NCBI RefSeq assembly: GCF_900102895.1
Contig: NZ_FNGD01000001.1
Span: 463,936-527,935, forward strand
DNA: 64,000 nt
Origin: Arthrobacter sp. ov407
GTDB lineage: Bacteria > Actinomycetota > Actinomycetes > Actinomycetales > Micrococcaceae
Reading direction: 5' to 3'
Made by a program: the position numbers and the translations under genes
The notes under the pieces: model-generated
The model's database searches: none
Told to the model about the DNA's origin: nothing
What the model saw: the letters and a program-made list of their open reading frames with translations, nothing else
Part shown: in pieces, positions 1 through 64,000 of the stretch
Numbering within the stretch: position 1 is the first letter of the stretch
Layout of the letters: each line of letters opens with the position of its first letter

Positions 1-530
1 CGATCACGACGGCGCCGGCTTGGGTCCGCAACGACCGAGGGGACGTTCTCGCCGCCAACGAACTGGGCCGTGCCCTTTATCTGGACATGATGGCAGAGGG
101 GCCCACTCCGCCGAACAGCGCACGCTTCACCTTCCTGAATCCGAAGGCGCGGGAGTTCTTCGCAGATTGGGAACGCGCGGCCGACGACGTCGTCGCAGTC
201 CTGCGCTCCACGGCTGGGAAAAACCCGTACGACAAGGACCTCACGGACCTGATCGGGGAACTCTCAACCCGCAGCGAGGAGTTCCGCACCCGGTGGGCCC
301 GTCACGACGTGAAGTACCACCGTGCCGGCCGGAAGCGGCTCCATCACCCGATCGTGGGCGACTTGGACTTGAGCTTCGAAGCGCTTGAACTACCGGCAGA
401 CCCGGGACTGCGCATCAATGTGTACACGGCAGATCCCGGCACACCCTCCGAGGATGCACTGAAAGTCCTGGCCAGCTGGGCCGCGACCCAGCTGAACACC
501 GCAGAAGCCGCGGTCAAGGAGAACAAATGA
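1..530 (+). CDS. XRE-family regulator with MmyB-like ligand-binding domain (5' partial)
   Basis: The reading frame is open from base 3 to the TGA at 528-530, so the gene starts left of the window and its helix-turn-helix part is missing. What remains begins with APAWVRNDRGDVLAANELGR, the start of the MmyB-like domain that follows the HTH in many actinobacterial XRE regulators, and continues with the family's NPKAREFFADWERAADDVVA and RWARHDV stretches. Proteins of this family are one-component transcription factors thought to bind a small hydrophobic ligand and usually control a neighbouring oxidoreductase gene. The stop overlaps the start of the next gene (ATGA), so the two are probably co-transcribed. 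Family assignment is firm; ligand and target are unknown. Confidence 0.85.
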   Translation, partial: ITTAPAWVRNDRGDVLAANELGRALYLDMMAEGPTPPNSARFTFLNPKAREFFADWERAADDVVAVLRSTAGKNPYDKDLTDLIGELSTRSEEFRTRWARHDVKYHRAGRKRLHHPIVGDLDLSFEALELPADPGLRINVYTADPGTPSEDALKVLASWAATQLNTAEAAVKENK

Positions 531-1318
531 GCCACCACCCCTCCACCGTGCTGATCGTCGGTGCCACCGGCAGCATCGGCCGCTACGCCGTGGCCGAGGC
601 GCTGCGGCAGGGCTACGCGGTCCGGGCCCTCGTGCGGGACCGGGCCCGGGCCGCCCGCGTCCTCCCCGCCGGGGCGGATCTCGTGATCGGGGATCTGACC
701 CGTCCCGAAACCCTCGGCCCGGCCGTCGACGGAGTCGACGCGATCGTGTTTACGCACGGGACCACCACCAGCGAACGGGACGTCCGGGACAATGACTACG
801 CCGGCGTCGCCAACGTCCTAAAAGCACTGGGCGGCCGCCCGGTCCGCATCACGCTCATGACTGCTATCGGCACCACCAGGCCCCGTGTCGCTTACGCCCA
901 GTGGAAGCTGCGCAGCGAACGACTCGTCCGTGCCAGCGGCAACCCGTACACGATCGTGCGGCCCGGCTGGTTTGACTACAACCAGCCCGGCCAGCGGACG
1001 ATCGTCATGCTGCAAGGCGACAGGCGACAGTCCGGCTCACCCGCCGACGGCGTCATCGCCCGGGACCAAATCGCCCGTGTACTCGTCGACAGCCTTCAGG
1101 TCGATGCCGCCAACTACAAAACGCTTGAACTCATCGCCGGTCACGGACCCGAACAAGACGACCTCACCACCGTCTTTACCACCCTGACGCCGGACTCGGC
1201 CGGATCTCTCGATGCAGCCGAGGACGTTGTCGACCTCCCCCTGGAGGGTGAGCCCGAGTTGTTCTGTCATGACCTCTCAGCGATCGAACGGTCGCGGCAC
1301 CAGACACCATTACCGTGA
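527..1318 (+). CDS. NAD(P)-binding oxidoreductase, NmrA/atypical SDR type
   Basis: 263 residues. The N-terminus has a Rossmann dinucleotide loop, GATGSIG at residues 12-18, followed by an arginine-rich turn (RDRARAARV) that favours NADP(H). There is no classical YxxxK catalytic pair in the usual place; the closest is YAQWKLRSE near residue 124, typical of the atypical SDR group of NAD(P)H-dependent reductases and sensors. The gene overlaps the upstream MmyB-type regulator by four bases and is a likely target or partner of that regulator. The substrate cannot be inferred. The stop codon lies at the edge of a 50-bp dyad repeat. Confidence 0.8.
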   Translation: MSHHPSTVLIVGATGSIGRYAVAEALRQGYAVRALVRDRARAARVLPAGADLVIGDLTRPETLGPAVDGVDAIVFTHGTTTSERDVRDNDYAGVANVLKALGGRPVRITLMTAIGTTRPRVAYAQWKLRSERLVRASGNPYTIVRPGWFDYNQPGQRTIVMLQGDRRQSGSPADGVIARDQIARVLVDSLQVDAANYKTLELIAGHGPEQDDLTTVFTTLTPDSAGSLDAAEDVVDLPLEGEPELFCHDLSAIERSRHQTPLP

Positions 1319-1366
1319 CGTTTCTCTGTGACGGAACGTCGTGGAGTTCCGCTTTAACGTCTGAGT
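1317..1366. repeat. 50-bp dyad repeat, copy 1
   Basis: Starts in the stop codon of the oxidoreductase. It contains nested inverted repeats: outer GACGTT (1317-1322) with AACGTC (1356-1361), inner CGGAAC with GTTCCG. A second copy, about 80% identical and in direct orientation, lies at 2186-2236. The function is unknown; the nested dyad suits a protein-binding or recombination site. Confidence 0.6.
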
Positions 1367-1468
1367 CAGCTCCGGTACCTCCCGGGAATCCTCGGCCGAA
1401 GTGTTGGCGAACTTAACGTTCTTCCGAGACGGTGATTGCTCCCGAGGCGGTGCCGGCTCGGAGTGCGC

Positions 1469-1474
1469 TAGCCT
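1469..1474 (+). promoter_or_regulatory. -10 box (TAGCCT), leaderless-type promoter
   Basis: TAGCCT lies seven bases before the GTG at 1482, so transcription would start at or next to the start codon. This supports choosing that GTG. Predicted by eye. Confidence 0.5.
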
Positions 1475-1481
1475 GAACGGC

Positions 1482-1937
1482 GTGGACCGCATAGACATGG
1501 ATGACGCTGCAACGCTCGTGACCCTGCTGCACGATGGGAGGCGCTCCTCGTCGCTCAGTGCGCTGCTGCCGGGGTGGGACATGCTGCAGGCCGACGTCCC
1601 TTCCCGGGAACGGGTAGAGACGGCAATAGCGATCCTGGTCGGTTCCAGCCTTGCTGAGGTCGACTCATCCTGGGGGATGCGGCTCACGGAGCAGGGCGTG
1701 CAGCTCAGGCGGTCCGTGAAAGGTGCTCGGGGGATGCGGGAGATCCCGGGGGCAATCAGCGATCTGCTGGTAGGACGCCAGTTGAGCCGTGCAACGCTGA
1801 GTTTGCCTCACGAGGTCTTTGATGCGGCGCGCGAGGACTATCTGGACGCGGCCCAACGTAGGGCTGAGCGCCGATCGCGACATCGCTGGTGGTGGCCCGA
1901 CCCATCCAGGCCCCGTCCAAGGAAGCCGGCGGGCTAG
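1482..1937 (+). CDS. Hypothetical protein, small and possibly winged-helix
   Basis: I do not recognise this 151-residue protein. The GTG at 1482 is chosen over the longer open frame from 1401 because a -10-like TAGCCT lies seven bases upstream. The N-terminal 60 residues (MDDAATLVTLLHDGRRSSSL onward, then ERVETAIAILVGSSLAEVDS) read like a small helical or winged-helix domain with a strand-like WGMRLTEQGVQLRRSV segment. The C-terminus ends in a basic, proline-rich tail (HRWWWPDPSRPRPRKP). No signal peptide or membrane helix is visible. The gene sits alone between two copies of a dyad repeat. The reading frame has normal high-GC third positions, so it is probably real. Confidence 0.5.
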   Translation: MDRIDMDDAATLVTLLHDGRRSSSLSALLPGWDMLQADVPSRERVETAIAILVGSSLAEVDSSWGMRLTEQGVQLRRSVKGARGMREIPGAISDLLVGRQLSRATLSLPHEVFDAAREDYLDAAQRRAERRSRHRWWWPDPSRPRPRKPAG

Positions 1938-2185
1938 GATCGTCGCGCCGCTGAGCATGCGGACGTTGTCGCGGACGAGCTGCGCCAGCAGGGTCACCCG
2001 AACACATCCGAGACGTGCACCCGTCTGGCCGACCACCTGCGCAGCGGTATGACGAGGGCCGCGCACGGAGTTCAAAGCAGACCTCTGTTCTATGCTGCGG
2101 GCGGGTTGCGGACAGATCGCGGGCCAGCGGTTGCCAACGGCGGCCTGAATCCACAGGTCCTCGATCGTGCACCGCTGGTGGCGGA

Positions 2186-2236
2186 GACGTTTATTCGTTA
2201 CGGAACGTGGTCGAATTCCGCTTCAACGTTTGAAGT
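2186..2236. repeat. 50-bp dyad repeat, copy 2
   Basis: Direct, imperfect copy of 1317-1366, 869 bp away. It keeps the outer GACGTT/AACGTT arms and the inner CGGAAC/ATTCCG arms. The two copies bracket the hypothetical gene at 1482-1937. Confidence 0.6.
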
Positions 2237-2288
2237 CCGTCGCCCGGCAGCGCGGTAATTCTGCCAAGTAATAACGGATTAACTGGAG

Positions 2289-2315
2289 AGCCCCGATTTT
2301 CGAATTGGGGCTTTC
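2289..2315 (+). terminator. Probable intrinsic terminator
   Basis: AGCCCCGATT (2289-2298) pairs with AATTGGGGCT (2303-2312) across a TTCG tetraloop with one G-T wobble, followed by a short T-rich tail. It separates the left-edge genes from the peptide importer. Confidence 0.6.
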
Positions 2316-2562
2316 CTGTGTGCGGGCGCTTTTATCCTTTTGTTACGCCTCCGTCAATGTCTTTGGGAAAAGCGGGGCATGCTGAACCTGCCCAATGTTG
2401 CATCTCGATAACGAACTTTACGGTGGGTCAACTTTGGTGCCCTGGGGGGTTTACGCTTCATGCCATGTGAGACGGGCCACACTGCCGCTGGGGGAGTGTG
2501 GACGTCTGTCTGGCGCTTCCGGCGCCGGTCTCACGCACACACCACAGAAACAAGGAGGCGGA

Positions 2563-4344
2563 ATGCGCTTGGGTCGTATTTCCAAAGCAGTGGGCGTGGC
2601 AGCAGCAGCTGCCATCGCTCTCAGCGCCTGCGCAGGCAACGGTGGCGGGACAACCCCGACCACCGCGGCCGCAGCGGGCAAGCAAGGCGGATCGGCAACT
2701 GTCGTAGAGGTTAACGCGTTCAACACGTTCAACCCCAACACCGCCGACGGCAACACTGACATCAACTCGAAGATCAGCTATGCCACGCACTCGGGCTTCT
2801 ACTACATCGACAACAAGCTCAACGTTGTCCACAACGAGAAGTTCGGCAAGATGGAAAAGGTCTCCGACAATCCGCTGACGGTCAAGTACACCATCAACGA
2901 CGGCGTGAAGTGGTCTGACGGCACGCCTGTCACCGCTGCCGACCTTGTGCTGCAGTGGGCCGCTTTCTCCGGCTACTACAACGACGCCGATGAGGCCAAG
3001 AAGACCGGAACGTCCTACTTCTCCTACGCCGGTGACCCGACCGGTATTGCCCTCACCGACTTCCCGGAACTCGGTGAGGACGGCCGCAGCATGACGCTGA
3101 AGTACTCCAAGCCGTTCGCGGACTGGGAAATCGCCCTCGGCGGCCCCGGCATCGACATCCCGGCCCACGTCCTGGCCAAGAAGGCAGGCCTGGCGGACAC
3201 CAAGGCGTTCATTGACCTCCTGAAGGGCATGCCCCGCGGCGACGCCAAGGCCCCCAAGCCGGCGAACGCAAAGCTCAAGGCCATGGCGGACATGTGGAAC
3301 ACCGGCTTCGACACCAAGACCCTGCCGGCCGATCCGAGCCTCTACCTCTCCAACGGCCCGTTCATCGTCAAGAGCGTCAACCAGGACCAGTCCCTGACCA
3401 TGGTCAAGAACAAGGACTACAACTGGGGTCCGACGGCCAACCTGGACGAAATCACCGTCCGCTACATCGGTGAGGCCCCCGCCCAGGTCCAGGCACTCAA
3501 GAACGGCGAGGCGGACATCATCGCCCCGCAGGCATCCGCGGATACCGTTGAGCAGCTCAAGGCACTCGAAAGCCAGGGCGTGAAGGTCGACGTCGGCCAC
3601 CAGCTCGCGTACGACCACCTCGACCTGAACTACTCGGGCCCGTTTGCCGACAAGAACGTCCGCGAGGCGTTCATGAAGGCCATCCCGCGCGCGGACATCG
3701 TCGACAAGATCGTCAAGAAGCTCGATCCGCAGGCTGCGCCGCTTGACTCGCAGCTCTTCGTCCCGGACCAGGCACCGTACACCGACTCCGCGAAGAACAA
3801 CGGGTCCTCCGCGTACCAGGGTGTGGACATCGAAGGCGCCAAGAAGCTCCTCAACGGTGCCACCCCCTCCGTTCGCATCATGTACAACAAGGACAACCCC
3901 AACCGTGTCGACGCCTACTCCCTGATCAGCGAGTCCGCCACTAAGGCCGGCTTCAAGATCGTCGACGGCGGCCTCGGCAAGTCCGACTGGGGCAAGGCCC
4001 TGGGCGACGGCAGCTACGACGCCACGATCTTTGGCTGGAGCAACTCCGGTGTCGGCGTGTCCGGCGTCCCGCAGATCTTCAAGTCCGGCAACGACTCCAA
4101 CTTCAACAAGTTCAGCGACCCGGCAGCGGACAAGCTCATGGACGAACTGATTGTCACCACCGACAAGAGCAAGCAGGACGGCCTCGTAACGCAGATCGAC
4201 AAGATGATCTGGGACTCGGCCTACGGCCTGCCGCTCTTCCAGTCGGTTGGCGTGGACGCATACAGCGACCGCGTCACCGGTGTGAAGTACATGCCGAACC
4301 AGACCGGCGTTTGGTGGAACTTCTGGGAATGGGCGCAGAAGTAG
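2563..4344 (+). CDS. Peptide ABC transporter substrate-binding lipoprotein (system 1)
   Basis: 593 residues; captures a peptide-like ligand outside the membrane for the importer encoded downstream. The open frame extends to 2395, but the start is placed at the ATG at 2563 because AAGGAGG lies at 2552-2558 and the protein then begins with a lipoprotein signal peptide: basic MRLGRISK, an alanine-rich core and the lipobox LSAC with the lipidated cysteine at residue 23. The body has SBP family 5 (DppA/OppA) features, including VKYTINDGVKWSDGTPVTA near residue 107 and the Leu/Pro-rich exit motif VREAFMKAIPRADIV. A hairpin follows the stop, and the permeases come next on the same strand. The ligand is probably a short peptide; the family also carries nickel and sugars. 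Confidence 0.88.
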   Translation: MRLGRISKAVGVAAAAAIALSACAGNGGGTTPTTAAAAGKQGGSATVVEVNAFNTFNPNTADGNTDINSKISYATHSGFYYIDNKLNVVHNEKFGKMEKVSDNPLTVKYTINDGVKWSDGTPVTAADLVLQWAAFSGYYNDADEAKKTGTSYFSYAGDPTGIALTDFPELGEDGRSMTLKYSKPFADWEIALGGPGIDIPAHVLAKKAGLADTKAFIDLLKGMPRGDAKAPKPANAKLKAMADMWNTGFDTKTLPADPSLYLSNGPFIVKSVNQDQSLTMVKNKDYNWGPTANLDEITVRYIGEAPAQVQALKNGEADIIAPQASADTVEQLKALESQGVKVDVGHQLAYDHLDLNYSGPFADKNVREAFMKAIPRADIVDKIVKKLDPQAAPLDSQLFVPDQAPYTDSAKNNGSSAYQGVDIEGAKKLLNGATPSVRIMYNKDNPNRVDAYSLISESATKAGFKIVDGGLGKSDWGKALGDGSYDATIFGWSNSGVGVSGVPQIFKSGNDSNFNKFSDPAADKLMDELIVTTDKSKQDGLVTQIDKMIWDSAYGLPLFQSVGVDAYSDRVTGVKYMPNQTGVWWNFWEWAQK

Positions 4345-4369
4345 CCCGCGACCCCAAGTAACACTGCTG

Positions 4370-4412
4370 GAAAGGCGTCGGGACCACAGCTTCTTCGGTC
4401 CCGGCGCCTTTC
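4370..4412 (+). terminator. Intercistronic hairpin after substrate-binding gene
   Basis: GAAAGGCGTCGGGACC (4370-4385) pairs with GGTCCCGGCGCCTTTC (4397-4412), loop 11, without a strong T-run. In ABC operons such hairpins commonly let the binding protein be made in excess over the permeases by partial termination or 3'-end protection. Confidence 0.6.
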
Positions 4413-4523
4413 TGGCGACATCCCTGGCGATGCCGTGGTCCCGCCGCCACATCGGCGGGAACCGGCCAAACTCCGCGACCGGTCCGGGCGATCCCCGGGC
4501 CCCAATTCCGAGGTTCTATTCCA

Positions 4524-6065
4524 ATGGTGACCTACATCTTCAGGCGGCTTGTGACTGCCGCCCTCATTCTTCTCGGCGCATCTTACTTCGTGTATCTCCT
4601 GACAGCGGCGTCCGGCGATCCCCTGGAACAGTTCCGTGCCAACCCCTCGCCGCAGAAGCAGGCGCTCATGGACGCGAGGACCGAGCTCCTGCAGCTGGAC
4701 ACCCCCGCCCCGCTGCGGTATTTCAAGTGGTTCGGCGGCGCGGTCCAGTGCGTCATCCCGTTCGCCAACACCTGCGACCTCGGGAAAAACATCGCCGGCC
4801 AGCCCGTCACTGAAGCCCTCGGCAACGCGCTCATCCAGACCCTGACCCTGGTCACCGGGGCCACCGTGCTCGCCATCCTGATCGGCATCACCCTGGGCAT
4901 CGTCACTGCCCTGCGGCAATACAGCACTCTGGATTACGGCGTGACGTTCATGGCCTTCCTGTTCTTCTCCCTGCCGATCTTCTGGGTGGCGGTCCTGCTC
5001 AAGGAATTCGGCGCCATCGGATTCAACAACTTCCTGCGAAACCCCGAGGTGCCGCTGACAGTGGCCCTCGGCATCGGCGTCGTGGTCGGCGTAGTGATAG
5101 CGGTCGCGGCGGGCGGGCCCATGAAGCGCCGGCTGCTGGCCGGCGCCGTCGCCTTCGCCTTCGTCACCGCAGTGCTCATCTACTTCTCCGCCACCGAATG
5201 GTTCAAGACCCCGGGCCTGGGCCCTGTGGTCATCGCCATCGCCGGTACGGGCATCGCGTTCGCCGTGACCCTCCTCTCCGCCGGGCTCAAGAACCGCAAG
5301 GCCCTGCAGTCGGCCCTGATCTCCGTCGGCGTCGGCGTCGTGCTGTACTTCCTGCTGCAGCCGCTGCTCAACGAGGCCACGTTCTTGATGATCGTGCTGC
5401 TGGCGATCGTTTTCGTACTGATCGGCATGGGCATCGGCTATCTGGTGGGAGGCTACGACCGCGGGCAGTCCATGCGGGCGGCAGCCATCACCTCGTTCCT
5501 GGTCGGCTTCCTGATCCTGCTGGACCGCTACATGCAGGCATGGCCCACCTACTTCAATAACAGCCGCGTGCGGGGCCGCCCCATCGCCACCATCGGTGCC
5601 ACTACACCGAACATTGAGGGTGACTTCTGGGTCCTGAGCCTTGACTCATTCACCCACCTGATCCTGCCTACCGTGGCCCTGATCCTCATTTCGCTGGCCA
5701 GCTACACCCGGTTCACCCGCTCCTCGATGCTGGAAATCATGAACATGGACTACATACGCACGGCCCGGGCCAAGGGCCTGAGCGAGCGGACCGTCGTCAT
5801 GCGCCACGCCTTCCGCAACGCCCTGATCCCCATCGCCACGATCGTCGCCTTCGACATCGGAGCGCTGATCGGCGGTGCCGTCATTACCGAAACCGTCTTC
5901 TCGGTCCGCGGCATGGGCTTCCTGTTCCTGGACGGGATCGCGCACGTCGATCCCAACCCGGTCATGGGCGTCTTCATCTGCGTCGCCATCACGGCCATGG
6001 TCTTCAACCTCATTGCGGACCTGGCCTACTCCGCACTGGATCCGCGCGTAAGGGTAAAATCATGA
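4524..6065 (+). CDS. Peptide ABC transporter permease, DppB type, with extra membrane block (system 1)
   Basis: 513 residues; one of two membrane subunits of importer 1. The N-terminus (FRRLVTAALILLGASYFVYL) and the C-terminal half with the ATPase-contacting loop (YIRTARAKGLSERTVVMRHA, about residues 411-430) are typical of DppB. DppB proteins are usually 300-340 residues. Here roughly residues 175-350 hold an additional stretch with about five or six hydrophobic helices (for example VALGIGVVVGVVIAVAAGG and FLMIVLLAIVFVLIGMGIGY) inserted into the permease domain. The stop overlaps the next start (ATGA), so it is translationally coupled to the second permease. The function of the insertion is unknown. 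Confidence 0.87.
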   Translation: MVTYIFRRLVTAALILLGASYFVYLLTAASGDPLEQFRANPSPQKQALMDARTELLQLDTPAPLRYFKWFGGAVQCVIPFANTCDLGKNIAGQPVTEALGNALIQTLTLVTGATVLAILIGITLGIVTALRQYSTLDYGVTFMAFLFFSLPIFWVAVLLKEFGAIGFNNFLRNPEVPLTVALGIGVVVGVVIAVAAGGPMKRRLLAGAVAFAFVTAVLIYFSATEWFKTPGLGPVVIAIAGTGIAFAVTLLSAGLKNRKALQSALISVGVGVVLYFLLQPLLNEATFLMIVLLAIVFVLIGMGIGYLVGGYDRGQSMRAAAITSFLVGFLILLDRYMQAWPTYFNNSRVRGRPIATIGATTPNIEGDFWVLSLDSFTHLILPTVALILISLASYTRFTRSSMLEIMNMDYIRTARAKGLSERTVVMRHAFRNALIPIATIVAFDIGALIGGAVITETVFSVRGMGFLFLDGIAHVDPNPVMGVFICVAITAMVFNLIADLAYSALDPRVRVKS

Positions 6066-7222
6066 GCCAGCCAAGTCAGCAGGAAGTAATCATGGCCGAA
6101 GATGCAGCCTCGCGGATATCAGCCGCGGCCGGCATTGAGCCGGTCCTCGAGGCCAAGGGCCTCAGCCAGGGCCAGATCGTCCGGAAGCGGTTCCTCGGAC
6201 ACTCCGGCGCCATCATTGGCCTCGTGGTGTTCTCCTTCATTTTCATCCTGGCCTTCACCTCCGTGGGCTTCCTGGGTATCCCAGGCTGGTGGAAGTACAC
6301 CCACGAGCAAGTCTCCCCCCTGGTCAACGACGGCGCACCCACCTCCTCATTGTGGCCGCTGGCCTGGGGCGAACATCCGTTCGGCCAGGACCGGATCGGC
6401 CGTGACCTCTTCGCCATGACCATGCGCGGCGCGCAGCAGTCCATCACCATCATGGTCGTGATCGGCCTCCTCGCCGGCCTGATTGGCGTTGTGGTCGGTG
6501 CCATCTCCGGCTACTTCCGGGGCTGGTCCGAGGCCATCCTGATGCGCCTGACCGACGTCATCATCATCATTCCCGCCCTGCTGCTGGCCGCGGTCATGGC
6601 GCAGCTCGCCGGCCGCCGGGACCAGGGGAGCTGGTTCGCGTCCTTTGCCAGCACCAACGGCGTCCTGGCCCTCGGAATCTTCCTGGGCCTGATCAGCTGG
6701 GTCGCCCTCGCCCGTCTGATGCGCGGCGAATTCCTTTCACTGCGCGAACGCGAGTTCGTGGATGCGGCCCGGATATCCGGCGCCAGCAACGCGCGGATCA
6801 TCTTCAAGCACATCCTGCCCAACGCCGTCGGCGTCCTGATCGTGAACATCACCTTGACTATGTCCGCGGCGATCCTCACCGAAACTGCGCTGAGCTACCT
6901 CGGCGTCGGCGTCCATGCCCCGGACACGTCCCTGGGTCTGCTCATCTCGCAAAACCAGCAGGCCTTCGCCACCCGACCCTGGCTCTTCTGGTACCCGGGC
7001 CTGTTCATCGTGCTCATCTGCCTCAGCATCAACTTCATCGGCGACGGCCTGCGGGACGCCTTTGATCCGCGGCAGAAGAAGTTCAACGCCAAGAAGGCGA
7101 AGGAACACGGCGGTCCCGCGGTACAGGCCAGCTCCGTCACCGGCCTCGACGGGCCCGAGCACGAGGGCTTCCGGTCCGAGGCTCCGGCTGACGGACCGGT
7201 TGACGGAACACGGGGCAACTAG
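6062..7222 (+). CDS. Peptide ABC transporter permease, DppC type (system 1)
   Basis: 386 residues; second membrane subunit of importer 1. After a cytoplasmic leader of about 45 residues come a first helix (GLVVFSFIFILAFTSVGFLG), a periplasmic segment containing HPFGQDRIGRDLFAMTMRGA, which is the DppC family hallmark, and a five-helix permease domain with the coupling loop EFVDAARISGASNARIIFKH. The C-terminus has an unstructured tail rich in Gly, Pro and Asp. It overlaps the upstream permease by four bases. An alternative start is the ATG at 6092. The next gene on the same strand is the ATPase at 7955, with an antisense gene between them. Confidence 0.88.
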   Translation: MSQPSQQEVIMAEDAASRISAAAGIEPVLEAKGLSQGQIVRKRFLGHSGAIIGLVVFSFIFILAFTSVGFLGIPGWWKYTHEQVSPLVNDGAPTSSLWPLAWGEHPFGQDRIGRDLFAMTMRGAQQSITIMVVIGLLAGLIGVVVGAISGYFRGWSEAILMRLTDVIIIIPALLLAAVMAQLAGRRDQGSWFASFASTNGVLALGIFLGLISWVALARLMRGEFLSLREREFVDAARISGASNARIIFKHILPNAVGVLIVNITLTMSAAILTETALSYLGVGVHAPDTSLGLLISQNQQAFATRPWLFWYPGLFIVLICLSINFIGDGLRDAFDPRQKKFNAKKAKEHGGPAVQASSVTGLDGPEHEGFRSEAPADGPVDGTRGN

Positions 7223-7246
7223 ATGCCTGCCCCCTGCAGGGCCGTG

Positions 7247-7876
7247 CTAGCCGGTGGTAACGGCCAGGTAGCTGGCCGCCAGGAGCAGTACGACGGCGCC
7301 AATTGCCACCCAGCGGACGGTGACGTTTGCGGCGGTGCTGGAGGCGTCGCCGGCGGCGAGCTGCCCGCTTTCCACCAGTTCGTGCCACCGGGCGCGCACC
7401 AGCATGGCAGCCTGGCCGGAGTCTGTGCTCCTCAGATCGCCCGGACGGACCGACTTGCCGGGGCCGTAAGTGGTTGCCGGCAGGCCGTGGAGGTCTTCCG
7501 GGCGGCCGTGGCGGCCGCCCCAGATGCCGGGGGCGGGCGCGGCCCAGGACGTGTAGCTCTTCTCGGCGGTGATCAGGGTCAGTGCAAAGCGGGTATCGAC
7601 GTGCACCAGCGCGGCCCACGGGACCTCAATCGAGCGGAACGGATTTTCCAGGGTGACGCCGGCGTCGTGGACCACAACGGACGGCATCCAGAACAGTTGC
7701 CAGCCCATGAAGGCAATGAAGGCCAGCGGGGCGATGCCACTCAGCGCCCCCGGACCTGCCATGACGAACGTGACAACGACACCGAAGGCGGCCACCGCCC
7801 AGGACAGCCAGGCGAACCATTTGTTGGTTCGTGCTTTGAAGACTTCAACATTTCCGGCGTGCGGCGCAGAGCTCAT
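7247..7876 (-). CDS. Membrane-anchored PH-domain protein
   Basis: 209 residues on the opposite strand, between the permease and ATPase genes of importer 1. Two hydrophobic helices (about residues 20-41 and 47-65) precede a bacterial PH-like beta domain (WMPSVVVHDAGVTLENPFRS through HVDTRFALTLITAEKSYTSW); a third helix closes the C-terminus (WVAIGAVVLLLAASYLAVTT). This architecture matches the small actinobacterial PH-domain membrane proteins of unknown function. It has its own ribosome-binding purine run (GGGGG) and faces the ATPase gene head to head. A role in transport is not indicated; the position may reflect an insertion into the operon. Confidence 0.75.
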   Translation of the reverse strand: MSSAPHAGNVEVFKARTNKWFAWLSWAVAAFGVVVTFVMAGPGALSGIAPLAFIAFMGWQLFWMPSVVVHDAGVTLENPFRSIEVPWAALVHVDTRFALTLITAEKSYTSWAAPAPGIWGGRHGRPEDLHGLPATTYGPGKSVRPGDLRSTDSGQAAMLVRARWHELVESGQLAAGDASSTAANVTVRWVAIGAVVLLLAASYLAVTTG

Positions 7877-7954
7877 GCCCCCAATAATTCAGTATTCCGA
7901 GCCGCAGCACTAATCCCCGGTGCACCGGCGGCCCGGGCGGAAGGATAGCCCATC

Positions 7955-9781
7955 ATGACTGACTTCATCACCCTCGATCCGCCGGCGTCACCTGTGCCTG
8001 GCAAAGGCGAACCCGTCCTGGAGGTCCGGGACCTCAGCGTGGATTTCGGCGTGGACAAGAAATGGGTCCCCGCCGCGATAGGCCTGAACTACGAGGTGCG
8101 GGCCGGTGAAGTGCTCGCCATCGTGGGGGAGTCCGGTTCCGGAAAAAGCGCCAGTTCGATGGCGCTCCTGGGCCTGCTGCCCAGTAACAGCCGTGTGACA
8201 GGAAGTGTCAAGCTCGCCGGTCGAGAGCTGCTGGGGGCCAACGAGGCCAACATCCGTGCAGTGCGCGGCAAGGACGTCGCAGTGATCTTCCAGGAGCCGA
8301 TGACGGCCTTGAACCCGGTCTACACCGTGGGGTCGCAAATCGTGGAAACTGTGCGTCTGCACAATGAGGTGTCGCCCGAGGAGGCCCGGATCCGGGCCCT
8401 GCAGATGCTGGATCTTGTCGAACTGCCCGATCCGGAAAAGGCCTTCCGGTCTTACCCGCACCAGCTCTCCGGCGGCCAGCGTCAGCGTGCCATGATCGCG
8501 CAGTCGCTCTCTTGCGACCCGAAGTTGCTGATTGCCGATGAGCCCACCACGGCCCTCGATGTGACAGTCCAGGCCGAAATCCTTGACCTCATGCGCAACC
8601 TGCGCAACAAGCTGGACAGCGCCATCGTGCTCATCACCCATGACATGGGCGTGGTGGCCGACCTCGCCGACCGGATCGCCGTCATGCGCAAGGGCCTCAT
8701 TGTGGAGACTGGGACGGCCGCGCAGATCTTCCACAACCCGCAGCACGAATACACCCAGGCGCTGCTGGCCGCGGTCCCGCACCTGGGCCAGGGCGGCGCG
8801 GATTCCGCGGCGGACGTGGACGTCACCGCCGCTCTTGCCGCCGCCACCCACGCCGAGATCCTCTCCATCCCGGAAGACGAGCTGATCCGGCGGGAGCGTG
8901 AGAACGCCGCCGCCCTGGCCTCGGCCGAGGCCGCAAAGCCGAAGGGTGATCCGGTCCTGGAGCTCAGCGATGTCGCCATCGAGTACCCGAAGCAGGGCCG
9001 GGTGCCGGCCTTCCGTGCCGTGGAGGGGGCCAACCTGGTCATCTATCCCGGACAGGTCGTCGGCCTCGTCGGCGAGTCCGGTTCGGGCAAGACCACCATC
9101 GGCCGGGCAGCCGTCGGCCTCCTGCCGGTAGCGGCCGGCACCATGCGGGTCGTCGGGCAGGACATTTCCGCCGCCAAACGGAACGGCCGCCAGCTGCACG
9201 AGATGCGCCGGCACGTCGGCATGGTGTTCCAGGATCCGTCCTCGTCCCTGAACCCCCGGCTGCCCATCGGCGAAAGCATCGGGGAGCCGATGTTTCTCTC
9301 TGGTGTCGCGAAGGGCGCCGAGCTGCAGCATCGGATCGAGGCGCTCCTGGACCAGGTCGAGCTGCCGCGGGACTACCGCAACCGCTACCCGCACGAACTC
9401 TCCGGCGGGCAGAAGCAGCGAGTGGGGATCGCGCGTGCCCTCTCGCTCAAGCCGAAGCTGATGGTCGCCGACGAGCCCACTTCCGCCCTCGACGTCTCCG
9501 TCCAGGCCAAGGTGCTGGATCTCTTCCAGAACCTGCAGAAGGAACTGGGGTTCGCCTGCCTCTTCGTCACCCATGACCTCGCGGTGGTGGACGTGCTCGC
9601 GGACCGAATCTGCGTCATGCAACGCGGCAGGATCGTGGAGCAGGGGACCAGGGACCAGATCCTCCGCAATCCCCAGGAGCCCTACACGCAGCGGCTCCTG
9701 GCGGCTGTTCCGCTGCCGGATCCGGACAAGCAGCGCGAGCGTCGCGAACTGCGCGCTCAGCTGCTGACCGGGGCCAGCTGA
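7955..9781 (+). CDS. Peptide ABC transporter ATPase, two nucleotide-binding domains fused (system 1)
   Basis: 608 residues; supplies both ATPase sites of importer 1. Domain 1 has Walker A GESGSGKS (58-65), signature LSGGQ (171-175) and Walker B/D-loop IADEPTTALD (from 193). Domain 2 has Walker A GESGSGKT (373-380), LSGGQ (482-486) and [10 protein letters not shown] (from 504). Each domain carries the oligopeptide-transporter C-terminal segment (HNPQHEYTQALLAAVP and RNPQEPYTQRLLAAVP). In most bacteria these are two proteins, DppD and DppF; here they are joined by an Ala/Glu-rich linker of about 50 residues. The reading frame is intact and both catalytic sites look complete. Confidence 0.92.
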   Translation: MTDFITLDPPASPVPGKGEPVLEVRDLSVDFGVDKKWVPAAIGLNYEVRAGEVLAIVGESGSGKSASSMALLGLLPSNSRVTGSVKLAGRELLGANEANIRAVRGKDVAVIFQEPMTALNPVYTVGSQIVETVRLHNEVSPEEARIRALQMLDLVELPDPEKAFRSYPHQLSGGQRQRAMIAQSLSCDPKLLIADEPTTALDVTVQAEILDLMRNLRNKLDSAIVLITHDMGVVADLADRIAVMRKGLIVETGTAAQIFHNPQHEYTQALLAAVPHLGQGGADSAADVDVTAALAAATHAEILSIPEDELIRRERENAAALASAEAAKPKGDPVLELSDVAIEYPKQGRVPAFRAVEGANLVIYPGQVVGLVGESGSGKTTIGRAAVGLLPVAAGTMRVVGQDISAAKRNGRQLHEMRRHVGMVFQDPSSSLNPRLPIGESIGEPMFLSGVAKGAELQHRIEALLDQVELPRDYRNRYPHELSGGQKQRVGIARALSLKPKLMVADEPTSALDVSVQAKVLDLFQNLQKELGFACLFVTHDLAVVDVLADRICVMQRGRIVEQGTRDQILRNPQEPYTQRLLAAVPLPDPDKQRERRELRAQLLTGAS

Positions 9782-10083
9782 GGTGTGCCCGAAGGGCTAG
9801 AACAGAGGCGGAAAGCCGCCGGATTCCAGTTAGCCGCGGGTAACCCAGGTCACATCAGGGGCGAATACTACCAGTCGGTAGCGTGTGACTTGAAATACGT
9901 CGCGCTTGACGTTAACCGTCATGAAATTGTCGAGTCACGGTTTGGCAACGGAGTTCCAACATTTGGACAGTTAAGGGCTAGGCTACTTCCATATGAAGCA
10001 CGTCACAGGGGATACCCCTGTGCCTGCTTACGGGGAAGCATAAGTTTTTCCCTCACGAACTCCCACAACTCATAGGAGGCGGA
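9782..10083. other. Upstream region of peptide importer 2
   Basis: No gene. Contains a palindrome resembling a TetR-family operator (9868-9881), a TAGGCT hexamer near 9975 that could be a -10 box, and AGGAGG directly upstream of the ATG at 10084. Confidence 0.5.
9868..9881. promoter_or_regulatory. Candidate TetR-type operator
   Basis: CTACCAGTCGGTAG is a 14-bp interrupted palindrome (CTACC-N4-GGTAG) in the promoter region of importer 2. The ACCNNNNGGT layout with a central AGTC/GACT is common in TetR-family operators. The regulator is not identified. Confidence 0.45.
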
Positions 10084-11724
10084 ATGCGTTTTTCGCGCAC
10101 TTCCAAAGCACTGGGCATGGTGGCTATCGCCGCCCTCGCCCTGACCGGATGCGGTGCCAGCGGCTCTGCAAACGGTAGCGGCAGTACCGGCGGAGACACC
10201 AGCAAAGTGATCCTCGCCGACGGCTCCGAACCCCAGCGTCCGCTCATGCCCGCCGACACCAACGAAGTTGGCGGCGGCAAGGTCATCGACATGATCTTCG
10301 CGGGCCTGGTCAGCTACGACCCCAGCGGCAAGCCGGTCAACGAACTCGCCGAGTCCATCGAGGGCAAGGACGGCCAGCACTTCACCATCAAGGTCAAAAA
10401 GGACCAGAAGTTTACGAACGGCGAGGCCATCACGGCCAAGTCCTTCGTCGATTCCTGGAACTTCGGCGCCGCAGCCAAGAACGCACAGCTCAGCGGTGGC
10501 TTCTTCGAGAGCATCAAGGGCTACGACGAAGCCAGCAAAGAAGGCTCCACCGTCGAGACCATGTCCGGCCTGAAGGTCATTGACGACCAGACGTTCACCG
10601 TTGAACTGAAGCAGCCGGAATCTGACTGGCCGCTTCGCCTCGGCTACACCGCGTTCGTTCCGGTTCCCTCCGGCGCGCTGAAGGACCCGAAGGGCTTCGG
10701 CGAGAAGCCGGTCGGCAACGGCCCGTACAAGCTTGCAGACGGCGGCTGGCAGCACAACGTGCAGATCCAGCTCGTTCCGAACCCGGACTACAACGGCCCC
10801 CGCAAGGCTAAGAACGCCGGCGTGACCTTCAAGATCTACCAGAACGACGACTCTGCCTACCAGGACCTGATGTCCAACAACCTGGACATCCTGCAGACCA
10901 TCCCGACCAGCGCTCTGAAGAACTTCAAGTCTGACCTCGGCGACCGCACCATCAACAAGCCGTACGCAGGCAACCAGACCATCGCCATCCCGGAATACCT
11001 GCCGGAATGGAGCGGCGAGGCCGGCAAGCTCCGTCGCCAGGCGATCTCCATGGCGATCAACCGCGAAGAGATCACCAAGGTGATCTTCAACGGCGCACGC
11101 CAGCCTGCTAAGGATTTCACGGCCCCCGTGCTTGACGGCTACAGCGACTCGATCGCCGGTGCCGACAACCTCAAGTTCGATGCCGCCAAGGCCAAGGAAG
11201 CCTGGACCAAGGCCGACGCGATCCAGAAGTGGGACGCCAACAAGACCTTCACCATTGCCTACAACGCCGACAAGGGCGGCCACAAGGCTTGGGTTGAGGC
11301 AGTTGTCAACCAGCTCAAGAACTCGCTCGGCATCAAGGTTGAAGGCAAGCCGTACGCCACCTTCAAGGAAGCCCGCAACGACGCCACGGCAAAGACCCTC
11401 ACCGGTTCCATCCGTGCAGGCTGGCAGGCAGACTACCCGTCGCTGTACAACTTCCTCGGCCCGATCTACAAGACCGGTGCCGGCTCCAACGACGCTAACT
11501 ACGCCAACCCGACGTTCGACAAGGCCATCTCCGACGGCCTGAACGCCGCGACGGTCAGCGAAGGCAACAAGGCCATGAACAAGGCCCAGGAGATCCTTCT
11601 CCAGGACCTGCCGGCCATCCCCCTGTGGTACCAGGTTGCCCAGGGCGGCTGGAGCGACAAGGTCAGCAACGTCGACTACGGCTGGGACGGCGTCCCGCTG
11701 TACTACAACGTAACCGGTAAGTAA
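10084..11724 (+). CDS. Peptide ABC transporter substrate-binding lipoprotein (system 2)
   Basis: 546 residues; extracytoplasmic ligand capture for importer 2. The signal peptide (MRFSRTSKAL, alanine-rich core) ends in lipobox LTGC with the cysteine at residue 23, then a Gly/Ser linker. SBP family 5 features include HFTIKVKKDQKFTNGEAITA, GNGPYKLADGGWQHNVQIQL and RRQAISMAINREEITKVIFN. It resembles OppA/DppA-type proteins that bind peptides, and is clearly a different paralogue from system 1. AGGAGG precedes the ATG. A strong GC-rich hairpin follows the stop and probably limits read-through to the permeases. Confidence 0.9.
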   Translation: MRFSRTSKALGMVAIAALALTGCGASGSANGSGSTGGDTSKVILADGSEPQRPLMPADTNEVGGGKVIDMIFAGLVSYDPSGKPVNELAESIEGKDGQHFTIKVKKDQKFTNGEAITAKSFVDSWNFGAAAKNAQLSGGFFESIKGYDEASKEGSTVETMSGLKVIDDQTFTVELKQPESDWPLRLGYTAFVPVPSGALKDPKGFGEKPVGNGPYKLADGGWQHNVQIQLVPNPDYNGPRKAKNAGVTFKIYQNDDSAYQDLMSNNLDILQTIPTSALKNFKSDLGDRTINKPYAGNQTIAIPEYLPEWSGEAGKLRRQAISMAINREEITKVIFNGARQPAKDFTAPVLDGYSDSIAGADNLKFDAAKAKEAWTKADAIQKWDANKTFTIAYNADKGGHKAWVEAVVNQLKNSLGIKVEGKPYATFKEARNDATAKTLTGSIRAGWQADYPSLYNFLGPIYKTGAGSNDANYANPTFDKAISDGLNAATVSEGNKAMNKAQEILLQDLPAIPLWYQVAQGGWSDKVSNVDYGWDGVPLYYNVTGK

Positions 11725-11731
11725 CAACAAA

Positions 11732-11776
11732 ACGACGGCGGGGGCCGCCCTTACTGGGGCCTCCGCCGTCGTCGTG
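11732..11776 (+). terminator. Intercistronic terminator-like hairpin
   Basis: ACGACGGCGGGGGCC (11732-11746) pairs with GGCCTCCGCCGTCGT (11758-11772), nearly perfect, then CGTGTTTT. It probably acts as a partial terminator between the binding-protein gene and the permease genes. Confidence 0.65.
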
Positions 11777-11887
11777 TTTTCCCGCCATTTATTTTCTTGA
11801 AGCCCGGCTCTTCGGGCGAACTTTTCGCAGCCCTGCCGCCGTGAGTGAACCGGCGCCGGCCTGCATCCATAGTGAAAAGGTTCTTTG

Positions 11888-11947
11888 ATGAACAACTCCG
11901 CCGCATCCCTGGACAGGATGCCTGCCAACGAGGGTGTGACTCGCTGA
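11888..11947 (+). CDS. Possible 19-residue leader peptide before the permease
   Basis: ATG at 11888 opens a 19-codon frame (MNNSAASLDRMPANEGVTR) whose TGA overlaps the ATG of the permease (TGATG). AAAAGG lies about eight bases upstream. The arrangement would allow translational coupling into the permease gene. There is no conservation evidence, so it may be fortuitous. Confidence 0.3.
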   Translation: MNNSAASLDRMPANEGVTR

Positions 11948-12876
11948 TGTCGACCTACATCCTCAAGCGTTTCCTGCAACTGATTCCCGTATTCCTGGGC
12001 GCAACACTGCTGGTCTACTTCCTGGTCTTCAGCCTGCCCGGCGACCCCATCGTGGCCCTGTTCGGCGACAAGCCGGTCAACGAGGCCGTCGCAGCCAAGC
12101 TGCGGATGCAGTACCACCTGGACCAGCCGTTCTGGATGCAATACCTGCTCTACCTCAAGAGCATCTTCACATTTGACCTCGGCCAGGACTTCTCCGGACG
12201 CCCCATTGCCGCTGTGCTTGGCGAGGTCTTCCCCGTCACGGCCCGGCTGGCCATCATGGCGCTGATCTTCGAGGCTTTTTTCGGCATCGTCTTCGGCCTC
12301 ATCGCCGGCCTGCGCAAGGGCAAGCTCTTTGACGCCACGGTCCTGATTTTTTCTCTGATCGTGATCGGCATCCCGATCTTCGTCCTCGGCTTCCTGTTGC
12401 AGTTCACCATCGGCGTCCAGCTCGGCTGGGCCAAGCCGACCGTCAGCTCCGCGGCGACAATCCCGGACCTCATCCTGCCGGCGATCGTGCTGGGACTGGG
12501 TTCGTTCGCCTATGTCCTGCGCCTGACCCGCACGTCCGTCATCGAAAACATGAACGCCGACTATGTGCGCACCGCTACCGCCAAGGGCCTCTCCCGGTTC
12601 CAGGTGGTCCGCGTCCACATCCTGCGCAACTCCCTGATTCCCGTCATTACGTTCCTGGGCGCCGACCTCGGTGCCTTGATGGGCGGGGCAATCGTCACGG
12701 AAGGAATCTTCAACGTTCCGGGCGTAGGCAACCGGCTCTACCGGGCCGTGCTGTCCGGGGAAGGGCCCACGGTGGTCTCGATCGTCACCGTCCTGGTGCT
12801 GATCTACTGCCTGTCCAACCTGCTCGTTGACCTGCTTTACGGCTGGCTTGACCCGAGGATCCGTTATGACTCCTGA
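11947..12876 (+). CDS. Peptide ABC transporter permease, DppB type (system 2)
   Basis: 309 residues, the normal length for DppB. The frame is open from 11845 but the ATG at 11947 gives the family N-terminus STYILKRFLQLIPVFLGATL. Six hydrophobic helices are visible, together with the family's GDKPVNEAVAAKLRMQYHLD segment, the coupling loop YVRTATAKGLSRFQVVRVHI and the motif VTEGIFNVPGVGNRLYRAVL. It forms the transmembrane pore of importer 2 with the next gene, which it overlaps by 11 bases. The contrast with the 513-residue paralogue of system 1 shows that the extra membrane block there is an insertion. Confidence 0.92.
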   Translation: MSTYILKRFLQLIPVFLGATLLVYFLVFSLPGDPIVALFGDKPVNEAVAAKLRMQYHLDQPFWMQYLLYLKSIFTFDLGQDFSGRPIAAVLGEVFPVTARLAIMALIFEAFFGIVFGLIAGLRKGKLFDATVLIFSLIVIGIPIFVLGFLLQFTIGVQLGWAKPTVSSAATIPDLILPAIVLGLGSFAYVLRLTRTSVIENMNADYVRTATAKGLSRFQVVRVHILRNSLIPVITFLGADLGALMGGAIVTEGIFNVPGVGNRLYRAVLSGEGPTVVSIVTVLVLIYCLSNLLVDLLYGWLDPRIRYDS

Positions 12877-13861
12877 TAACACCACCACCGCACGGCACGC
12901 CGTCGCCAACCGTCCGGCCCGCCGAACCGAGCACTTCGTGGCCGATGTCTCCGAGACCCCGCTCCAGGTAACGGACCGGGTCAAGGACGAAGCCGCACCG
13001 CTGAGCCTTTGGGGCGAGGCCTGGAAGAACCTGCGCAAGCAGCCGCTCTTCCTCATCTCCGCATTCCTGATCCTCGTGGTCGTGGCGGTCTCCCTCTTCC
13101 CGGGATTGTTCTCGCCGATCGACCCGACCTCGGAGGCCTGCCAGCTGGCAAACTCCGACGCCGGCCCCGCAGATGGCCACCCCCTGGGCTTCACCCAGTT
13201 GGGCTGCGATGTCTACGCCCGCGTCATCTTCGGTACTCGGTCCTCGGTGACTGTGGGCCTGTTGACCACCATCGGCGTGCTGCTGATCGGTGGCATCATG
13301 GGTGCCGTGGCCGGTTACTACGGCGGCTGGATCGACTCCGTCCTGGCCCGCATCAACGACATCTTCTTCGCCCTTCCCCTGATCCTGGGCGCGATCGTGC
13401 TGATGCAGCTGCCGATGTTCCGGAGTAACAAGACCGTGGGGACGCTGGTGCTCATCCTGATCATCTTCGGCTGGCCGCAGATTGCCCGCATCACCCGCGG
13501 CGCCGTCGTTGAGGTCCGGAACGCCGACTTCGTTACGGCCGCCCGCTCGCTGGGCGTCTCGAAGTTCGGTGCTCTCATGCGCCACGTCCTGCCGAACTCG
13601 CTGGCTCCGATCATCGTCGTGGCCACCATCTCCCTGGGCACGTTCATCGTGGCCGAGTCCACTCTGTCCTTCCTGGGCATCGGGCTGCCGGCCAGCGTCA
13701 TGTCCTGGGGCAATGACATCGAGGCGGCGAAGGCCTCGCTACGGTCCAACCCGATGCCGTTGATCTACCCGGCAATCGCGCTGTCCATCACCGTCCTGAG
13801 CTTCATCATGCTGGGCGATGCCCTGCGTGATGCCCTCGATCCCAAAGCCCGCAAGCGATGA
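12866..13861 (+). CDS. Peptide ABC transporter permease, DppC type (system 2)
   Basis: 331 residues from the ATG at 12866, which overlaps the end of the upstream permease. About 60 cytoplasmic residues precede the first helix (PLFLISAFLILVVVAVSLFP); the periplasmic loop has the DppC hallmark HPLGFTQLGCDVYARVIFGT, with a cysteine where most homologues have a basic or small residue. The permease domain carries the coupling loop DFVTAARSLGVSKFGALMRH and ends with ALRDALDPKARKR, a standard DppC C-terminus. It pairs with the upstream DppB-type subunit. Confidence 0.92.
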   Translation: MTPDNTTTARHAVANRPARRTEHFVADVSETPLQVTDRVKDEAAPLSLWGEAWKNLRKQPLFLISAFLILVVVAVSLFPGLFSPIDPTSEACQLANSDAGPADGHPLGFTQLGCDVYARVIFGTRSSVTVGLLTTIGVLLIGGIMGAVAGYYGGWIDSVLARINDIFFALPLILGAIVLMQLPMFRSNKTVGTLVLILIIFGWPQIARITRGAVVEVRNADFVTAARSLGVSKFGALMRHVLPNSLAPIIVVATISLGTFIVAESTLSFLGIGLPASVMSWGNDIEAAKASLRSNPMPLIYPAIALSITVLSFIMLGDALRDALDPKARKR

Positions 13862-13872
13862 AAGGGGACACC

Positions 13873-15594
13873 ATGAGCGCCTCCGTTGACTTCCAGGAAG
13901 CTGGGTACGCCACTGAGCGCCCGCTGCTTGAAATCAAGGACCTGGCCATCGGGTTCACCACCAGCAACGGCGAGGTCAACGCCGTCCGCAACGCCCACCT
14001 CACCATCATGCCGGGCGAAACCGTCGCAATCGTGGGCGAGTCGGGCTCCGGCAAGTCCACCACCGCGCTGGCCGCTATCGGCCTGCTCCCGGGCAACGGA
14101 CGCGTCTCCGCAGGCCAGATCCTGTTCGATGGCGAAGACATCTCCAACGCCAGCGAAAAGCGGATGATCGAACTCCGCGGCAACAGCATCGGCATGGTCC
14201 CGCAGGACCCGATGTCCAACCTCAACCCGGTGTGGAAGATCGGCGACCAGGTCCGCGAGACGCTGAAGGCCAACGGACTCCCCAGCGGCCCCGACGACGT
14301 CGCAAAGGTCCTGTCCCAGGCCGGGCTGCCGGACTCCGCGAGCCGTGCCAAGCAGTACCCGCACGAGTTCTCCGGCGGCATGCGCCAGCGCGCGCTGATC
14401 GCGATCGGGCTCGCCTGCCAGCCGCGTCTGCTCATCGCCGACGAGCCGACGTCGGCGCTCGACGTCACCGTGCAGCGCCAGATCCTCGATCACCTGGACA
14501 AGATGACCACCGAGCTCGGCACCGCCGTGCTGCTGATCACGCACGACCTCGGCCTCGCCGCCGAGCGCGCCGACCAGGTAGTGGTCATGTACCGCGGCCA
14601 GGTTGTCGAGTCCGGGCCCTCGCTGGAGCTGCTGCAGAACCCGCAGCACCCGTACACCCAGCGGCTGGTGGCCTCGGCGCCGTCGCTGGCGTCCCGGCGC
14701 ATCCAGGCCGCCAAGGAACTGGGCGTGGAGACCGACGACATGCTCGCCCCGAGCGAGACCGGCGTGGTTGAGCCGTCCAAGACCGACGAGGTTCTGCAGA
14801 TCCAGAACCTGCGGAAGGTCTTCAAGCTGCGTTCGGGTCTCGGCAAGTCCACGGACTTCACCGCCGTCGACGACGTCTCATTCAGCGTCAAGCGGGGAAC
14901 CACGACGGCGATCGTGGGGGAGTCGGGGTCCGGCAAGTCCACGGTGGCGCAGATGGTCCTGAACCTTCTGGCGCCGACCTCCGGCAAGATCATCTTCGAC
15001 GGCGTGGACACCTCCACGCTGAACAGCAAGGATCTCTTCGCCTTCCGGCGCCGGGTGCAGCCGATCTTCCAAGATCCGTACGGTTCGCTGGACCCGATGT
15101 ACAACATCTTCAGGACCATCGAGGAGCCGCTGCGGACCCACAAGATCGGGGACAAGGCGAGCCGCGAGAAGAAGGTCCGGGAACTGCTGGACCAGGTGGC
15201 GCTGCCGCAGTCCACCATGCAGCGGTACCCCAATGAGCTCTCCGGTGGCCAGCGCCAGCGTGTCGCGATCGCTCGCGCCCTGGCCCTGGACCCTGAAGTG
15301 ATCATCTGCGACGAGGCCGTCTCGGCACTGGATGTGCTGGTGCAGGCGCAGGTGCTGAACCTGCTCGCCGAACTGCAGTCCCGGCTCGGCCTGACCTACC
15401 TGTTCATCACCCACGACCTCGCGGTGGTCCGGCAGATCGCGGACCACGTGTGCGTCATGGAGAAGGGCAAGCTGGTGGAGACGGGCTCAACGGACGACGT
15501 CTTCGACGCGCCGCAGCAGGAGTACACCATGGCCCTGCTCAATGCCATCCCCGGCGCAGGACTCATGCTGCCGCCGGAAGTGGAAGTGGCCTGA
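13873..15594 (+). CDS. Peptide ABC transporter ATPase, two nucleotide-binding domains fused (system 2)
   Basis: 573 residues. The start is placed at the ATG at 13873 rather than 13858 because AAAGGGG between the two is a good ribosome-binding site for the second. Domain 1: Walker A GESGSGKS (55-62), a signature reading FSGGM rather than LSGGQ, and [10 protein letters not shown]. Domain 2: Walker A GESGSGKS, LSGGQRQR, Walker B ICDEAVSALD, in which the usual Pro-Thr is Ala-Val, as seen in DppF-type domains. Like its counterpart in system 1 it fuses DppD- and DppF-type domains. It is the last gene of the operon and is followed by a terminator. Confidence 0.92.
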   Translation: MSASVDFQEAGYATERPLLEIKDLAIGFTTSNGEVNAVRNAHLTIMPGETVAIVGESGSGKSTTALAAIGLLPGNGRVSAGQILFDGEDISNASEKRMIELRGNSIGMVPQDPMSNLNPVWKIGDQVRETLKANGLPSGPDDVAKVLSQAGLPDSASRAKQYPHEFSGGMRQRALIAIGLACQPRLLIADEPTSALDVTVQRQILDHLDKMTTELGTAVLLITHDLGLAAERADQVVVMYRGQVVESGPSLELLQNPQHPYTQRLVASAPSLASRRIQAAKELGVETDDMLAPSETGVVEPSKTDEVLQIQNLRKVFKLRSGLGKSTDFTAVDDVSFSVKRGTTTAIVGESGSGKSTVAQMVLNLLAPTSGKIIFDGVDTSTLNSKDLFAFRRRVQPIFQDPYGSLDPMYNIFRTIEEPLRTHKIGDKASREKKVRELLDQVALPQSTMQRYPNELSGGQRQRVAIARALALDPEVIICDEAVSALDVLVQAQVLNLLAELQSRLGLTYLFITHDLAVVRQIADHVCVMEKGKLVETGSTDDVFDAPQQEYTMALLNAIPGAGLMLPPEVEVA

Positions 15595-15638
15595 GCGGCC
15601 GCTTTCCCTAGGGCTTGAACAAGTCCGCCGTTAGCAAC

Positions 15639-15686
15639 AAAGGAGCCGGTGTCCGCCCGTTGGGGTGGGTACCGGCTCCTTTGCTT
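15639..15686 (+). terminator. Intrinsic terminator of peptide importer 2
   Basis: AAAGGAGCCGGT (15639-15650) pairs perfectly with ACCGGCTCCTTT (15671-15682), followed by a T-rich tail. Confidence 0.8.
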
Positions 15687-15723
15687 TGCCTTGCCTTGTG
15701 CGGGCTGCCGGGCCTGTCCGGCG

Positions 15724-16671
15724 CTAGCGGGACAACCCGGCGAGCATGCCGGGGTCTGCGTAGTGGAGCCCCATTGACTCCAGCCGCTGGCCGAAAACGG
15801 CGCCCAGGGCCGCGTGGCCCTGCCGGTTCAGGTGAACCCCGTCCGCCATTGAACCCGTGAGGTTGTACCGGGTGAGCCAGTCGCCCGCGCTGACGAACGT
15901 CAGCCCGTGCCGGTCCGCCACCTGACCCAGAAGCGTGTCCACCTCGGACCGGCGTCCACCGCCGTAGTGGGCGCCCCGGGCGAGCGTGCCGACCATGAGC
16001 ACGCGGGCCGCGGGATAGCGCTGCTGGATGCTGGCGATCAGCCGCTCGGCGTTGGCGACGATCTGCGCGTTCGAGGCGCCGCGCGCGGCGTCGTTCCCGC
16101 CGCCTTCGATCACCACGAGGGGAGGGGTGCCGTACGGGAGTTTCCAGTCGCCGCGCTGGAGCGCGTCAATGTAGTTGCCGGTCAGGCCGTTCGACGCCAC
16201 GTAGCCGGTGCCGCCACGGCCGCAGAAGAAGACGTTGTACCCGGCCGCGGCCAGGCCCTGCCTGGGCCAGCCGAAGGACGGTTCCGACTGTGAGTCGCCG
16301 ATGAGCACGGCGATATTGCTGGTGTCCTTGACAATGATCTCGTTTCGGCCGTTGGCAGGATTGCGGTAGATTGCGCCGCCCGGCAGACCGGCGGGGTCGA
16401 TGGTGGACCCGATGCGCGTGTTCGCCGCAGACCCTGCAGCGACGGGCATGCCGTCGCCATTGGCCGCCCCCGCTTGGCTGGCGGTCAGTGGCGTGTCAGC
16501 AGATCCGGCCTCAAAAGAGCCCGCCTCGGAGGAACCCGCGTCGTAGGAGCCTGCGCCGGAGGAGCCCGCGCCGGACGCGGGGGAATTAGAGGGCTGTCCG
16601 CAGCCGCCAAGAACCACGCCTGTGGCGATCATCGTTGCGACAAAGCGGGACAGGGCCGAGGCGTTTCGCAT
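15724..16671 (-). CDS. SGNH/GDSL-type hydrolase lipoprotein
   Basis: 315 residues. A signal peptide with lipobox LGGC (cysteine 24) indicates an exported, lipid-anchored protein. A Gly/Ser/Ala linker of about 70 residues contains repeated AGS units, then the catalytic domain: block I IGDSQSE with nucleophile Ser127, block III GGGND with Asn193, and block V DGVHLN with Asp277 and His280. All four SGNH elements are present, so an active esterase or acyltransferase-type hydrolase on the cell surface is likely. The substrate (lipid, carbohydrate ester or cell-wall O-acetyl group) is not apparent. CGGAG precedes the ATG. Confidence 0.85.
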   Translation of the reverse strand: MRNASALSRFVATMIATGVVLGGCGQPSNSPASGAGSSGAGSYDAGSSEAGSFEAGSADTPLTASQAGAANGDGMPVAAGSAANTRIGSTIDPAGLPGGAIYRNPANGRNEIIVKDTSNIAVLIGDSQSEPSFGWPRQGLAAAGYNVFFCGRGGTGYVASNGLTGNYIDALQRGDWKLPYGTPPLVVIEGGGNDAARGASNAQIVANAERLIASIQQRYPAARVLMVGTLARGAHYGGGRRSEVDTLLGQVADRHGLTFVSAGDWLTRYNLTGSMADGVHLNRQGHAALGAVFGQRLESMGLHYADPGMLAGLSR

Positions 16672-16953
16672 GAATGTCTCCGGGCTTGCTTGCTGCTATC
16701 AGGGCAATGATGGTGCATGGGCGCCGGAAAATCCAGTGACTTTACTCACAGGTAATAAACCACTTCCGTGCGCCCGTCCTGCTACTGCGACGGTGCGGGG
16801 GCCGGGCGCCGTATCGCATTTTAGGCCAATAAATGACCTAGCGTTTAGAATGGTAGTAGGTGCCCTGTGCCAAAGGGACTTATCTGTCGTGCGTTCCGGT
16901 TGGAAATGTCGCGATACCACAGCTGACTTCACCACTGAATCGAGCAATAACGC

Positions 16954-18882
16954 ATGTCTGAAACCACCACCAACACCGCGGTAGCCACTGCATCGCGCAG
17001 TGACCTGCGCAACGTCGCGATCGTGGCCCACGTTGACCACGGCAAGACCACGCTGGTCGACGCCATGCTCAAGCAGACCAACTCCTTTGCCGAGCACAAC
17101 CATCTCGAAGACCGCGTCATGGACTCCGGTGACCTGGAACGCGAAAAGGGCATCACCATCCTGGCCAAGAACACCACGGTGGCCTACAACGGACCGTCCT
17201 CCAAGGGCGAGACCATCACCATCAACGTCATCGACACCCCCGGCCACGCCGACTTCGGCGGTGAGGTCGAGCGCGGCCTGTCCATGGTCGACGGCGTCGT
17301 CCTCCTCGTTGATGCCTCTGAGGGCCCGCTGCCCCAGACCCGCTTCGTGCTGCGCAAGGCCCTTGCCGCGCACCTGCCGGTGATCCTCCTGGTCAACAAG
17401 ACCGACCGCCCCGACGCGCGGATCGAAGAAGTTGTCCACGAGTCCATGGACCTGCTCCTGGGCCTGGCCTCCGACCTCGCCGACGAAGTTCCGGACCTCG
17501 ACCTGGACAAGATCCTCAACGTTCCGGTTGTTTACGCCGCCGCCAAGGTTGGCCGCGCGTCCCTCGAGCAGCCCGCAGACGGTTCAGCCCCGGACAACGA
17601 GGACCTCGAGCCGCTCTTCCAGGCCATCATCGAGCACATCCCGGCCCCGACGTACAACCCGAACGGTGTCCTGCAGGCGCACGTCACCAACCTGGACGCC
17701 TCACCGTTCCTCGGCCGCCTGGCGCTGCTGCGCATCTACAACGGCACCCTGCGAAAGGGCCAGACCGTGGCCTGGGCACGTGCCAACGGTGAGCTGAAGA
17801 ACGTCAAGATCACCGAACTGCTGGCCACGAAGGCCCTGGACCGCGTACCCGCCGAGTCCGCCGGCCCCGGCGAAATCGTTGCTGTTGCCGGCATCGAGGA
17901 AATCACCATCGGCGAGACCCTGACCGACGCCGAGAACCCGCAGCCGCTGCCGCTGATCACTGTTGACGACCCGGCCATCTCCATGACCATCGGTATCAAC
18001 ACTTCGCCGCTGGCCGGCAAGGTCAAGGGCGCCAAGGTCACGGCCCGCCAGGTCAAGGACCGCCTCGACAAGGAACTGATCGGTAACGTCTCCATCAAGG
18101 TTCTCCCCACCGAGCGTCCCGACGCCTGGGAAGTCCAGGGCCGTGGCGAGCTTGCGCTGGCCATCCTGGTCGAGCAGATGCGTCGTGAAGGCTTCGAACT
18201 GACCGTCGGCAAGCCGCAGGTCGTCACCCGGACCGTCGACGGCAAGGTTCACGAGCCGATGGAACACATGACCATCGACGTGCCCGAAGAGTACCTCGGC
18301 GCCGTCACCCAGCTGATGGCCGCCCGCAAGGGCCGCATGACCAACATGGCCAACCACGGCACCGGCTGGTGCCGCATGGAGTTCATCGTTCCGGCCCGTG
18401 GCCTGATCGGGTTCCGCACCAAGTTCCTCACGGACACCCGCGGCGCCGGCATCGCAGCTTCCATCTCCGAAGGCTACGAGCCGTGGGCCGGCCCGATCGA
18501 GTACCGCACCAACGGCTCGATGATCGCCGACCGCGCCGGTGTTGTGACCCCGTTCGCCATGATCAACCTGCAGGAACGTGGCTCCTTCTTCGTCAAGCCC
18601 ACCTCCGAGGTTTACGAAGGCATGATCGTGGGCGAGAACTCCCGCGCCGACGACATGGACGTCAACATCACGAAGGAAAAGAAGCTCACCAACATGCGTG
18701 CAGCCTCCTCGGACACCTTCGAGAACCTGACGCCGCCGCGCGACCTGACCCTCGAAGAGTCCCTCGAATTCGCCCGCGAAGACGAGTGCGTTGAGGTTAC
18801 CCCGGATTCAATCCGCATCCGCAAGGTCATCCTGGACACCAACGAGCGTGCCAAGGCCAACCGCGCCCGCGCCAAGGTCTGA
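16954..18882 (+). CDS. typA: GTP-binding protein TypA/BipA
   Basis: 642 residues, normal family length. Translational GTPase that binds the ribosome and helps 50S assembly and stress adaptation. The G1 loop AHVDHGKTTL (25-34), the G2/switch region with EREKGITI, G3 DTPGHADF and G4 NKTDRP are all present, followed by the beta-barrel, EF-G domain III/V-like modules and the TypA-specific C-terminal domain (NITKEKKLTNMRAASSDTFE). The final 60 residues include the family motif LEESLEFAREDECVEVTPDS. It is monocistronic or nearly so: the terminator lies inside the first codons of the next gene. Confidence 0.95.
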   Translation: MSETTTNTAVATASRSDLRNVAIVAHVDHGKTTLVDAMLKQTNSFAEHNHLEDRVMDSGDLEREKGITILAKNTTVAYNGPSSKGETITINVIDTPGHADFGGEVERGLSMVDGVVLLVDASEGPLPQTRFVLRKALAAHLPVILLVNKTDRPDARIEEVVHESMDLLLGLASDLADEVPDLDLDKILNVPVVYAAAKVGRASLEQPADGSAPDNEDLEPLFQAIIEHIPAPTYNPNGVLQAHVTNLDASPFLGRLALLRIYNGTLRKGQTVAWARANGELKNVKITELLATKALDRVPAESAGPGEIVAVAGIEEITIGETLTDAENPQPLPLITVDDPAISMTIGINTSPLAGKVKGAKVTARQVKDRLDKELIGNVSIKVLPTERPDAWEVQGRGELALAILVEQMRREGFELTVGKPQVVTRTVDGKVHEPMEHMTIDVPEEYLGAVTQLMAARKGRMTNMANHGTGWCRMEFIVPARGLIGFRTKFLTDTRGAGIAASISEGYEPWAGPIEYRTNGSMIADRAGVVTPFAMINLQERGSFFVKPTSEVYEGMIVGENSRADDMDVNITKEKKLTNMRAASSDTFENLTPPRDLTLEESLEFAREDECVEVTPDSIRIRKVILDTNERAKANRARAKV

Positions 18883-18909
18883 TCCCGGTCTCCGGGCTTC
18901 GGCTGAAAA

Positions 18910-19287
18910 GTGACTAAGAGAGCTGCCGGTATGGCAGGCGGTATTGCCGCCGCCGTACCGGCAGCTCTTTTTGTTGCCCTGGCCGGCACGGCCCTGCACC
19001 GGCATGATCTGGTCCTGGGCGGCATGGACGTCCCGTGGGGCGCCGTCGCGGCGCTCGTGCTGCTCGGCTCCGTCCAGCTGTGGCTCGGGGCGGCGTTCCG
19101 CTCGGTCGTCCCGACGGCGGTATGCGGAGTCCTCTGTTACGCGCTGACCGGCTGGTGGTCCACCCTGGAAACAGGCAAGCGCCTGGTCATCGGCGACACC
19201 TCGGGCAATATCTGGGTCTTCGGCATCGCAGGGATCACCGTGGCCATGCTCGCCTGGTGCCGGCGGTACCGGCGGCCGCCCGGCTAG
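18910..19287 (+). CDS. Small multi-pass membrane protein, DUF6113-like
   Basis: 125 residues with three or four hydrophobic helices (AAAVPAALFVALAGTALH, GAVAALVLLGSVQLWLGAAF, VVPTAVCGVLCYALTGWW, IWVFGIAGITVAMLAWC). It resembles the short actinobacterial membrane proteins of the DUF6113 kind, but the match is from memory and weak. GTG at 18910 is the likely start. Oddly, its first 20 codons coincide with a strong intrinsic terminator that must serve typA (18919-18973). The real start could therefore be the ATG at 18931 or lie further downstream, or the gene may be expressed only by read-through. Function unknown. Confidence 0.55.
   Translation: MTKRAAGMAGGIAAAVPAALFVALAGTALHRHDLVLGGMDVPWGAVAALVLLGSVQLWLGAAFRSVVPTAVCGVLCYALTGWWSTLETGKRLVIGDTSGNIWVFGIAGITVAMLAWCRRYRRPPG
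18919..18973 (+). terminator. Strong intrinsic terminator of typA, inside the next reading frame
   Basis: AGAGCTGCCGGTA (18919-18931) pairs perfectly with TACCGGCAGCTCT (18956-18968), followed by a T-rich tract TTTTGTT. It begins 37 bp after the typA stop. Confidence 0.8.
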
Positions 19288-19314
19288 GACCCGGCCCCGC
19301 CCTGCTCCCCACCC

Positions 19315-19522
19315 GGGACATGCCCATTTTTCGTTCGCTCCGGTGGGCACAATGGCATTGTGTCCGGCGCAGGGCTCCTGCGCGGGACATGTCCAGCCCT
19401 CATGATTGGGCCTGTCCGGCACTACCCCCGGTCCCGGGACATGCCCATTTTTCGTTCGCTCGGTTCGGCGCGATGGCATGATGTCCGGCGCAGGGCTCCT
19501 GCGCGGGACATGTCCAACCCTC
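19315..19522. repeat. Left palindrome array: two 87-bp units with four GGACATGYCC sites
   Basis: Two direct units (19315-19401 and 19436-19522, period 121 bp) are almost identical except for a variable central patch. Each opens with GGGACATGCCCATTTTTCGT, contains a small hairpin GCGCAGG-N3-CCTGCGC and closes with GGGACATGTCC. Ten-base sites start at 19316, 19385, 19437 and 19506; the internal distance is 69 bp in both units. The array lies just upstream of the nuclease-like gene. Confidence 0.85.
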
Positions 19523-19622
19523 GCTCCGGCCACAGTTTTCCGCGGCCCTGGCCCGCCCCGAGTTTTCCACATGGCTCGGAATACGACTAGCCCGGTGCAA
19601 CCTGCGGCTCCACCATGGGTGA

Positions 19623-20432
19623 ATGGCCAACATCATCGATGTGCTCTCGAAATACGACGGCGTCGCCCGCGCCAAATACATTGCCGCGGCAGGGGTCTCC
19701 GAATATCAGCTCAAGTCGGCGATGGCCTCGGGATCGGTGGCCCGGGTAGCCCGCGGCGTCTATGCCTTGCCCGGTGCGGACACGCAGCTGATTTCCATAC
19801 GCTCGCTTCCGGCGGAGCCGGCGTGCATTACCGCGGCCCACTTCAGCGGGCTGTGGGTTCTCGACACCCCGACCCAGCCGCATGTAGCACTCACCCACAG
19901 CAGGAGCTACCAGGGCTTCGTCTGTCACCGGGCTGCCGTACCGCCGAGGCTCCTGGACACGGTCATCCAATGCTTGCGCTGCTTGCCCGAACCTGACGGA
20001 CTGATCATCGCCGAATCCGCCGTCGTGCTGAAGGGACTCCCGCTGGGTTCGCTGCGTCAGCGGCTTGATGGCCGAAATGACTCCCGGGAGCGCCGGATCG
20101 TATCGGCGATCGTCCCGCAGTCACAGTCGGTCATTGAGTGCCTGGCCCGGTTCCTTCTGCGGCGCGCCGGCTTCCACGTTGAATCGCAGGTCAACGTTCC
20201 GGGCATGGGACACCTGGACCTGATGGTCGATGGCCGTCTCGGCATCGAGGCTGACGGGGCCGGGTTCCACATGGACAGGACGAGCTTCGAAGAAGACCGG
20301 CGGCGTTGGAACGTAACAACGCGCCGGGGAATCCCGACCCTGATTGTGACCTACCAGCTGCTGAGGGACCATCCTGAGGATTTCATCACCATGGTCCGGG
20401 AAGCGCTGAACAGGCTGTCTGCCGCCGCCTAG
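19623..20432 (+). CDS. AbiEi-like HTH plus DUF559/Vsr-type nuclease-fold protein
   Basis: 269 residues. Residues 1-50 (GVARAKYIAAAGVSEYQLKS, then VARVARGVYALPG) match the winged-helix 'AbiEi antitoxin' N-terminus. Residues 175-262 form a PD-(D/E)xK fold of the DUF559/very-short-patch-repair type: HLDLMVDGRLGIEADGAGFH gives Asp199, Glu209 and Asp211, the usual D...ExD site, followed by His216 and a conserved DRRRWN helix and GIPTLIVTY strand. The active site looks intact. No toxin or partner gene is adjacent. The gene is isolated and bracketed by palindrome arrays on both sides. No ribosome-binding site is obvious before the ATG. Such solitary genes are common in Arthrobacter-like genomes as far as I recall; function unproven. 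Confidence 0.75.
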   Translation: MANIIDVLSKYDGVARAKYIAAAGVSEYQLKSAMASGSVARVARGVYALPGADTQLISIRSLPAEPACITAAHFSGLWVLDTPTQPHVALTHSRSYQGFVCHRAAVPPRLLDTVIQCLRCLPEPDGLIIAESAVVLKGLPLGSLRQRLDGRNDSRERRIVSAIVPQSQSVIECLARFLLRRAGFHVESQVNVPGMGHLDLMVDGRLGIEADGAGFHMDRTSFEEDRRRWNVTTRRGIPTLIVTYQLLRDHPEDFITMVREALNRLSAAA

Positions 20433-20436
20433 AGCC

Positions 20437-20460
20437 GGACGCGTCCAAATTTCGTGCGCC
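20437..20460. repeat. Palindrome unit directly after the nuclease gene
   Basis: GGACGCGTCC (20437-20446) begins four bases after the stop codon and is followed by AAATTTCGTGCGCC. Over 24 bp it resembles the opening of the left-flank units with about six differences, so the gene is flanked by related sequence on both sides. Confidence 0.6.
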
Positions 20461-20545
20461 CTTGCACCGCGATCCTTCACTTCACCCCAGCGCTGTGATC
20501 CTGTGCTTCGCCCTTGCAATGTGACCTTGCACTGCGGACCTTGCA
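20460..20545. repeat. Four copies of CCTTGCA
   Basis: CCTTGCA starts at 20460, 20512, 20525 and 20539; the last three are 13-14 bp apart and share the context CCTTGCACTGCG. It is a second, unrelated short-repeat family between the gene and the right palindrome array. Confidence 0.5.
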
Positions 20546-20563
20546 CTGCGCCCAGCCACCACT

Positions 20564-20796
20564 GGACATGTCCCTTGCTCCGTCGATTCACCGCTGGACA
20601 TGTCCCGCGCTGGCTGGCGGCGATGAGCATGGGGCATAAATGTCCAACGCCGGCAAGGAAGGATGGGCATGTCCATTGGTCGCGGGGGCTGCGGGTGGGC
20701 ATGTCCAACGTCGGCAACGAAGGATGGGGATATCCATTGGTCGCCGAGGTGGCGGATGGGCATGTCCACTGGCGGCGTGCTGCGCTGGGCATGTCC
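20564..20796. repeat. Right palindrome array: eight GGRCATGTCC-type sites every 29-36 bp
   Basis: Sites start at 20564 and 20596 (GGACATGTCC), 20632 (degenerate GGGCAT-AA-ATGTCC), 20665, 20697, 20758 and 20787 (GGGCATGTCC) and 20726 (degenerate GGGGATATCC). On the minus strand the GGGC-type sites read GGACATGCCCAT, the same as the left-flank units, so the left and right arrays are in opposite orientation. The spacing is close to three helical turns. The intervening bases are partly conserved. Confidence 0.85.
20641..20762. repeat. 61-bp tandem duplication within the right array
   Basis: 20641-20701 and 20702-20762 are consecutive 61-bp units with 52 of 61 bases identical, each carrying two palindromes. 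A third, partial unit begins at 20763. Confidence 0.8.
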
Positions 20797-20832
20797 ACCG
20801 GACGCCCGCAGCCAACCGTGCGCCGCAGCGGG

Positions 20833-21081
20833 TCAGGGGCCCTGCACGCGTGGGGTGCGGCGCGGCGGGGGCGGCGGGACTTCCTTGGCCGCCACTACGA
20901 GGGGGAGTGCAATGACGACGTCGGACCGGCGGGTGCGGACGGTGCAGACGCCGTCGCCGCGTTCCACGAGCTCGCCAAGGGCATCCGTGAGGCCGCCGTC
21001 GATCCGGTACCGGACCACAACGCGCGTGCCGAGCGGGGCGCCGGAGAGGAACTGCTGGGGCAACGGCAAAGGCGAGCTCAT
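20833..21081 (-). CDS. Stand-alone N-terminal domain of Rv0428c-like acetyltransferases
   Basis: 82 residues. The segment GTRVVVRYRIDGGLTDALGE through DVVIALPLVVAAKEVPPPPP closely resembles the small beta-barrel (SH3-like) N-terminal domain found before the GNAT domain in actinobacterial Rv0428c/cg3035-type acetyltransferases, here without any GNAT domain. Annotation as an acetyltransferase would be misleading; it is more likely a small binding domain. A TACTAT hexamer six bases before the ATG suggests a leaderless transcript, divergent from fdxA. The 3' end lies against the palindrome array, which raises the possibility that the remainder of a longer gene was lost there. Confidence 0.65.
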   Translation of the reverse strand: MSSPLPLPQQFLSGAPLGTRVVVRYRIDGGLTDALGELVERGDGVCTVRTRRSDVVIALPLVVAAKEVPPPPPRRTPRVQGP

Positions 21082-21087
21082 CAGATC

Positions 21088-21093
21088 ATAGTA
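21088..21093 (-). promoter_or_regulatory. -10 box (TACTAT) of the Rv0428c-like domain gene
   Basis: On the minus strand TACTAT lies six bases before the ATG at 21081. Confidence 0.5.
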
Positions 21094-21230
21094 AGACGCG
21101 GAGCATGTATGACGTCCCGCTAGGTTCGCGGGAACAGGCTGGGAGATAATAGGCTCGGAAGTCAGAAGCCCGGCTCAGGGCGGGAAACCATCCGGCCGGT
21201 CGCCGGAACCAACGTGGAGAGGCCAGGGAC

Positions 21231-21557
21231 GTGACGTACGTAATCGCGCAGCCGTGTGTAGATGTTAAAGACAAGGCATGCATTGAGGAGTGCCCCGTCG
21301 ATTGCATCTACGAGGGTGAGCGCTCCCTGTACATCCACCCCGACGAGTGCGTGGACTGCGGTGCCTGCGAGCCGGTCTGCCCCGTGGAGGCGATCTACTA
21401 CGAGGACGACACCCCCGAAGAATGGGCCGACTACTATAAGGCCAACGTCGAGTTCTTCGACGAACTCGGTTCCCCGGGCGGCGCCGCGAAGGTCGGGAAC
21501 ACCCACACCGACCACCCCATGATCGCCGCCCTGCCGCCGCAGAACCAAGAGAACTAG
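21231..21557 (+). CDS. fdxA: 7Fe ferredoxin FdxA
   Basis: 108 residues. Low-potential electron carrier in the cytoplasm. Cysteines 9, 17, 21 and 25 and then 40, 43, 46 and 50 follow the pattern of actinobacterial/mycobacterial ferredoxins with one [3Fe-4S] and one [4Fe-4S] cluster (CVDCGACEPVCPVEAI is the second cluster loop). The acidic C-terminal extension (EDDTPEEWADYYKANVEFFD) is characteristic of this type. GTG start with GGAG upstream. It lies 12 bp before dapC, a gene pair that recurs in actinobacteria and suggests one transcript. Confidence 0.93.
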   Translation: MTYVIAQPCVDVKDKACIEECPVDCIYEGERSLYIHPDECVDCGACEPVCPVEAIYYEDDTPEEWADYYKANVEFFDELGSPGGAAKVGNTHTDHPMIAALPPQNQEN

Positions 21558-21569
21558 GACGGCGCTAGG

Positions 21570-22718
21570 GTGACCTCCGCGGTGCGCACCTTCGGCCTGA
21601 GCCTGCCCGACTACCCGTGGGAGGCCATGGCGCCGTATCTCGCCACGGCGGCCCGGCACGAGGCAGGAGCCGTCAACCTTTCCATCGGAACCCCGGTGGA
21701 CCCGACGCCGGCCCTCATCCAGAACGCCCTGCGCGCCGCCGCGGACGCCCCCGGCTATCCCACCGTTCACGGGACACCGGCGCTGCGGGAAGCCATCGCC
21801 GGCTGGTTTGCGCGCCGGCGCGGCGTCCCCGGGCTCGATCCGCAGGATGTGATGCCGACGGTGGGTTCCAAGGAGCTCGTCGCGTGGCTGCCGTTCCTGC
21901 TCGGCCTGAAGCCGGGCGACGTCGTCGTCCGGCCCACGGTCGCGTACCCCACCTATGACATCGGTGCCACCTTCGCCGGTGCGGAGCAGATCGCCGCCGA
22001 CGACCTCGACGAGCTCGACGCCGGCACCCGGGCCCGCGTGCGCCTGGTCTGGGTCAATTCACCGGCCAACCCCACCGGCAGCGTCCGGGACATCGCATCG
22101 CTGCGGCGGATCGTCCGGCAGGCCCGAGAGCTGGGCGCCGTCGTGGCGTCCGACGAATGCTACGCCGAACTCGGCTGGGGGGAGTGGGACGTCCAGCGCG
22201 GCGGCACTCCGGTCCCCAGCATCCTGGACCCGCAGGTCGCAGAAGGCTCCCACGATGGCCTGCTGGCCGTCTATTCGCTGAGCAAACAGTCCAATGTGGC
22301 CGGCTACCGGGCGGCATTCGTCGCCGGTGATCCGGTGATCATGGCGAATCTGGTCAACAGCCGCAAGCACGCCGGGATGATTGTTCCCTATCCGGTCCAG
22401 GAAGCCATGCGGGTGGCCCTCGGCGACGACGCCCACGTCCAGGCCCAAAAAGACCTGTATAGGGGCCGGCGGGAACGGATCGTGCCCGCGCTGGAGGCTT
22501 TCGGCCTGACGATCTATGAGTCCAGGGCGGGCCTATACCTGTGGGCGGCCGCAGGCGAGGCGACGTGGGACACCGTGGGCCGCCTCGCGGACCGCGGAAT
22601 CGTCGTCGGTCCCGGGGTTTTTTACGGCGACGCCGGCAACGGGTTTATCCGGGTGGCGCTGACCGCCAGCGACGAAAGGATCGACGCCGCCGTCTCGCGG
22701 CTGGCCCCGGAAGCGTAA
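21570..22718 (+). CDS. dapC: Succinyldiaminopimelate transaminase DapC
   Basis: 382 residues. PLP-dependent class I/II aminotransferase that converts N-succinyl-2-amino-6-ketopimelate to N-succinyl-LL-diaminopimelate with glutamate, in meso-DAP and lysine synthesis. The PLP-binding lysine is Lys239 in VYSLSKQSNVAGYRAAF; NSPANPTG at 163-170 and SDECY at 194-198 are the other cofactor-site motifs. GTG start 12 bp after fdxA. The assignment to DapC rather than another aminotransferase rests on the fdxA neighbour and on dapD and dapE a few genes away. Confidence 0.85.
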   Translation: MTSAVRTFGLSLPDYPWEAMAPYLATAARHEAGAVNLSIGTPVDPTPALIQNALRAAADAPGYPTVHGTPALREAIAGWFARRRGVPGLDPQDVMPTVGSKELVAWLPFLLGLKPGDVVVRPTVAYPTYDIGATFAGAEQIAADDLDELDAGTRARVRLVWVNSPANPTGSVRDIASLRRIVRQARELGAVVASDECYAELGWGEWDVQRGGTPVPSILDPQVAEGSHDGLLAVYSLSKQSNVAGYRAAFVAGDPVIMANLVNSRKHAGMIVPYPVQEAMRVALGDDAHVQAQKDLYRGRRERIVPALEAFGLTIYESRAGLYLWAAAGEATWDTVGRLADRGIVVGPGVFYGDAGNGFIRVALTASDERIDAAVSRLAPEA

Positions 22719-22946
22719 CAATGCTGTGACGCGTGCCACATGTGGCTTGTTTTCGGCGTTTGGGAGGCCTCCCGGATTAGTGCCACCCGCGAAGTGAAGG
22801 TACTTTTTAACTGACGATCAATGGTGGCTTTCCACAAGAAGGCAGCGCAGCCTTTGGAAATCCTGTCCGCACAGGATCCGCGGGCAGCTTCACCAGATGT
22901 TGGACCAGCTTTCGACAGAGGCCCCGATGCCTCATGAGGAGACTCC

Positions 22947-24230
22947 ATGACTGAAACCACCAGCGCAACCCTGCGCCATGCCGGCGGCGAGCTCGAACTC
23001 CCGCGCATCAAGGTTGTAGAAGGAAACGAAGGCTACGACGTTTCCAAGCTGCTGAAGCAGACCGGCGCCGTCGCCTTCGACCCCGGTTTCATGAACACCG
23101 CAGCCACCACCTCGGCCATCACCTACATCGATGGTGACGCCGGCATCCTGCGCTACCGCGGCTACCCGATCGAGCAGCTGGCCCAGCACTCGAGCTTCCT
23201 GGAAGTCTCCTACCTGCTGATCTACGGCAACCTGCCGACCCCCACCGAGCTGGAAGCCTTCGACCAGAGGATCCGCCACCACACCCTGCTGCACGAGGAG
23301 CTCAAGGGCTTCTTCAGCGGCTTCCCCCGGGACGCCCACCCGATGCCGGTCCTGTCCTCGGCCGTGTCCGCGCTCTCGACGTTCTACCAGGACTCGCTGG
23401 ATCCGTTCAACGCCGAGCAGGTGGAGGTGTCCACCATCCGCCTCATGGCCAAGATGCCGGTCATCGCCGCCTACGCCCACAAGAAGTCGATCGGGCAGCC
23501 GATGCTGTACCCGGACAACTCGATGAACCTGGTGGAGAACTTCCTGCGCCTCAGCTTTGGCCTGCCGGCCGAGCAGTACGAGGTGGACCCGGTTGTCGCC
23601 AAGGCCCTGGACCTGCTCCTGATCCTGCACGCTGACCACGAGCAGAACTGCTCCACCTCGACTGTCCGCCTGGTCGGCTCCTCGAACGCCAACCTGTTCG
23701 CGTCCGTCTCCGCCGGCATCAACGCACTCTTCGGCCCCGCCCACGGCGGTGCCAACGAGGCCGTCCTCAAGATGCTCCGCCAGATCCAGGCCGACGGCAT
23801 CAAGCCCGAGGACTACATGGAAAAGGTCAAGAACAAGGAAGACGGCGTCCGCCTCATGGGCTTCGGGCACCGCGTCTACAAGAACTACGACCCGCGCGCG
23901 AAGATCATCAAGGCCACGGCCCACGAAGTCCTCAGCAAGCTCGGCGGAAATGACGAACTCCTCGACATTGCCATGCGCCTTGAAGAGAAGGCCCTGGGCG
24001 ACGACTACTTCATCCAGCGCAAGCTCTACCCCAACGTGGACTTCTACACCGGCCTGATCTACAAGGCCATGGGCTTCCCCGAAAAGATGTTCACTGTTTT
24101 GTTCGCAATCGGACGCCTGCCGGGCTGGATCGCCCAGTGGCGCGAGATGATCAGCGACCCCAACACCAAGATCGGCCGCCCGCGTCAGCTTTACGTCGGC
24201 GAACCGGAACGCAACTACCCGTCGCTGTAG
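22947..24230 (+). CDS. gltA: Citrate synthase
   Basis: 427 residues, type II (hexameric) length. Condenses acetyl-CoA and oxaloacetate, the entry step of the TCA cycle. Catalytic residues are visible: His266 in FGPAHGGANEA, His308 in MGFGHRVYKNYDPRA and Asp365 in YPNVDFYTG. The N-terminal small domain of gram-negative-type enzymes (residues 1-50, with GELELPRIKVVEGNEGYDVS) is present. GAGGAG precedes the ATG. It is followed by a strong terminator and appears monocistronic. Confidence 0.96.
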   Translation: MTETTSATLRHAGGELELPRIKVVEGNEGYDVSKLLKQTGAVAFDPGFMNTAATTSAITYIDGDAGILRYRGYPIEQLAQHSSFLEVSYLLIYGNLPTPTELEAFDQRIRHHTLLHEELKGFFSGFPRDAHPMPVLSSAVSALSTFYQDSLDPFNAEQVEVSTIRLMAKMPVIAAYAHKKSIGQPMLYPDNSMNLVENFLRLSFGLPAEQYEVDPVVAKALDLLLILHADHEQNCSTSTVRLVGSSNANLFASVSAGINALFGPAHGGANEAVLKMLRQIQADGIKPEDYMEKVKNKEDGVRLMGFGHRVYKNYDPRAKIIKATAHEVLSKLGGNDELLDIAMRLEEKALGDDYFIQRKLYPNVDFYTGLIYKAMGFPEKMFTVLFAIGRLPGWIAQWREMISDPNTKIGRPRQLYVGEPERNYPSL

Positions 24231-24267
24231 TCCGCCCGCCTGCCACGGCAGGCACGCGATAGCAAGC

Positions 24268-24316
24268 ACGACGCCGGCCGCGCACCTCCTTGAGGCGCGC
24301 GGCCGGCGTCGTTCGC
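24268..24316 (+). terminator. Intrinsic terminator of gltA
   Basis: ACGACGCCGGCCGCGC (24268-24283) pairs perfectly with GCGCGGCCGGCGTCGT (24297-24312), loop 13. The T-run is weak (TCGTT). Confidence 0.75.
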
Positions 24317-24412
24317 AGCGTGCGCCGCGGTCCCGCGACCCGCGCCGCTGTGACGTGCACCACGCTCCCGGGGGAGCCGGTGAGCCCTGACGCGGCAGCG
24401 GCACGGACGTGC

Positions 24413-24418
24413 TAAAAA
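24413..24418 (+). promoter_or_regulatory. -10-like box (TAAAAA) of the TetR gene
   Basis: Six bases before the GTG at 24425; leaderless layout. Confidence 0.4.
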
Positions 24419-24424
24419 AGACCA

Positions 24425-25120
24425 GTGCCCAAATTTGTCGACGCCGTAATCCGGCGCCAGGAAGTAGTTGACGCAGTCTTCAGGATCATCGCCGCGGATG
24501 GTCTTGAGCGGGCCTCCCTGCGGGAGGTTGCGGATGAAGCGCAGCTGGCCGTCGGCTCGGTGCGCCACTATTTCGCCAGCAGCGACGAGCTGTTGACCCA
24601 CGCCTTCGCCGTGGTGGTGGACCGGATCGTCGGCCGCCTCAACGACGCGGACTCCCGGCTGGGGGACCTGGCGCCAGGGTCGGCGAAGCACCATGCTGCC
24701 GTCATGGCACTGCTGGGTGAGCTTCTTCCGCTGGACGAGGAACGGGCGGTCGACGCCTGCGTCTGGATGGCCTTCAAGAATGCCGCGAGGACCAAGCCGT
24801 TCCTGGCCGCCGAGGCCGACCGCAGCCATCGCGCGGTGGCCGCGGTCGTGGGCGGCCTCATCCTCGGCCTGGCCGCCGGGGCGGAGAGCGGCGGCGCCGC
24901 CCCCAATGACGACGACAGCGATGGCTCAGCCGGCGTCGACCAGCAGGTGCTCGTCACTGAGGCGGAGCTGCTGCTGGCGGTCCTGGACGGTCTGACGATG
25001 CACGCCCTCCTGCAGCCAGAGTGGATGACGGCCCTGATGTGCAAGGACGTGCTCGAAGCCCATCTGGAGGGCCTGAACCGCCGGATGACTGCCGGGCAGC
25101 AAGCCATTAACGCGTCATAA
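24425..25120 (+). CDS. TetR-family transcriptional regulator
   Basis: 231 residues. The HTH occupies about residues 9-55 (RRQEVVDAVFRIIAADGLER, ASLREVADEAQLAVGSVRHY, FASSDELL), and the C-terminal domain resembles TetR_C_6 (BetI-like) proteins, with an unusual Gly/Ala/Asp-rich insert (AGAESGGAAPNDDDSDGSAG, about residues 150-180). Divergence from a target gene is not seen: upstream is the gltA terminator, and downstream an unknown gene on the same strand, separated by 47 bp. Ligand and target are unknown. The GTG start is supported by the -10-like TAAAAA. Confidence 0.82.
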   Translation: MPKFVDAVIRRQEVVDAVFRIIAADGLERASLREVADEAQLAVGSVRHYFASSDELLTHAFAVVVDRIVGRLNDADSRLGDLAPGSAKHHAAVMALLGELLPLDEERAVDACVWMAFKNAARTKPFLAAEADRSHRAVAAVVGGLILGLAAGAESGGAAPNDDDSDGSAGVDQQVLVTEAELLLAVLDGLTMHALLQPEWMTALMCKDVLEAHLEGLNRRMTAGQQAINAS

Positions 25121-25167
25121 CAACAGGAATAGACTGAGATCGGACGTCTTGCCAAGGAGGCAATTGG

Positions 25168-25779
25168 ATGCACCACACCGGCGGGCCTGGCTGGCGGATC
25201 ACGATGGATACCTCTGGTCCCATGCTCATTGCCCTCTATGTTCGTGACGCTGCCGGTCTGGACACTGCGGGTCACCCGGCGCTGTGTCACGTGGCCCCAA
25301 AGATCCGCGCCGCGGACCACTCTCATCTGATCGCCGAGGTTGGCGGCCCGGCTGCGCTCAAGACCGAATGGGAGGCCTGGTGGGAACAGCTGCTGAAGGC
25401 CCACCCGGAAATGTCCCCGGAGCTCTCCCCGCCGGGCTTCCGTGCGTTCAGCAATTCGCCGGCCCTCCGGCGCGTGCTGCAGGCCCACTTCGGGGCGGCC
25501 CTGACCTGGGCCAGGGAACGCCGCGCGGAATACGTAGCCCTCGAAGCGGAGCGCGAAGCCAACGGCAACAACGAACTGCTGGCCGACATGGTGGAGGACC
25601 GCCTGCTGGACGTGGGACGCTCTTCAAAGGATTTCGGCCTGACGATCATCGAACTCCCGCTTGCGGAGCCCCGGGCCTGGTACCTCGAGCCCGACAAGAT
25701 CCTCATGAGCCACGAGCTGTTGTCCCAGCCCGAGCTGTTCCGCAGCTACGTGCAGCCGGTGGTCGATCTACTCGTCTGA
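25168..25779 (+). CDS. Conserved hypothetical protein
   Basis: 203 residues, not recognised as a named family. The open frame has actinobacterial codon use and a clear CAAGGAGG ribosome-binding site before the ATG. The sequence is soluble-looking and helical, with Trp-rich TEWEAWWEQLLKAHPEMSPE and a charged central helix (WARERRAEYVALEAEREANG). The C-terminal segment FGLTIIELPLAEPRAWYLEP may form a beta unit. No signal peptide or membrane helix. It may be co-transcribed with the TetR gene. Confidence 0.65.
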   Translation: MHHTGGPGWRITMDTSGPMLIALYVRDAAGLDTAGHPALCHVAPKIRAADHSHLIAEVGGPAALKTEWEAWWEQLLKAHPEMSPELSPPGFRAFSNSPALRRVLQAHFGAALTWARERRAEYVALEAEREANGNNELLADMVEDRLLDVGRSSKDFGLTIIELPLAEPRAWYLEPDKILMSHELLSQPELFRSYVQPVVDLLV

Positions 25780-25799
25780 ATCCGTGCGTTGGCTGGCGG

Positions 25800-26657
25800 T
25801 CAGGTGCGGGGCGCGTCGGCGACGGTTACCCTGACTTGGCCGGCCGGGACTTGAGCCGGCTGCCAGCCGTCGCGGGACTGTCGGTTCCAGGCGCGGCCGT
25901 CGACCTCCACGCTGGTGATGGCGAGTTCCTTGGCGTTGGCCACGGCCCACTGCCCCACAGCCCAGGCCCTGGTGCCTTCGGCATCGACGAGCAGCGTCCG
26001 GCCGTTGGTGGATGTCTGGACGTTCCCGAGCGCAGCGGTCAGCTCCGAGGTGACGGCAGCTGGATCCCCGGCGGTGTCGGGGGACCGCAGCGAGCAGTCC
26101 AGGCCTGCGGGCGTCTGGCCGCTCAGGGCGGAGGCGAACGCGCGGGCCATCAGCTCATGCTGGGCATAGGCCTCGGGGTATGCCGAGCGCTGGACCTGCT
26201 GGGCGGCATCGGTGATCTCCAGCGACTCGTATCCGGAGATCTCGACGAGCGCATCGTAGAAGGCATTGCTGGCGTGGTACGGGTCCATCACCTGCGCCGT
26301 GGTGCCCCAGCCCTGGGACGGCCGCTGCTGGAACAATCCGCGCGAGTCGGGACCGGCCTGGTCGCCGTGGCCGATGTTGCGCAGTTTGGACTCCTGCATC
26401 GAGGTGGCCAGCGCGATGCTGGCGGCCCGGGCGGGAAGCCCGCGCCGGACCGCGACGGCGGTGATGAGGGAAGCGTTGGCCGCCTGGTCTGTGGAGAGGT
26501 CATCGCCTCCGCTGCCCGCGGCCGTGCAGCGTTCGGTGATCAGCGTTTCCGATCGCTGCAGGAACGCCACCGCGGTGTAGATCGCGCCGCCGACCATCGC
26601 AAGGGTCAGCAGAAGGACGATCCGGCGCCGCCAGCTCCCTCGTCGTGCCACGAACAT
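25800..26657 (-). CDS. Membrane-anchored protein with lysozyme/transglycosylase-like segment
   Basis: 285 residues. One N-terminal helix (IVLLLTLAMVGGAIYTAVAF) follows a basic start, so the bulk is extracytoplasmic. Residues 60-150 (AANASLITAVAVRRGLPARA, then TSMQESKLRNIGHGDQAGPD and SRGLFQQRPSQGWGTTAQVM) resemble the catalytic region of goose-type/transglycosylase-like proteins, with a glutamate in QESKL, the typical 'ES' catalytic motif, and GLFQQRPS. This fits a widespread actinobacterial family annotated only as membrane or hypothetical protein. Cell-wall hydrolysis is an inference. It is convergent with the gene at 25168. Confidence 0.6.
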   Translation of the reverse strand: MFVARRGSWRRRIVLLLTLAMVGGAIYTAVAFLQRSETLITERCTAAGSGGDDLSTDQAANASLITAVAVRRGLPARAASIALATSMQESKLRNIGHGDQAGPDSRGLFQQRPSQGWGTTAQVMDPYHASNAFYDALVEISGYESLEITDAAQQVQRSAYPEAYAQHELMARAFASALSGQTPAGLDCSLRSPDTAGDPAAVTSELTAALGNVQTSTNGRTLLVDAEGTRAWAVGQWAVANAKELAITSVEVDGRAWNRQSRDGWQPAQVPAGQVRVTVADAPRT

Positions 26658-26750
26658 ACTCCCTCAGGCCCTAACGGGCTGCGTCATCGTTGCGGGTCGG
26701 CCCCGCCGGGGCGGTCTTAGCCGCCCGCCATACCGTACCAGCCGGTGCGG

Positions 26751-27761
26751 TCAGTTGGCGTGCAGGGCCTCATTGAGCTCCACGGTCTGCCCCTTGCGGG
26801 GGAGGACCTCAACCTCACCGGTGGTGGAATTGCGGCGGAAGAGCAGATTCGCAACGCCGGAAAGGTCCACGGCCTTGACGATCCGGCTGGTGTCTTCACC
26901 GTCGGCGTCCTTGGGTCCGATCACGCGCACACGGGTGCCGGCGGTGACATAGAGCCCGGCCTCGACGACGGAGTCGTCACCGATGCTGATGCCCACACCG
27001 GAGTTGGCGCCGAGGAGGACCCGCTCGCCGAGGGCGATCTTTTCCTTGCCGCCGCCGGAGAGGGTTCCCATGATCGAGGCCCCGCCGCCGACGTCCGACC
27101 CGTCGCCGGCGACGACGCCGGCCGAGATCCGGCCCTCAACCATGGAGGTACCCAGGGTTCCGGCATTGAAGTTCACGAAGCCCTCGTGCATGACGGTGGT
27201 GCCTTCGGCCAGGTGCGCACCCAACCGGACCCGGTCGGCGTCGGCGATCCGGACGCCGGAGGGGATGACGTAGTCCACCATGCGCGGGAACTTGTCCACA
27301 CCGAAGACGGTGACGGCGCCGCGCTTGCGCAGGCGCGCCCGGGTCAGTTCGAAGTCCTCCACGGCGGCGGGGCCGAAGTTGGTCCACACCACGTTGGGGA
27401 GCTTGCCGAAGATGCCGTCCAGGTTGATGCTGTTGGGCTGGACGAGCCGGTGGGAGAGCAGGTGCAGGCGAAGGTAGGCGTCCGCCGTGTCTGCGGGTGC
27501 CTCGTCCAGGTTGATCTGGGCGAAGACAACCTTCTGCTCCGTGCCGCGGTCCGGGTCGATGCCGCTGGCGGCGATGTCGGTCAGCGACTGGTCCGCGTTC
27601 TCTACCTCACGCAGGTGCTCCGCCGCGACTCCGAGCGCCGGCGCCGGAAACCATACGTCCAGCACGGTGGCGTCACCGTTGCGGGTGGACACGGTGGCCA
27701 CTCCAAAGCCATGGGCAGAGCGGGCGTCGGTGGGCACAGCGGAAGCAGCAGTTTCAGTCAT
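26751..27761 (-). CDS. dapD: Tetrahydrodipicolinate N-succinyltransferase DapD (actinobacterial type)
   Basis: 336 residues. Transfers succinyl from succinyl-CoA to tetrahydrodipicolinate in meso-DAP/lysine synthesis. The C-terminal half is a left-handed beta-helix of hexapeptide repeats (GAHLAEGTTVMHEGFVNFNA, then ISAGVVAGDGSDVGGGASIM and GVGISIGDDSVVEAGLYVTA). The N-terminal half and the NFGPAAVEDFELTRARLRKR segment are those of the mycobacterial/corynebacterial enzyme rather than the shorter E. coli one. It is divergent from dapE, its pathway partner, with 143 bp between the starts. TAGACT lies six bases before the ATG. Confidence 0.93.
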   Translation of the reverse strand: MTETAASAVPTDARSAHGFGVATVSTRNGDATVLDVWFPAPALGVAAEHLREVENADQSLTDIAASGIDPDRGTEQKVVFAQINLDEAPADTADAYLRLHLLSHRLVQPNSINLDGIFGKLPNVVWTNFGPAAVEDFELTRARLRKRGAVTVFGVDKFPRMVDYVIPSGVRIADADRVRLGAHLAEGTTVMHEGFVNFNAGTLGTSMVEGRISAGVVAGDGSDVGGGASIMGTLSGGGKEKIALGERVLLGANSGVGISIGDDSVVEAGLYVTAGTRVRVIGPKDADGEDTSRIVKAVDLSGVANLLFRRNSTTGEVEVLPRKGQTVELNEALHAN

Positions 27762-27767
27762 GGCCCA

Positions 27768-27773
27768 AGTCTA
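27768..27773 (-). promoter_or_regulatory. -10 box (TAGACT) of dapD
   Basis: Six bases before the dapD ATG on the minus strand; leaderless layout. Confidence 0.55.
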
Positions 27774-27892
27774 ACGAGAGGCCCGCGGGCGCTGAAACGT
27801 GAGACGCCCAAGTGACGGGAGACGCTCGCCACCTACGCGAGGGGACGGCAGCAGATGGGCAGCTGCCGCGGACCCAAGGAAGGACTAACAGA

Positions 27893-27898
27893 TAAAGT
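27893..27898 (+). promoter_or_regulatory. -10 box (TAAAGT) of dapE
   Basis: Six bases before the dapE GTG at 27905; leaderless layout. It supports this GTG as the start. Confidence 0.5.
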
Positions 27899-27904
27899 GG
27901 GACA

Positions 27905-29065
27905 GTGACCCCCACGAACCCGCGCACCCCCGCCACCGCCAGCGTCCCTGTCCGCACGCCGGTCCATTTGGATCTCCGCCAGGACGTCGCCCTGCTCACG
28001 GCCGCCCTGATTGACATCAACAGCGTCTCCGGCAACGAAAGGGCCCTGGCCGACGCCGTGGAACATGCCCTGCGTCTGCTTCCGCAGCTGGAGTTGGTCC
28101 GCGACGGCGATTCGATCATCGCCCGCACCAACCTCGGCCGCCCCGAGCGCGTCATCCTTGCCGGGCACCTGGACACGGTGCCGCTCCCCACCACCGAGGG
28201 CTCGCTCGGGACCGTGCCGGCGTACTGGCCCTCCGGGGCCCCGGGGGAGGGGATCCTCTACGGCCGCGGCGCCACCGACATGAAGGGCGGCGTCGCCGTG
28301 CAGCTGGCGCTGGCGGCCACCATGTTCGACGCCGGGGCGACACCGGACAAGGACGTCACGTTTGTCTTCTACGACCACGAGGAAGTCGAAGCCGTGAAGA
28401 GCGGCCTCGGCCGGCTGGTGCGCAATCACGGATCGCTGCTCGGCGGAGACTTCGCGATCCTGCTCGAGCCCACCGACGGGACGGTGGAGGGCGGCTGCAA
28501 CGGCACCAGCCGCTTCGAGGTGACCACGAACGGCGAGGCTGCCCACTCGGCCCGGGCGTGGATGGGCAGCAACGCCATCCATGCCGCGGCCCCAATCCTG
28601 GCCCGGCTGGCGGCGTATGAACCGCAGACCGTGACGGTTGACGGCCTGGACTACCGCGAAAGCCTCAACGCCGTGAAGATTCACGGCGGTACGGCCGGGA
28701 ACGTCATTCCGGACAAGTGCGTCGTGGAAATCAACTACCGCTTCGCCCCGGACAAGACCCCGGACGGGGCCGAGGCCGTCGTGCGCGAACTGCTGGACGG
28801 GTTCGACGTTGTGCGCACCGACAGCGCCGCCGGGGCGCGGCCGGGACTCCACCACCCCGCCGCCGCATCCTTCGTCGCCGCCGTGGGCGCGGAGCCGAAG
28901 CCCAAGTACGGCTGGACCGACGTCGCACGGTTCAGTGAACTCGGCATTCCCGCGGTGAACTTCGGCCCCGGCGATGCACTGCTGGCACACAAGGACAACG
29001 AGCACGTCGAGGCGGTCGCCATCAGGGAATGCCTGCGGGCGCTGCGGACCTGGCTCAGCGCCTAG
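27905..29065 (+). CDS. dapE: Succinyl-diaminopimelate desuccinylase DapE
   Basis: 386 residues. M20-family zinc hydrolase that removes succinate from N-succinyl-LL-diaminopimelate. Visible metal and catalytic elements: LAGHLDTVP with His88 and Asp90, GRGATDMKGG with bridging Asp125, and YDHEEVE with the catalytic and ligand glutamates at 159-160. The C-terminal FGPGDALLAHKDNEHVE supplies the last histidine ligand. The first 20 residues are a disordered Pro/Thr-rich leader. It is divergent from dapD and followed by a bidirectional terminator. Confidence 0.93.
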   Translation: MTPTNPRTPATASVPVRTPVHLDLRQDVALLTAALIDINSVSGNERALADAVEHALRLLPQLELVRDGDSIIARTNLGRPERVILAGHLDTVPLPTTEGSLGTVPAYWPSGAPGEGILYGRGATDMKGGVAVQLALAATMFDAGATPDKDVTFVFYDHEEVEAVKSGLGRLVRNHGSLLGGDFAILLEPTDGTVEGGCNGTSRFEVTTNGEAAHSARAWMGSNAIHAAAPILARLAAYEPQTVTVDGLDYRESLNAVKIHGGTAGNVIPDKCVVEINYRFAPDKTPDGAEAVVRELLDGFDVVRTDSAAGARPGLHHPAAASFVAAVGAEPKPKYGWTDVARFSELGIPAVNFGPGDALLAHKDNEHVEAVAIRECLRALRTWLSA

Positions 29066-29080
29066 CAGCCCGCAACCCAC

Positions 29081-29117
29081 AAAGGGTCCGGAACCTCCGC
29101 GAGGTTCCGGACCCTTT
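29081..29117. terminator. Bidirectional terminator between dapE and gluD
   Basis: AAAGGGTCCGGAACCTC (29081-29097) pairs perfectly with GAGGTTCCGGACCCTTT (29101-29117) across a three-base loop. A and T runs on the two sides suit termination in both directions. Confidence 0.8.
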
Positions 29118-29140
29118 AGGGGTGGGCGGGCTTTACTTGG

Positions 29141-29240
29141 TCGCCGGAATTCCGGCGACCTGTACGTGCGCTACACCGACGGCGGCCCGGCCGCCGGGAT
29201 TCCGGCGACCGGCACGTGCGCCACACCGCCGGCGGCCCGC
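29141..29240. repeat. 50-bp tandem duplication at the 3' end of gluD
   Basis: 29141-29190 and 29191-29240 share 42 of 50 bases. Fifty is not a multiple of three, so the gluD frame leaves the ancestral register and stops inside the outer copy. In the alternative frame, that copy would end ...VAHVQVAGIPATK. Confidence 0.75.
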
Positions 29241-30019
29241 TTGGAGCCGCGGCGTTCGAGCCAGATGGCCAGTCGGGAGACCGCCAGGTCGATCGCGATG
29301 TAGATGGCCGCGGCCACGAAGAACACCGGGAACAGGTACTGCGGGCCGAGGAAGTCGGCCATGACCTGCACGGCCCGGAGCAGCTCGCCGTACGCGACGA
29401 TGTAGCCGAGCGAGGTGTCCTTCAGCAGCACCACGAGCTGCGCGACCAGCGAGGGCAGCATGCGCCGGATGGCCTGCGGCAGCTCGATGATCAGCCGGGA
29501 CTGGAAACTGGTGAGGCCGATCGCCATGCCGGCCTCACGCTGGCCCTTGGGCAGCGACTGGATGCCGGCGCGGATGATCTCGGCAAAGATCGCCGAGTTA
29601 TACAGGACCAGACCGGCCACAACAGCGATGAACGAGCTGGTGGCGAAGACGAGCAGCACAAACAGCATCATGAGCACCACGGGCATGCCGCGCAGGAATT
29701 CCAGCACGATCCGGGTGGGCACCCTGATCCAGGCGTTGTCCGAGATGCGCATCAGGCACAGGAGCAGGCCCAGCGGGAAGGCAATCACCGCCGACACCGC
29801 CGCGGCGGCGAGCGTGGCGCCGATGCCGGCGGCAATCAGCTTCCAGACATCGGGAATCTGGAACACCGCCCAGCGATTGGCGTCGAAGATTCCCTGCTGG
29901 GCGAGGGTCATGACCGCCAGGACGAGGAGGCCGCCGATCACGATCACGCCGATGATGGAGCCGATCAGCGAAACCCGGCGGGCCTTGGGGCCTGGGACGT
30001 CGTAGAGAACAGAACTCAT
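29171..30019 (-). CDS. gluD: Glutamate ABC transporter permease GluD
   Basis: 282 residues. One of two inner-membrane subunits of a polar amino acid importer. Five or six helices and the family coupling region (IIRAGIQSLPKGQREAGMAI, then LTSFQSRLIIELPQAIRRML) match HisM/GluD-type permeases. An N-terminal helix (IIGVIVIGGLLVLAVMTLA) precedes the permease domain, as in Corynebacterium GluD. It overlaps gluC by four bases. The C-terminal 20 residues (GGVAHVPVAGIPAAGPPSV) arise from a tandem duplication of the gene's 3' end. Last gene of gluABCD. Confidence 0.9.
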   Translation of the reverse strand: MSSVLYDVPGPKARRVSLIGSIIGVIVIGGLLVLAVMTLAQQGIFDANRWAVFQIPDVWKLIAAGIGATLAAAAVSAVIAFPLGLLLCLMRISDNAWIRVPTRIVLEFLRGMPVVLMMLFVLLVFATSSFIAVVAGLVLYNSAIFAEIIRAGIQSLPKGQREAGMAIGLTSFQSRLIIELPQAIRRMLPSLVAQLVVLLKDTSLGYIVAYGELLRAVQVMADFLGPQYLFPVFFVAAAIYIAIDLAVSRLAIWLERRGSKRAAGGVAHVPVAGIPAAGPPSV

Positions 30020-30666
30020 CGCGCGATTGCCACCTTTCGTTCAACGACGTTGGCGAGGTAGCCAAGCGGGATGGTTATCAGCAGGTAGAAGAACGCAACG
30101 CCAACCAGAACCCACACCACCGCGTCGCCGTTGGCGTTTGCCAACTGCTTGCCGTTGCCGAAGAGTTCCAGCACGTAAAACGCGCCGGCCACGGAGGAGT
30201 TCTTGACCAGGGCGATCAGAATGTTGATCAGCGGCGGGATCACGGTGCGCAGGGCCTGCGGAAGGATGATGAGGGAGAGCACCTGGCTGAACTTCATGCC
30301 GATGCTGCGGGCGGCCTCCGCCTGGCCCACCGGGACACTGTTGACGCCGGAGCGCACGGCCTCGGCGATAAAGGCCGAGGTGTAGACGCTCAGCGCGATG
30401 ATGGCGGCCACCTCGAACTGCTGGAACGTGATGCCGACACGGGGCAGAACCACTGCCGCGAAAAAGAACGCGATGGTCAGCGGGGTGTTCCGGACGATCT
30501 CGACGTACACCATGCTGAAGCCGCGCAGCGCAGCGACGGGGGAGACGCGGGCCGCCGCGAGCACGGTGCCGACGACCAAGGCGATAATCCCCGAGACCCC
30601 GGACAGGAAGAGGGTTCTGAGAAAACCGTCCCAATACTGTGGGAGGTTTTCAATAATGACGTCCAT
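30016..30666 (-). CDS. gluC: Glutamate ABC transporter permease GluC
   Basis: 216 residues. Inner-membrane subunit paired with GluD. HisQ/GluC-type permease with helices such as TLFLSGVSGIIALVVGTVLA and the coupling motif AVRSGVNSVPVGQAEAARSI followed by GMKFSQVLSLIILPQALRTV. Short N-terminus typical of the family. Located between gluB and gluD on the minus strand; the gap to gluB carries a hairpin. Confidence 0.9.
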   Translation of the reverse strand: MDVIIENLPQYWDGFLRTLFLSGVSGIIALVVGTVLAAARVSPVAALRGFSMVYVEIVRNTPLTIAFFFAAVVLPRVGITFQQFEVAAIIALSVYTSAFIAEAVRSGVNSVPVGQAEAARSIGMKFSQVLSLIILPQALRTVIPPLINILIALVKNSSVAGAFYVLELFGNGKQLANANGDAVVWVLVGVAFFYLLITIPLGYLANVVERKVAIAR

Positions 30667-30720
30667 AAGTTCCTTCAGCTGCGTTGAGGGGATTCCAGGC
30701 GAAAGACGGGGGTGGCGGCC

Positions 30721-30750
30721 GCCGGGCCGCGGAAGATCCGCAGGCCCGGC
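30721..30750 (-). terminator. Intercistronic hairpin after gluB
   Basis: GCCGGGCCGCGGA (30721-30733) pairs with TCCGC-A-GGCCCGGC (30737-30750), with one bulged base and a three-base loop. It lies 16 bp beyond the gluB stop and probably favours excess binding protein over permeases. Confidence 0.6.
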
Positions 30751-30765
30751 AACCGCCAGTGCCGA

Positions 30766-31650
30766 CTAGTAACGGTCGATCGTGGGAAGCGAGGGCGCGG
30801 GCTTGATGACGGTGCCGGCGGTGTCTTCCCAGGCCTTCTTGTAGGACCCGTCCTTGTCGAAGGCCTCCAGCTGGTCATTGATCCACGTGCGGAAGGCCGT
30901 GTCGCCCTTCTTCAGGCCGATGCCGTACGGCTCCTTGGTGAAGGTCTGGTCCGAGGCCAGCTTGAAGGCATCCGGTTCCTTGGACACGAAACCGGCCAGG
31001 ATCACGTTGTCGGTGGTGACCGCTTCAACCTGGTGGTTTCGCAGCGGTTCAAGGCAGGCGGAGTAGGTCGCGGCCGGAACCAGGACTGCTCCGTACTTTT
31101 CCACGATCGTCGAGGCCGGCGTGGATCCGGTCACGGAGCAGACGTTCTTGCCCTTGACGTCCTCGGGCTTGGTGATGGAGTTGTTGTCCTTGTTCACCAT
31201 GAGAGCCTGTCCGGCCTCGTAGTACGGGCCGGCGAAGTCCACTTGGGTCTTGCGCTTGTCATTGATGGTGTACGTGGCGACGACCATGTCCACCTTGCCC
31301 TGCTTGATGAACTCCTCGCGGTTGGCGGAGACAGTTTCAAGCCACTCGATCTTGTCGGCGGGGATGCCCAGCTTGGCGGCAATCAGCTTGCCGATCTCGA
31401 CGTCGAAGCCGACCGGCTTGCCGTCGAGGCCCTTCTGGCCGAAGAGCGGCTGGTCGAACTTGGTGCCGATGGTGATCTTGCCTGCGGATGCAAGCTTGGC
31501 CATGGTGGAATCGGCGGCAAAGCTCGGCTTCTCGGCTACGGGCGGGTTGGTGGTAGTGGAGGAGCTTCCGCCACAGGCACTCAGGCTGAGCGCGAGTGCT
31601 GCGGATGCGGCAACCAGAAGGGTTTTCCTTCGGGTCAAAAATGCCTTCAT
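30766..31650 (-). CDS. gluB: Glutamate ABC transporter substrate-binding lipoprotein GluB
   Basis: 294 residues. Signal peptide with lipobox LSAC (cysteine 26) anchors it on the outer face of the membrane. SBP family 3 signature region KITIGTKFDQPLFGQKGLDG followed by GFDVEIGKLIAAKLGI; the ligand-binding signature continues in ...NVCSVTGSTPASTIVEKYGA. Together with gluA, gluC and gluD in the conserved order gluA-gluB-gluC-gluD this supports glutamate import; related amino acids such as aspartate or glutamine remain possible. Confidence 0.9.
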   Translation of the reverse strand: MKAFLTRRKTLLVAASAALALSLSACGGSSSTTTNPPVAEKPSFAADSTMAKLASAGKITIGTKFDQPLFGQKGLDGKPVGFDVEIGKLIAAKLGIPADKIEWLETVSANREEFIKQGKVDMVVATYTINDKRKTQVDFAGPYYEAGQALMVNKDNNSITKPEDVKGKNVCSVTGSTPASTIVEKYGAVLVPAATYSACLEPLRNHQVEAVTTDNVILAGFVSKEPDAFKLASDQTFTKEPYGIGLKKGDTAFRTWINDQLEAFDKDGSYKKAWEDTAGTVIKPAPSLPTIDRY

Positions 31651-31707
31651 GACATTCCTTTCATTGACGGCCGCCGTCCGGCGGCCAGGGTGCGAATTCG
31701 TAGTCGG

Positions 31708-32463
31708 TCAGTGTGTCAGCAGCTTGGACAGGAAATCCTTGGCCCGGCTGCTCTTGGGGTTGGTGAAGAATTCCTCGGGGGTCGCGTCCTCGACGATCTG
31801 GCCGTCTGCCATGAACACGACGCGGTCCGCCGCCTTGCGGGCAAAGCCCATCTCGTGGGTGACCACGATCATGGTCATGCCTTCCTTGGCGAGCTGGACC
31901 ATGACGTCCAGGACCTCGTTGATCATTTCCGGGTCGAGGGCAGAGGTGGGCTCATCGAAGAGCATCACCTTTGGCTTCATGGCCAGGGCGCGGGCGATGG
32001 CAACGCGCTGCTGCTGGCCACCGGAGAGCTGGGCCGGAAGCTTGGGGGCCTGATGCCCGACGCCGACGCGCTCCAGCAGTGCCATGGCGTCCTTGTCGGC
32101 CTCGCCCTTGGAGACGCCCTTGACCTTGATGGGGCCGAGGGTCACGTTTTCCAGGATGGTCTTGTGGGCGAACAGGTTGAAGGACTGGAAGACCATGCCG
32201 ACGTCGGCGCGCAGCTTCGCCAGTTCCTTGCCCTCCGCGGGCAGTTCCTTGCCATCGATCTTGATGTCGCCGTCGTCGATGGTCTCGAGACGGTTGATGG
32301 CGCGGCAGAGCGTGGACTTGCCGGAACCCGAGGGGCCGATGACAACAACAACCTCACCCTTGCGGACGTTCAGGTTGATGTCCTTCAGGACGTGCAACTG
32401 GCCGTAATGCTTGTTCACGGCCTTCAGGGAGACGAGAGCATCGCCGGGCACTTGAGTAGTCAT
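31708..32463 (-). CDS. gluA: Glutamate ABC transporter ATPase GluA
   Basis: 251 residues. Walker [10 protein letters not shown]-loop [12 protein letters not shown], signature LSGGQQQR and Walker [15 protein letters not shown] are intact. This is the polar amino acid (GlnQ/HisP) ATPase type and energises GluBCD. First gene of the operon. There is no ribosome-binding site; TAGATT sits six bases before the ATG, so the operon mRNA probably begins at the start codon. Confidence 0.93.
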
Positions 32464-32469
32464 AGAAAG

Positions 32470-32475
32470 AATCTA
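32470..32475 (-). promoter_or_regulatory. -10 box (TAGATT) of gluABCD
   Basis: Six bases before the gluA ATG on the minus strand; leaderless layout. Confidence 0.55.
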
Positions 32476-32677
32476 GCGAAGATTGACGCAATATGACCGC
32501 AATCACTCTGTTTAGTGCAGATCGTGATTCAAGAGATACCTGCACGTCAGCGTCCCTTGCGGGGCAGCCGCCGGCCTCTCTGCTGCCTCCCTCCGCTGCC
32601 TCCCTCTGGGGGCCCGGGCGCCGCCTGCAGCCGTTCCGGCGCCGACGCGCCGACGCGGCGGCGGCCCAGTTCCGCGC

Positions 32678-32683
32678 TAGCCT
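32678..32683 (+). promoter_or_regulatory. -10 box (TAGCCT) of the LOG-family gene
   Basis: Six bases before the ATG at 32690, and therefore favours that start over the in-frame ATG at 32684. Confidence 0.55.
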
Positions 32684-32689
32684 ATGGGC

Positions 32690-33568
32690 ATGAGTACCGA
32701 TCCGCAGCACGGCCCCAAGCAAAACGAAGAACAGAAGAACGCCGGAAAGCCGGCCCGCGAGGCCCGCACCGCCCCGGCGCCCAACGGGATCCGCCACAAG
32801 GGCCCGCTTGAGCTGCGCCGCAAGGCTGCGAAGGTCACGATGTCCGATCAGACATTGCTGGACACCACGGGTGCGGGCCAGTTCGTCCACACCGACCCCT
32901 GGCGCGTCCTGCGGATCCAAAGTGAGTTCGTGGAAGGATTCGGCGCCTTGGCCGACCTCGGCCCGGCGGTCAGCGTCTTCGGCTCCGCCCGCACCGTGCC
33001 GGGGAGCCGGAACTACGAGCTCGGCGTCGAGGTCGGACGCCGGCTGGCCGAGGCCGGACTGGCGGTGATCACGGGCGGCGGCCCGGGGTCGATGGAAGCG
33101 GCGAACAAGGGCGCCGTGCAGGGCAACGGCGTCTCCGTGGGGCTCGGGATCGAACTGCCCTTCGAGCAGGGCATGAACCAGTGGGTGGACCTGGGCATCA
33201 ACTTCCGGTACTTCTTCGCCCGCAAAACCATGTTCGTCAAGTACGCGCAAGGCTTCATCGTGCTCCCCGGCGGCCTCGGCACCCTGGATGAGCTCTTCGA
33301 AGCCATGGTCCTGGTCCAAACCCGCAAGGTCACCTCGTTCCCGATCGTGCTGTTGGGAACCGCATTCTGGAGCCCCATGCTCGAGTGGGTCCGGGACACC
33401 CTCGTCGCGGAGGGGATGGTGTCGGCGGAAGACCTGGACCTCCTGCAGGTTGTGGATGACCCCGCGCTGGCCGTCGAGTTGGTCGTCGAGGGCGCCGCCC
33501 GCCACCGGAACCCGAACGGCGGCTCCACCAACGGCGGCAACCCGAACACCAAGGGAACACGGGGCTGA
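32690..33568 (+). CDS. LOG-family (TIGR00730) Rossmann-fold protein
   Basis: 292 residues. The two family motifs GGGPGSMEAAN (129-139) and PGGLGTLDE (193-201) are intact; in characterised homologues they form the site of cytokinin riboside 5'-phosphate phosphoribohydrolase. In bacteria the physiological nucleotide substrate is often unknown. A charged N-terminal extension of about 90 residues and an Asn/Gly-rich tail flank the domain. The start at 32690 is set by the -10 hexamer TAGCCT six bases upstream. Confidence 0.85.
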   Translation: MSTDPQHGPKQNEEQKNAGKPAREARTAPAPNGIRHKGPLELRRKAAKVTMSDQTLLDTTGAGQFVHTDPWRVLRIQSEFVEGFGALADLGPAVSVFGSARTVPGSRNYELGVEVGRRLAEAGLAVITGGGPGSMEAANKGAVQGNGVSVGLGIELPFEQGMNQWVDLGINFRYFFARKTMFVKYAQGFIVLPGGLGTLDELFEAMVLVQTRKVTSFPIVLLGTAFWSPMLEWVRDTLVAEGMVSAEDLDLLQVVDDPALAVELVVEGAARHRNPNGGSTNGGNPNTKGTRG

Positions 33569-33613
33569 ACCGTCCGACTGAGCGCTCCGGCGTCCGGCTT
33601 CTGGCACGATGGT

Positions 33614-33973
33614 GTGGTGAGTCTCTTCCTGGTCTTCGTGGCGATAGTGCTGATCGGCGTCGCCGTCCTCCTGGGCACCGGCCTGGCGCCGAAAATCTTC
33701 CGCCGACGCCGGGACGGCGCTGCAGGCGGCTCCTTTGACGACGGCTTCGACGAGCCGGTCGCATCCCTGCCGCCGGTCCTGCTGCCCGAGCGCGCGGCCG
33801 CGGCGGATATCGACCGTCTGCGCTTCGCGGTCGGACTTCGCGGCTACAGGATGGACCAGGTAGACCAGGTCCTTGATGATCTGCGGGACCAGATCATCGC
33901 CAAAGACCAGAAGATCGAGGCCCTCGGGGAGGAACTGGAACGTCTCCGGCCGCCGACCGAAGAGCGTCCGTGA
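33614..33973 (+). CDS. Small DivIVA-domain membrane protein
   Basis: 119 residues. One N-terminal helix (FLVFVAIVLIGVAVLLGTGL) is followed by a basic stop-transfer RRRR and, near residues 66-105, a short DivIVA-like motif (LRFAVGLRGYRMDQVDQVLD) leading into a coiled coil (IIAKDQKIEALGEELERL). DivIVA-like proteins of this size are common in actinobacteria near cell-envelope genes and may bind curved or polar membrane. Tandem GTG codons make 33617 an alternative start. The stop overlaps the next start (GTGA). Confidence 0.75.
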   Translation: MVSLFLVFVAIVLIGVAVLLGTGLAPKIFRRRRDGAAGGSFDDGFDEPVASLPPVLLPERAAAADIDRLRFAVGLRGYRMDQVDQVLDDLRDQIIAKDQKIEALGEELERLRPPTEERP

Positions 33974-35286
33974 GCCACGTGGAAGACCCGGAAACTGTCG
34001 CGGAGACTGAGGCCCTGAAGCCGCAGGGATTGAACGCTGCGCTGTGGAGCCGCATCGCAGCCGCGGGCGCCCGGATGGCGCGGTGGCCGTGGTGGGTGCA
34101 GGTGGCCGGCCTGTACATCGCCGCCCGGCTCGTCAGCGCCTGTATCTTCATGGCTGCCGCCCTGCACCAAGGCGTGAATCCTTGGTTTCCCGCCAAGCCC
34201 GACTACTGGAACTTCATCAATATCTGGGACGCCCGCTGGTACGCCGAAGCGCTCCAGTCGGGGTATCCGGCGCTCTTGCCGACCAACGCCGCCGGCACCG
34301 TCCAGGAGAGCACGTGGGCGTTCTACCCCCTGTTTCCGGTACTGGGCCGGGTGGTTTCCGGGGTCACGGGCACGGGCGCGGCGTGGTCGCTGACGGCCAT
34401 CGCCCTGGTCTCCGGGGTAGGAGCAGCCCTCGTGGCGTACAGGATTTTCCGGCACCGGGCCACCCATCGCACGGCGCTGTGGGGAACCGTGTTCCTGGCG
34501 ACATTCCCGGTGGCGCCGGTGCTGCAAGTGCCCTACGCCGAGTCCCTGAACCTGCTGCTGCTCTGCGCCGCGCTGCTGCTCGTCATGGAGCGCCGGTACC
34601 TCTGGGCCATGCCGGTCGTGGTCCTGATGTGCCTGTCCCGCCCCACCGGGGTTCCGTTTGCCGTGATGATGGGGCTTTTGTTTCTCTATCGTTTCTGGCA
34701 GCGCCTCACCACGAAGGGCCTCACAGCGAAGTCCCTCACAGGGCAGGGCCGCGACAGCGTTGAGGCCCCCGGCAACGCGGAGCTCTGGTCCCTGGGTGGC
34801 CTCACCGCCGTCAGCGGCATCGGTGCGCTGCTGTGGCCGGCCATCGCCTGGGCCGCGACCGGCGATCCGGGCGCCTACACCAAGACCGAAACCGCATGGC
34901 GCGGCGATGACCTGGTGCCGTTCAAGCCGTGGTTCGACACCGGCATCATGCTGTTCGGGCCGACGCTCGGCCTGCTGGCGCCCTTCGTGTTCGTTGCCGC
35001 GTTCACCCTGTTGATGATGTCCCGGCCTGTCGTCGCACTGGGCACAGAACTGAGGCTCTGGTGCTGCTGCTACGTGGGGTACCTGCTGGTCTTCCTGCAC
35101 CCCCAGACCAGCACGTTCAGGATGCTGCTGCCGCTGTTCCCGCTCGCCCTCAGCGCCGCCCTAGTCTCGCGTTCCCGCGCCTACCGTGGCTCCGTGGTGG
35201 TCATGTTCGTGCTGCTGCAGATCGTCTGGATTGTGTGGCTGTGGGCGTGGGCGCAGCTGCCGGGCGGAGGGGACTACCCGCCGTGA
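33970..35286 (+). CDS. PIG-V-like multi-pass membrane mannosyltransferase-type protein
   Basis: 438 residues with about nine or ten hydrophobic helices. The loop after the first helix has WNFINIWDARWYAEALQSGY, in which WDxxWY matches the luminal/extracytoplasmic catalytic region of PIG-V and related GT-C enzymes, and the later FYPLFP and PYAESLNLLL motifs fit the same family. Such proteins transfer mannose from polyprenyl-phosphate mannose to lipid or protein acceptors at the outer membrane face. Acceptor unknown. It overlaps the DivIVA-like gene by four bases. A low-complexity TTKGLTAKSLTGQG stretch near residue 240 lies between helices. Confidence 0.75.
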   Translation: MSHVEDPETVAETEALKPQGLNAALWSRIAAAGARMARWPWWVQVAGLYIAARLVSACIFMAAALHQGVNPWFPAKPDYWNFINIWDARWYAEALQSGYPALLPTNAAGTVQESTWAFYPLFPVLGRVVSGVTGTGAAWSLTAIALVSGVGAALVAYRIFRHRATHRTALWGTVFLATFPVAPVLQVPYAESLNLLLLCAALLLVMERRYLWAMPVVVLMCLSRPTGVPFAVMMGLLFLYRFWQRLTTKGLTAKSLTGQGRDSVEAPGNAELWSLGGLTAVSGIGALLWPAIAWAATGDPGAYTKTETAWRGDDLVPFKPWFDTGIMLFGPTLGLLAPFVFVAAFTLLMMSRPVVALGTELRLWCCCYVGYLLVFLHPQTSTFRMLLPLFPLALSAALVSRSRAYRGSVVVMFVLLQIVWIVWLWAWAQLPGGGDYPP

Positions 35287-35542
35287 CGCACAGCACCATT
35301 TGGCGGCGCCGCCGCGGCGTGGCGGGACGCGCTGGAAAGTCCAACGATTAGCTACGCGCGCATTGTTACGCGATAATAGAGGATAAGCAAGGACAAGAAG
35401 CACACAGAATTCGTAAACGGTTTATTTGTGAGTTTGCCTGTCACGGCGGCCTCCTGGAGCGCTGCCGGGCGGCTTTGATTGGCCAAGCGGACGCAGCCCG
35501 GCCGGGCTGGTATGTCAGGGACTAATGGAGGGGATATTCCTT

Positions 35543-35710
35543 ATGGCGGCAATGAAACCACGCACCGGCGACGGCCCAATGGAAGTGACGAAAGAGGGAC
35601 GAAGCCTGATCATGCGTGTTCCGCTCGAAGGCGGGGGGCGGCTCGTGGTCGAACTCAATGCCGCTGAGGCGACAAACCTCAAGGAATGCCTCGTCGGCGT
35701 CACCGAATAG
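35543..35710 (+). CDS. DUF3117 protein
   Basis: 55 residues (MAAMKPRTGDGPMEVTKEGR and onward), matching the short DUF3117 family that is highly conserved in actinobacteria and of unknown function. The frame is open upstream to 35525, but the family begins at this ATG. A terminator follows at once, so it is a single-gene transcript. Confidence 0.88.
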   Translation: MAAMKPRTGDGPMEVTKEGRSLIMRVPLEGGGRLVVELNAAEATNLKECLVGVTE

Positions 35711-35734
35711 CGTCACGCCAAGAGCTTTCGCAAA

Positions 35735-35775
35735 AAGGGCGGGGTCCCGGCCACCAGGCTGCGGACCCCGCCCTT
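35735..35775 (+). terminator. Intrinsic terminator after DUF3117 gene
   Basis: AAGGGCGGGGTCC (35735-35747) pairs perfectly with GGACCCCGCCCTT (35763-35775); loop 15. Confidence 0.75.
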
Positions 35776-35846
35776 CGCTGTCTGCGCTTGACCCCTGTTC
35801 GGCGGCCAGCTCGTGCCCGCTACTTTTGCCTGCTACTTATTGCCGG

Positions 35847-36479
35847 CTACTTCTTGACGGCGATCAGCAGGCCGTCGCCGGTGGGCAGCATCGCGGAGGC
35901 GAGGCGGTCGTCGTCGCGGATGGTCTTGCCGATCTGGCGCAGCACCACGGTGGTGGACTCGCGGGCGGCCGGATTCGCGACCCGGTCTTTGTCGAGGGCA
36001 TCGTTGACGATCAGCAGGCCGCCGGACTTGAGCAGCCTGACGGCCTGTTCCACGTAGCTGGGGTAGCTGGGTTTGTCGGCGTCGATGAACACGAGGTCGT
36101 AGGCCCCGTCCGTAAGCCGGGGCAGGACATCGCCCGCCCGGCCCGAAATGGTGCGGGTGCGGTTGGCGGGGCTGCCTGCTTCGTGGAACGCTTCCCGGGC
36201 GGCCTTGAGGTGTTCGACGTCGACGTCGATGGTGGTCAAAACAGCCTGCGGGCCCAGCCCGCGCAGGATGCACACGCCGGACACTCCTGCGCCGGTGCCG
36301 ATCTCCACCGCGGTCTGTGCCTTGGACGCTGCCGCCAGCACCGTCAGCACGGCGCCCACGCCGGGACCGATCGGGGTCACGCCAAGCTCGAAGGACCGTT
36401 CGCGCGCGTGCAACAGGACCTCATCCTCGGCAGGCAGATCTTCTGCGTAGGACCAGCTCGTGGACTTATCGGCGCTCAT
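35847..36479 (-). CDS. SAM-dependent O-methyltransferase (Rv1220c-like)
   Basis: 210 residues from the ATG at 36479; the frame is open further upstream but the family N-terminus is MSADKSTSWSYAEDLPAEDE. Class I methyltransferase of the catechol O-methyltransferase-like group: SAM loop VEIGTGAGVSGVCILRGLGP, acidic TIDVDVEH, and metal-binding VFIDADKPSYPSY. Substrate unknown. Head to head with sigE, as is the homologue next to sigE in mycobacteria, so a link to the envelope-stress locus is plausible. Confidence 0.85.
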   Translation of the reverse strand: MSADKSTSWSYAEDLPAEDEVLLHARERSFELGVTPIGPGVGAVLTVLAAASKAQTAVEIGTGAGVSGVCILRGLGPQAVLTTIDVDVEHLKAAREAFHEAGSPANRTRTISGRAGDVLPRLTDGAYDLVFIDADKPSYPSYVEQAVRLLKSGGLLIVNDALDKDRVANPAARESTTVVLRQIGKTIRDDDRLASAMLPTGDGLLIAVKK

Positions 36480-36752
36480 GGGATATCGCTTTCTGGGCGG
36501 CAGGGGAGTATTCCCTACAGCGTACTGTGTCCGGCGGGACGGGACGCGGAGGCGCCAGCGCCGTGGCCCCGGCAGCAGGAGAACCGTTCTGCCTTCGGCG
36601 GAAGGCTGCAATGGATCAGGAAATTCCCAGCTTATTTTGACATGATGGGTATCCGCTCATCCGCGTGGTGATCGGCGTCGAATGAAGGGTGCAGGAACCT
36701 GTGCGAGCAGGCACAATTCAGGCGTAGGTACCATCCACGAGGGGAGAGGACG

Positions 36753-37406
36753 ATGTCGATTCTGGCACCTGTCCCGGCAATTGAGGCAACTGACTCAACC
36801 GACCAGTCACGGACCGCGGCGGAAGCCGAATGGGTCCGCCCGACCTGGGAGGAAGTGGTGACGAACCACTCCGCCAAGGTCTACCGCCTTGCGTACCGGC
36901 TGACCGGAAACAAGTACGACGCCGAGGACCTCACCCAGGAGGTGTTCGTCCGGGTCTTCCGTTCGCTGGAGAACTTCAAGCCGGGCACACTGGACGGCTG
37001 GCTGCACCGGATCACCACCAACCTGTTCCTGGACCAGGCGCGGCGCAAGAGCCGGATCCGCTTTGACGCCCTGGCCGACGACGCCGAGTCGCGGCTGCCG
37101 GGCCGGGAGCCCGGGCCGGAGCAGAGCTTCGAATTCAACAACCTCGACGTCGATGTTCAGGCAGCGCTCGAGGAACTTCCGCCGGACTTCCGCGCCGCCG
37201 TCGTGCTGTGCGACCTCGAGGGGCTGTCCTACGACGAAGTCGCCGCCGCGCTGGACATCAAACTCGGGACCGTCCGGTCCCGGATCCACCGCGGCCGGAC
37301 CATGCTGCGTGAAAAGCTCGCGCACCGCGACCCACGTCCTGCGCAGCAGGCCAAGCAGTCCCTCAAGCCGCGGCTCAAGATGCCGCGCATCGCCGGCCTG
37401 CTCTGA
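36753..37406 (+). CDS. sigE: ECF sigma factor SigE
   Basis: 217 residues. Region 2 (YRLAYRLTGNKYDAEDLTQE, then VFVRVFRSLENFKPG) and region 4 (LEELPPDFRAAVVLCDLEGL, SYDEVAAALDIKLGTVRSRI) are complete. The sequence and the tatB neighbour identify it with the SigE group that controls envelope and oxidative stress in actinobacteria. A 30-residue acidic N-terminus precedes region 2. GGGGAGAGGA is the ribosome-binding site. The anti-sigma gene starts eight bases after the stop. Confidence 0.92.
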   Translation: MSILAPVPAIEATDSTDQSRTAAEAEWVRPTWEEVVTNHSAKVYRLAYRLTGNKYDAEDLTQEVFVRVFRSLENFKPGTLDGWLHRITTNLFLDQARRKSRIRFDALADDAESRLPGREPGPEQSFEFNNLDVDVQAALEELPPDFRAAVVLCDLEGLSYDEVAAALDIKLGTVRSRIHRGRTMLREKLAHRDPRPAQQAKQSLKPRLKMPRIAGLL

Positions 37407-37414
37407 ACCGGTCA

Positions 37415-38539
37415 ATGGGTCTGCTGAGACGTTTACTGGGAGGCTCTGGCTGCGGGGTCCGGGGCAGGACCGGCCATGCCAGGATCGGCGCTACCCGAAA
37501 GTGGGCCGCCGGCCGCCATGATCATATGGAATCTTGCGCCGAATGCCGTGCCCGGCAACAGCGCGAGCGCCAGTACCTCGAGAAGCTCCGCGGCGCCCCC
37601 GTGCCTGAGGCCAGCGAGGACCTGACCGCACGGCTCCTGGCACGGACCGGGCAGTTGGCCGCGGAGACGGCAGCCGGTAGCGCTGCCGCGCATCCACAGG
37701 GCGGCCTCCGCCGCGGCTCCCGACTGCCAGTGCTGGCAGTTGGAGGGGCCTTGGCCGCCTTAGCCCTCATGACCGGAACCGCGTACGTCATGGGAGGCGA
37801 CGACGCGGTCCCCGCCGACGGCGCAGGGGCCTCCGCCCTCGCGCCCCCGGACACCCCCGGGCTGCCCGCCAGCAGTGAACCGTTCGGTGCAGGGGAGTTT
37901 GACGCAAGCGGATCGGACAGCCCCGGCGTCCCCGGAGCAGAGGGAACCAGGCCCCGTGTGGCGTTCGGCCTGGGCGGTGAGCCCGACTTGACCCCCGCCG
38001 GGACGCTGACCACCGGGCAACTTGCCGCGCTCCGGTCGCAGGGATGGACATGTCCGGAGCTGCGCGACCTCGGATTCCATCTCATCTGGGCCCGCGCCGG
38101 CGTCATCGCCGGAGACGAGGTCCTGGAACTTCGCCTCACGGACGGCCGGCACTTCGCCACGGTCCTCGAGCAGCACGCTGCGACGCGGGCCCCCGGCACG
38201 GCCCCCGCACCCGCCGAAGTTTCACCCATTAACGTGCTGACCGGACACGCCGCCGTGGCGGACGGCTTCACCCCGGCCACGGCCGGCATGCCGTCGGCCG
38301 CCCCGGATTCCGGAAATGGCACGCTCTGGGTCAACCCTGCCCCGCCCTACCGTGCCATCTTCCAGACCTCCGCGGCCACGTACACGTACATTTCGGAGCT
38401 GCCGGCCGAACAGGCCGACGATGGCGTCTCCGCACTCACCCGGGTCAGCAGCGGCACTCCGGTGCGGGCCTCACGCAACGGAATTCCGGAGCGGATCGAG
38501 CGTGGATTGAGCCGAATCCTGGAGCACCTGGCACCGTGA
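37415..38539 (+). CDS. Membrane anti-sigma factor with ZAS motif (RseA-like)
   Basis: 374 residues. HMESCAEC (His37, Cys41, Cys44) is the HxxxCxxC zinc-binding anti-sigma motif, followed by helices (RARQQRERQYLEKL), one membrane helix at about 104-126 and a large extracytoplasmic part: a Pro/Ala/Gly-rich linker and a folded domain near residues 205-255 (GWTCPELRDLGFHLIWARAG) that may sense the signal. The helical segment that normally precedes the zinc motif (the 'VDGEL' helix) is missing or unrecognisable: only 36 unusual basic residues lie before His37. Function as SigE antagonist is inferred from position and motif. Confidence 0.8.
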   Translation: MGLLRRLLGGSGCGVRGRTGHARIGATRKWAAGRHDHMESCAECRARQQRERQYLEKLRGAPVPEASEDLTARLLARTGQLAAETAAGSAAAHPQGGLRRGSRLPVLAVGGALAALALMTGTAYVMGGDDAVPADGAGASALAPPDTPGLPASSEPFGAGEFDASGSDSPGVPGAEGTRPRVAFGLGGEPDLTPAGTLTTGQLAALRSQGWTCPELRDLGFHLIWARAGVIAGDEVLELRLTDGRHFATVLEQHAATRAPGTAPAPAEVSPINVLTGHAAVADGFTPATAGMPSAAPDSGNGTLWVNPAPPYRAIFQTSAATYTYISELPAEQADDGVSALTRVSSGTPVRASRNGIPERIERGLSRILEHLAP

Positions 38540-38620
38540 GGCAGGGACGGGCCGGACATGGCCGGCGTTCGGTCGTCGCGGAATCGTCGCCAGCCCGAAC
38601 GAGAGGGTAATCTTCCTAAA

Positions 38621-39013
38621 GTGCTTGGAATCAATGGACCGGAGTTCTTACTTCTGCTGATCATCGGCCTTCTGGTGATTGGTCCCAGCAGGCTGCCCGA
38701 ATACACCCAAAAACTTGCCAATATTGTCAAGGAAGTGCGCCGGATGGCGTCCGGTGCGCGGGAACAGATCAAAGAAGAAGTCGGCATCGATATCGATGAG
38801 GTCGACTGGAAGAAGTACGATCCGCGCCAGTACGATCCCCGCCGGATCATCAAGGAAGCGCTCCTCGAGGATGACACCAAGCCGGTGAGCACCGGGGCGC
38901 CCGCAGCTGTGTCCACGGCCGCCGCCACTGCGGTCGCAGAGCACCGCCCGGCGCGGATTCTCGAGCGGCTGCCCGAGGGCGAACCGGCGCCCTTCGACTC
39001 AGAGGCGACCTAG
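38621..39013 (+). CDS. tatB: Sec-independent protein translocase TatB
   Basis: 130 residues from the GTG at 38621. N-terminal helix GPEFLLLLIIGLLVIGPSRL with the TatA/B glutamate and GP turn, then an amphipathic helix (YTQKLANIVKEVRRMASGAR) and a disordered acidic tail. Together with TatA and TatC, encoded elsewhere, it exports folded proteins with twin-arginine signals. Upstream extension of the frame to 38558 lacks family similarity. It follows the anti-sigma gene, where other actinobacteria carry htrA between the two; no htrA is present here. Confidence 0.88.
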   Translation: MLGINGPEFLLLLIIGLLVIGPSRLPEYTQKLANIVKEVRRMASGAREQIKEEVGIDIDEVDWKKYDPRQYDPRRIIKEALLEDDTKPVSTGAPAAVSTAAATAVAEHRPARILERLPEGEPAPFDSEAT

Positions 39014-39089
39014 GACTTCCCCCGGCGCCCGGGCCCGGATACCGGGGCGGGGGCGGCAGCCGCCAGCGGTCAGCCACCAGAGGGAGCTG

Positions 39090-40217
39090 TCAGCGGGGCT
39101 GCAGGCCCAGCGGCATGCCCTTGAGCCCGCGGGGAACCGACGCCAGCTTGCCGGCGATTCCCGCCAGGGCCACGGCCGCAGGCGTCTCCGGACGGCCCAG
39201 CACCACCGGCACCCCGGAGTCCCCTCCCTCACGGAGCAGGACTTCGAGCGGAATCTGGCCCAGCAGGGGCACGTCCTCTCCCACAGTGGCCGAGAGGCGC
39301 TCGGCGAGCACGGCGCCGCCGCCGCTGCCGAACAGTTCCATTCTGCCGCCGTCGGGCATTTCAAGGTAGGACATGTTTTCCACGACGCCGGCCACGGTCT
39401 GGCCCGTCTGGGTCGCGATCGCCCCGGCCCGCTCGGCAACATCTGCGGCGGCCGCCTGCGGCGTGGTCACGACGAGGATCTGCGCCTTGGGCAGCAGTTG
39501 GGCGACGGAGATCGCGATGTCGCCGGTGCCCGGGGGCAGGTCCAGGAAGAGGGCGTCGAGGTCGCCGAAGTAGACGTCCGTGAGGAATTGCTCCAGCGCC
39601 CGGTGCAGCATAGGGCCGCGCCAAGCCACGGGCTGGTTCCCGGTGACGAACATGCCAATGGAGATGACCTTGACCCCGTACGCCACCGGCGGCAGGATCA
39701 TGTCGTCCACCCGCGTGGGGGCCTGCGTGATGCCCATCAGCCCCGGCACGGAGAAGCCGTAGACATCCGCGTCCACGATCCCCACACGGAGGCCCTGGGC
39801 AGCCAGGGCGCACGCCAGGTTGACCGTCACCGAAGACTTGCCCACGCCGCCCTTGCCGCTCGCGACGGCGTACACCCTGGTCAGCGAGCCCGGCGCGTTG
39901 AACGGGATGCCGCGCTGGCCGCCGGCGCCGCGCAATCGCTCCTTGAGGGCGTCCCGCTGCTCCTGCGTCATGACTTTCAGGTCCACCTCGACGCCGGTGA
40001 CGCCCGGGACGGCGGACAGGGCCGCCTCAGTGTCGGCTGTGATGGTGCCGCGCAACGGGCAGCCTGCGATGGTCAGAAGTACCGCGATCCGCACGGTGCC
40101 GCCGTCGGCGATCTCCACGGACTCCACCATGCCGAGCTCGGTGATGGGGCGGCGGAGTTCAGGGTCGATCACGGTGGCAAGTGCGCTGTGCACTGCCTGT
40201 TCCAGCGGGGTGCTCAT
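39090..40217 (-). CDS. mrp: Iron-sulfur cluster carrier protein Mrp/ApbC
   Basis: 375 residues from the ATG at 40217. N-terminal DUF59/MIP18 domain (LATVIDPELRRPITELGMVE) and a ParA-like P-loop domain with deviant Walker A ASGKGGVGKSSVT, FLDLPPGTGD and the C-terminal FGSGGG. In typical Mrp/NBP35 proteins two cysteines in 'CPxC' before FGxGGG hold the bridging cluster; here that site reads EMPDGGRMELFGSGGG with no cysteine. Mycobacterial homologues, as I recall, show the same loss. The role may therefore differ from classical cluster transfer. The frame is open far upstream to 40838, but that extension is antisense-type noise over the DUF1003 gene. Confidence 0.88.
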   Translation of the reverse strand: MSTPLEQAVHSALATVIDPELRRPITELGMVESVEIADGGTVRIAVLLTIAGCPLRGTITADTEAALSAVPGVTGVEVDLKVMTQEQRDALKERLRGAGGQRGIPFNAPGSLTRVYAVASGKGGVGKSSVTVNLACALAAQGLRVGIVDADVYGFSVPGLMGITQAPTRVDDMILPPVAYGVKVISIGMFVTGNQPVAWRGPMLHRALEQFLTDVYFGDLDALFLDLPPGTGDIAISVAQLLPKAQILVVTTPQAAAADVAERAGAIATQTGQTVAGVVENMSYLEMPDGGRMELFGSGGGAVLAERLSATVGEDVPLLGQIPLEVLLREGGDSGVPVVLGRPETPAAVALAGIAGKLASVPRGLKGMPLGLQPR

Positions 40218-40228
40218 GCGGGCGATGC

Positions 40229-41062
40229 TCAGCTTTCGGGGATGGTGCGGTGTGCGGGCAGGCGGGTGGGGTCGGCAGCGTCCCCAGAGCGGTTCGCCGA
40301 TGGGTTCGGCAGCGATTTCTCCGAGGGGTCCTCCGCAGGGTCCTCCGCAGGGCCCTTCGCAGGGCCCTTCGCAGGGCCCTTCGGCTGGTCCTCCCGCTTG
40401 CCGCCGGACTTGACGCGCGGGATCTGCTGGGTCCGGGGGCTCCGCTGCTTGTCGCGCCGCTCCTTGATCTTCTCCTTGACCTTTTCGCGCGGGGTCTCGT
40501 GGACGCCGGCGGAAGGATCGTGGGTGCGCAGTTCCTCCTGGGCCTCCAGCATGTCCTCCAGCAGGCTGCGCAGCTCGGCGCGGACGTAGTCGCGGGTGGC
40601 GACCTCGCGCAGCGCGATGCGCAGGGACGCAAGTTCCCGGGTCAGGTACTCGGTGTCGGAGAGATTGCGCTCGGCCCGCTGGCGGTCCTGCTGGAGCGAG
40701 ACTTTGTCGCGGTCGTCCTGGCGGTTCTGGGCCAGCAGCAGCAGGGGCGCGGCGTAGGAGGCCTGCAGGGACAGCATGAGGGTCAGCAGGGTGAAGCCCA
40801 GCGCCCGTGAATCGAACTGCCATTCCTCCGGCGCCCACGTGTTCCAGCCCAGCCAGAACAAGCAGAACACTGTCATGTACATCAGGAACGCGGGAGTGCC
40901 CATGAAACGGGCGAAGCCTTCCGTCGCATGGCCGAAGGCGTCCGGGTCGGGACGGAAATTAGGCAGGATACGCTGCCGGCCGCTCAGGGGAGTGTCGAGG
41001 CCGCCGGTGGTCCTGCCGCCAGGGCGGACATTGGAGGTCCGTGGTGCTGTGGGATCAGCCAA
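40229..41062 (-). CDS. DUF1003 membrane protein
   Basis: 277 residues. The DUF1003 core has two helices (FLMYMTVFCLFWLGWNTWAP and ALGFTLLTLMLSLQASYAAP), followed by the family's coiled coil (LLLLAQNRQDDRDKVSLQQD). The C-terminal tail is basic and then made of short repeats (KGPAKGPAKGPAEDPAEDPS). The start is placed at TTG 41062 because GGAGG lies five bases upstream; TTG at 41074 is the alternative. It overlaps the end of the upstream PRC/MgtE-N/CBS gene, and 11 bp separate it from mrp. Function unknown. Confidence 0.82.
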   Translation of the reverse strand: MADPTAPRTSNVRPGGRTTGGLDTPLSGRQRILPNFRPDPDAFGHATEGFARFMGTPAFLMYMTVFCLFWLGWNTWAPEEWQFDSRALGFTLLTLMLSLQASYAAPLLLLAQNRQDDRDKVSLQQDRQRAERNLSDTEYLTRELASLRIALREVATRDYVRAELRSLLEDMLEAQEELRTHDPSAGVHETPREKVKEKIKERRDKQRSPRTQQIPRVKSGGKREDQPKGPAKGPAKGPAEDPAEDPSEKSLPNPSANRSGDAADPTRLPAHRTIPES

Positions 41063-42338
41063 TGCGGCCTCCAAGCTTTCTTATCGGGGCGTCGTCCTCG
41101 TGGGCGCGCCAGTCGTCCGGCAACAGATGATCAAGCACGTCGTCAACAGTCACCGCCCCCACAAGCCGACCGTCCTCGTTGACAACTGGAAGGGAGTTGA
41201 GGTTGTACGTTGCCAGTGCGCGGGCGACCTCGCTGATGTGGGCCTGGTCGGAGACCGGCTCCAGGCTCTTGTCCACCAGGTTGCCCAGCGGCTCCGGCGG
41301 CGGAAAGCGCAGGAGCTGCTGAATATGGACCACGCCGAGGAAACGTCCCGTCGGGGTCTCCAGCGGGGGCCGGGCGACGAAGATCGAGGAGGCCAGGGCG
41401 GGGGAGAGTTCCTCCCGGCGGACGTGCGCGAGTGCCTCGGCGACGGTTGCTTCCGGGGGCAGGATCACCGGCACGGGGGTCATGAGCCCGCCGGCGGTGT
41501 CCTCGTCGTATTCGAGCAGGCGGCGGACGTCCTCGGCGCCTTCGGGTTCCATCAGCTGCAGGAGTTCTTCAGCCTGGGCGCTGGGGAGTTCGGCGAGGAG
41601 GTCGGCGGCGTCGTCCGGATCCATCTCCTCGAGGACGTCGGCGGCGCGATTGACGTCCAGGGCGGAGAGGATTTCCACCTGGTCACCTTCGCGCATCTCC
41701 TGCAGGACGTCCGCGAGCCGTTCGTCCTGGAGTTCGCTGGCAACCTCGAAGCGGCGTTTGTCGCTCATTTCCTGCAGGGCCTCGGCGAAGTCGGCCGGCT
41801 TCAGGTCCTCGTGGGTGGCCACGAACTGGGTGGCGGCCTGAGGCTCGGTCTTGGCGCCTTGCCGGGCATCGGCCCAGTCGATGATGAGGGTTTCATTGCG
41901 GCGCAGCCGGCTCAGCGGCGAGAGGGAGTGGCCGCGGCGGACGAAGAGCTTGCTGACGAACCAGTCGCCGGAGCGGTGCCGGTCCATGGCGATGTCCTCG
42001 ATGGTCGCATCGCCGCTGCCGTCCGCAAGGGTCACCCGGCGGTCGAACATTTCAGCCACCACGAGGGTTTCCGCGCCGCGCTGTTCGAAACGGCGAAGAT
42101 TGACCAGCCCGGTGCAGATGACCTGGGTTTGGTCGATGGACGTAATCCGGGTCATCGGGACGAACACACGCTTCTTGCCGGGAACCTCGACGACGATGCC
42201 CACGACATGCGGGGCGCCCCTGGTCCCGCGGGAGAGCACCACGACATCGCGCAGCCGGCCTAGACGGTCGCCCAATGGGTCGAAGACGTCCAGTCCGAGG
42301 AGGCGCGCGACAAACACTCGCGAAAGATTCGTGCTCAC
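41055..42338 (-). CDS. PRC-barrel, MgtE N-terminal and CBS domain protein
   Basis: 427 residues. Residues 1-70 look like a PRC-barrel (FVARLLGLDVFDPLGDRLGR). The middle (about 130-270) is the MgtE intracellular superhelical domain (ADVLQEMREGDQVEILSALD, RAADVLEEMDPDDAADLLAE). Two CBS motifs follow (about 280-410; LMTPVPVILPPEATVAEALA and VNEDGRLVGAVTVDDVLDHL). The MgtE channel helices are absent, so it is not itself a magnesium transporter; a sensor or regulator of magnesium or nucleotide binding is possible. TAGCCT lies six bases before the GTG. It shares overlapping ends with the DUF1003 gene, a pairing also known in mycobacteria. Confidence 0.85.
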   Translation of the reverse strand: MSTNLSRVFVARLLGLDVFDPLGDRLGRLRDVVVLSRGTRGAPHVVGIVVEVPGKKRVFVPMTRITSIDQTQVICTGLVNLRRFEQRGAETLVVAEMFDRRVTLADGSGDATIEDIAMDRHRSGDWFVSKLFVRRGHSLSPLSRLRRNETLIIDWADARQGAKTEPQAATQFVATHEDLKPADFAEALQEMSDKRRFEVASELQDERLADVLQEMREGDQVEILSALDVNRAADVLEEMDPDDAADLLAELPSAQAEELLQLMEPEGAEDVRRLLEYDEDTAGGLMTPVPVILPPEATVAEALAHVRREELSPALASSIFVARPPLETPTGRFLGVVHIQQLLRFPPPEPLGNLVDKSLEPVSDQAHISEVARALATYNLNSLPVVNEDGRLVGAVTVDDVLDHLLPDDWRAHEDDAPIRKLGGRIG

Positions 42339-42344
42339 TCCTAC

Positions 42345-42350
42345 AGGCTA
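42345..42350 (-). promoter_or_regulatory. -10 box (TAGCCT) of the PRC/MgtE-N/CBS gene
   Basis: Six bases before the GTG at 42338 on the minus strand; leaderless layout for the CBS-DUF1003-mrp operon. Confidence 0.55.
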
Positions 42351-42415
42351 CCGAGTCTGCTCTCTTTTAGCTGAATTTCCAGCCGCACACCAGCCGGATG
42401 GGTGAGAATGGGCAT

Positions 42416-43288
42416 ATGTCAAACATTTTTGGTGCTCCCAGGGCCGGTGCCCCCAACGGCCCGGACGAGGCCCGCGCTGTCCCGAGAGGCGACGTCGTCG
42501 GTTCCTACAACTCCTACCTGGATGCCCAGAAGGCGGTGGACTATCTGGCTGACCAGCAGTTCCCCGTGCAGATGGTGTCGATCGTGGGCAACGACCTGAA
42601 GATGGTGGAGCGGGTAACCGGCAGGCTGACCTACCCCCGCGTCGCACTCTCCGGCGCCCTCAGCGGCATGTGGTTCGGTCTTTTCGTCGGCGTCATGCTG
42701 TCCTTCTTCTCCACGACCCCCGGTTATTTCTCGATTGTGACGTCCGTGCTGATGGGTGCCGCGTTCTTCATGCTGTTCGGCATCGTCACTTACGCCATGC
42801 AGCGCGGCAAGCGTGACTTCACCTCAACGAGCCAAGTGGTGGCGACCAACTACGACGTCGTGGTCTCCTTCGAGGCCGCCGGCGAAGCGCGGCGCCTGCT
42901 CCACCAGCTGCCCATGACGCCGCATGACGCGTCCGGTGCCGCGGCTGGCGGTTACGCGCAGCACGACTACGGTCACCAGGAACCGCAGCAGCCCGGCACG
43001 CAGCAGGGCCATGCGCCCCAGCGCCCCGCGGGCTGGAACGATCCGTACGGCCAGAGGACGCCGGAGACCGGCGGCGAGTCGGCCGGACAGTATCAGGGCG
43101 GCACGCCCCAGCAGGAGGGCGCCGCAGGCCCCACCCAGGCGGCACCGGCCACGGAGGAAACGGCCCGCCCGGCCGGCCGGGTCTCAGGTGTGACCTACCC
43201 GGACCTCCCGGACGGCCGCCCGCAGTACGGGGTCAGGGTCACGGACAGCGACAAACCCGCGCCGGGCCAGGACGGCCAGCAGCCCTGA
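42416..43288 (+). CDS. General stress protein 17M-like membrane protein
   Basis: 290 residues from the ATG at 42416. The N-terminal domain (GDVVGSYNSYLDAQKAVDYL, then VSIVGNDLKMVERVTGRLTY) matches the general-stress YflT/17M fold. Two helices follow (ALSGALSGMWFGLFVGVMLS and IVTSVLMGAAFFMLFGIVTY), then a Gln/Gly/Pro-rich tail of over 100 residues. The tail looks disordered and cytoplasmic. Role in stress is inferred from the family; mechanism unknown. Divergent from the PRC/MgtE-N/CBS gene and followed by a strong terminator. Confidence 0.8.
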   Translation: MSNIFGAPRAGAPNGPDEARAVPRGDVVGSYNSYLDAQKAVDYLADQQFPVQMVSIVGNDLKMVERVTGRLTYPRVALSGALSGMWFGLFVGVMLSFFSTTPGYFSIVTSVLMGAAFFMLFGIVTYAMQRGKRDFTSTSQVVATNYDVVVSFEAAGEARRLLHQLPMTPHDASGAAAGGYAQHDYGHQEPQQPGTQQGHAPQRPAGWNDPYGQRTPETGGESAGQYQGGTPQQEGAAGPTQAAPATEETARPAGRVSGVTYPDLPDGRPQYGVRVTDSDKPAPGQDGQQP

Positions 43289-43328
43289 TTCCAGGCAGCA
43301 CTGAGGCCGGACGGCAAAAACAGGCAGC

Positions 43329-43366
43329 AAAAGGGAGGGTCCCGGATAACCGGGACCCTCCCTTTT
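43329..43366. terminator. Strong terminator between the general stress gene and pepP
   Basis: AAAAGGGAGGGTCCCGG (43329-43345) pairs perfectly with CCGGGACCCTCCCTTTT (43350-43366) across ATAA. A and T runs on the two sides allow bidirectional use between convergent genes. Confidence 0.88.
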
Positions 43367-43421
43367 CTGCTCTGAGCCTTTTGCGGATCTAAGGCTTTAG
43401 CGGATCTGAGCCTTGTCCGAC

Positions 43422-45005
43422 CTACGGCGTCTGGCCGTCGACCTCCAGGTAGATGCCCGCCATCCAGGACTCGACGTCGTCCGCCTTGCGCGGCAGTGAT
43501 GCGCTGAGGTTGACCGGGCCGCCGGCCGTCATGAGGATGTCGTCCTCGATCCGGACGCCGATACCGCGGTATTCCTCGGGGATGCCGATGTCCTCGTTCT
43601 TGAAGTACAGGCCGGGTTCGATCGTGAACACCATTCCGGGCGTGAGCACGCCGTCGAGGTACAGTTCCCGCTTCGCCTGGGCGCAGTCGTGGACGTCGAG
43701 GCCGAGGTGGTGGCTGGTGCCATGCGGCATCCACCGGCGGTGCTGCTGGCCCTCGGTGCTGACGGCTTCCTCCACGGAGAGGGGCAGGAGGCCCCATTCG
43801 GCGAGCCGTTCGGCCAGCACGGTGGTGGCTGCGGTGTGGATGTCCCGGAACTTGGTGCCCGGCTGGGCCGCGGCAAAGCCGGCGTCGGCGGCGTCGAGCA
43901 CTGCCTCGTAGACCTTGCGCTGGATCTCGGAGAACTTGCCGTTGGCCGGCAGCGTGCGGGTGACGTCGGCCGTGTACAGGGAGTCGGCCTCGACGCCCGC
44001 GTCCAGCAGCAGCAGTTCACCGGCATTGACCTTGCCGGTGTTCCGCGTCCAGTGCAGCACGGTGGCGTTGTTGCCCGAGGCGGCAATGGTGTCGTAGCCG
44101 AGCTCGTTGCCTTCCTCGCGGGCCCGGGCGAAGAACGCGCCTTCCACCACGCGCTCGCCGCGGTGGTGGGTGAGCGCCCGGGGAAGTGCCTTCACGACCT
44201 CCGTGAAGCCTGCCACTGTGGCGGCGACGGCGGTCTTCATCTGTTCGATTTCCCATTCGTCCTTGAGGAGGCGCAGTTCCGAGAGGGCCTCGGTGAGCTT
44301 CTCGTCCAGGGCGTCGAGCACGCTCAGGTCAAGGTTGTCGGGGTCCTTGGCCGTGTTGTAGCGCGCCGTGTCCACGAGGGCGTCAATGTTGTCGTCAACC
44401 TTGCGGACCAGCCTGATGGAGACTCCGCCGATCTCGGGCGCACCGACGTTCTTGGTGATGGCGACTTCGAGTTCGGCTATGTCCGCCGTGGCCAGTCCGA
44501 GCTTCGCCTGGAACTCGGCCAGGGTCGGGCGTGCGCCGATCCAGAACTCCCCGGAGCGGGAGTCGGCGTAGAACTGCTCGGTGTCGCGGCCGGCCAGTGG
44601 GCGGAAGTAGAGGGTGGCGTGGTGGTTTCCGCCGTCGTCGCCCGTGCCCTCCGCCACCGGTTCCAGGATCAGGACCGCATCGGGTTCGTGGTCCAGGCCG
44701 AGGCCGGTGAGATGCGCGAAGGCCGAGTGCGGCCGGAAGCGGTAGTCGCAGTCGTTGGAGCGGACCTTCAGCGGGCCGGCGGGGATGACCAGGCGTTCAC
44801 CTTTGAACTGGCCTGAGATGGAGCGGCGCCGGGCTGCGGCGTGGCCTGCGACGGCGTCCCGTTCGGGGAGCTGTTGCGGGGCCGGCGCCCAGTTGCTGGC
44901 CATGAAGGCCTTGAAAGCGTCGGAACTGGGCCGCTGTGACCGGTTGTTGACGCGCTCTTCGAGGGGCTGGGAAGCGGAGACTTGGGTGTTATCTGCATCG
45001 TTCAC
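43422..45005 (-). CDS. pepP: Xaa-Pro aminopeptidase P (M24B)
   Basis: 527 residues. Removes N-terminal residues preceding proline. N-terminal aminopeptidase-P domain (RLVIPAGPLKVRSNDCDYRF) and the C-terminal pita-bread metallopeptidase fold with the dinuclear metal ligands in LLLDAGVEADSLYTADVTRT (two Asp), HGTSHHLGLDVHD (His), FTIEPGLYF (Glu) and RIEDDIL (Glu). All are intact. GTG start; an N-terminal extension of about 50 polar residues. Convergent with the general stress gene across a terminator. Confidence 0.92.
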   Translation of the reverse strand: MNDADNTQVSASQPLEERVNNRSQRPSSDAFKAFMASNWAPAPQQLPERDAVAGHAAARRRSISGQFKGERLVIPAGPLKVRSNDCDYRFRPHSAFAHLTGLGLDHEPDAVLILEPVAEGTGDDGGNHHATLYFRPLAGRDTEQFYADSRSGEFWIGARPTLAEFQAKLGLATADIAELEVAITKNVGAPEIGGVSIRLVRKVDDNIDALVDTARYNTAKDPDNLDLSVLDALDEKLTEALSELRLLKDEWEIEQMKTAVAATVAGFTEVVKALPRALTHHRGERVVEGAFFARAREEGNELGYDTIAASGNNATVLHWTRNTGKVNAGELLLLDAGVEADSLYTADVTRTLPANGKFSEIQRKVYEAVLDAADAGFAAAQPGTKFRDIHTAATTVLAERLAEWGLLPLSVEEAVSTEGQQHRRWMPHGTSHHLGLDVHDCAQAKRELYLDGVLTPGMVFTIEPGLYFKNEDIGIPEEYRGIGVRIEDDILMTAGGPVNLSASLPRKADDVESWMAGIYLEVDGQTP

Positions 45006-45116
45006 CGTCCCATAGTCTCACCAGCGCCGCGGCTTAGGCCAACGGCGCGCTCGCGCTGCAGGGCAGCTGCAGGGCACTGCCACGAAGGAGCCGAGGCTTT
45101 GGATCCGGCCATCTAC

Positions 45117-45122
45117 TAGGCT
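45117..45122 (+). promoter_or_regulatory. -10 box (TAGGCT) of the PHP gene
   Basis: Six bases before the GTG at 45129; leaderless layout. Confidence 0.55.
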
Positions 45123-45128
45123 GGTGAG

Positions 45129-45974
45129 GTGAGGATCGACCTGCATGCGCACTCCAACGTTTCCGACGGCACCCAGGCGCCGGCTGACGTCATGGAGTCC
45201 GCCGCCGCTGCGGGCCTCGACGTCATCGCCCTGACCGATCACGATTCCACGTCCGGGTGGGCGGAGGCCGCCGCCGCTGCCCGGAAAACCGGGGTGGCCC
45301 TGGTCCCGGGCATGGAGATCTCGTGCCGGACGGCGGAAGGCATCAGCGTCCACCTGCTCAGCTACCTCCACGACCCCGCGCATTCTGGACTGCTTGAGGA
45401 AATCACCAAGGCCAAAGACGCCCGGCACACAAGGGCGCAGCGGATGGTCACCCTTTTGTCCGAGGACTACCCGCTGACATGGGACGACGTGATCCACCAC
45501 GTCGCGCCGGGCGCCACCCTGGGCCGCCCGCACATCGCCGACGCGCTCGTCGCCGCCGGCGTGGTGGAAGACCGGGCCGAGGCCTTCGGCTCCATCCTCA
45601 CCGCACGTTCGCGGTACTGGGTCCAGCACTACGCACCGGAGCCGGCGCTCGCCGTCGAACTGGTCCGTGCAGCCGGCGGCGTCCCGGTGTTTGCCCACCC
45701 AGTCGCGTCTGCCCGCGGGCGGATCGTGGGGGAGCAGACGTACCGGGAGATGATCGACGCCGGGCTGGCCGGCCTGGAAATCTACCACCGGGACAATCCC
45801 GAGGAGGGCCGGGCGTTCCTCCGCCGCATCGCCGAACGCTACGGCCTGCTGGTCACGGGGTCCTCCGATTATCACGGCGCAGGCAAGCCCAACGTGCTGG
45901 GGGAGAACCTGACCTCCGCAGAAGTTTTTGCCCGGATCGAGGAACTGGGCACTGGCTCGTCCGTCATTCGCTGA
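45129..45974 (+). CDS. PHP-domain phosphoesterase (YciV/RNase AM-like)
   Basis: 281 residues. Metal-binding PHP motifs are at the N-terminus: DLHAHSNVSDG (His6, His8, Asp13) and LTDHDS (Asp37, His38, Asp39), with later ligands in VPGMEIS, GRPHIADAL, FAHPVAS and SSDYHG. Closest functional group is the 3',5'-nucleoside bisphosphate phosphatase/RNase AM family, which hydrolyses pAp-type nucleotides and trims RNA 5' ends. Stand-alone PHP proteins are functionally diverse, so the activity is an inference. The IS30 element lies 47 bp downstream. Confidence 0.85.
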   Translation: MRIDLHAHSNVSDGTQAPADVMESAAAAGLDVIALTDHDSTSGWAEAAAAARKTGVALVPGMEISCRTAEGISVHLLSYLHDPAHSGLLEEITKAKDARHTRAQRMVTLLSEDYPLTWDDVIHHVAPGATLGRPHIADALVAAGVVEDRAEAFGSILTARSRYWVQHYAPEPALAVELVRAAGGVPVFAHPVASARGRIVGEQTYREMIDAGLAGLEIYHRDNPEEGRAFLRRIAERYGLLVTGSSDYHGAGKPNVLGENLTSAEVFARIEELGTGSSVIR

Positions 45975-46021
45975 GGGCCCAGGACCCGCGTTGCGCTATC
46001 ACTTAGGGTCCCTCTGAGGCC

Positions 46022-46048
46022 GGCAAAGTCAAGTAGTCGGAGCAACGC
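46022..46048 (+). repeat. Left terminal inverted repeat of the IS30 element
   Basis: Begins GGCAAAGTCA and ends AGCAACGC; matches the reverse complement of 47263-47289 at 22 of 27 positions. Confidence 0.8.
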
Positions 46049-46054
46049 GGGGGT

Positions 46055-47242
46055 TTAGGCTGCGTGCAGCAGCTGGTTCAGCCGGTTGGCTGGGGTCTCC
46101 AGGTTGAGGGTGGGCCGGGGCCGGCGGTTGAGTTTCGCGGCGACCCGGCGGAGGTCCTCCGGAGTGTGGACGGAGAGGTCCGAGCCTTTCTCGAACCAGA
46201 ATCTCAGGAGCCGGGTGGTGTTCTCGTTGGACCCGCGCTGCCAGGGCGCGTGCGGGTCGCAGAAGTAGAGCGTGGTGTCGAGCGCTGTTTGGATCCGGGC
46301 GTACTCGGCGAGTTCCGAGCCGCGGTCCCAGGTGATCGACCGTCGCAGGTGGTCCGGGAGCTGTCCCATCTCCCGGATCATCGCGGCAGCGACGGTGTCG
46401 GCGGTGTGGTCCTCGGGGAGGTGGAGGAGGATCGTGAAGCGGGTTGAGCGTTCCACCAGGGTGCCGATTGCGGTCCCGCCGCAGCCGATGATGAGATCCC
46501 CCTCCCAATGTCCCGGGACGGCCCGGTCCTGGACCGAGGCCGGGCGTTCACTGATCTTGAACGCCTCCTTGTAAGGGCTGTTCTTGTGCCGGTCCGCGGC
46601 GTGGGGAACGCGTTGCTTCCGTTTCAGGCTCAGCTTTTCCGCCAGATCCGCCCGCAGACTTCCGCGGGTTTGAACGTATAGCGCCTGGTAGATCGTCTCG
46701 TGGCTCACCTGCATAGTCTGATCATCGGCGAAGTAAAAGACCAACATGGACGAGATCAGTTTTGGGCTCCACCCGTCATCCATCCACACACCGATCAGCC
46801 GGCAAAGCGCCTCGTCCTCGACGAGCTTCAACGGCTTGGGCCGGCGCCGGGCCTGATGGGCCTTAGTGTGGGCGACCGAGGCGTAATACACCCCGTCCGC
46901 GCTGGCGTTGCGGTTCACCTCCCGCCAGACCACGGACTTGTCCCGACCAATCGCCTCGCCAATCCTGGCGTAGCTAAGCCCGCTGCGCCGGCCCATCTGG
47001 ATCATCCCCCGCTCAGCCAGATTCAACGCCCGCCCACCCGGGCCCTCCGCCGTGGGCGCCGGATCCGAAAGACCACCAACAGGCCCCATGCTCACAGTCA
47101 TCATCCGGCCAGACTGGGCCCACCAGTTCCTCCCGGTCCCTTGCGTGGCTCCGACACGCCGGGCGGCAGCGATGATCGACATCCCTGCGCACACCAGATC
47201 GAAGAACTCGGTGCGGGCATTGGGAGGAAATGACTTGACCAT
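46055..47242 (-). CDS. IS30-family transposase
   Basis: 395 residues, the full family length. N-terminal HTH regions (FDLVCAGMSIIAAARRVGAT and RGMIQMGRRSGLSYARIGEA, IGRDKSVVWREVNRN) and the DDE catalytic domain with HWEGDLIIG (Asp249), WDRGSEL (Asp306) and GSNENTTRLLRFWF (Glu340). The reading frame and catalytic triad are intact, so the element may still be mobile. Start at 47242 is favoured by GGAG seven bases upstream; ATG at 47254 is possible. Confidence 0.93.
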   Translation of the reverse strand: MVKSFPPNARTEFFDLVCAGMSIIAAARRVGATQGTGRNWWAQSGRMMTVSMGPVGGLSDPAPTAEGPGGRALNLAERGMIQMGRRSGLSYARIGEAIGRDKSVVWREVNRNASADGVYYASVAHTKAHQARRRPKPLKLVEDEALCRLIGVWMDDGWSPKLISSMLVFYFADDQTMQVSHETIYQALYVQTRGSLRADLAEKLSLKRKQRVPHAADRHKNSPYKEAFKISERPASVQDRAVPGHWEGDLIIGCGGTAIGTLVERSTRFTILLHLPEDHTADTVAAAMIREMGQLPDHLRRSITWDRGSELAEYARIQTALDTTLYFCDPHAPWQRGSNENTTRLLRFWFEKGSDLSVHTPEDLRRVAAKLNRRPRPTLNLETPANRLNQLLHAA

Positions 47243-47262
47243 GAAACGCTCCATCAATCAGA

Positions 47263-47289
47263 GCGTTGCTACGACCGTATGACTTTGCC
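47263..47289 (-). repeat. Right terminal inverted repeat of the IS30 element
   Basis: Begins GCGTTGCT and ends TGACTTTGCC; partner of 46022-46048. Confidence 0.8.
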
Positions 47290-47371
47290 GCCGGATAGCC
47301 GCCACACGTGATAGGGCAACTGGTGTGATAAGGCAAGGGGCGGGACAGCGCAACAGAAGGGGTGGCGGGGG

Positions 47372-48244
47372 TCAGGCCGTCGGGAACGACGTGAACTGCG
47401 CTTGCGCGGCCAGGCGCTTGGCCATCACGTCGATGGCCGGCTGGTTCTGGTCCACGCACACGAACCTGCGGTCGAGTTTCGCGGCCACGGATCCGAGCGT
47501 GCCGGAACCGGCGAAGAAGTCCAGGCACCAGTCGCCGGGCCGGCTCGACGCCGCAACTACGCGGCGGATGAGCCCTTCCGGCTTCTGCGTCGGGTAGCCG
47601 GTCTTCTCCTTGCCGGTCGGCGAAACGATCGTGTGCCACCACACGTCCGTGGGAAGCTTGCCGAGCTCGCGCTTGGCGGGGGTGACGAGTCCGGGCGCCA
47701 TGTACGGCTCACGGTCCACCTCGACGCTGTCGAAGTGGTACTTCGCCGGGTTCTTGACGTAGACCAGGATGTTGTCGTGCTTGGTGGGCCAGCGGTACTT
47801 GGCCCGTGCACCGTAGTCGTACGCCCAGATGATCTCGTTCAGGAAGCACTCCCGGCCGAAGATGGCGTCCAACATGACCTTCGCGTAGTGCACCTCGCGG
47901 TAGTCCAGGTGCAGGTACAGGGTGCCGTCGTCGGCCAGGAGCCGCCAGGCTTCCACGAGCCGGGGCTCGAGGAAGGACCAGTAGTCGCTGAACGCGTCGT
48001 CGTACTTGTGCAGCGCGCCCTTGATGGTGTCGTAGGACCGGCCCTTGAACCCGACGCGGTCGCCCTCGCCGCCGGCGTTGAGCACCATCTTGGTTTCCTG
48101 GCGCCGCTGGACCCGGCCGGTGTTGAAGGGCGGGTCCACGTAAATCAGTGTGAAGGCGCCGTCCGGCAGCGTGGGGAGGTATTCCGCGTTGTCCGCGTGA
48201 ACCACCAGGTTGCTGCCGTCCGGCGCCCAGACGGTGTCAGTCAT
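47372..48244 (-). CDS. Site-specific DNA methyltransferase, N-4/N-6 type, orphan
   Basis: 290 residues. Catalytic motif IV DPPFNTG at 37-43 and the SAM-binding motif I DFFAGSGTLGS near residue 240 are in the order IV...I, as in beta-class amino-methyltransferases; SPTGKEKTGYPTQKPEGLIR is the conserved segment before motif I. DPPF favours N6-adenine, though N4-cytosine is not excluded. No restriction endonuclease, specificity or helicase subunit is adjacent, so it is an orphan enzyme that may serve regulation or cell-cycle marking. Eight bases separate its start from the upstream helicase stop, suggesting co-transcription. Confidence 0.85.
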   Translation of the reverse strand: MTDTVWAPDGSNLVVHADNAEYLPTLPDGAFTLIYVDPPFNTGRVQRRQETKMVLNAGGEGDRVGFKGRSYDTIKGALHKYDDAFSDYWSFLEPRLVEAWRLLADDGTLYLHLDYREVHYAKVMLDAIFGRECFLNEIIWAYDYGARAKYRWPTKHDNILVYVKNPAKYHFDSVEVDREPYMAPGLVTPAKRELGKLPTDVWWHTIVSPTGKEKTGYPTQKPEGLIRRVVAASSRPGDWCLDFFAGSGTLGSVAAKLDRRFVCVDQNQPAIDVMAKRLAAQAQFTSFPTA

Positions 48245-48252
48245 GGAGGGGA

Positions 48253-50028
48253 TTAGGCCTCGGCGCCGCTCGGCTGTGCGTCGCCGCCGGCCACTACCTC
48301 GCCGTTGCGACGGCGGGTGCGGGTCCGGCGTCGGGCACGGGTCGCCCGGTCCACCTCGGTGGGGGCCTTTGCTGCCGGGGCGGCAGCAGCTTCCGGGCCC
48401 TGTCCGCTGGCAGTGGAGGTCGTGGCGGCATCGGCGTCGGCGGGACGGCGACGGCGATCGCCGGAGCGTCCGCCGGCTTCGGTGCCGCTGCGGCGTGAGT
48501 CACGGCCGCCGGTTCGGCTGCCTTCGCGGGCGCCGTCACGGCCACCGGTGCGGGTGCTTTCGCGGGCGCCGTCACGGCCGCCGGTGCGGCTGCCTTCGCG
48601 GCCACTGTCCTTTGCGCCGTCCCTTCCGCTGCTGCGGGTGTTCTTCTTGCCGGTCTCGCCGAGGTCCTCGAGGACCTCCGCGTCGACGCCGGCAAGCACA
48701 CGCTTGTCGCGGGGCAGCCGGCCCTTGGTGCCCGCGGGGATATCGAGTTCCTCGAACAGGTGCGGCGAGGAGGAATAGGTCTCCACGGGCTCGGGGTAGC
48801 TCAGGCCCAGGGCCTTGTTGATGAGCCCCCAGCGCGGCATGTCATCCCAGTCAACAAAGGTCACGGCGGTGCCCTTGTTGCCCGCGCGGCCCGTACGGCC
48901 GACGCGGTGCAGGTAGATCTTCTCGTCCTCGACGCACTGGTAGTTGATCACGTGCGTGACGTCGTCGACGTCGATGCCACGGGCGGCGACGTCGGTGGCG
49001 ACGAGGACGTCAACCTTGTTGTTGCGGAAGGCGCGCAGCGCCTGTTCGCGGGCGCCCTGGCCGAGGTCGCCGTGGATGGCGGCGGCGGCGAAACCGCGGT
49101 CCACCAGTTCCTCGGCCACCTTCGCGGCGGTGCGCTTGGTCTTGGTGAAGATGATGGTACGGCCGCGTCCGCGGGCCTGCAGGATGCGGGCTACCACTTC
49201 CACCTTGTCCATGCTGTGGGCACGGTAGATCAACTGGCGGATGTCGCGCTTGGTCAGGCCCTCGTCGTCCGGGTCAGCGGCACGGATGTGGGTCGGCTGG
49301 GTCATGTAGCGGCGGGCCATGGCGATGACCGGGCCGGGCATGGTGGCGGAGAACAGGAGCGTCTGGCGCACCGCGGGGGTGCCGGCGATCAGGGTTTCCA
49401 CGTCCGGCAGGAAGCCGAGGTCCAGCATCTCGTCGGCCTCATCGAGGATGACCATCTTGACGTTCTTCAGGCTCAGGTGCTTCTGCTTGTAGAGGTCGAT
49501 CAGGCGGCCCGGGGTGCCGACGACGACTTCGACGCCGTTCTGCAGCGCCTCGACCTGCGGCTCGTAGGCGCGGCCGCCGTAAATGGTGGCGACGCGGGCG
49601 TTGCGCTTCTTGGCGGCGTTCTCGAGATCTTTGGCCACCTGGACAGCGAGTTCGCGGGTGGGCACGATCACCAGGGCCTGCGGGGCGCCGGGAACGGCCA
49701 GCTTTTCGAAACCGGCGTCGTCACGGCCGACAACGCGCTGCAGCGCCGGGATGCCGAAGCCGAGGGTTTTGCCCGTACCGGTCTTGGCCTGGCCGATGAT
49801 GTCGTGTCCGGCCAGTGCGACCGGCAGCGTCATGGCCTGGATCGGGAAAGGATGGGTGATGCCGGCGTCGGCCAGGGACTCCACGATGTCCGCGCGGACA
49901 TTGAAGTCAGCAAAGGTCTTTTCGGCAATCTCGTGCGGCTTTTCGTCCGAGATGATGGTCTCTTCAGGCTCGATGGTCTCCGTGCCGGACTCATCGGTCA
50001 GAAGCTGGTGCGTGTGCAATTCACTCAC
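48253..50028 (-). CDS. DEAD-box ATP-dependent RNA helicase
   Basis: 591 residues. Q-motif region (FADFNVRADIVESLADAGIT), Walker A AKTGTGKT (81-88), DEAD (196-199), SAT (227-229) and HRVGRTGR (374-381) are all present. The C-terminus from about residue 460 is a basic, disordered tail with repeated GRDGARE/GSRTGG units, typical of RNA-binding helicases involved in cold adaptation, ribosome assembly and mRNA turnover. Translation starts at the GTG at 50028. A leader of about 225 bases with a possible pseudoknot precedes it. Confidence 0.92.
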   Translation of the reverse strand: MSELHTHQLLTDESGTETIEPEETIISDEKPHEIAEKTFADFNVRADIVESLADAGITHPFPIQAMTLPVALAGHDIIGQAKTGTGKTLGFGIPALQRVVGRDDAGFEKLAVPGAPQALVIVPTRELAVQVAKDLENAAKKRNARVATIYGGRAYEPQVEALQNGVEVVVGTPGRLIDLYKQKHLSLKNVKMVILDEADEMLDLGFLPDVETLIAGTPAVRQTLLFSATMPGPVIAMARRYMTQPTHIRAADPDDEGLTKRDIRQLIYRAHSMDKVEVVARILQARGRGRTIIFTKTKRTAAKVAEELVDRGFAAAAIHGDLGQGAREQALRAFRNNKVDVLVATDVAARGIDVDDVTHVINYQCVEDEKIYLHRVGRTGRAGNKGTAVTFVDWDDMPRWGLINKALGLSYPEPVETYSSSPHLFEELDIPAGTKGRLPRDKRVLAGVDAEVLEDLGETGKKNTRSSGRDGAKDSGREGSRTGGRDGARESTRTGGRDGAREGSRTGGRDSRRSGTEAGGRSGDRRRRPADADAATTSTASGQGPEAAAAPAAKAPTEVDRATRARRRTRTRRRNGEVVAGGDAQPSGAEA

Positions 50029-50253
50029 AGGGGAGTTTCCTTATTCATTTTGGGCTGCGCTGCTTGCTCAACGGGGCCGGCCATAGGGGCCGTTCCGGAG
50101 CACGCTCAGGCGCGCAAGCATTTCCAGTGGAAGCCGATCGCGGGCTATCTAAATGCTGGCACTGGGACCAACGGGTGTATCTCAAGATCGCGTAGGGGCG
50201 GGCTTGTTGAATTCGAAAATCATGGAAATCAACGACCGGGCATCCATTTCTAC
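50029..50253 (-). other. Long 5' leader of the DEAD-box helicase gene
   Basis: No gene on either strand. If transcription starts from the promoter at 50260-50286, the mRNA has a leader of about 225 bases. Such leaders are typical for helicase and cold-shock mRNAs that are controlled after transcription starts. AAGGAAAC and CCCCTGTGAGT lie near the start codon. The interval contains two interleaved inverted repeats at 50117-50165. Confidence 0.5.
50117..50165 (-). ncRNA. Candidate pseudoknot in the helicase leader
   Basis: Two pairs of complementary blocks are interleaved: AGCATTT (50117-50123) with AAATGCT (50151-50157), and CCAGTG (50124-50129) with CACTGG (50160-50165). The order A-B-A'-B' is that of an H-type pseudoknot. 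I know of no named RNA family that matches; no alignment support is available. Confidence 0.35.
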
Positions 50254-50259
50254 CTCTCC

Positions 50260-50286
50260 AGTCTAGCTGGCTATAGGTCGTGTCAA
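50260..50286 (-). promoter_or_regulatory. Promoter of the DEAD-box helicase gene
   Basis: On the minus strand TTGACA (50281-50286) is followed after 15 bases by TAGACT (50260-50265), close to the housekeeping sigma consensus although the spacer is short. Confidence 0.5.
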
Positions 50287-50420
50287 GTGCATGCCGCGGG
50301 CATGACAGTGCGCGCACCGTGTCAGGCGGGCGTCCTGAGGTGTTCCGAAGCCTGATTTTCCTGTCCGGACTCTCCGTCATTCTGCTGCGGCCGAACTTGC
50401 GTTAGGCGGCTGCCGGGGAA

Positions 50421-50448
50421 GGCCCCGGTCCGACGACGGACCGGGGCC
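50421..50448. terminator. Terminator after the DUF305 gene
   Basis: GGCCCCGGTCCG (50421-50432) pairs perfectly with CGGACCGGGGCC (50437-50448) across ACGA. No T-run is present. Confidence 0.65.
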
Positions 50449-50458
50449 GGGGCGCTGG

Positions 50459-51070
50459 CTAGAGGCTTGCCAGCAGGGCCTTCATTTCCTGGATTTCAGC
50501 TTCCTGGGAGGTCACGATCGATTTGCTCAGCTGGATGGCGTCGGGGCTCTTGCCTTGGCTGATTTCAGTCTTGGCCATCATCACCGCGCCCTCGTGGTGG
50601 GCGATCATCTGGGTCAGGAACAGCTTGGCCGCTTCGGTGCCCTGGGCGGCGTCGAGCGTCTTGAGGTCGTCGTCGCCCATCATCCCGTCACCCATGCCGT
50701 GGCCGGACGCCATCTGGGTGGGTTCGTTCCAGGTCTTGAGCCAGTCCGTCATCATCTCGATTTCGGGTGCCTGTGCGGCCTTGATTTTGGTGGCGAGTGC
50801 GGTGATCCGGGCGTCCATGCCCTGTTTCTTGAGCATCATGTCGCTCATTTCCACGGCCTGGGCGTGGTGCGGGATCATCCCTTGCGTGAACATGGTGTCT
50901 GCCGCGTTATGGTCCGCGGCTGCGGGCGCTGAGCTGGAGGCCATGCCCATGCCGCCGCTGCCCATACCGGGCATGGTGCTGGTAGGTGTGCTGCCGGAGT
51001 TGCCGGCGCAGCCGGCAAGGGCGATGGCGGCGGCGATGCCGAGGGCAGAAATGGTCAGGGTTTTCTTCAT
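50459..51070 (-). CDS. DUF305 lipoprotein (four-helix, His/Met-rich)
   Basis: 203 residues from the ATG at 51070 (GAAGGAC upstream). Signal peptide with lipobox LAGC (cysteine 21), a Met/Gly/Ser linker, then two DUF305 repeats with paired histidines: MIPHHAQAVEM (His68, His69) and MIAHHEGAVMM (His158, His159). Ferritin-like four-helix bundle family, often found next to copper-handling genes; His and Met clusters suit metal binding. Extracytoplasmic. It follows the DUF6153 gene on the same strand with 133 bp between. Confidence 0.85.
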   Translation of the reverse strand: MKKTLTISALGIAAAIALAGCAGNSGSTPTSTMPGMGSGGMGMASSSAPAAADHNAADTMFTQGMIPHHAQAVEMSDMMLKKQGMDARITALATKIKAAQAPEIEMMTDWLKTWNEPTQMASGHGMGDGMMGDDDLKTLDAAQGTEAAKLFLTQMIAHHEGAVMMAKTEISQGKSPDAIQLSKSIVTSQEAEIQEMKALLASL

Positions 51071-51203
51071 GGGGGTCAAGTCCTTCAATCATCAAATCGG
51101 CGTTGTGGCACGCCTGCGGATAACACGCCCGCGCCGCAGGAAGAACAGGGTGGAGCGTGTCGGGTAAGTGGGGGCGCCGGGCACGACACGGCACGATCCG
51201 GTC

Positions 51204-51734
51204 TTACGTCCGGCTGATGGAAAGATCGCCCGGCGAAGGACTTGCGGGGAGATAGGAGTAGGCCCGGACGGCGCCCTCTCCGCGAGTGTCCGGGTTGCGG
51301 ATTGACGGGGGTGCCATGCCGGGCGGGGGCGCGGCCAGGGAGGTCACGGCCGCCGACGGCACACAGGCTGCGTGCATCGGCGAAAGGTCGGTGCACATTG
51401 ATTGGCACATGCACGACGCCGATGGTACAGCCGCTCTGCTGTTGCCCGTGGGCTCGGGACACGATGAGGTCATAGGGGTCGGAACCATGGAGTCATCCGC
51501 CGTTGCGCCGGCTGGCGGCGAATGGGCAGCGGGATGAAATGCGAAGCTGTTTGCGGCCTGGAAAGACGCCCCGGCTGGTTCCGCGGAAGAAGTCGCCGCA
51601 GCCATGGCATGAGCGCCATGCATCCCTGTCATGATGTGCATCCCCAGGAATCCAGCCACGATGGCTAGCACGCCCACCAGCAGGAATCCGCGGCGAAGGG
51701 CGGCCGCGGCATGGCTCATGAAGGCTGCTGCCAT
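51204..51734 (-). CDS. DUF6153-like membrane protein, His/Met/Cys-containing
   Basis: 176 residues from the ATG at 51734, preceded by GGAGGGAGGAAG. One N-terminal helix (GFLLVGVLAIVAGFLGMHIM) is followed by a His/Met-containing segment (TGMHGAHAM) and a periplasmic tail with CMCQSMC, a cysteine/methionine cluster that could bind copper. Family assignment to DUF6153 is from memory. Location directly upstream of a DUF305 gene supports a joint role, possibly in copper handling; this is inference. Confidence 0.7.
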   Translation of the reverse strand: MAAAFMSHAAAALRRGFLLVGVLAIVAGFLGMHIMTGMHGAHAMAAATSSAEPAGASFQAANSFAFHPAAHSPPAGATADDSMVPTPMTSSCPEPTGNSRAAVPSASCMCQSMCTDLSPMHAACVPSAAVTSLAAPPPGMAPPSIRNPDTRGEGAVRAYSYLPASPSPGDLSISRT

Positions 51735-51809
51735 GGCTTCCTCCCTCCGGATCGCATTGTCACAGGCTGAACGTTGGCCGGCCGTCGTCGTGACTACTGG
51801 CAAGAAACG

Positions 51810-53312
51810 TCAGCCCACGAGCTCCAGCTGGATTTCGCGTGTGGCGATGTCCGAGGACACCACCCGGACCCGGACTTGAGTGCCCGGTTCCAGTTCGCCG
51901 GGGCATCGTGCGGTTACGGCGGGCTCGGCGATCTGGACGATCCCGGAGGGGCCGTTCCCGTTGCCGTTGGCCTTGCCGCCGTTCCCATTCCCGTTGCCGC
52001 TGCCGTTGGTGCTGCTCTTCGCCGGCTTCGGGCCGGAGATGACGACGGCGTCGAACTCCTGGCCGACGTGGTTGACGAGCAGCGCCGCCTCCACGGTGTC
52101 CAGCGAGAGCCGCTCCAGTTTCGCGGCAAGCTGGTCCGAGGTGCCCATGATGGCCGGGAGGGACGGCAGGGCCTCCCGGGCCCAGGCCGGAACTTCAATG
52201 CCGTTGCTCAGGGCCTCGCAGATCACCAGCACGAAGCGGTCCACCAGCCGCCGCAACGGCGCCGTGGAATGGGCGTAGGCGGCGCCGATGGCGGACTGGA
52301 CGGCGGCTCCCGGCACCGTGCCGTCGAAGTGCGTGTACCCGGCACCGCGGAAAAGCATGCCGGCCGAATGCACAATGGCCAGCTGCCGGGGGTCGGTCGG
52401 GTCCAGGGTCCGCAGGTACTCGCCGTAGCGCATTTCCCCGTCCCAGGGCTTGCCGAGGGCGTGGGTCTGGCGGTGGAAGTGCCGCAGCGACGCCTCGTCC
52501 GGGGCGGGCATGGTGCGCAGGATGCCGACCTTGCCCTGGAGCATGAGCGCGGCGGCGGCCATCCCGGTCATGAGTGAAATCTGGGCGTTCCAGTCCTCCA
52601 CGGGCAGCGCCGGGGCCGCCACAATCCGGTAGCCGCCGTCGGGCAGCTGCTGGATCTCCTGTTCCGGCATATTCAGGCTCGCACCGCCGCGCAGGCGTTC
52701 CAGCTCCACCCGCTTGATGCCTACCTCTTTCAGCAACTGCAGCACGGGCGCCGCGGTGCCGGCGTCGAGCTCGGCCTGGACGCCCTTGTAGTTGAGCTTC
52801 GCGCGGCTGCGGACCTGGGCCCGGCGCACCAGGACCGAGGTCACCTCTGCCGCGGCGTCGAGCTCGAACTCCCAGACGAACGCCGCGCAGAGCTGCCCGG
52901 CGAGCAGGCTGCCTGCGGCCTCGCTGATGATCTCCGGATGCAGCGGAATCCGGCCGTCCGGGGTGTAGAAGGTCTGGCCGCGGCGCCGGGTCTCGGCATC
53001 GAGCGCCCCGCCCGGAGCCACAAAGGACGGGACGTCGGCGATGGCGTAGAAAACCTTGTAGCCTCCGTCGCTCCGTTCGATATACAGGGCCTGGTCGAGG
53101 TCGGTGGACGATGCCGGATCAATGGTCACGAACTCGACATGCGTGAGGTCCAGGTCCGGCAGCTTGTGCTCGGCCACCGCTGCCTCCGCGTCGCGCAGCA
53201 CGTCCTCGGGGAACGGACCGGGCAGTTCCAGTGTGGTGCGCAACGCCTTGAGAGCCCCGGCAAGCTGGTTCTGCTGCTCGTGGACACTGGGGGTCAGACG
53301 ATGATGGGACAC
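51810..53312 (-). CDS. RNB-domain ribonuclease (RNase II family)
   Basis: 500 residues from the GTG at 53312. The catalytic RNB domain is recognisable: IDPASSTDLDQALYIERSDG with the metal-binding aspartates, YAIADVPSFV, and the later YAHSTAPLRRLVDRFV block. Shorter than E. coli RNase II (about 640 residues) and without an obvious N-terminal cold-shock pair, which matches the compact actinobacterial type. It degrades single-stranded RNA 3' to 5'. A Gly/Asn-rich linker (SGNGNGNGGKANGNGNGPSG) precedes a C-terminal S1/OB-like strand set. Divergent from the ferritin-like gene. Confidence 0.85.
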   Translation of the reverse strand: MSHHRLTPSVHEQQNQLAGALKALRTTLELPGPFPEDVLRDAEAAVAEHKLPDLDLTHVEFVTIDPASSTDLDQALYIERSDGGYKVFYAIADVPSFVAPGGALDAETRRRGQTFYTPDGRIPLHPEIISEAAGSLLAGQLCAAFVWEFELDAAAEVTSVLVRRAQVRSRAKLNYKGVQAELDAGTAAPVLQLLKEVGIKRVELERLRGGASLNMPEQEIQQLPDGGYRIVAAPALPVEDWNAQISLMTGMAAAALMLQGKVGILRTMPAPDEASLRHFHRQTHALGKPWDGEMRYGEYLRTLDPTDPRQLAIVHSAGMLFRGAGYTHFDGTVPGAAVQSAIGAAYAHSTAPLRRLVDRFVLVICEALSNGIEVPAWAREALPSLPAIMGTSDQLAAKLERLSLDTVEAALLVNHVGQEFDAVVISGPKPAKSSTNGSGNGNGNGGKANGNGNGPSGIVQIAEPAVTARCPGELEPGTQVRVRVVSSDIATREIQLELVG

Positions 53313-53319
53313 GAAAATC

Positions 53320-53325
53320 AGGTTA
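53320..53325 (-). promoter_or_regulatory. -10 box (TAACCT) of the RNB gene
   Basis: Seven bases before the GTG at 53312 on the minus strand; leaderless layout and support for that start. Confidence 0.55.
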
Positions 53326-53341
53326 GCCCGATTTCCGCTAT

Positions 53342-53347
53342 TAGTCT
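53342..53347 (+). promoter_or_regulatory. -10-like box (TAGTCT) of the ferritin-like gene
   Basis: Six bases before the ATG at 53354, with GGAGG in between, so a very short leader or leaderless start is possible. Confidence 0.4.
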
Positions 53348-53353
53348 TGGAGG

Positions 53354-54025
53354 ATGAGCGCAACTGCGGACGATCCGGCCCTCTACAACAGCTTCCTGGC
53401 GGATCTGCTGGGAGTCATGGCGTACGGCGAGCTTTCTGCCTTCGAACGGCTGTCCTCGAGTGCCCGGTATTCGCCCACGCTGCACGAACGTGCGGTGCTG
53501 GGCAGGATGGCGGTGGTCGAGTTCCAGCATTTCGAACTCGTCCGGGCCCGGCTCGAGCACATGGGCCTGGACACGGAGGCTGCCATGCTGCCGTTCCAGC
53601 CCTCGGTGGACCACTTCCACGAGCGCACGCGCCCGGCGGACTGGTACGAAGCGCTCATGAAGGCCTACGTGATCGACACGGTCGCCGCGGACTTTTACCG
53701 TGCCGTCGGCCGGTACGTCGACGCCGGGACCCGGGAGCTCATCGGGCAGGTCCGCTCCACCGGCGAGTCCACGGCCGTGCTCCAGGAACGCCTCAAGGCG
53801 GCCCTGGCCGATGACCCCCGACTGGCGTCGCGCCTGGCGCTGTGGGCCAGGCGCCTGCTGGGCGAGGCCCTGACCCACGCCCAGCGGGTCAGCCTAGAGC
53901 ACGAGTTCATCGGCGGACTCTCGGGGCTGGACAAAGACGGCGCCAGGGAGCTGGTCAGCGGCCTGACGGCCGAGCTCGCAGCGAACCACGCGCGCCGGAT
54001 GGCAGACCTGGGTCTCGCCGGATAG
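53354..54025 (+). CDS. Ferritin-like-fold protein (MiaE-like)
   Basis: 223 residues, all-helical. Helices carry Glu and ExxH-type residues compatible with a diiron ferritin-like site (GELSAFERLSSSARYSPTLH, VVEFQHFELVRARLEHMG, LEHEFIGGLSGLDKDGAREL). The family includes tRNA hydroxylase MiaE and uncharacterised actinobacterial members. No signal peptide. It is divergent from the RNB ribonuclease gene with overlapping promoter space. An RNA-modification role is speculative. Confidence 0.75.
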   Translation: MSATADDPALYNSFLADLLGVMAYGELSAFERLSSSARYSPTLHERAVLGRMAVVEFQHFELVRARLEHMGLDTEAAMLPFQPSVDHFHERTRPADWYEALMKAYVIDTVAADFYRAVGRYVDAGTRELIGQVRSTGESTAVLQERLKAALADDPRLASRLALWARRLLGEALTHAQRVSLEHEFIGGLSGLDKDGARELVSGLTAELAANHARRMADLGLAG

Positions 54026-54072
54026 TTTCAGTGCTGGCCGGGATGCCGGCGGTATTGCGGGCCGGGGCCTGC

Positions 54073-54780
54073 CTAGGATTCCGCGGCGTCCAACGCTGCC
54101 AGTAGTGCACTTGCGGCGTGGGCCGGATCAGCGGCGTCGGTGATCGCCCGGACCACCACGATCCGCCGGGCGCCGGCATCGACTACCTGTTCCACGTTGC
54201 TGAGGTCGATCCCGCCGATCGCGAACCACGGCAACGAGCTTTCGACACGGCCGTCGACTTTGCCGTTTCCCTCCGCGTCCGCCCCGCCGGTCGCCTGGGC
54301 GGCGTAGCGCACCAGATCGAGGCCGACGGCGGGGCGTCCGGGCTTGGTGGGCGTCGCCCACACGGGGCCCACACAGAAATAGTCGAGTCCTTTGCGGCCG
54401 GGCGAGGCAGCAATGGCGGTGTCCACCTGCTTCGGGCTGTGGGTGGACAGGCCGATCACGGCATTCTTGCCGAGGAAGCCGCGGGCGGCGTCGAGCGAAA
54501 TGTCCTTCTGGCCGATATGGAACACCGGCGCCCCGGACAAGGAAGCGATGTCCGCCCGGTCATTGACGGCCCACAGGCGTCCGTGGCGCTGGGCTGAGGC
54601 GTGCAGGACTTCCAGCAGTTCCAGTTCTTCGGCCGCCTCGAGCGACTTGTCACGCAACTGGATGATGTCCACCCCGCCGGCGAAGGCGGCATCCACAAAG
54701 TCCTCGAAGTCGCCGCGGTCCCTGCGGGCGTCGGTGCAGAGGTAGAGGCGGGCGGTGGTGTGGAGGGGGTCCTGGCTCAT
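54073..54780 (-). CDS. thiE: Thiamine-phosphate synthase ThiE
   Basis: 235 residues. Joins the pyrimidine diphosphate and thiazole phosphate to form thiamine phosphate. TIM-barrel motifs: IIQLRDKS (pyrimidine/pyrophosphate site), [37 protein letters not shown] and WFAIGGID. It has an insert of about 15 residues ([20 protein letters not shown]). Divergent from the riboswitch-controlled thiO operon. Its own -10 box TAGGCT is six bases before the ATG, so thiE lacks a riboswitch of its own. Confidence 0.93.
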
Positions 54781-54786
54781 GGGACC

Positions 54787-54792
54787 AGCCTA
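54787..54792 (-). promoter_or_regulatory. -10 box (TAGGCT) of thiE
   Basis: Six bases before the ATG at 54780 on the minus strand; eight bases from the -10 of the divergent thiO promoter. Confidence 0.55.
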
Positions 54793-54799
54793 GTTCCTC

Positions 54800-54805
54800 T
54801 AAACT
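54800..54805 (+). promoter_or_regulatory. -10 box (TAAACT) of the thiOSG operon
   Basis: TAAACT six bases upstream of the start of the TPP riboswitch, fitting a transcription start at about 54812. Confidence 0.5.
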
Positions 54806-54810
54806 GGGCG

Positions 54811-54912
54811 CATACCGCGGGAGCCCGCAGCAGCCATGTCGCCGCTGCACGGCTGAGAGGGCGTCAGAGCCGACCGCTTGACCTGATCCGGCTAGTACCG
54901 GCGTAGGGAAGG
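54811..54912 (+). promoter_or_regulatory. TPP riboswitch (THI box)
   Basis: Contains GGGAGCCC, the conserved GGCTGAGAGGG of the pyrimidine-sensor helix, and GACCGCTTGACCTGATCCGG, which leads into the P1 closing sequence. Thiamine pyrophosphate binding would lower expression of thiO-thiS-thiG. The ribosome-binding site GGAAGG lies immediately after it, so control of translation initiation is likely. Confidence 0.92.
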
Positions 54913-54920
54913 AATTTTTT

Positions 54921-57279
<2,359 letters not shown>

Positions 57280-57337
57280 GTCCGGCCGCTCCGGGCAGGC
57301 CGCCGGTCTTGTCGGTCAACCAGTCAAGGAGACTGTC

Positions 57338-58009
57338 ATGGCAGCCACGGACGACATCCTCACCCGCCCCCAGCTCGACGAAGCCCTGGCGGGCCTGCCG
57401 GACTGGCGGTACCGCCTCGGCGGGCTCGTGACCGTGTACAAGGCGCCGACGGCGGCCGCGGCACTCGAGCTGATCGCCGCCGTCGGGCGCCTCGCCGAAG
57501 AGCAGAACCACCACCCGGACCTGGACTGGCGCTACAACCGGGTCTTTCTTCGCTACAGTTCCCATGACGCCGGCGCCGAGGTAACGCCGAGGGACGTCAA
57601 AGCGGCGACGGCGGCCAGCGTGGCGGCCGCCGCAGTCGCTGCCGCCGCGCAACCGGGGCTGTACCGGACGGTGGAAGTAGCCATCGATTCGGACTATCCC
57701 GCCGGGATCTCGGAGGTCTGGCGGGTCGCCCTCGGTTACCGCAAGGGCAGGTTCGGGGATCTCACGGACCCCTACGGCCGCGGCCCCTCGCTCTGGTTCC
57801 AGGAAACCTCCACCCCGAACGCCAACCGCATCCACCTGGACATCCACCGGAGCAAGGAGGAATCCGGCCCCGTACTGGAGCAGACCGCGGCTACCGGGGC
57901 CTCAATGAACCGTGACCACGCACCCAATTGGGTGGTGGTCACGGATGCGCAGGGAAACCGGCTGTGCCTGTGCACCGAGGACGGCCACGGACCGGACCTG
58001 CCGGCGTAA
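57338..58009 (+). CDS. Pterin-4a-carbinolamine dehydratase fused to a glyoxalase-like domain
   Basis: 223 residues. Residues 1-95 are a PCD/DCoH domain with the active-site signature EQNHHPDLDW (His58, His59, Pro60). Residues from about 108 to the end form a VOC/glyoxalase-like domain (VALGYRKGRFGDLTDPYGRG, NRIHLDIHRS, NWVVVTDAQGNRLCLC). The PCD half dehydrates 4a-hydroxytetrahydropterin in aromatic amino acid hydroxylation. No hydroxylase gene is nearby, so a different pterin-related or regulatory role is possible. The gene follows thiG by 58 bp on the same strand. Confidence 0.85.
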   Translation: MAATDDILTRPQLDEALAGLPDWRYRLGGLVTVYKAPTAAAALELIAAVGRLAEEQNHHPDLDWRYNRVFLRYSSHDAGAEVTPRDVKAATAASVAAAAVAAAAQPGLYRTVEVAIDSDYPAGISEVWRVALGYRKGRFGDLTDPYGRGPSLWFQETSTPNANRIHLDIHRSKEESGPVLEQTAATGASMNRDHAPNWVVVTDAQGNRLCLCTEDGHGPDLPA

Positions 58010-58044
58010 GGCAGCCCCCTCCCGGCGCCCTCCTGACGGGGCCG

Positions 58045-58347
58045 CTAGAGCTTCAGTATGGTGGTGAGCCGCTCGGTGTCCTGCCGGGTCCGGGTCGTGC
58101 CGAGGTAAACCGCCGCCGCGATCGAGGCCGCAGTGCCGAGGACCATCGGTAGGATCCACGGGATCCAGCTCAGGCCCGGCTGGTAGCCGAGTCCGGCCGC
58201 AATGAAGATGATCCAGCTCAGCATGCCGACGGTCGCAGCGACTCCGGCCGGGACGCTGACGCCGTATTTCGTGTGCCGCTTGTCGTTGGCCCACACCACG
58301 AAGCCCGCAGCAACGGTCACCATGGCAACCACAATCAGGGAAAGCAT
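58045..58347 (-). CDS. Small three-helix membrane protein
   Basis: 100 residues. Helices at about 3-20 (SLIVVAMVTVAAGFVVWAND), 33-54 (GVAATVGMLSWIIFIAAGLG) and 62-84 (PWILPMVLGTAASIAAAVYL). No family recognised with confidence. Convergent with the PCD fusion gene and co-directional with the DUF3107 gene upstream. Probably real given codon use and regular helix pattern. Confidence 0.6.
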   Translation of the reverse strand: MLSLIVVAMVTVAAGFVVWANDKRHTKYGVSVPAGVAATVGMLSWIIFIAAGLGYQPGLSWIPWILPMVLGTAASIAAAVYLGTTRTRQDTERLTTILKL

Positions 58348-58433
58348 TCAGGACACCTCACGCTGGTGAAGAAAACGGCAGTGAATCAACGGTAGTGAAA
58401 ATATCGCTAGTGAAACCGCGGGCCGCGCGGGGG

Positions 58434-58658
58434 CTAGAGGGCGCCGAAACCGACGCGTCGGGCCTCTTCTGCTCCGATTTCCACGTAGCCCAAGGCATTC
58501 GCCGGGACGATCACCAAGCGGCCCTTGTCGTCCTTCAGCCGCAGCTCCCCACCCTTGACGATCGCGTCGCCGACTACCTTGGCGACGGCGTCGGCGTCCT
58601 GGGTCGATTCGAGCACAATTTCGCGGCCAATGTTCTGAATACCAATCTTTACTTCCAC
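58434..58658 (-). CDS. DUF3107 protein
   Basis: 74 residues from the GTG at 58658, preceded by GGGAGG. Begins MEVKIGIQNIGREIVLESTQ and ends VEIGAEEARRVGFGAL, the pattern of the short actinobacterial DUF3107 family. Function unknown. It is next to the TetR gene on the same strand, an association that recurs in actinobacteria. Confidence 0.85.
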   Translation of the reverse strand: MEVKIGIQNIGREIVLESTQDADAVAKVVGDAIVKGGELRLKDDKGRLVIVPANALGYVEIGAEEARRVGFGAL

Positions 58659-58719
58659 AGCAAGGCCTCCCAGCCAATCAACGTCCAATAAATGTCCAAG
58701 GTCAATCTCTATTTGTAGC

Positions 58720-59385
58720 CTAGGTTTCCTTGGGGAAGCGGGAGATTCCGCGCCAAGCTAAACGGTAGATGAGGTCGCTGGCTACATCGAGATCCAGGTT
58801 CCCGTCCGTTTCCAGCCAGTACCGGGCGCTGACCTGGGCCAGTCCGGCAAGCCCGCGGCCCAGCAGCTGGGCTTCCAGTTCGGGCAGCTTGGTGTCCTCG
58901 GCGATGACGCGCGCGACGGCGTCGGCAAAGGTCTTGTTGAACGTTTCCAGCCGTGCGCTGACGTCGGGATCGTTGATCAGGTCCGATTCGAAGACGAGCC
59001 GGTGCGCCTGGTCGTCGTGGGCGATGAAGCGGAAGTAGGCGCGCATGACCGCCTGGACGCGTTCGTCGTTGTCTGTGGTGGAATCCAGGGCGCCAAGCAG
59101 CAGATCGATGAGTTTGCTGAGGTGGCTGTCCAGCAATGCCAGGTACAGGTCCCGCTTGGAAGGGAAGTGCTGGTACAGCACCGGCTTGCTGACACGGGCG
59201 GTCTCGGCGATCTCATCCATGGCGGCGCCGTGGTAGCCGTTCGCCACGAAAACTTCCTGCGCAGCGGCCAGCAGCTGCGCCCGGCGTTCGTCACGGGGGA
59301 GGCGGGCCGATCGCTGTCCGCTTCGCGTCTGTCCGGCCTGCGGCTTGCCGGTCTCGTCCCGCTCCGCCGGTGCCTGATGAACCAC
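58720..59385 (-). CDS. TetR-family transcriptional regulator
   Basis: 221 residues from the GTG at 59385 (GAAAGAAGG six bases upstream). HTH at about residues 33-80 (LPRDERRAQLLAAAQEVFVA, YHGAAMDEIAETARVSKPVL, YQHFPSKRDLYLALL). The C-terminal domain has the pattern of TetR proteins that sense lipids or acyl-CoA, with YFRFIAHDDQAHRLVFESDL. Divergent from the MoeZ gene with 137 bp between; could regulate itself or MoeZ. No classical operator is obvious by eye. Confidence 0.85.
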   Translation of the reverse strand: MVHQAPAERDETGKPQAGQTRSGQRSARLPRDERRAQLLAAAQEVFVANGYHGAAMDEIAETARVSKPVLYQHFPSKRDLYLALLDSHLSKLIDLLLGALDSTTDNDERVQAVMRAYFRFIAHDDQAHRLVFESDLINDPDVSARLETFNKTFADAVARVIAEDTKLPELEAQLLGRGLAGLAQVSARYWLETDGNLDLDVASDLIYRLAWRGISRFPKET

Positions 59386-59511
59386 TGTCGGCCTTCTTTC
59401 CCTTTTCACCCCAATTGCGCGCAGTCGCACTCAACTGCACTTGTACTGAACTACCTTGCACTCAATTACACCTTACGCGCGGGTAATATGACCTGGCGGT
59501 ATCTTGGGGCA

Positions 59512-59517
59512 TAGATT
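59512..59517 (+). promoter_or_regulatory. -10-like box (TAGATT) of the moeZ gene
   Basis: Five bases before the ATG at 59523; leaderless or very short leader. Confidence 0.45.
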
Positions 59518-59522
59518 GAAGT

Positions 59523-60746
59523 ATGGCTTCCAAGTTCACCGCTACCGGCGCCCCCGCAACCCCCAAGACGCAGCTGGACCCGCGCCCCGGACCGCTGGTT
59601 GAGCCGGCAGGGGACCTCAGCCCCGACGAGGTGGAACGCTACTCGCGCCACCTGATCATTCCGGAGATCGGCGCGATCGGCCAGCGACGCCTCAAGAACG
59701 CGAAAGTCCTCGTGATCGGGGCCGGCGGCCTCGGCTCCCCGGCCCTGCTCTATCTCGCCGCCGCCGGGGTCGGCACTCTCGGCATCGTCGATGACGACGA
59801 CGTCGACCTCAGCAACCTCCAGCGCCAGATCATCCATGGCGTAGCGGACGTGGGCCGGCCCAAAATCGAGTCCGCCCGCGACGCAATTGCGGCCCTGAAC
59901 CCGCTCGTGGACGTCCGGCTCCACAACGTCCGCCTCGACGCGACCAACGCACTGGAACTCTTCGCCGGGTACGACCTCATCCTCGACGGCGCCGACAACT
60001 TTGCCACCCGCTACCTCGTCAACGACGCCGCCGCCATCCTCGGCAAGCCCTACGTCTGGGGATCGATCTTCCGCTTCGACGGCCAGGTCAGCGTCTTTTG
60101 GGAGCAGTTCGGGCCCACCTACCGGGACCTCTACCCGGAGGCGCCGCCGGCCGGATCTGTGCCGTCCTGCGGCGAAGGCGGCGTGTTCGGCATGCTATGC
60201 GCCGCCGTCGGAGCGCTGATGGTGACCGAGGCCGTCAAGCTGATCACCGGCGTCGGCCGGTCCCTGCTGGGCCGGCTGGCGCTCTATGACGCGCTGGGCG
60301 GCACTTGGCGCGAGATCAAGGTGGCCCGGGACCCCGAGGCGACGCGCATCACGGAACTTACCGATTACGAGGCCTTTTGCGGCATCACCCCAACCGCGGA
60401 TGCCGGCACCGAGCACACCGTGACGGCCACGCAGCTGGCCACCATGCTGGCCTCGCGCAAGGCCGGCCTCAAGGACTTCCACCTCGTGGACGTGCGGGAG
60501 CAAGGGGAATACGAGATCGTCCGCATTGACGGGTCGGTGCTGATCCCGCAGGGCCGCATCCTTGCCGGGGAAGCGTGGCGGGAACTGCCCCAGGATGCCG
60601 AAATCGTCTTCCACTGCAAGGGCGGAACACGTTCCGCCGCCGTCCTGTCCGCGGCCCGCGCCGCCGGGTATGAGCGCGTCAGCCACCTCGAAGGCGGCAT
60701 TCTCGCCTGGGTGCGTGACGTGGAACCCGGGAAGCCGGTGTACTGA
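59523..60746 (+). CDS. moeZ: MoeZ-type E1-like adenylyltransferase/rhodanese
   Basis: 407 residues. N-terminal E1/MoeB domain: ATP site GAGGLG (66-71), DLSNLQRQ, and the presumed E1 cysteine Cys216 in PSCGEGG. C-terminal rhodanese domain with active Cys365 in HCKGGTRSAAVL. In actinobacteria MoeZ adenylates and sulfurates small ubiquitin-like sulfur carriers, including MoaD-like, CysO-like and possibly ThiS proteins. Since the local thi operon lacks thiF, MoeZ is the natural candidate to activate ThiS; this remains inference. No CxxC zinc pair is seen. Confidence 0.9.
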   Translation: MASKFTATGAPATPKTQLDPRPGPLVEPAGDLSPDEVERYSRHLIIPEIGAIGQRRLKNAKVLVIGAGGLGSPALLYLAAAGVGTLGIVDDDDVDLSNLQRQIIHGVADVGRPKIESARDAIAALNPLVDVRLHNVRLDATNALELFAGYDLILDGADNFATRYLVNDAAAILGKPYVWGSIFRFDGQVSVFWEQFGPTYRDLYPEAPPAGSVPSCGEGGVFGMLCAAVGALMVTEAVKLITGVGRSLLGRLALYDALGGTWREIKVARDPEATRITELTDYEAFCGITPTADAGTEHTVTATQLATMLASRKAGLKDFHLVDVREQGEYEIVRIDGSVLIPQGRILAGEAWRELPQDAEIVFHCKGGTRSAAVLSAARAAGYERVSHLEGGILAWVRDVEPGKPVY

Positions 60747-60830
60747 GGCCAGCCGGCCAGCTGGCCGTCCAGGTCGCGGCCCCGAAAAGCACTCTCCGCC
60801 GAGCGGCGCCCTCCAACGAAAGGCTTGGTC

Positions 60831-61871
60831 ATGAGCGAGAAAAATACCGTGAGCGAAAACAACACAGTGACGTCCCAGCGGAAGATTGGCTCCGGCTTTG
60901 GACGGGATTCGACGGCGGCCGAGGTCATTGCCGGCATCGACCTGGCCGGGAAGAGCGCGATCGTCACGGGAGGCTACTCGGGACTGGGCCTGGAGACCGT
61001 GCGGGCACTGGCCCGGGCCGGCGCCGCCGTTGTGGTGCCGGCCCGCAGGCCGGAGCACGCCCGCGACGTCCTCGCCGCGGCCGGGCTCACGCCGGCAACC
61101 GAAGGCGGCGATGTCAGCGTTGCCGAATTGGACTTGGCGGACCAGGGAAGTGTGAAGGAGTTCGCCGCCGACTTCCTGGCCGGCGCGGCGCCCGGCACAG
61201 GCCGCAGCCTGGACATCCTCATCAACAACGCCGCCATCATGGCAAGTCCTGAACGCAGGGTGGGTCCCGGCTGGGAATCGCAGTTCGCCACGAACCACCT
61301 GGGCCATTTTGCCCTCACCAACCTGCTGTGGCCGGCGCTGGCCGCGGCGCAGGGGGCCCGGGTGGTCTCGCTGTCGTCCACCGGCCACAAGCTCTCGGGG
61401 ATTCGTTTCGATGACATCAATTTCGACGCCGGCTACGACAAGTGGCGCGCCTACGGCCAGGCCAAGACGGCCAACGCGCTCTTCGCCGTCCAGCTCGACG
61501 CCCAGGGCCGGGACTTCGGCGTGCGGGCCTTTGCCGCGCATCCCGGCGGGATCATGACGGAACTGCAACGGCACCTGCCGCGGGAGGAGATGATCGCCGC
61601 CGGCTGGATGGACGCGCACGGCAAGCTCGACCCACGCTTCAAGACACCGGCGCAGGGCGCCGCCACTTCGGTCTGGGCCGCGACGGCACCGGCGCTCGAG
61701 GGAATGGGCGGCGTCTACTGCGAGGACTGCGACATCGCCGAAGCCACGGTGCCGGGATCGCCCGAAGCGAGGATCAGGGGCGTCGATGCCCATGCGGTGG
61801 ACCGGGAGGCGGCCGCACGGCTGTGGCAGGTGTCGGCCGAAATGACCGGGATCAACGCTTTCCACGGATAA
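60831..61871 (+). CDS. Short-chain dehydrogenase/reductase (retinol-dehydrogenase-like)
   Basis: 346 residues. Cofactor loop TGGYSGLG (46-53), NNAA at 132-135, catalytic serine near 182-183 in VVSLSSTGHK, and YGQAKTAN with Tyr208 and Lys212. It belongs to the WWOX/retinol-dehydrogenase-like SDR branch that in bacteria is usually annotated only as oxidoreductase. The substrate is unknown. GTG at 60825 is an alternative start. The 3' end abuts tandem repeats shared with the end of hemA. Confidence 0.85.
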   Translation: MSEKNTVSENNTVTSQRKIGSGFGRDSTAAEVIAGIDLAGKSAIVTGGYSGLGLETVRALARAGAAVVVPARRPEHARDVLAAAGLTPATEGGDVSVAELDLADQGSVKEFAADFLAGAAPGTGRSLDILINNAAIMASPERRVGPGWESQFATNHLGHFALTNLLWPALAAAQGARVVSLSSTGHKLSGIRFDDINFDAGYDKWRAYGQAKTANALFAVQLDAQGRDFGVRAFAAHPGGIMTELQRHLPREEMIAAGWMDAHGKLDPRFKTPAQGAATSVWAATAPALEGMGGVYCEDCDIAEATVPGSPEARIRGVDAHAVDREAAARLWQVSAEMTGINAFHG

Positions 61872-61875
61872 GCCA

Positions 61876-61962
61876 CGGATAAGCCGCGCGGACGGCGCGG
61901 GGCAGCTGCGCGGATAAGCCGCGCGGACAGCGCGGGGCAGCTGCGCGGTTTCGGGGCAGCTA
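61876..61962. repeat. 35-bp tandem repeat between the SDR gene and hemA
   Basis: Two consecutive 35-bp units (61876-61910 and 61911-61945) differ at one position; each reads CGGATAAGCCGCGCGGAC then GCGCGGGGCAGCTGCG. A shortened third unit (61946-61962) overlaps the hemA stop codon, and a partial one precedes the array. Confidence 0.8.
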
Positions 61963-63339
61963 CGCGGATTCGCGGATGTCGCCCGCAGCGGGGCCGAGGT
62001 CGCCAGGGTTTTGGACAGCGGGGTTGTGGTCCACGGGGCACTCGGCCGCGGAACCGGCAGCACCCGCGGCCGTTGCGCCGGCGGATGGCTCCACCGTGAT
62101 GCCATACAGGGCCTCAAGGCCGGCAATGTAGGTGTCCTGCTGTCCGTTGGAGGCCAGTTCGCGCGCCCGGACGGTGGGGACGTGCAGCAATTGCTTCACC
62201 ATCCGGCGCAGGGCGAACTCGACTTCCTCGGCGGCGGCGGTGCAGCCGTGCCGGGCGCGGACCTTTTCCATTTCCGCGTCCAGGACGTTCATCGTGTGGC
62301 GGCGCAACGCGACGATCGCCGAGTCCACGGACCGGGCCTCGCGCTCCTGCTCGAAGGCGCTGGCCGCCCCGGACACGATGCTGCTGGCCTGCTCGAGCGA
62401 TTCGGCCTGTTCCTGCGGTGCGGCCAGGCGGACGGATTCGAGCGTGAGCAGCTCGACGCCGTCGAGGTCGCCCACCGCGGGGTCGAAGTCGTGGGTCAGG
62501 GCGAGGTCGATCGCGATGAGAGCCTGGGGCGAGTTGGTCCGGATCCGGGCGAGTTCGTCCGCCTCCACCCGGCTGTCGGAGCCGCTGCAGCCGATCATGA
62601 CGTCGGCGGCGGCAACTGCGGCCGGAAGGGTGTGCTCGTCCAAGGCCGTGCCGCCGCGGGTGGCGACGAAGCCGGGGGCGCGGCCGGAGGAGGAATAGAC
62701 GTGGACATCGGTGCAGCCGCGTTCGCGCAGCAGCGACATGGTGGCCCCGGCGTAGGCGCCGGTCCCGAAGACGACGGCTTTCTTGGCGGACCAGTCCGGG
62801 TTTTCGGACAGGTCCGTAGCGAGATCCAGTGCCACGGAGACGATGGAGAGGCCGCGCGAACCCAGCGCCGTCTGGGCGCCGACGTCCTTGGCCGTCTTGG
62901 ACGCGGCCTGGAACAGCCTGACCAGGCCGGAGCTGGCCGTGCCCTCGTGCTGGGCCGTGATCAAAGCGCGGCGGACCTGTCCGGCAATTTCCCGTTCGCC
63001 GACCACAGCGGAGTCCAATCCGGAACTAACCGCGAAGAGGTGCTGGCTGACCTCGGCGCCGGTGCGCGTGCTGAAGGCGCGGGAGACGAGCTGATCGCTG
63101 AGTCCGCTGGTCCCGCTGATGTGGGTGATGAGGGCCGCCCGGGCCGCGGTGACGGCGTCAGGATGGGGCGCTTCGCCGTAGATTTCAAAGCGGTTGCAGG
63201 TGGCAAGGACAACGGCACCCGCCACGGCCGGCGATCCGGCGAGGGCGGATGTGGCGAGCCCGGAAGCGCCGGTGCTCAACTGAGCAACGGTTTCGAGGTC
63301 GATGTCGGCGTGTGTAGCCACCAATGAAAAAAGAACCAC
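61960..63339 (-). CDS. hemA: Glutamyl-tRNA reductase HemA
   Basis: 459 residues from the GTG at 63339 ([16 protein letters not shown]); the frame is open further upstream without similarity. First enzyme of tetrapyrrole synthesis by the C5 route, converting glutamyl-tRNA to glutamate-1-semialdehyde. The catalytic cysteine is Cys48 in [25 protein letters not shown] and the NADPH-binding [20 protein letters not shown] follow, as does the helical dimerisation domain. The C-terminus beyond about residue 425 (Ala/Gly/Pro-rich) is poorly conserved and ends in the tandem repeats. Divergent from hemE. Confidence 0.93.
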
Positions 63340-63479
63340 AGCAACATCATCATAGCTTTTTCGCCCCCGTGTAGAACAACTGTCCCGGCGTGGGTTCAGG
63401 CACGTTGGCCTGTGATTCCTGCCACGGCGGGGCACTCGTGGCCAGTGAGACAGCCGGCGTGACAGGCTGTCGTTATCTT

Positions 63480-63501
63480 TTGGGCACAAATTTGGGCACA
63501 A
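63480..63501 (+). promoter_or_regulatory. Direct repeat TTGGGCACAA in the hemA-hemE interval
   Basis: TTGGGCACAA occurs twice, 12 bp apart (63480-63489 and 63492-63501), directly before hemE. Could be a regulator-binding site or overlap the hemE -10 element. Confidence 0.35.
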
Positions 63502-63509
63502 TCGAAGTC

Positions 63510-64000
63510 ATGACTCCAAGCGCTGCGGCAAGTGCCGGCACGACCCCATTCAGTACGTCCGACGTCGGCGCAGCCGATAATGCTGCCAACGATGACGCCG
63601 TCGTGGATGGCGCCGCCGGCGGCCTCGATGCCGGGCACCCGCTGATGGACGGCCGCACCGCAGGCTCCCCGCTGATCACCGCCTACCGCGGCGGCAAGCC
63701 CTCCCGCCGTCCGGTCTGGTTTATGCGGCAGGCTGGCCGTTCGCTGCCCGAATATCTCAAGATTCGTGAGGGCGTCGCGATGCTGGACTCGTGCCTGCGT
63801 CCCGAGCTGGCTTCCGAGATCACCCTGCAGCCGGTCCGCCGCCACGACGTCGATGCCGCCATCTTCTTCTCGGACATTGTCATCCCGCTCAAGCTGGCCG
63901 GCGTCGGCGTGGACATCGTGCCCGGCGTCGGACCCGTCCTGGACAATCCGGTCCGCACGGCCGCGGACGTCGCCGCCCTGCCGCAGCTGACCTGGGAGGC
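63510..64000 (+). CDS. hemE: Uroporphyrinogen decarboxylase HemE (3' partial)
   Basis: 163 codons are in the window; the gene runs off the right edge. It decarboxylates uroporphyrinogen III to coproporphyrinogen III. Family signature [19 protein letters not shown] near residues 68-86, with the substrate-binding arginines Arg73 and Arg77, and later [20 protein letters not shown] with the catalytic aspartate region. An N-terminal extension of about 45 Ala/Asp-rich residues precedes the conserved start. Divergent from hemA; in actinobacteria further hem genes usually follow downstream. Confidence 0.93.

What the first reader, a model, noticed from the sequence alone, without database searches (positions are those of the whole stretch)
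19315..20800. Nuclease-like gene flanked on both sides by inverted GGACATGTCC palindrome arrays
Seen directly: an intact AbiEi-like HTH plus DUF559/Vsr-type nuclease gene (19623-20432) lies between a left array of four GGACATGYCC sites in two near-identical 87-bp units and a right region with nine related sites, eight of them spaced 29-36 bp. The left units begin GGACATGCCCAT on the plus strand; the right ones read GGACATGCCCAT on the minus strand, so the arrays face each other. A further copy starts four bases after the stop codon. Known precedent: RAYT transposases are flanked by inverted REP repeats they act on, and Vsr enzymes nick DNA. Inference: the locus may be a self-contained repeat-mobilising or repeat-maintaining nuclease system (a 'REPtron' built on a PD-(D/E)xK nuclease), or a nuclease whose own expression is controlled through the palindromes by its HTH domain. 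I know of no description of such a pairing.
Basis: partly seen in the sequence, partly recalled or inferred. Interest (0 to 1): 0.8.

Follow-up and report, generated by a model that had tools for sequence, protein, structure and literature searches.

The report
Nuclease gene with dispersed palindrome arrays
In one group of soil Arthrobacter bacteria a small DNA-binding nuclease gene sits between arrays of a short palindrome that is also scattered through the genome; close relatives without the gene have little of it, and several related nuclease genes carry flanking motifs of their own, which hints at what a large uncharacterised nuclease family recognises.

Summary
The palindromes and gene are real (12 sites in the window, 0.69 expected). 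Arrays are not confined to this gene: the genome holds 228 sites (reversed control 22), in at least 18 intergenic clusters. Pairing with the nuclease is still well supported. (1) Of 198 genus genomes, 48 of 49 with a close ("A-type") orthologue have three or more palindrome pairs, against 4 of 149 others. (2) Four gene-less species nested in array-bearing clades have 2-4 pairs; their nearest gene-bearing relatives have 10-38. In two, gene plus both arrays are missing as one segment. (3) A diverged allele (45-52% identity) at the same locus is flanked by another palindrome, CTGCGCAG, with the same 17/23/40-bp half-site spacings. (4) Several paralogue groups carry their own motifs on both sides; one group does not. 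(5) Palindromes are conserved better than spacers. RAYT transposases are nearly absent. Best reading: a REPIN/RAYT-like system built on an AbiEi-type winged helix plus Vsr/EDxHD-like nuclease. Binding, cleavage and mobility are untested; independent contrasts are few (sign test p 0.06-0.125).

The parts
19312..19522 (.). Left array: four GGACATGYCC palindromes (19316, 19385, 19437, 19506) in two 90-bp units, spacing 69 within each unit
19344..19366 (.). Split site of the first 69-bp module: half-sites TGGGCA / TGTCCG with starts 17 bp apart
   Evidence: sequence, located by hand; aligned modules; gap statistics
19563..19572 (+). TTTTCCACAT box, its TCCACAT starting 57 bp upstream of the start codon; shared by most family members examined; resembles the actinobacterial DnaA box TTGTCCACA
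   Evidence: located by hand; 51 of 65 family members vs 0 of 361 control genes
19623..20432 (+). A-type nuclease, 269 aa: AbiEi-like winged helix (about residues 5-50) plus Vsr/EDxHD-like nuclease domain (about 168-267; D199, E209, D211 conserved)
20564..20796 (.). Right array: six exact GGRCATGYCC palindromes (20564, 20596, 20665, 20697, 20758, 20787), inverted relative to the left array
20624..20646 (.). Split site of the right 69-bp module (TGAGCA ... TGTCCA, starts 17 bp apart)
   Evidence: (located by hand)

Best explanation
The gene and the palindromes form one system. The protein is a solitary AbiEi-type winged-helix protein fused to a Vsr/EDxHD-like nuclease. Inferred: it binds, as a dimer, the half-site TGGACA in two geometries, compact (TGGACATGTCCA) or split by 11 bp (one helical turn), and its nuclease, with host recombination, keeps and occasionally copies or resets these sites, as is thought for RAYT transposases and REPINs. 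Shown: arrays bracket the gene; they also form at least 18 clusters in this genome; within the genus they go with the A-type gene; the palindromes are conserved while spacers diverge; a diverged allele at the same locus and several paralogue groups carry different flanking motifs. Inferred only: binding, cutting, copying, and that the arrays serve the nuclease rather than the host.
For: Co-occurrence in 198 genus genomes. Nested gene-less genomes G018, G043, G045, G132 with 2-4 pairs on a clpB tree; G045 keeps a 58-residue gene stub; G043 and G132 lack the whole array-gene-array segment, the left break lying inside the outermost palindrome. All 29 top-scoring orthologues examined have exact sites in the held flanks, 28 of 29 on both sides. 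B-type allele: 20 of the 23 CTGCGCAG in 236 kb lie in its flanks; half-site spacings 17, 23 and 40 in B, and the same three in A (see full report for the arithmetic). Motif-free test: an up/down shared word of 12 bp or more in A 16/23, B 10/20, E 4/8, F 3/5, H 2/3, G 0/6, control genes 6/361. Group-by-motif table. Exact-palindrome columns 97% identical vs 79% and 71% for other columns; 36/42 and 50/63 sites still exact. D199, E209, D211 the same in 41 distinct A and 18 B proteins of normal length. Fold: 3hrl Z 9.8, homing endonuclease I-Bth0305I 3r3p Z 8.7, AbiEi 6y8q Z 7.4. AbiEi precedent: it represses its promoter through two inverted repeats. No RAYT: over the cut-off in 1 of 198.
Against: No binding or cleavage data. 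Only five independent contrasts on well-supported branches (4.4 same way, 0 opposite, 0.6 no difference; sign p 0.0625-0.125; with a threshold of 7 pairs 3.4 same, p 0.125-0.25). G050 has a frameshifted gene but 39 pairs; G091, G092, G005 and G047 have unbroken genes but 2-5 strict pairs (the first three have degenerate local arrays). Arrays are largely at fixed orthologous loci, so active spread is not seen. In B, CTGCGCAG is on both sides in only 4 of 20 loci and the shorter TGCGCA in 11 of 20, and a strict B unit occurs only 0-3 times per genome, also in genomes without the B gene. Group G paralogues fail the up/down test. The fold matches are of moderate strength (best Foldseek E 0.08). 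Another gene lost together with the nuclease cannot be excluded, because whole gene contents were not compared.
Confidence: 0.57

Rival explanations
1. Regulator reading: the winged helix is a transcription factor that controls its own gene and a regulon through the palindromes; the nuclease domain is secondary.
For: AbiEi represses its own promoter through two inverted repeats. Some arrays lie upstream of groES and clpB. Palindromes are under constraint.
Against: 18 of 19 own-genome gaps with arrays lie downstream of at least one gene (11 tandem, 7 convergent, 1 divergent; counted by hand, which uses a simple gene finder of mine). Motifs also lie downstream of the gene in A, B, E, F and H members. 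Array length and presence at one place vary strongly between species. The acidic active-site residues are conserved.
Confidence: 0.2
2. Another, unidentified protein of these species binds or copies the arrays; the nuclease locus is just one of about 20 array sites and the co-loss reflects few shared events.
For: Arrays upstream of clpB are nearly as regular as those at the nuclease in the first set of 29 genomes. Few independent contrasts. G050 keeps arrays with a broken gene.
Against: The diverged allele at the same locus goes with another palindrome but the same spacings. Paralogue groups have their own flanking motifs. G018, without the gene, has no palindromes upstream of clpB.
Confidence: 0.15
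3. Defence reading: a restriction- or homing-like nuclease that attacks incoming DNA, with the palindromes marking self DNA.
For: Matches to AbiEi models and a weak one to the Hhe anti-phage nuclease; Vsr/EDxHD-like fold.
Against: 228 largely clustered sites cannot mark a 4.3-Mb chromosome evenly. The gene is syntenic beside typA in the A- and B-type loci read; matches among 50,697 phage and 72,556 plasmid records are only 23-29% identical (one and four records).
Confidence: 0.08

Closest known systems
REPIN / RAYT (TnpA-REP) systems
   Same: Single-copy, vertically inherited gene with a cluster of its own repeat type beside it; dispersed extragenic palindromes; different gene types pair with different palindromes (for RAYTs: passages). 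Decline of the repeats after loss of the enzyme is recalled for RAYTs, not seen in a call.
   Different: RAYTs are Y1 HUH transposases; here the enzyme has an AbiEi winged helix and a Vsr/EDxHD-like domain, and the genome has no Y1_Tnp match. The GTAG/CGTC foot of REPs was not looked for. Copying is unproven.
AbiE type IV toxin-antitoxin (AbiEi)
   Same: N-terminal winged helix matching AbiEi; precedent for inverted-repeat binding and autoregulation
   Different: C-terminal domain is nuclease-like; sites also lie downstream of the gene and across the genome; no toxin gene follows directly
Vsr and EDxHD homing endonucleases (I-Bth0305I)
   Same: Similar predicted C-terminal fold; I-Bth0305I is described as dimerising on a target of nearly 60 bp
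   Different: The gene stands alone between ordinary genes (no search for introns or inteins was made); dispersed palindromic arrays rather than one long target

Membership tests
REPIN/RAYT | Y1 (HUH) transposase, PF01797 | tested here: not met
   No match in G000; a match in 2 of 198 genus genomes, over the cut-off in 1
REPIN/RAYT | Palindromes beside the enzyme gene and dispersed, extragenic | tested here: met
REPIN/RAYT | Repeat population depends on presence of the enzyme gene (recalled as a feature of RAYTs) | tested here: inconclusive
   Strong co-occurrence and four nested losses but only five independent contrasts, p 0.0625-0.125, and G050 as exception
REPIN/RAYT | Enzyme binds and processes its palindromes | not testable with these tools
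   Needs biochemistry
AbiE TA system | AbiEi winged-helix domain | tested here: met
   AbiEi_4 E 1e-8, over cut-off; 6y8q Z 7.4
AbiE TA system | Two-gene operon with an AbiEii toxin | tested here: not met
   The next gene is an 82-residue SH3_Rv0428c-domain protein on the opposite strand, then ferredoxin
PD-(D/E)xK / Vsr / EDxHD nucleases | Fold and conserved acidic residues | tested here: met
   D199, E209, D211 the same in 41 distinct A and 18 B proteins; 3hrl Z 9.8, 3r3p Z 8.7, 1vsr Z 6.0. Moderate only: MTES_1575 below cut-off, Foldseek E 0.08 and higher, model weak at 212-228
PD-(D/E)xK / Vsr / EDxHD nucleases | Cleaves DNA | not testable with these tools
   Needs biochemistry

The most novel reading that the evidence does not exclude
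A whole family of solitary AbiEi winged-helix plus Vsr-like nucleases in Actinobacteria works as REP-type systems: each nuclease carries its own recognition palindromes on both sides, specificity switches by changing half-site letters while the 17/23/40-bp spacing stays, and one lineage (GGACATGTCC in Arthrobacter) has expanded into a genome-wide repeat population maintained by nuclease-driven recombination. This would be a second, unrelated enzymatic basis for REP-like elements.
Probability: 0.4. Interest if true: 0.92.

Novelty: new variant of a known kind. Interest (0 to 1): 0.8.

Why it matters
RAYTs are the enzyme family linked to REP-type repeats. A non-homologous nuclease with the same arrangement would show that such repeat-enzyme partnerships arose more than once. 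It would also give a first testable function, with predicted binding sites, to uncharacterised AbiEi_4 plus MTES_1575-type genes: 193 of 198 genomes of this genus have at least one homologue at E 1e-10 or better. The allele-specific palindromes make the recognition code directly testable.

Tried and rejected
RAYT/IS200-type transposase as partner: rejected. Arrays unique to the nuclease locus: rejected. GGRCATGYCC arrays at any paralogue: not at the two own paralogues nor in the flanks of the 22 paralogue loci (groups E-H). Horizontal gene-plus-array island: not favoured, since the gene is syntenic beside typA in A- and B-type loci and close relatives are absent from the phage and plasmid records searched. 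I first took the small downstream gene for a truncated acetyltransferase (recollection); homologues align over 61-82 of its 82 residues at the same place in most other genomes read and it is an SH3_Rv0428c domain; whether they are longer elsewhere was not tested. Known RNA family: nothing at E 1 or better. The first repeat scan of B-type flanks showed little; the short palindrome came out. Sequence search of solved structures: no match.

Prior art: searches (listings) and passages of six papers showed no description of these repeats or of this pairing. The library lacks most subscription papers.

Set aside or to be weighed: G073 and G135 are incomplete, gene state unknown (counted as non-A; G073 left out, G135 not on that tree). 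G192 and G132 show breaks in several genes, so probably assembly errors; G132 also has 7% contamination. G146's copy has lost part of the gene and carries E in place of D199; it was outside the length filter (250-290 aa), as were 2 of the 20 B proteins. Pair counts for searches were copied by hand. Motifs for B, E and F were read from the loci that one search then counts, so in-group counts there are partly by construction; one search is free of that, though 2 of the 10 long B words do not look like the palindrome. Members within a group are orthologues and not independent. Fisher p-values ignore relatedness. The non-A median printed came from placeholder names and is not used. One search lists 50 of its 56 pairs, so clusters beyond the listed part of the genome were not seen.

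Full report
WHAT IS THERE. The 269-aa gene at 19623-20432 is flanked by GGRCATGYCC palindromes: four exact sites to the left in two 90-bp units and six to the right. The window holds 12 sites against 0.69 expected from shuffles. The genome holds 228 sites against 22 for the reversed pattern and 56 pairs against 0. The 50 pairs that one search lists fall in at least 18 clusters. In the loci that I read, clusters lie between called genes (one isolated site lies inside a gene, L033); by hand count, 11 of 19 gaps are tandem, 7 convergent and 1 divergent (gene calls by a simple finder of mine). Spacings of 29, 32 and 69 bp dominate. The 69-bp module has a recurring centre, TGGRCAT-N9-ATGYCCA. Inward half-site gaps are nearly all of two short kinds: compact (112) or 9 bp between GGRCAT and ATGYCC (19), i.e. 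TGGRCA and TGYCCA starts 17 bp apart.

WHO HAS IT. I scanned 198 genomes of the genus (all that the call returned, own genome included). 65 have at least one pair; no listed genome has a control pair. Homologues of the protein are nearly universal (193 of 198 at E 1e-10), but close orthologues ("A-type", 63-95% identity) are in 48, to which I add G146 (57-58%, broken copy); G050 and G192 are frameshifted. Pairs of three or more: 48 of 49 A-type and 4 of 149 others; the four are G018 and G045 (nested losses) and G073 and G135 (83% and 68% complete). Of 295 genomes drawn from the family, the 271 outside the genus have at most 2 pairs. Of 22 named A-type loci, 21 are labelled Arthrobacter and one Pseudarthrobacter.

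SAME PLACE, TWO ALLELES. The gene lies between typA and a small SH3-domain gene before the ferredoxin gene fdxA (names) in A-type loci and in 20 of 20 loci with 45-52% identical copies ("B-type"). But B-type flanks are enriched for another palindrome: CTGCGCAG 20 times in 10.2 kb of flanks, of 23 in the 236 kb of those loci, in 13 of 20 genomes. It stands on both sides in 4 of 20, and the core TGCGCA in 11 of 20 (control genes 0 and 5 of 359). Half-site starts in B are 17 (12 times), 40 (11) and 23 (8) bp apart, with one end base of the core allowed to vary. In A the same distances follow by arithmetic: inward gap 9 gives 17 (19 times), outward gap 19 gives 23 (55 times), and same-strand half-sites are 40 apart 42 times; A also has 26, 29, 32 and 69. 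A strict B unit occurs 0-3 times per genome across the genus, also where no B gene was found, so B has no large population.

LOSSES. On a clpB tree of 58 genomes (pairs), G018 (no gene, 3 pairs, one contig, 99% complete) falls in a 100/99 clade with G086 (25) and G078 (38) and has no palindromes upstream of clpB; G043 (no gene, 2) is sister, 100/99, to G054 (15); G045 (4) and G132 (2) lie in a 99/97 clade whose gene-bearing members have 10-18 pairs; G128 (B-type, 2) is sister, 100/97, to G146 (broken A-type, 5). G045 retains the first 58 codons. Against G054, alignments of G043 and G132 stop inside the outermost left palindrome and restart 14-22 bp beyond the last right one. The four gene-less genomes have 2-4 pairs; 46 genomes with an unbroken A-type gene have a median of 22.5 and a minimum of 2. 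On independent pairs the direction is the same in 4.4 of 5 and opposite in 0, sign test p 0.0625-0.125: consistent, not significant. Against: G050 keeps 39 pairs with a frameshifted gene, and G091, G092, G005 and G047 have 2-5 strict pairs with unbroken genes; the first three show degenerate arrays around the gene.

ARE THE ARRAYS MOBILE? Mostly they stay. 14 of 30 first-listed clusters of other genomes lie beside the same genes as an own-genome cluster (one of them the nuclease locus). Upstream of clpB, 24 of 27 testable genomes of the first 29 A-type set have at least one exact site (2 not testable), while 0 of the 14 A-type genomes of the more distant clades do. At one place an array can be absent in close relatives (G046, G053). 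So arrays look like old residents with turnover. Between four close relatives, columns of exact palindromes are 97.1% and 96.7% identical against 79.2% and 70.6% for the other columns; 36 of 42 and 50 of 63 sites remain exact.

PARALOGUES. In 22 paralogue loci at 30-36% identity (20 from other genomes, 2 own) I read flanks for repeats. Group E carries ACTGGsCCAG (both sides in 3 of 8), group F GCAGAAATGC (4 of 5), and the two own paralogues each a private word on both sides. The longest word shared by 220-bp upstream and downstream flanks reaches 12 bp in A 16/23, B 10/20, E 4/8, F 3/5, H 2/3, G 0/6 and control genes 6/361. Each motif is almost confined to its group (partly by construction). 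A TCCACAT box 51-72 bp upstream of the start is present in 51 of 65 members (A only 13 of 23) and 0 of 361 control genes; with its context it resembles the actinobacterial DnaA box TTGTCCACA. What this box does is unknown.

PROTEIN. AbiEi_4 is above its cut-off, MTES_1575 below. D199, E209 and D211 are the same in all 41 distinct A and 18 B proteins of normal length. The model (mean pLDDT 76, weak at 55-63, 86-106, 212-228) gives no Foldseek match below E 0.08; VIA-align gives 3hrl Z 9.8, 3r3p Z 8.7 and AbiEi 6y8q Z 7.4, so the nuclease fold is likely but of moderate strength. AbiEi represses its promoter through two inverted repeats (passages of PMC3985639), a precedent for palindrome binding by this winged helix.

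INTERPRETATION. I judge it about 0.8 likely that these palindromes are the cognate sites of this nuclease (allele switch with conserved spacing, nested losses, paralogue motifs), and about 0.57 that the system works like REPIN/RAYT, where RAYTs are single-copy, vertically inherited and next to their own REP type (passages of PMC3116915 and PMC8049555). It is not a RAYT system: the defining enzyme is absent. How sites are copied or maintained is open; cleavage followed by recombination from another array is the simplest proposal. On checking, the B-type identity range, the cluster count, the relatives' pair range and the dependence test were mended, and the confidence lowered slightly (0.58 to 0.57) because G050 and the weaker threshold are now told in full.

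Noticed in passing
window 19563-19572 and upstream of 51 of 65 family members: TCCACAT box (often TTGTCCACATAG), mostly 54-59 bp upstream of the start codon; 0 of 361 control genes have it. It looks like a DnaA box, so expression may follow replication.
   Followed up: partly
L031 4216-5586 (own genome C14): A gap of about 1.4 kb without a called gene lies between two palindrome clusters.
   Followed up: no
G161, G065, G051, G005, G032 (listings): Some palindrome pairs form near-perfect hairpins with about 17-bp stems, e.g. GGACATGCCCGCCCTTC..GAAGGGCGGGCATGTCC; possibly terminators made from array units.
   Followed up: no
L235, L236, L241, L245: In this clade about 2 kb, with a gene of about 400 aa where called, lies between the small membrane-protein-like gene and the nuclease position.
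   Followed up: no
G087:C1:1817578-1817634; also G046, G089, G185: Tandem 17-bp repeats starting with TGCGCA; relation to the nuclease not examined.
   Followed up: no
L028 4323-4628 (end of own contig C9): A transposase C-terminus (rve_2 integrase core, E 5e-23) directly beside an array at a contig end.
   Followed up: partly
G032:C169:14061-14423 and C38:8682-9044: The only Y1_Tnp matches over the cut-off in the 198 genomes scanned.
   Followed up: no
L246 7298-7853 (G016): A B-type nuclease copy that looks broken: two separate pieces of the protein.
   Followed up: no
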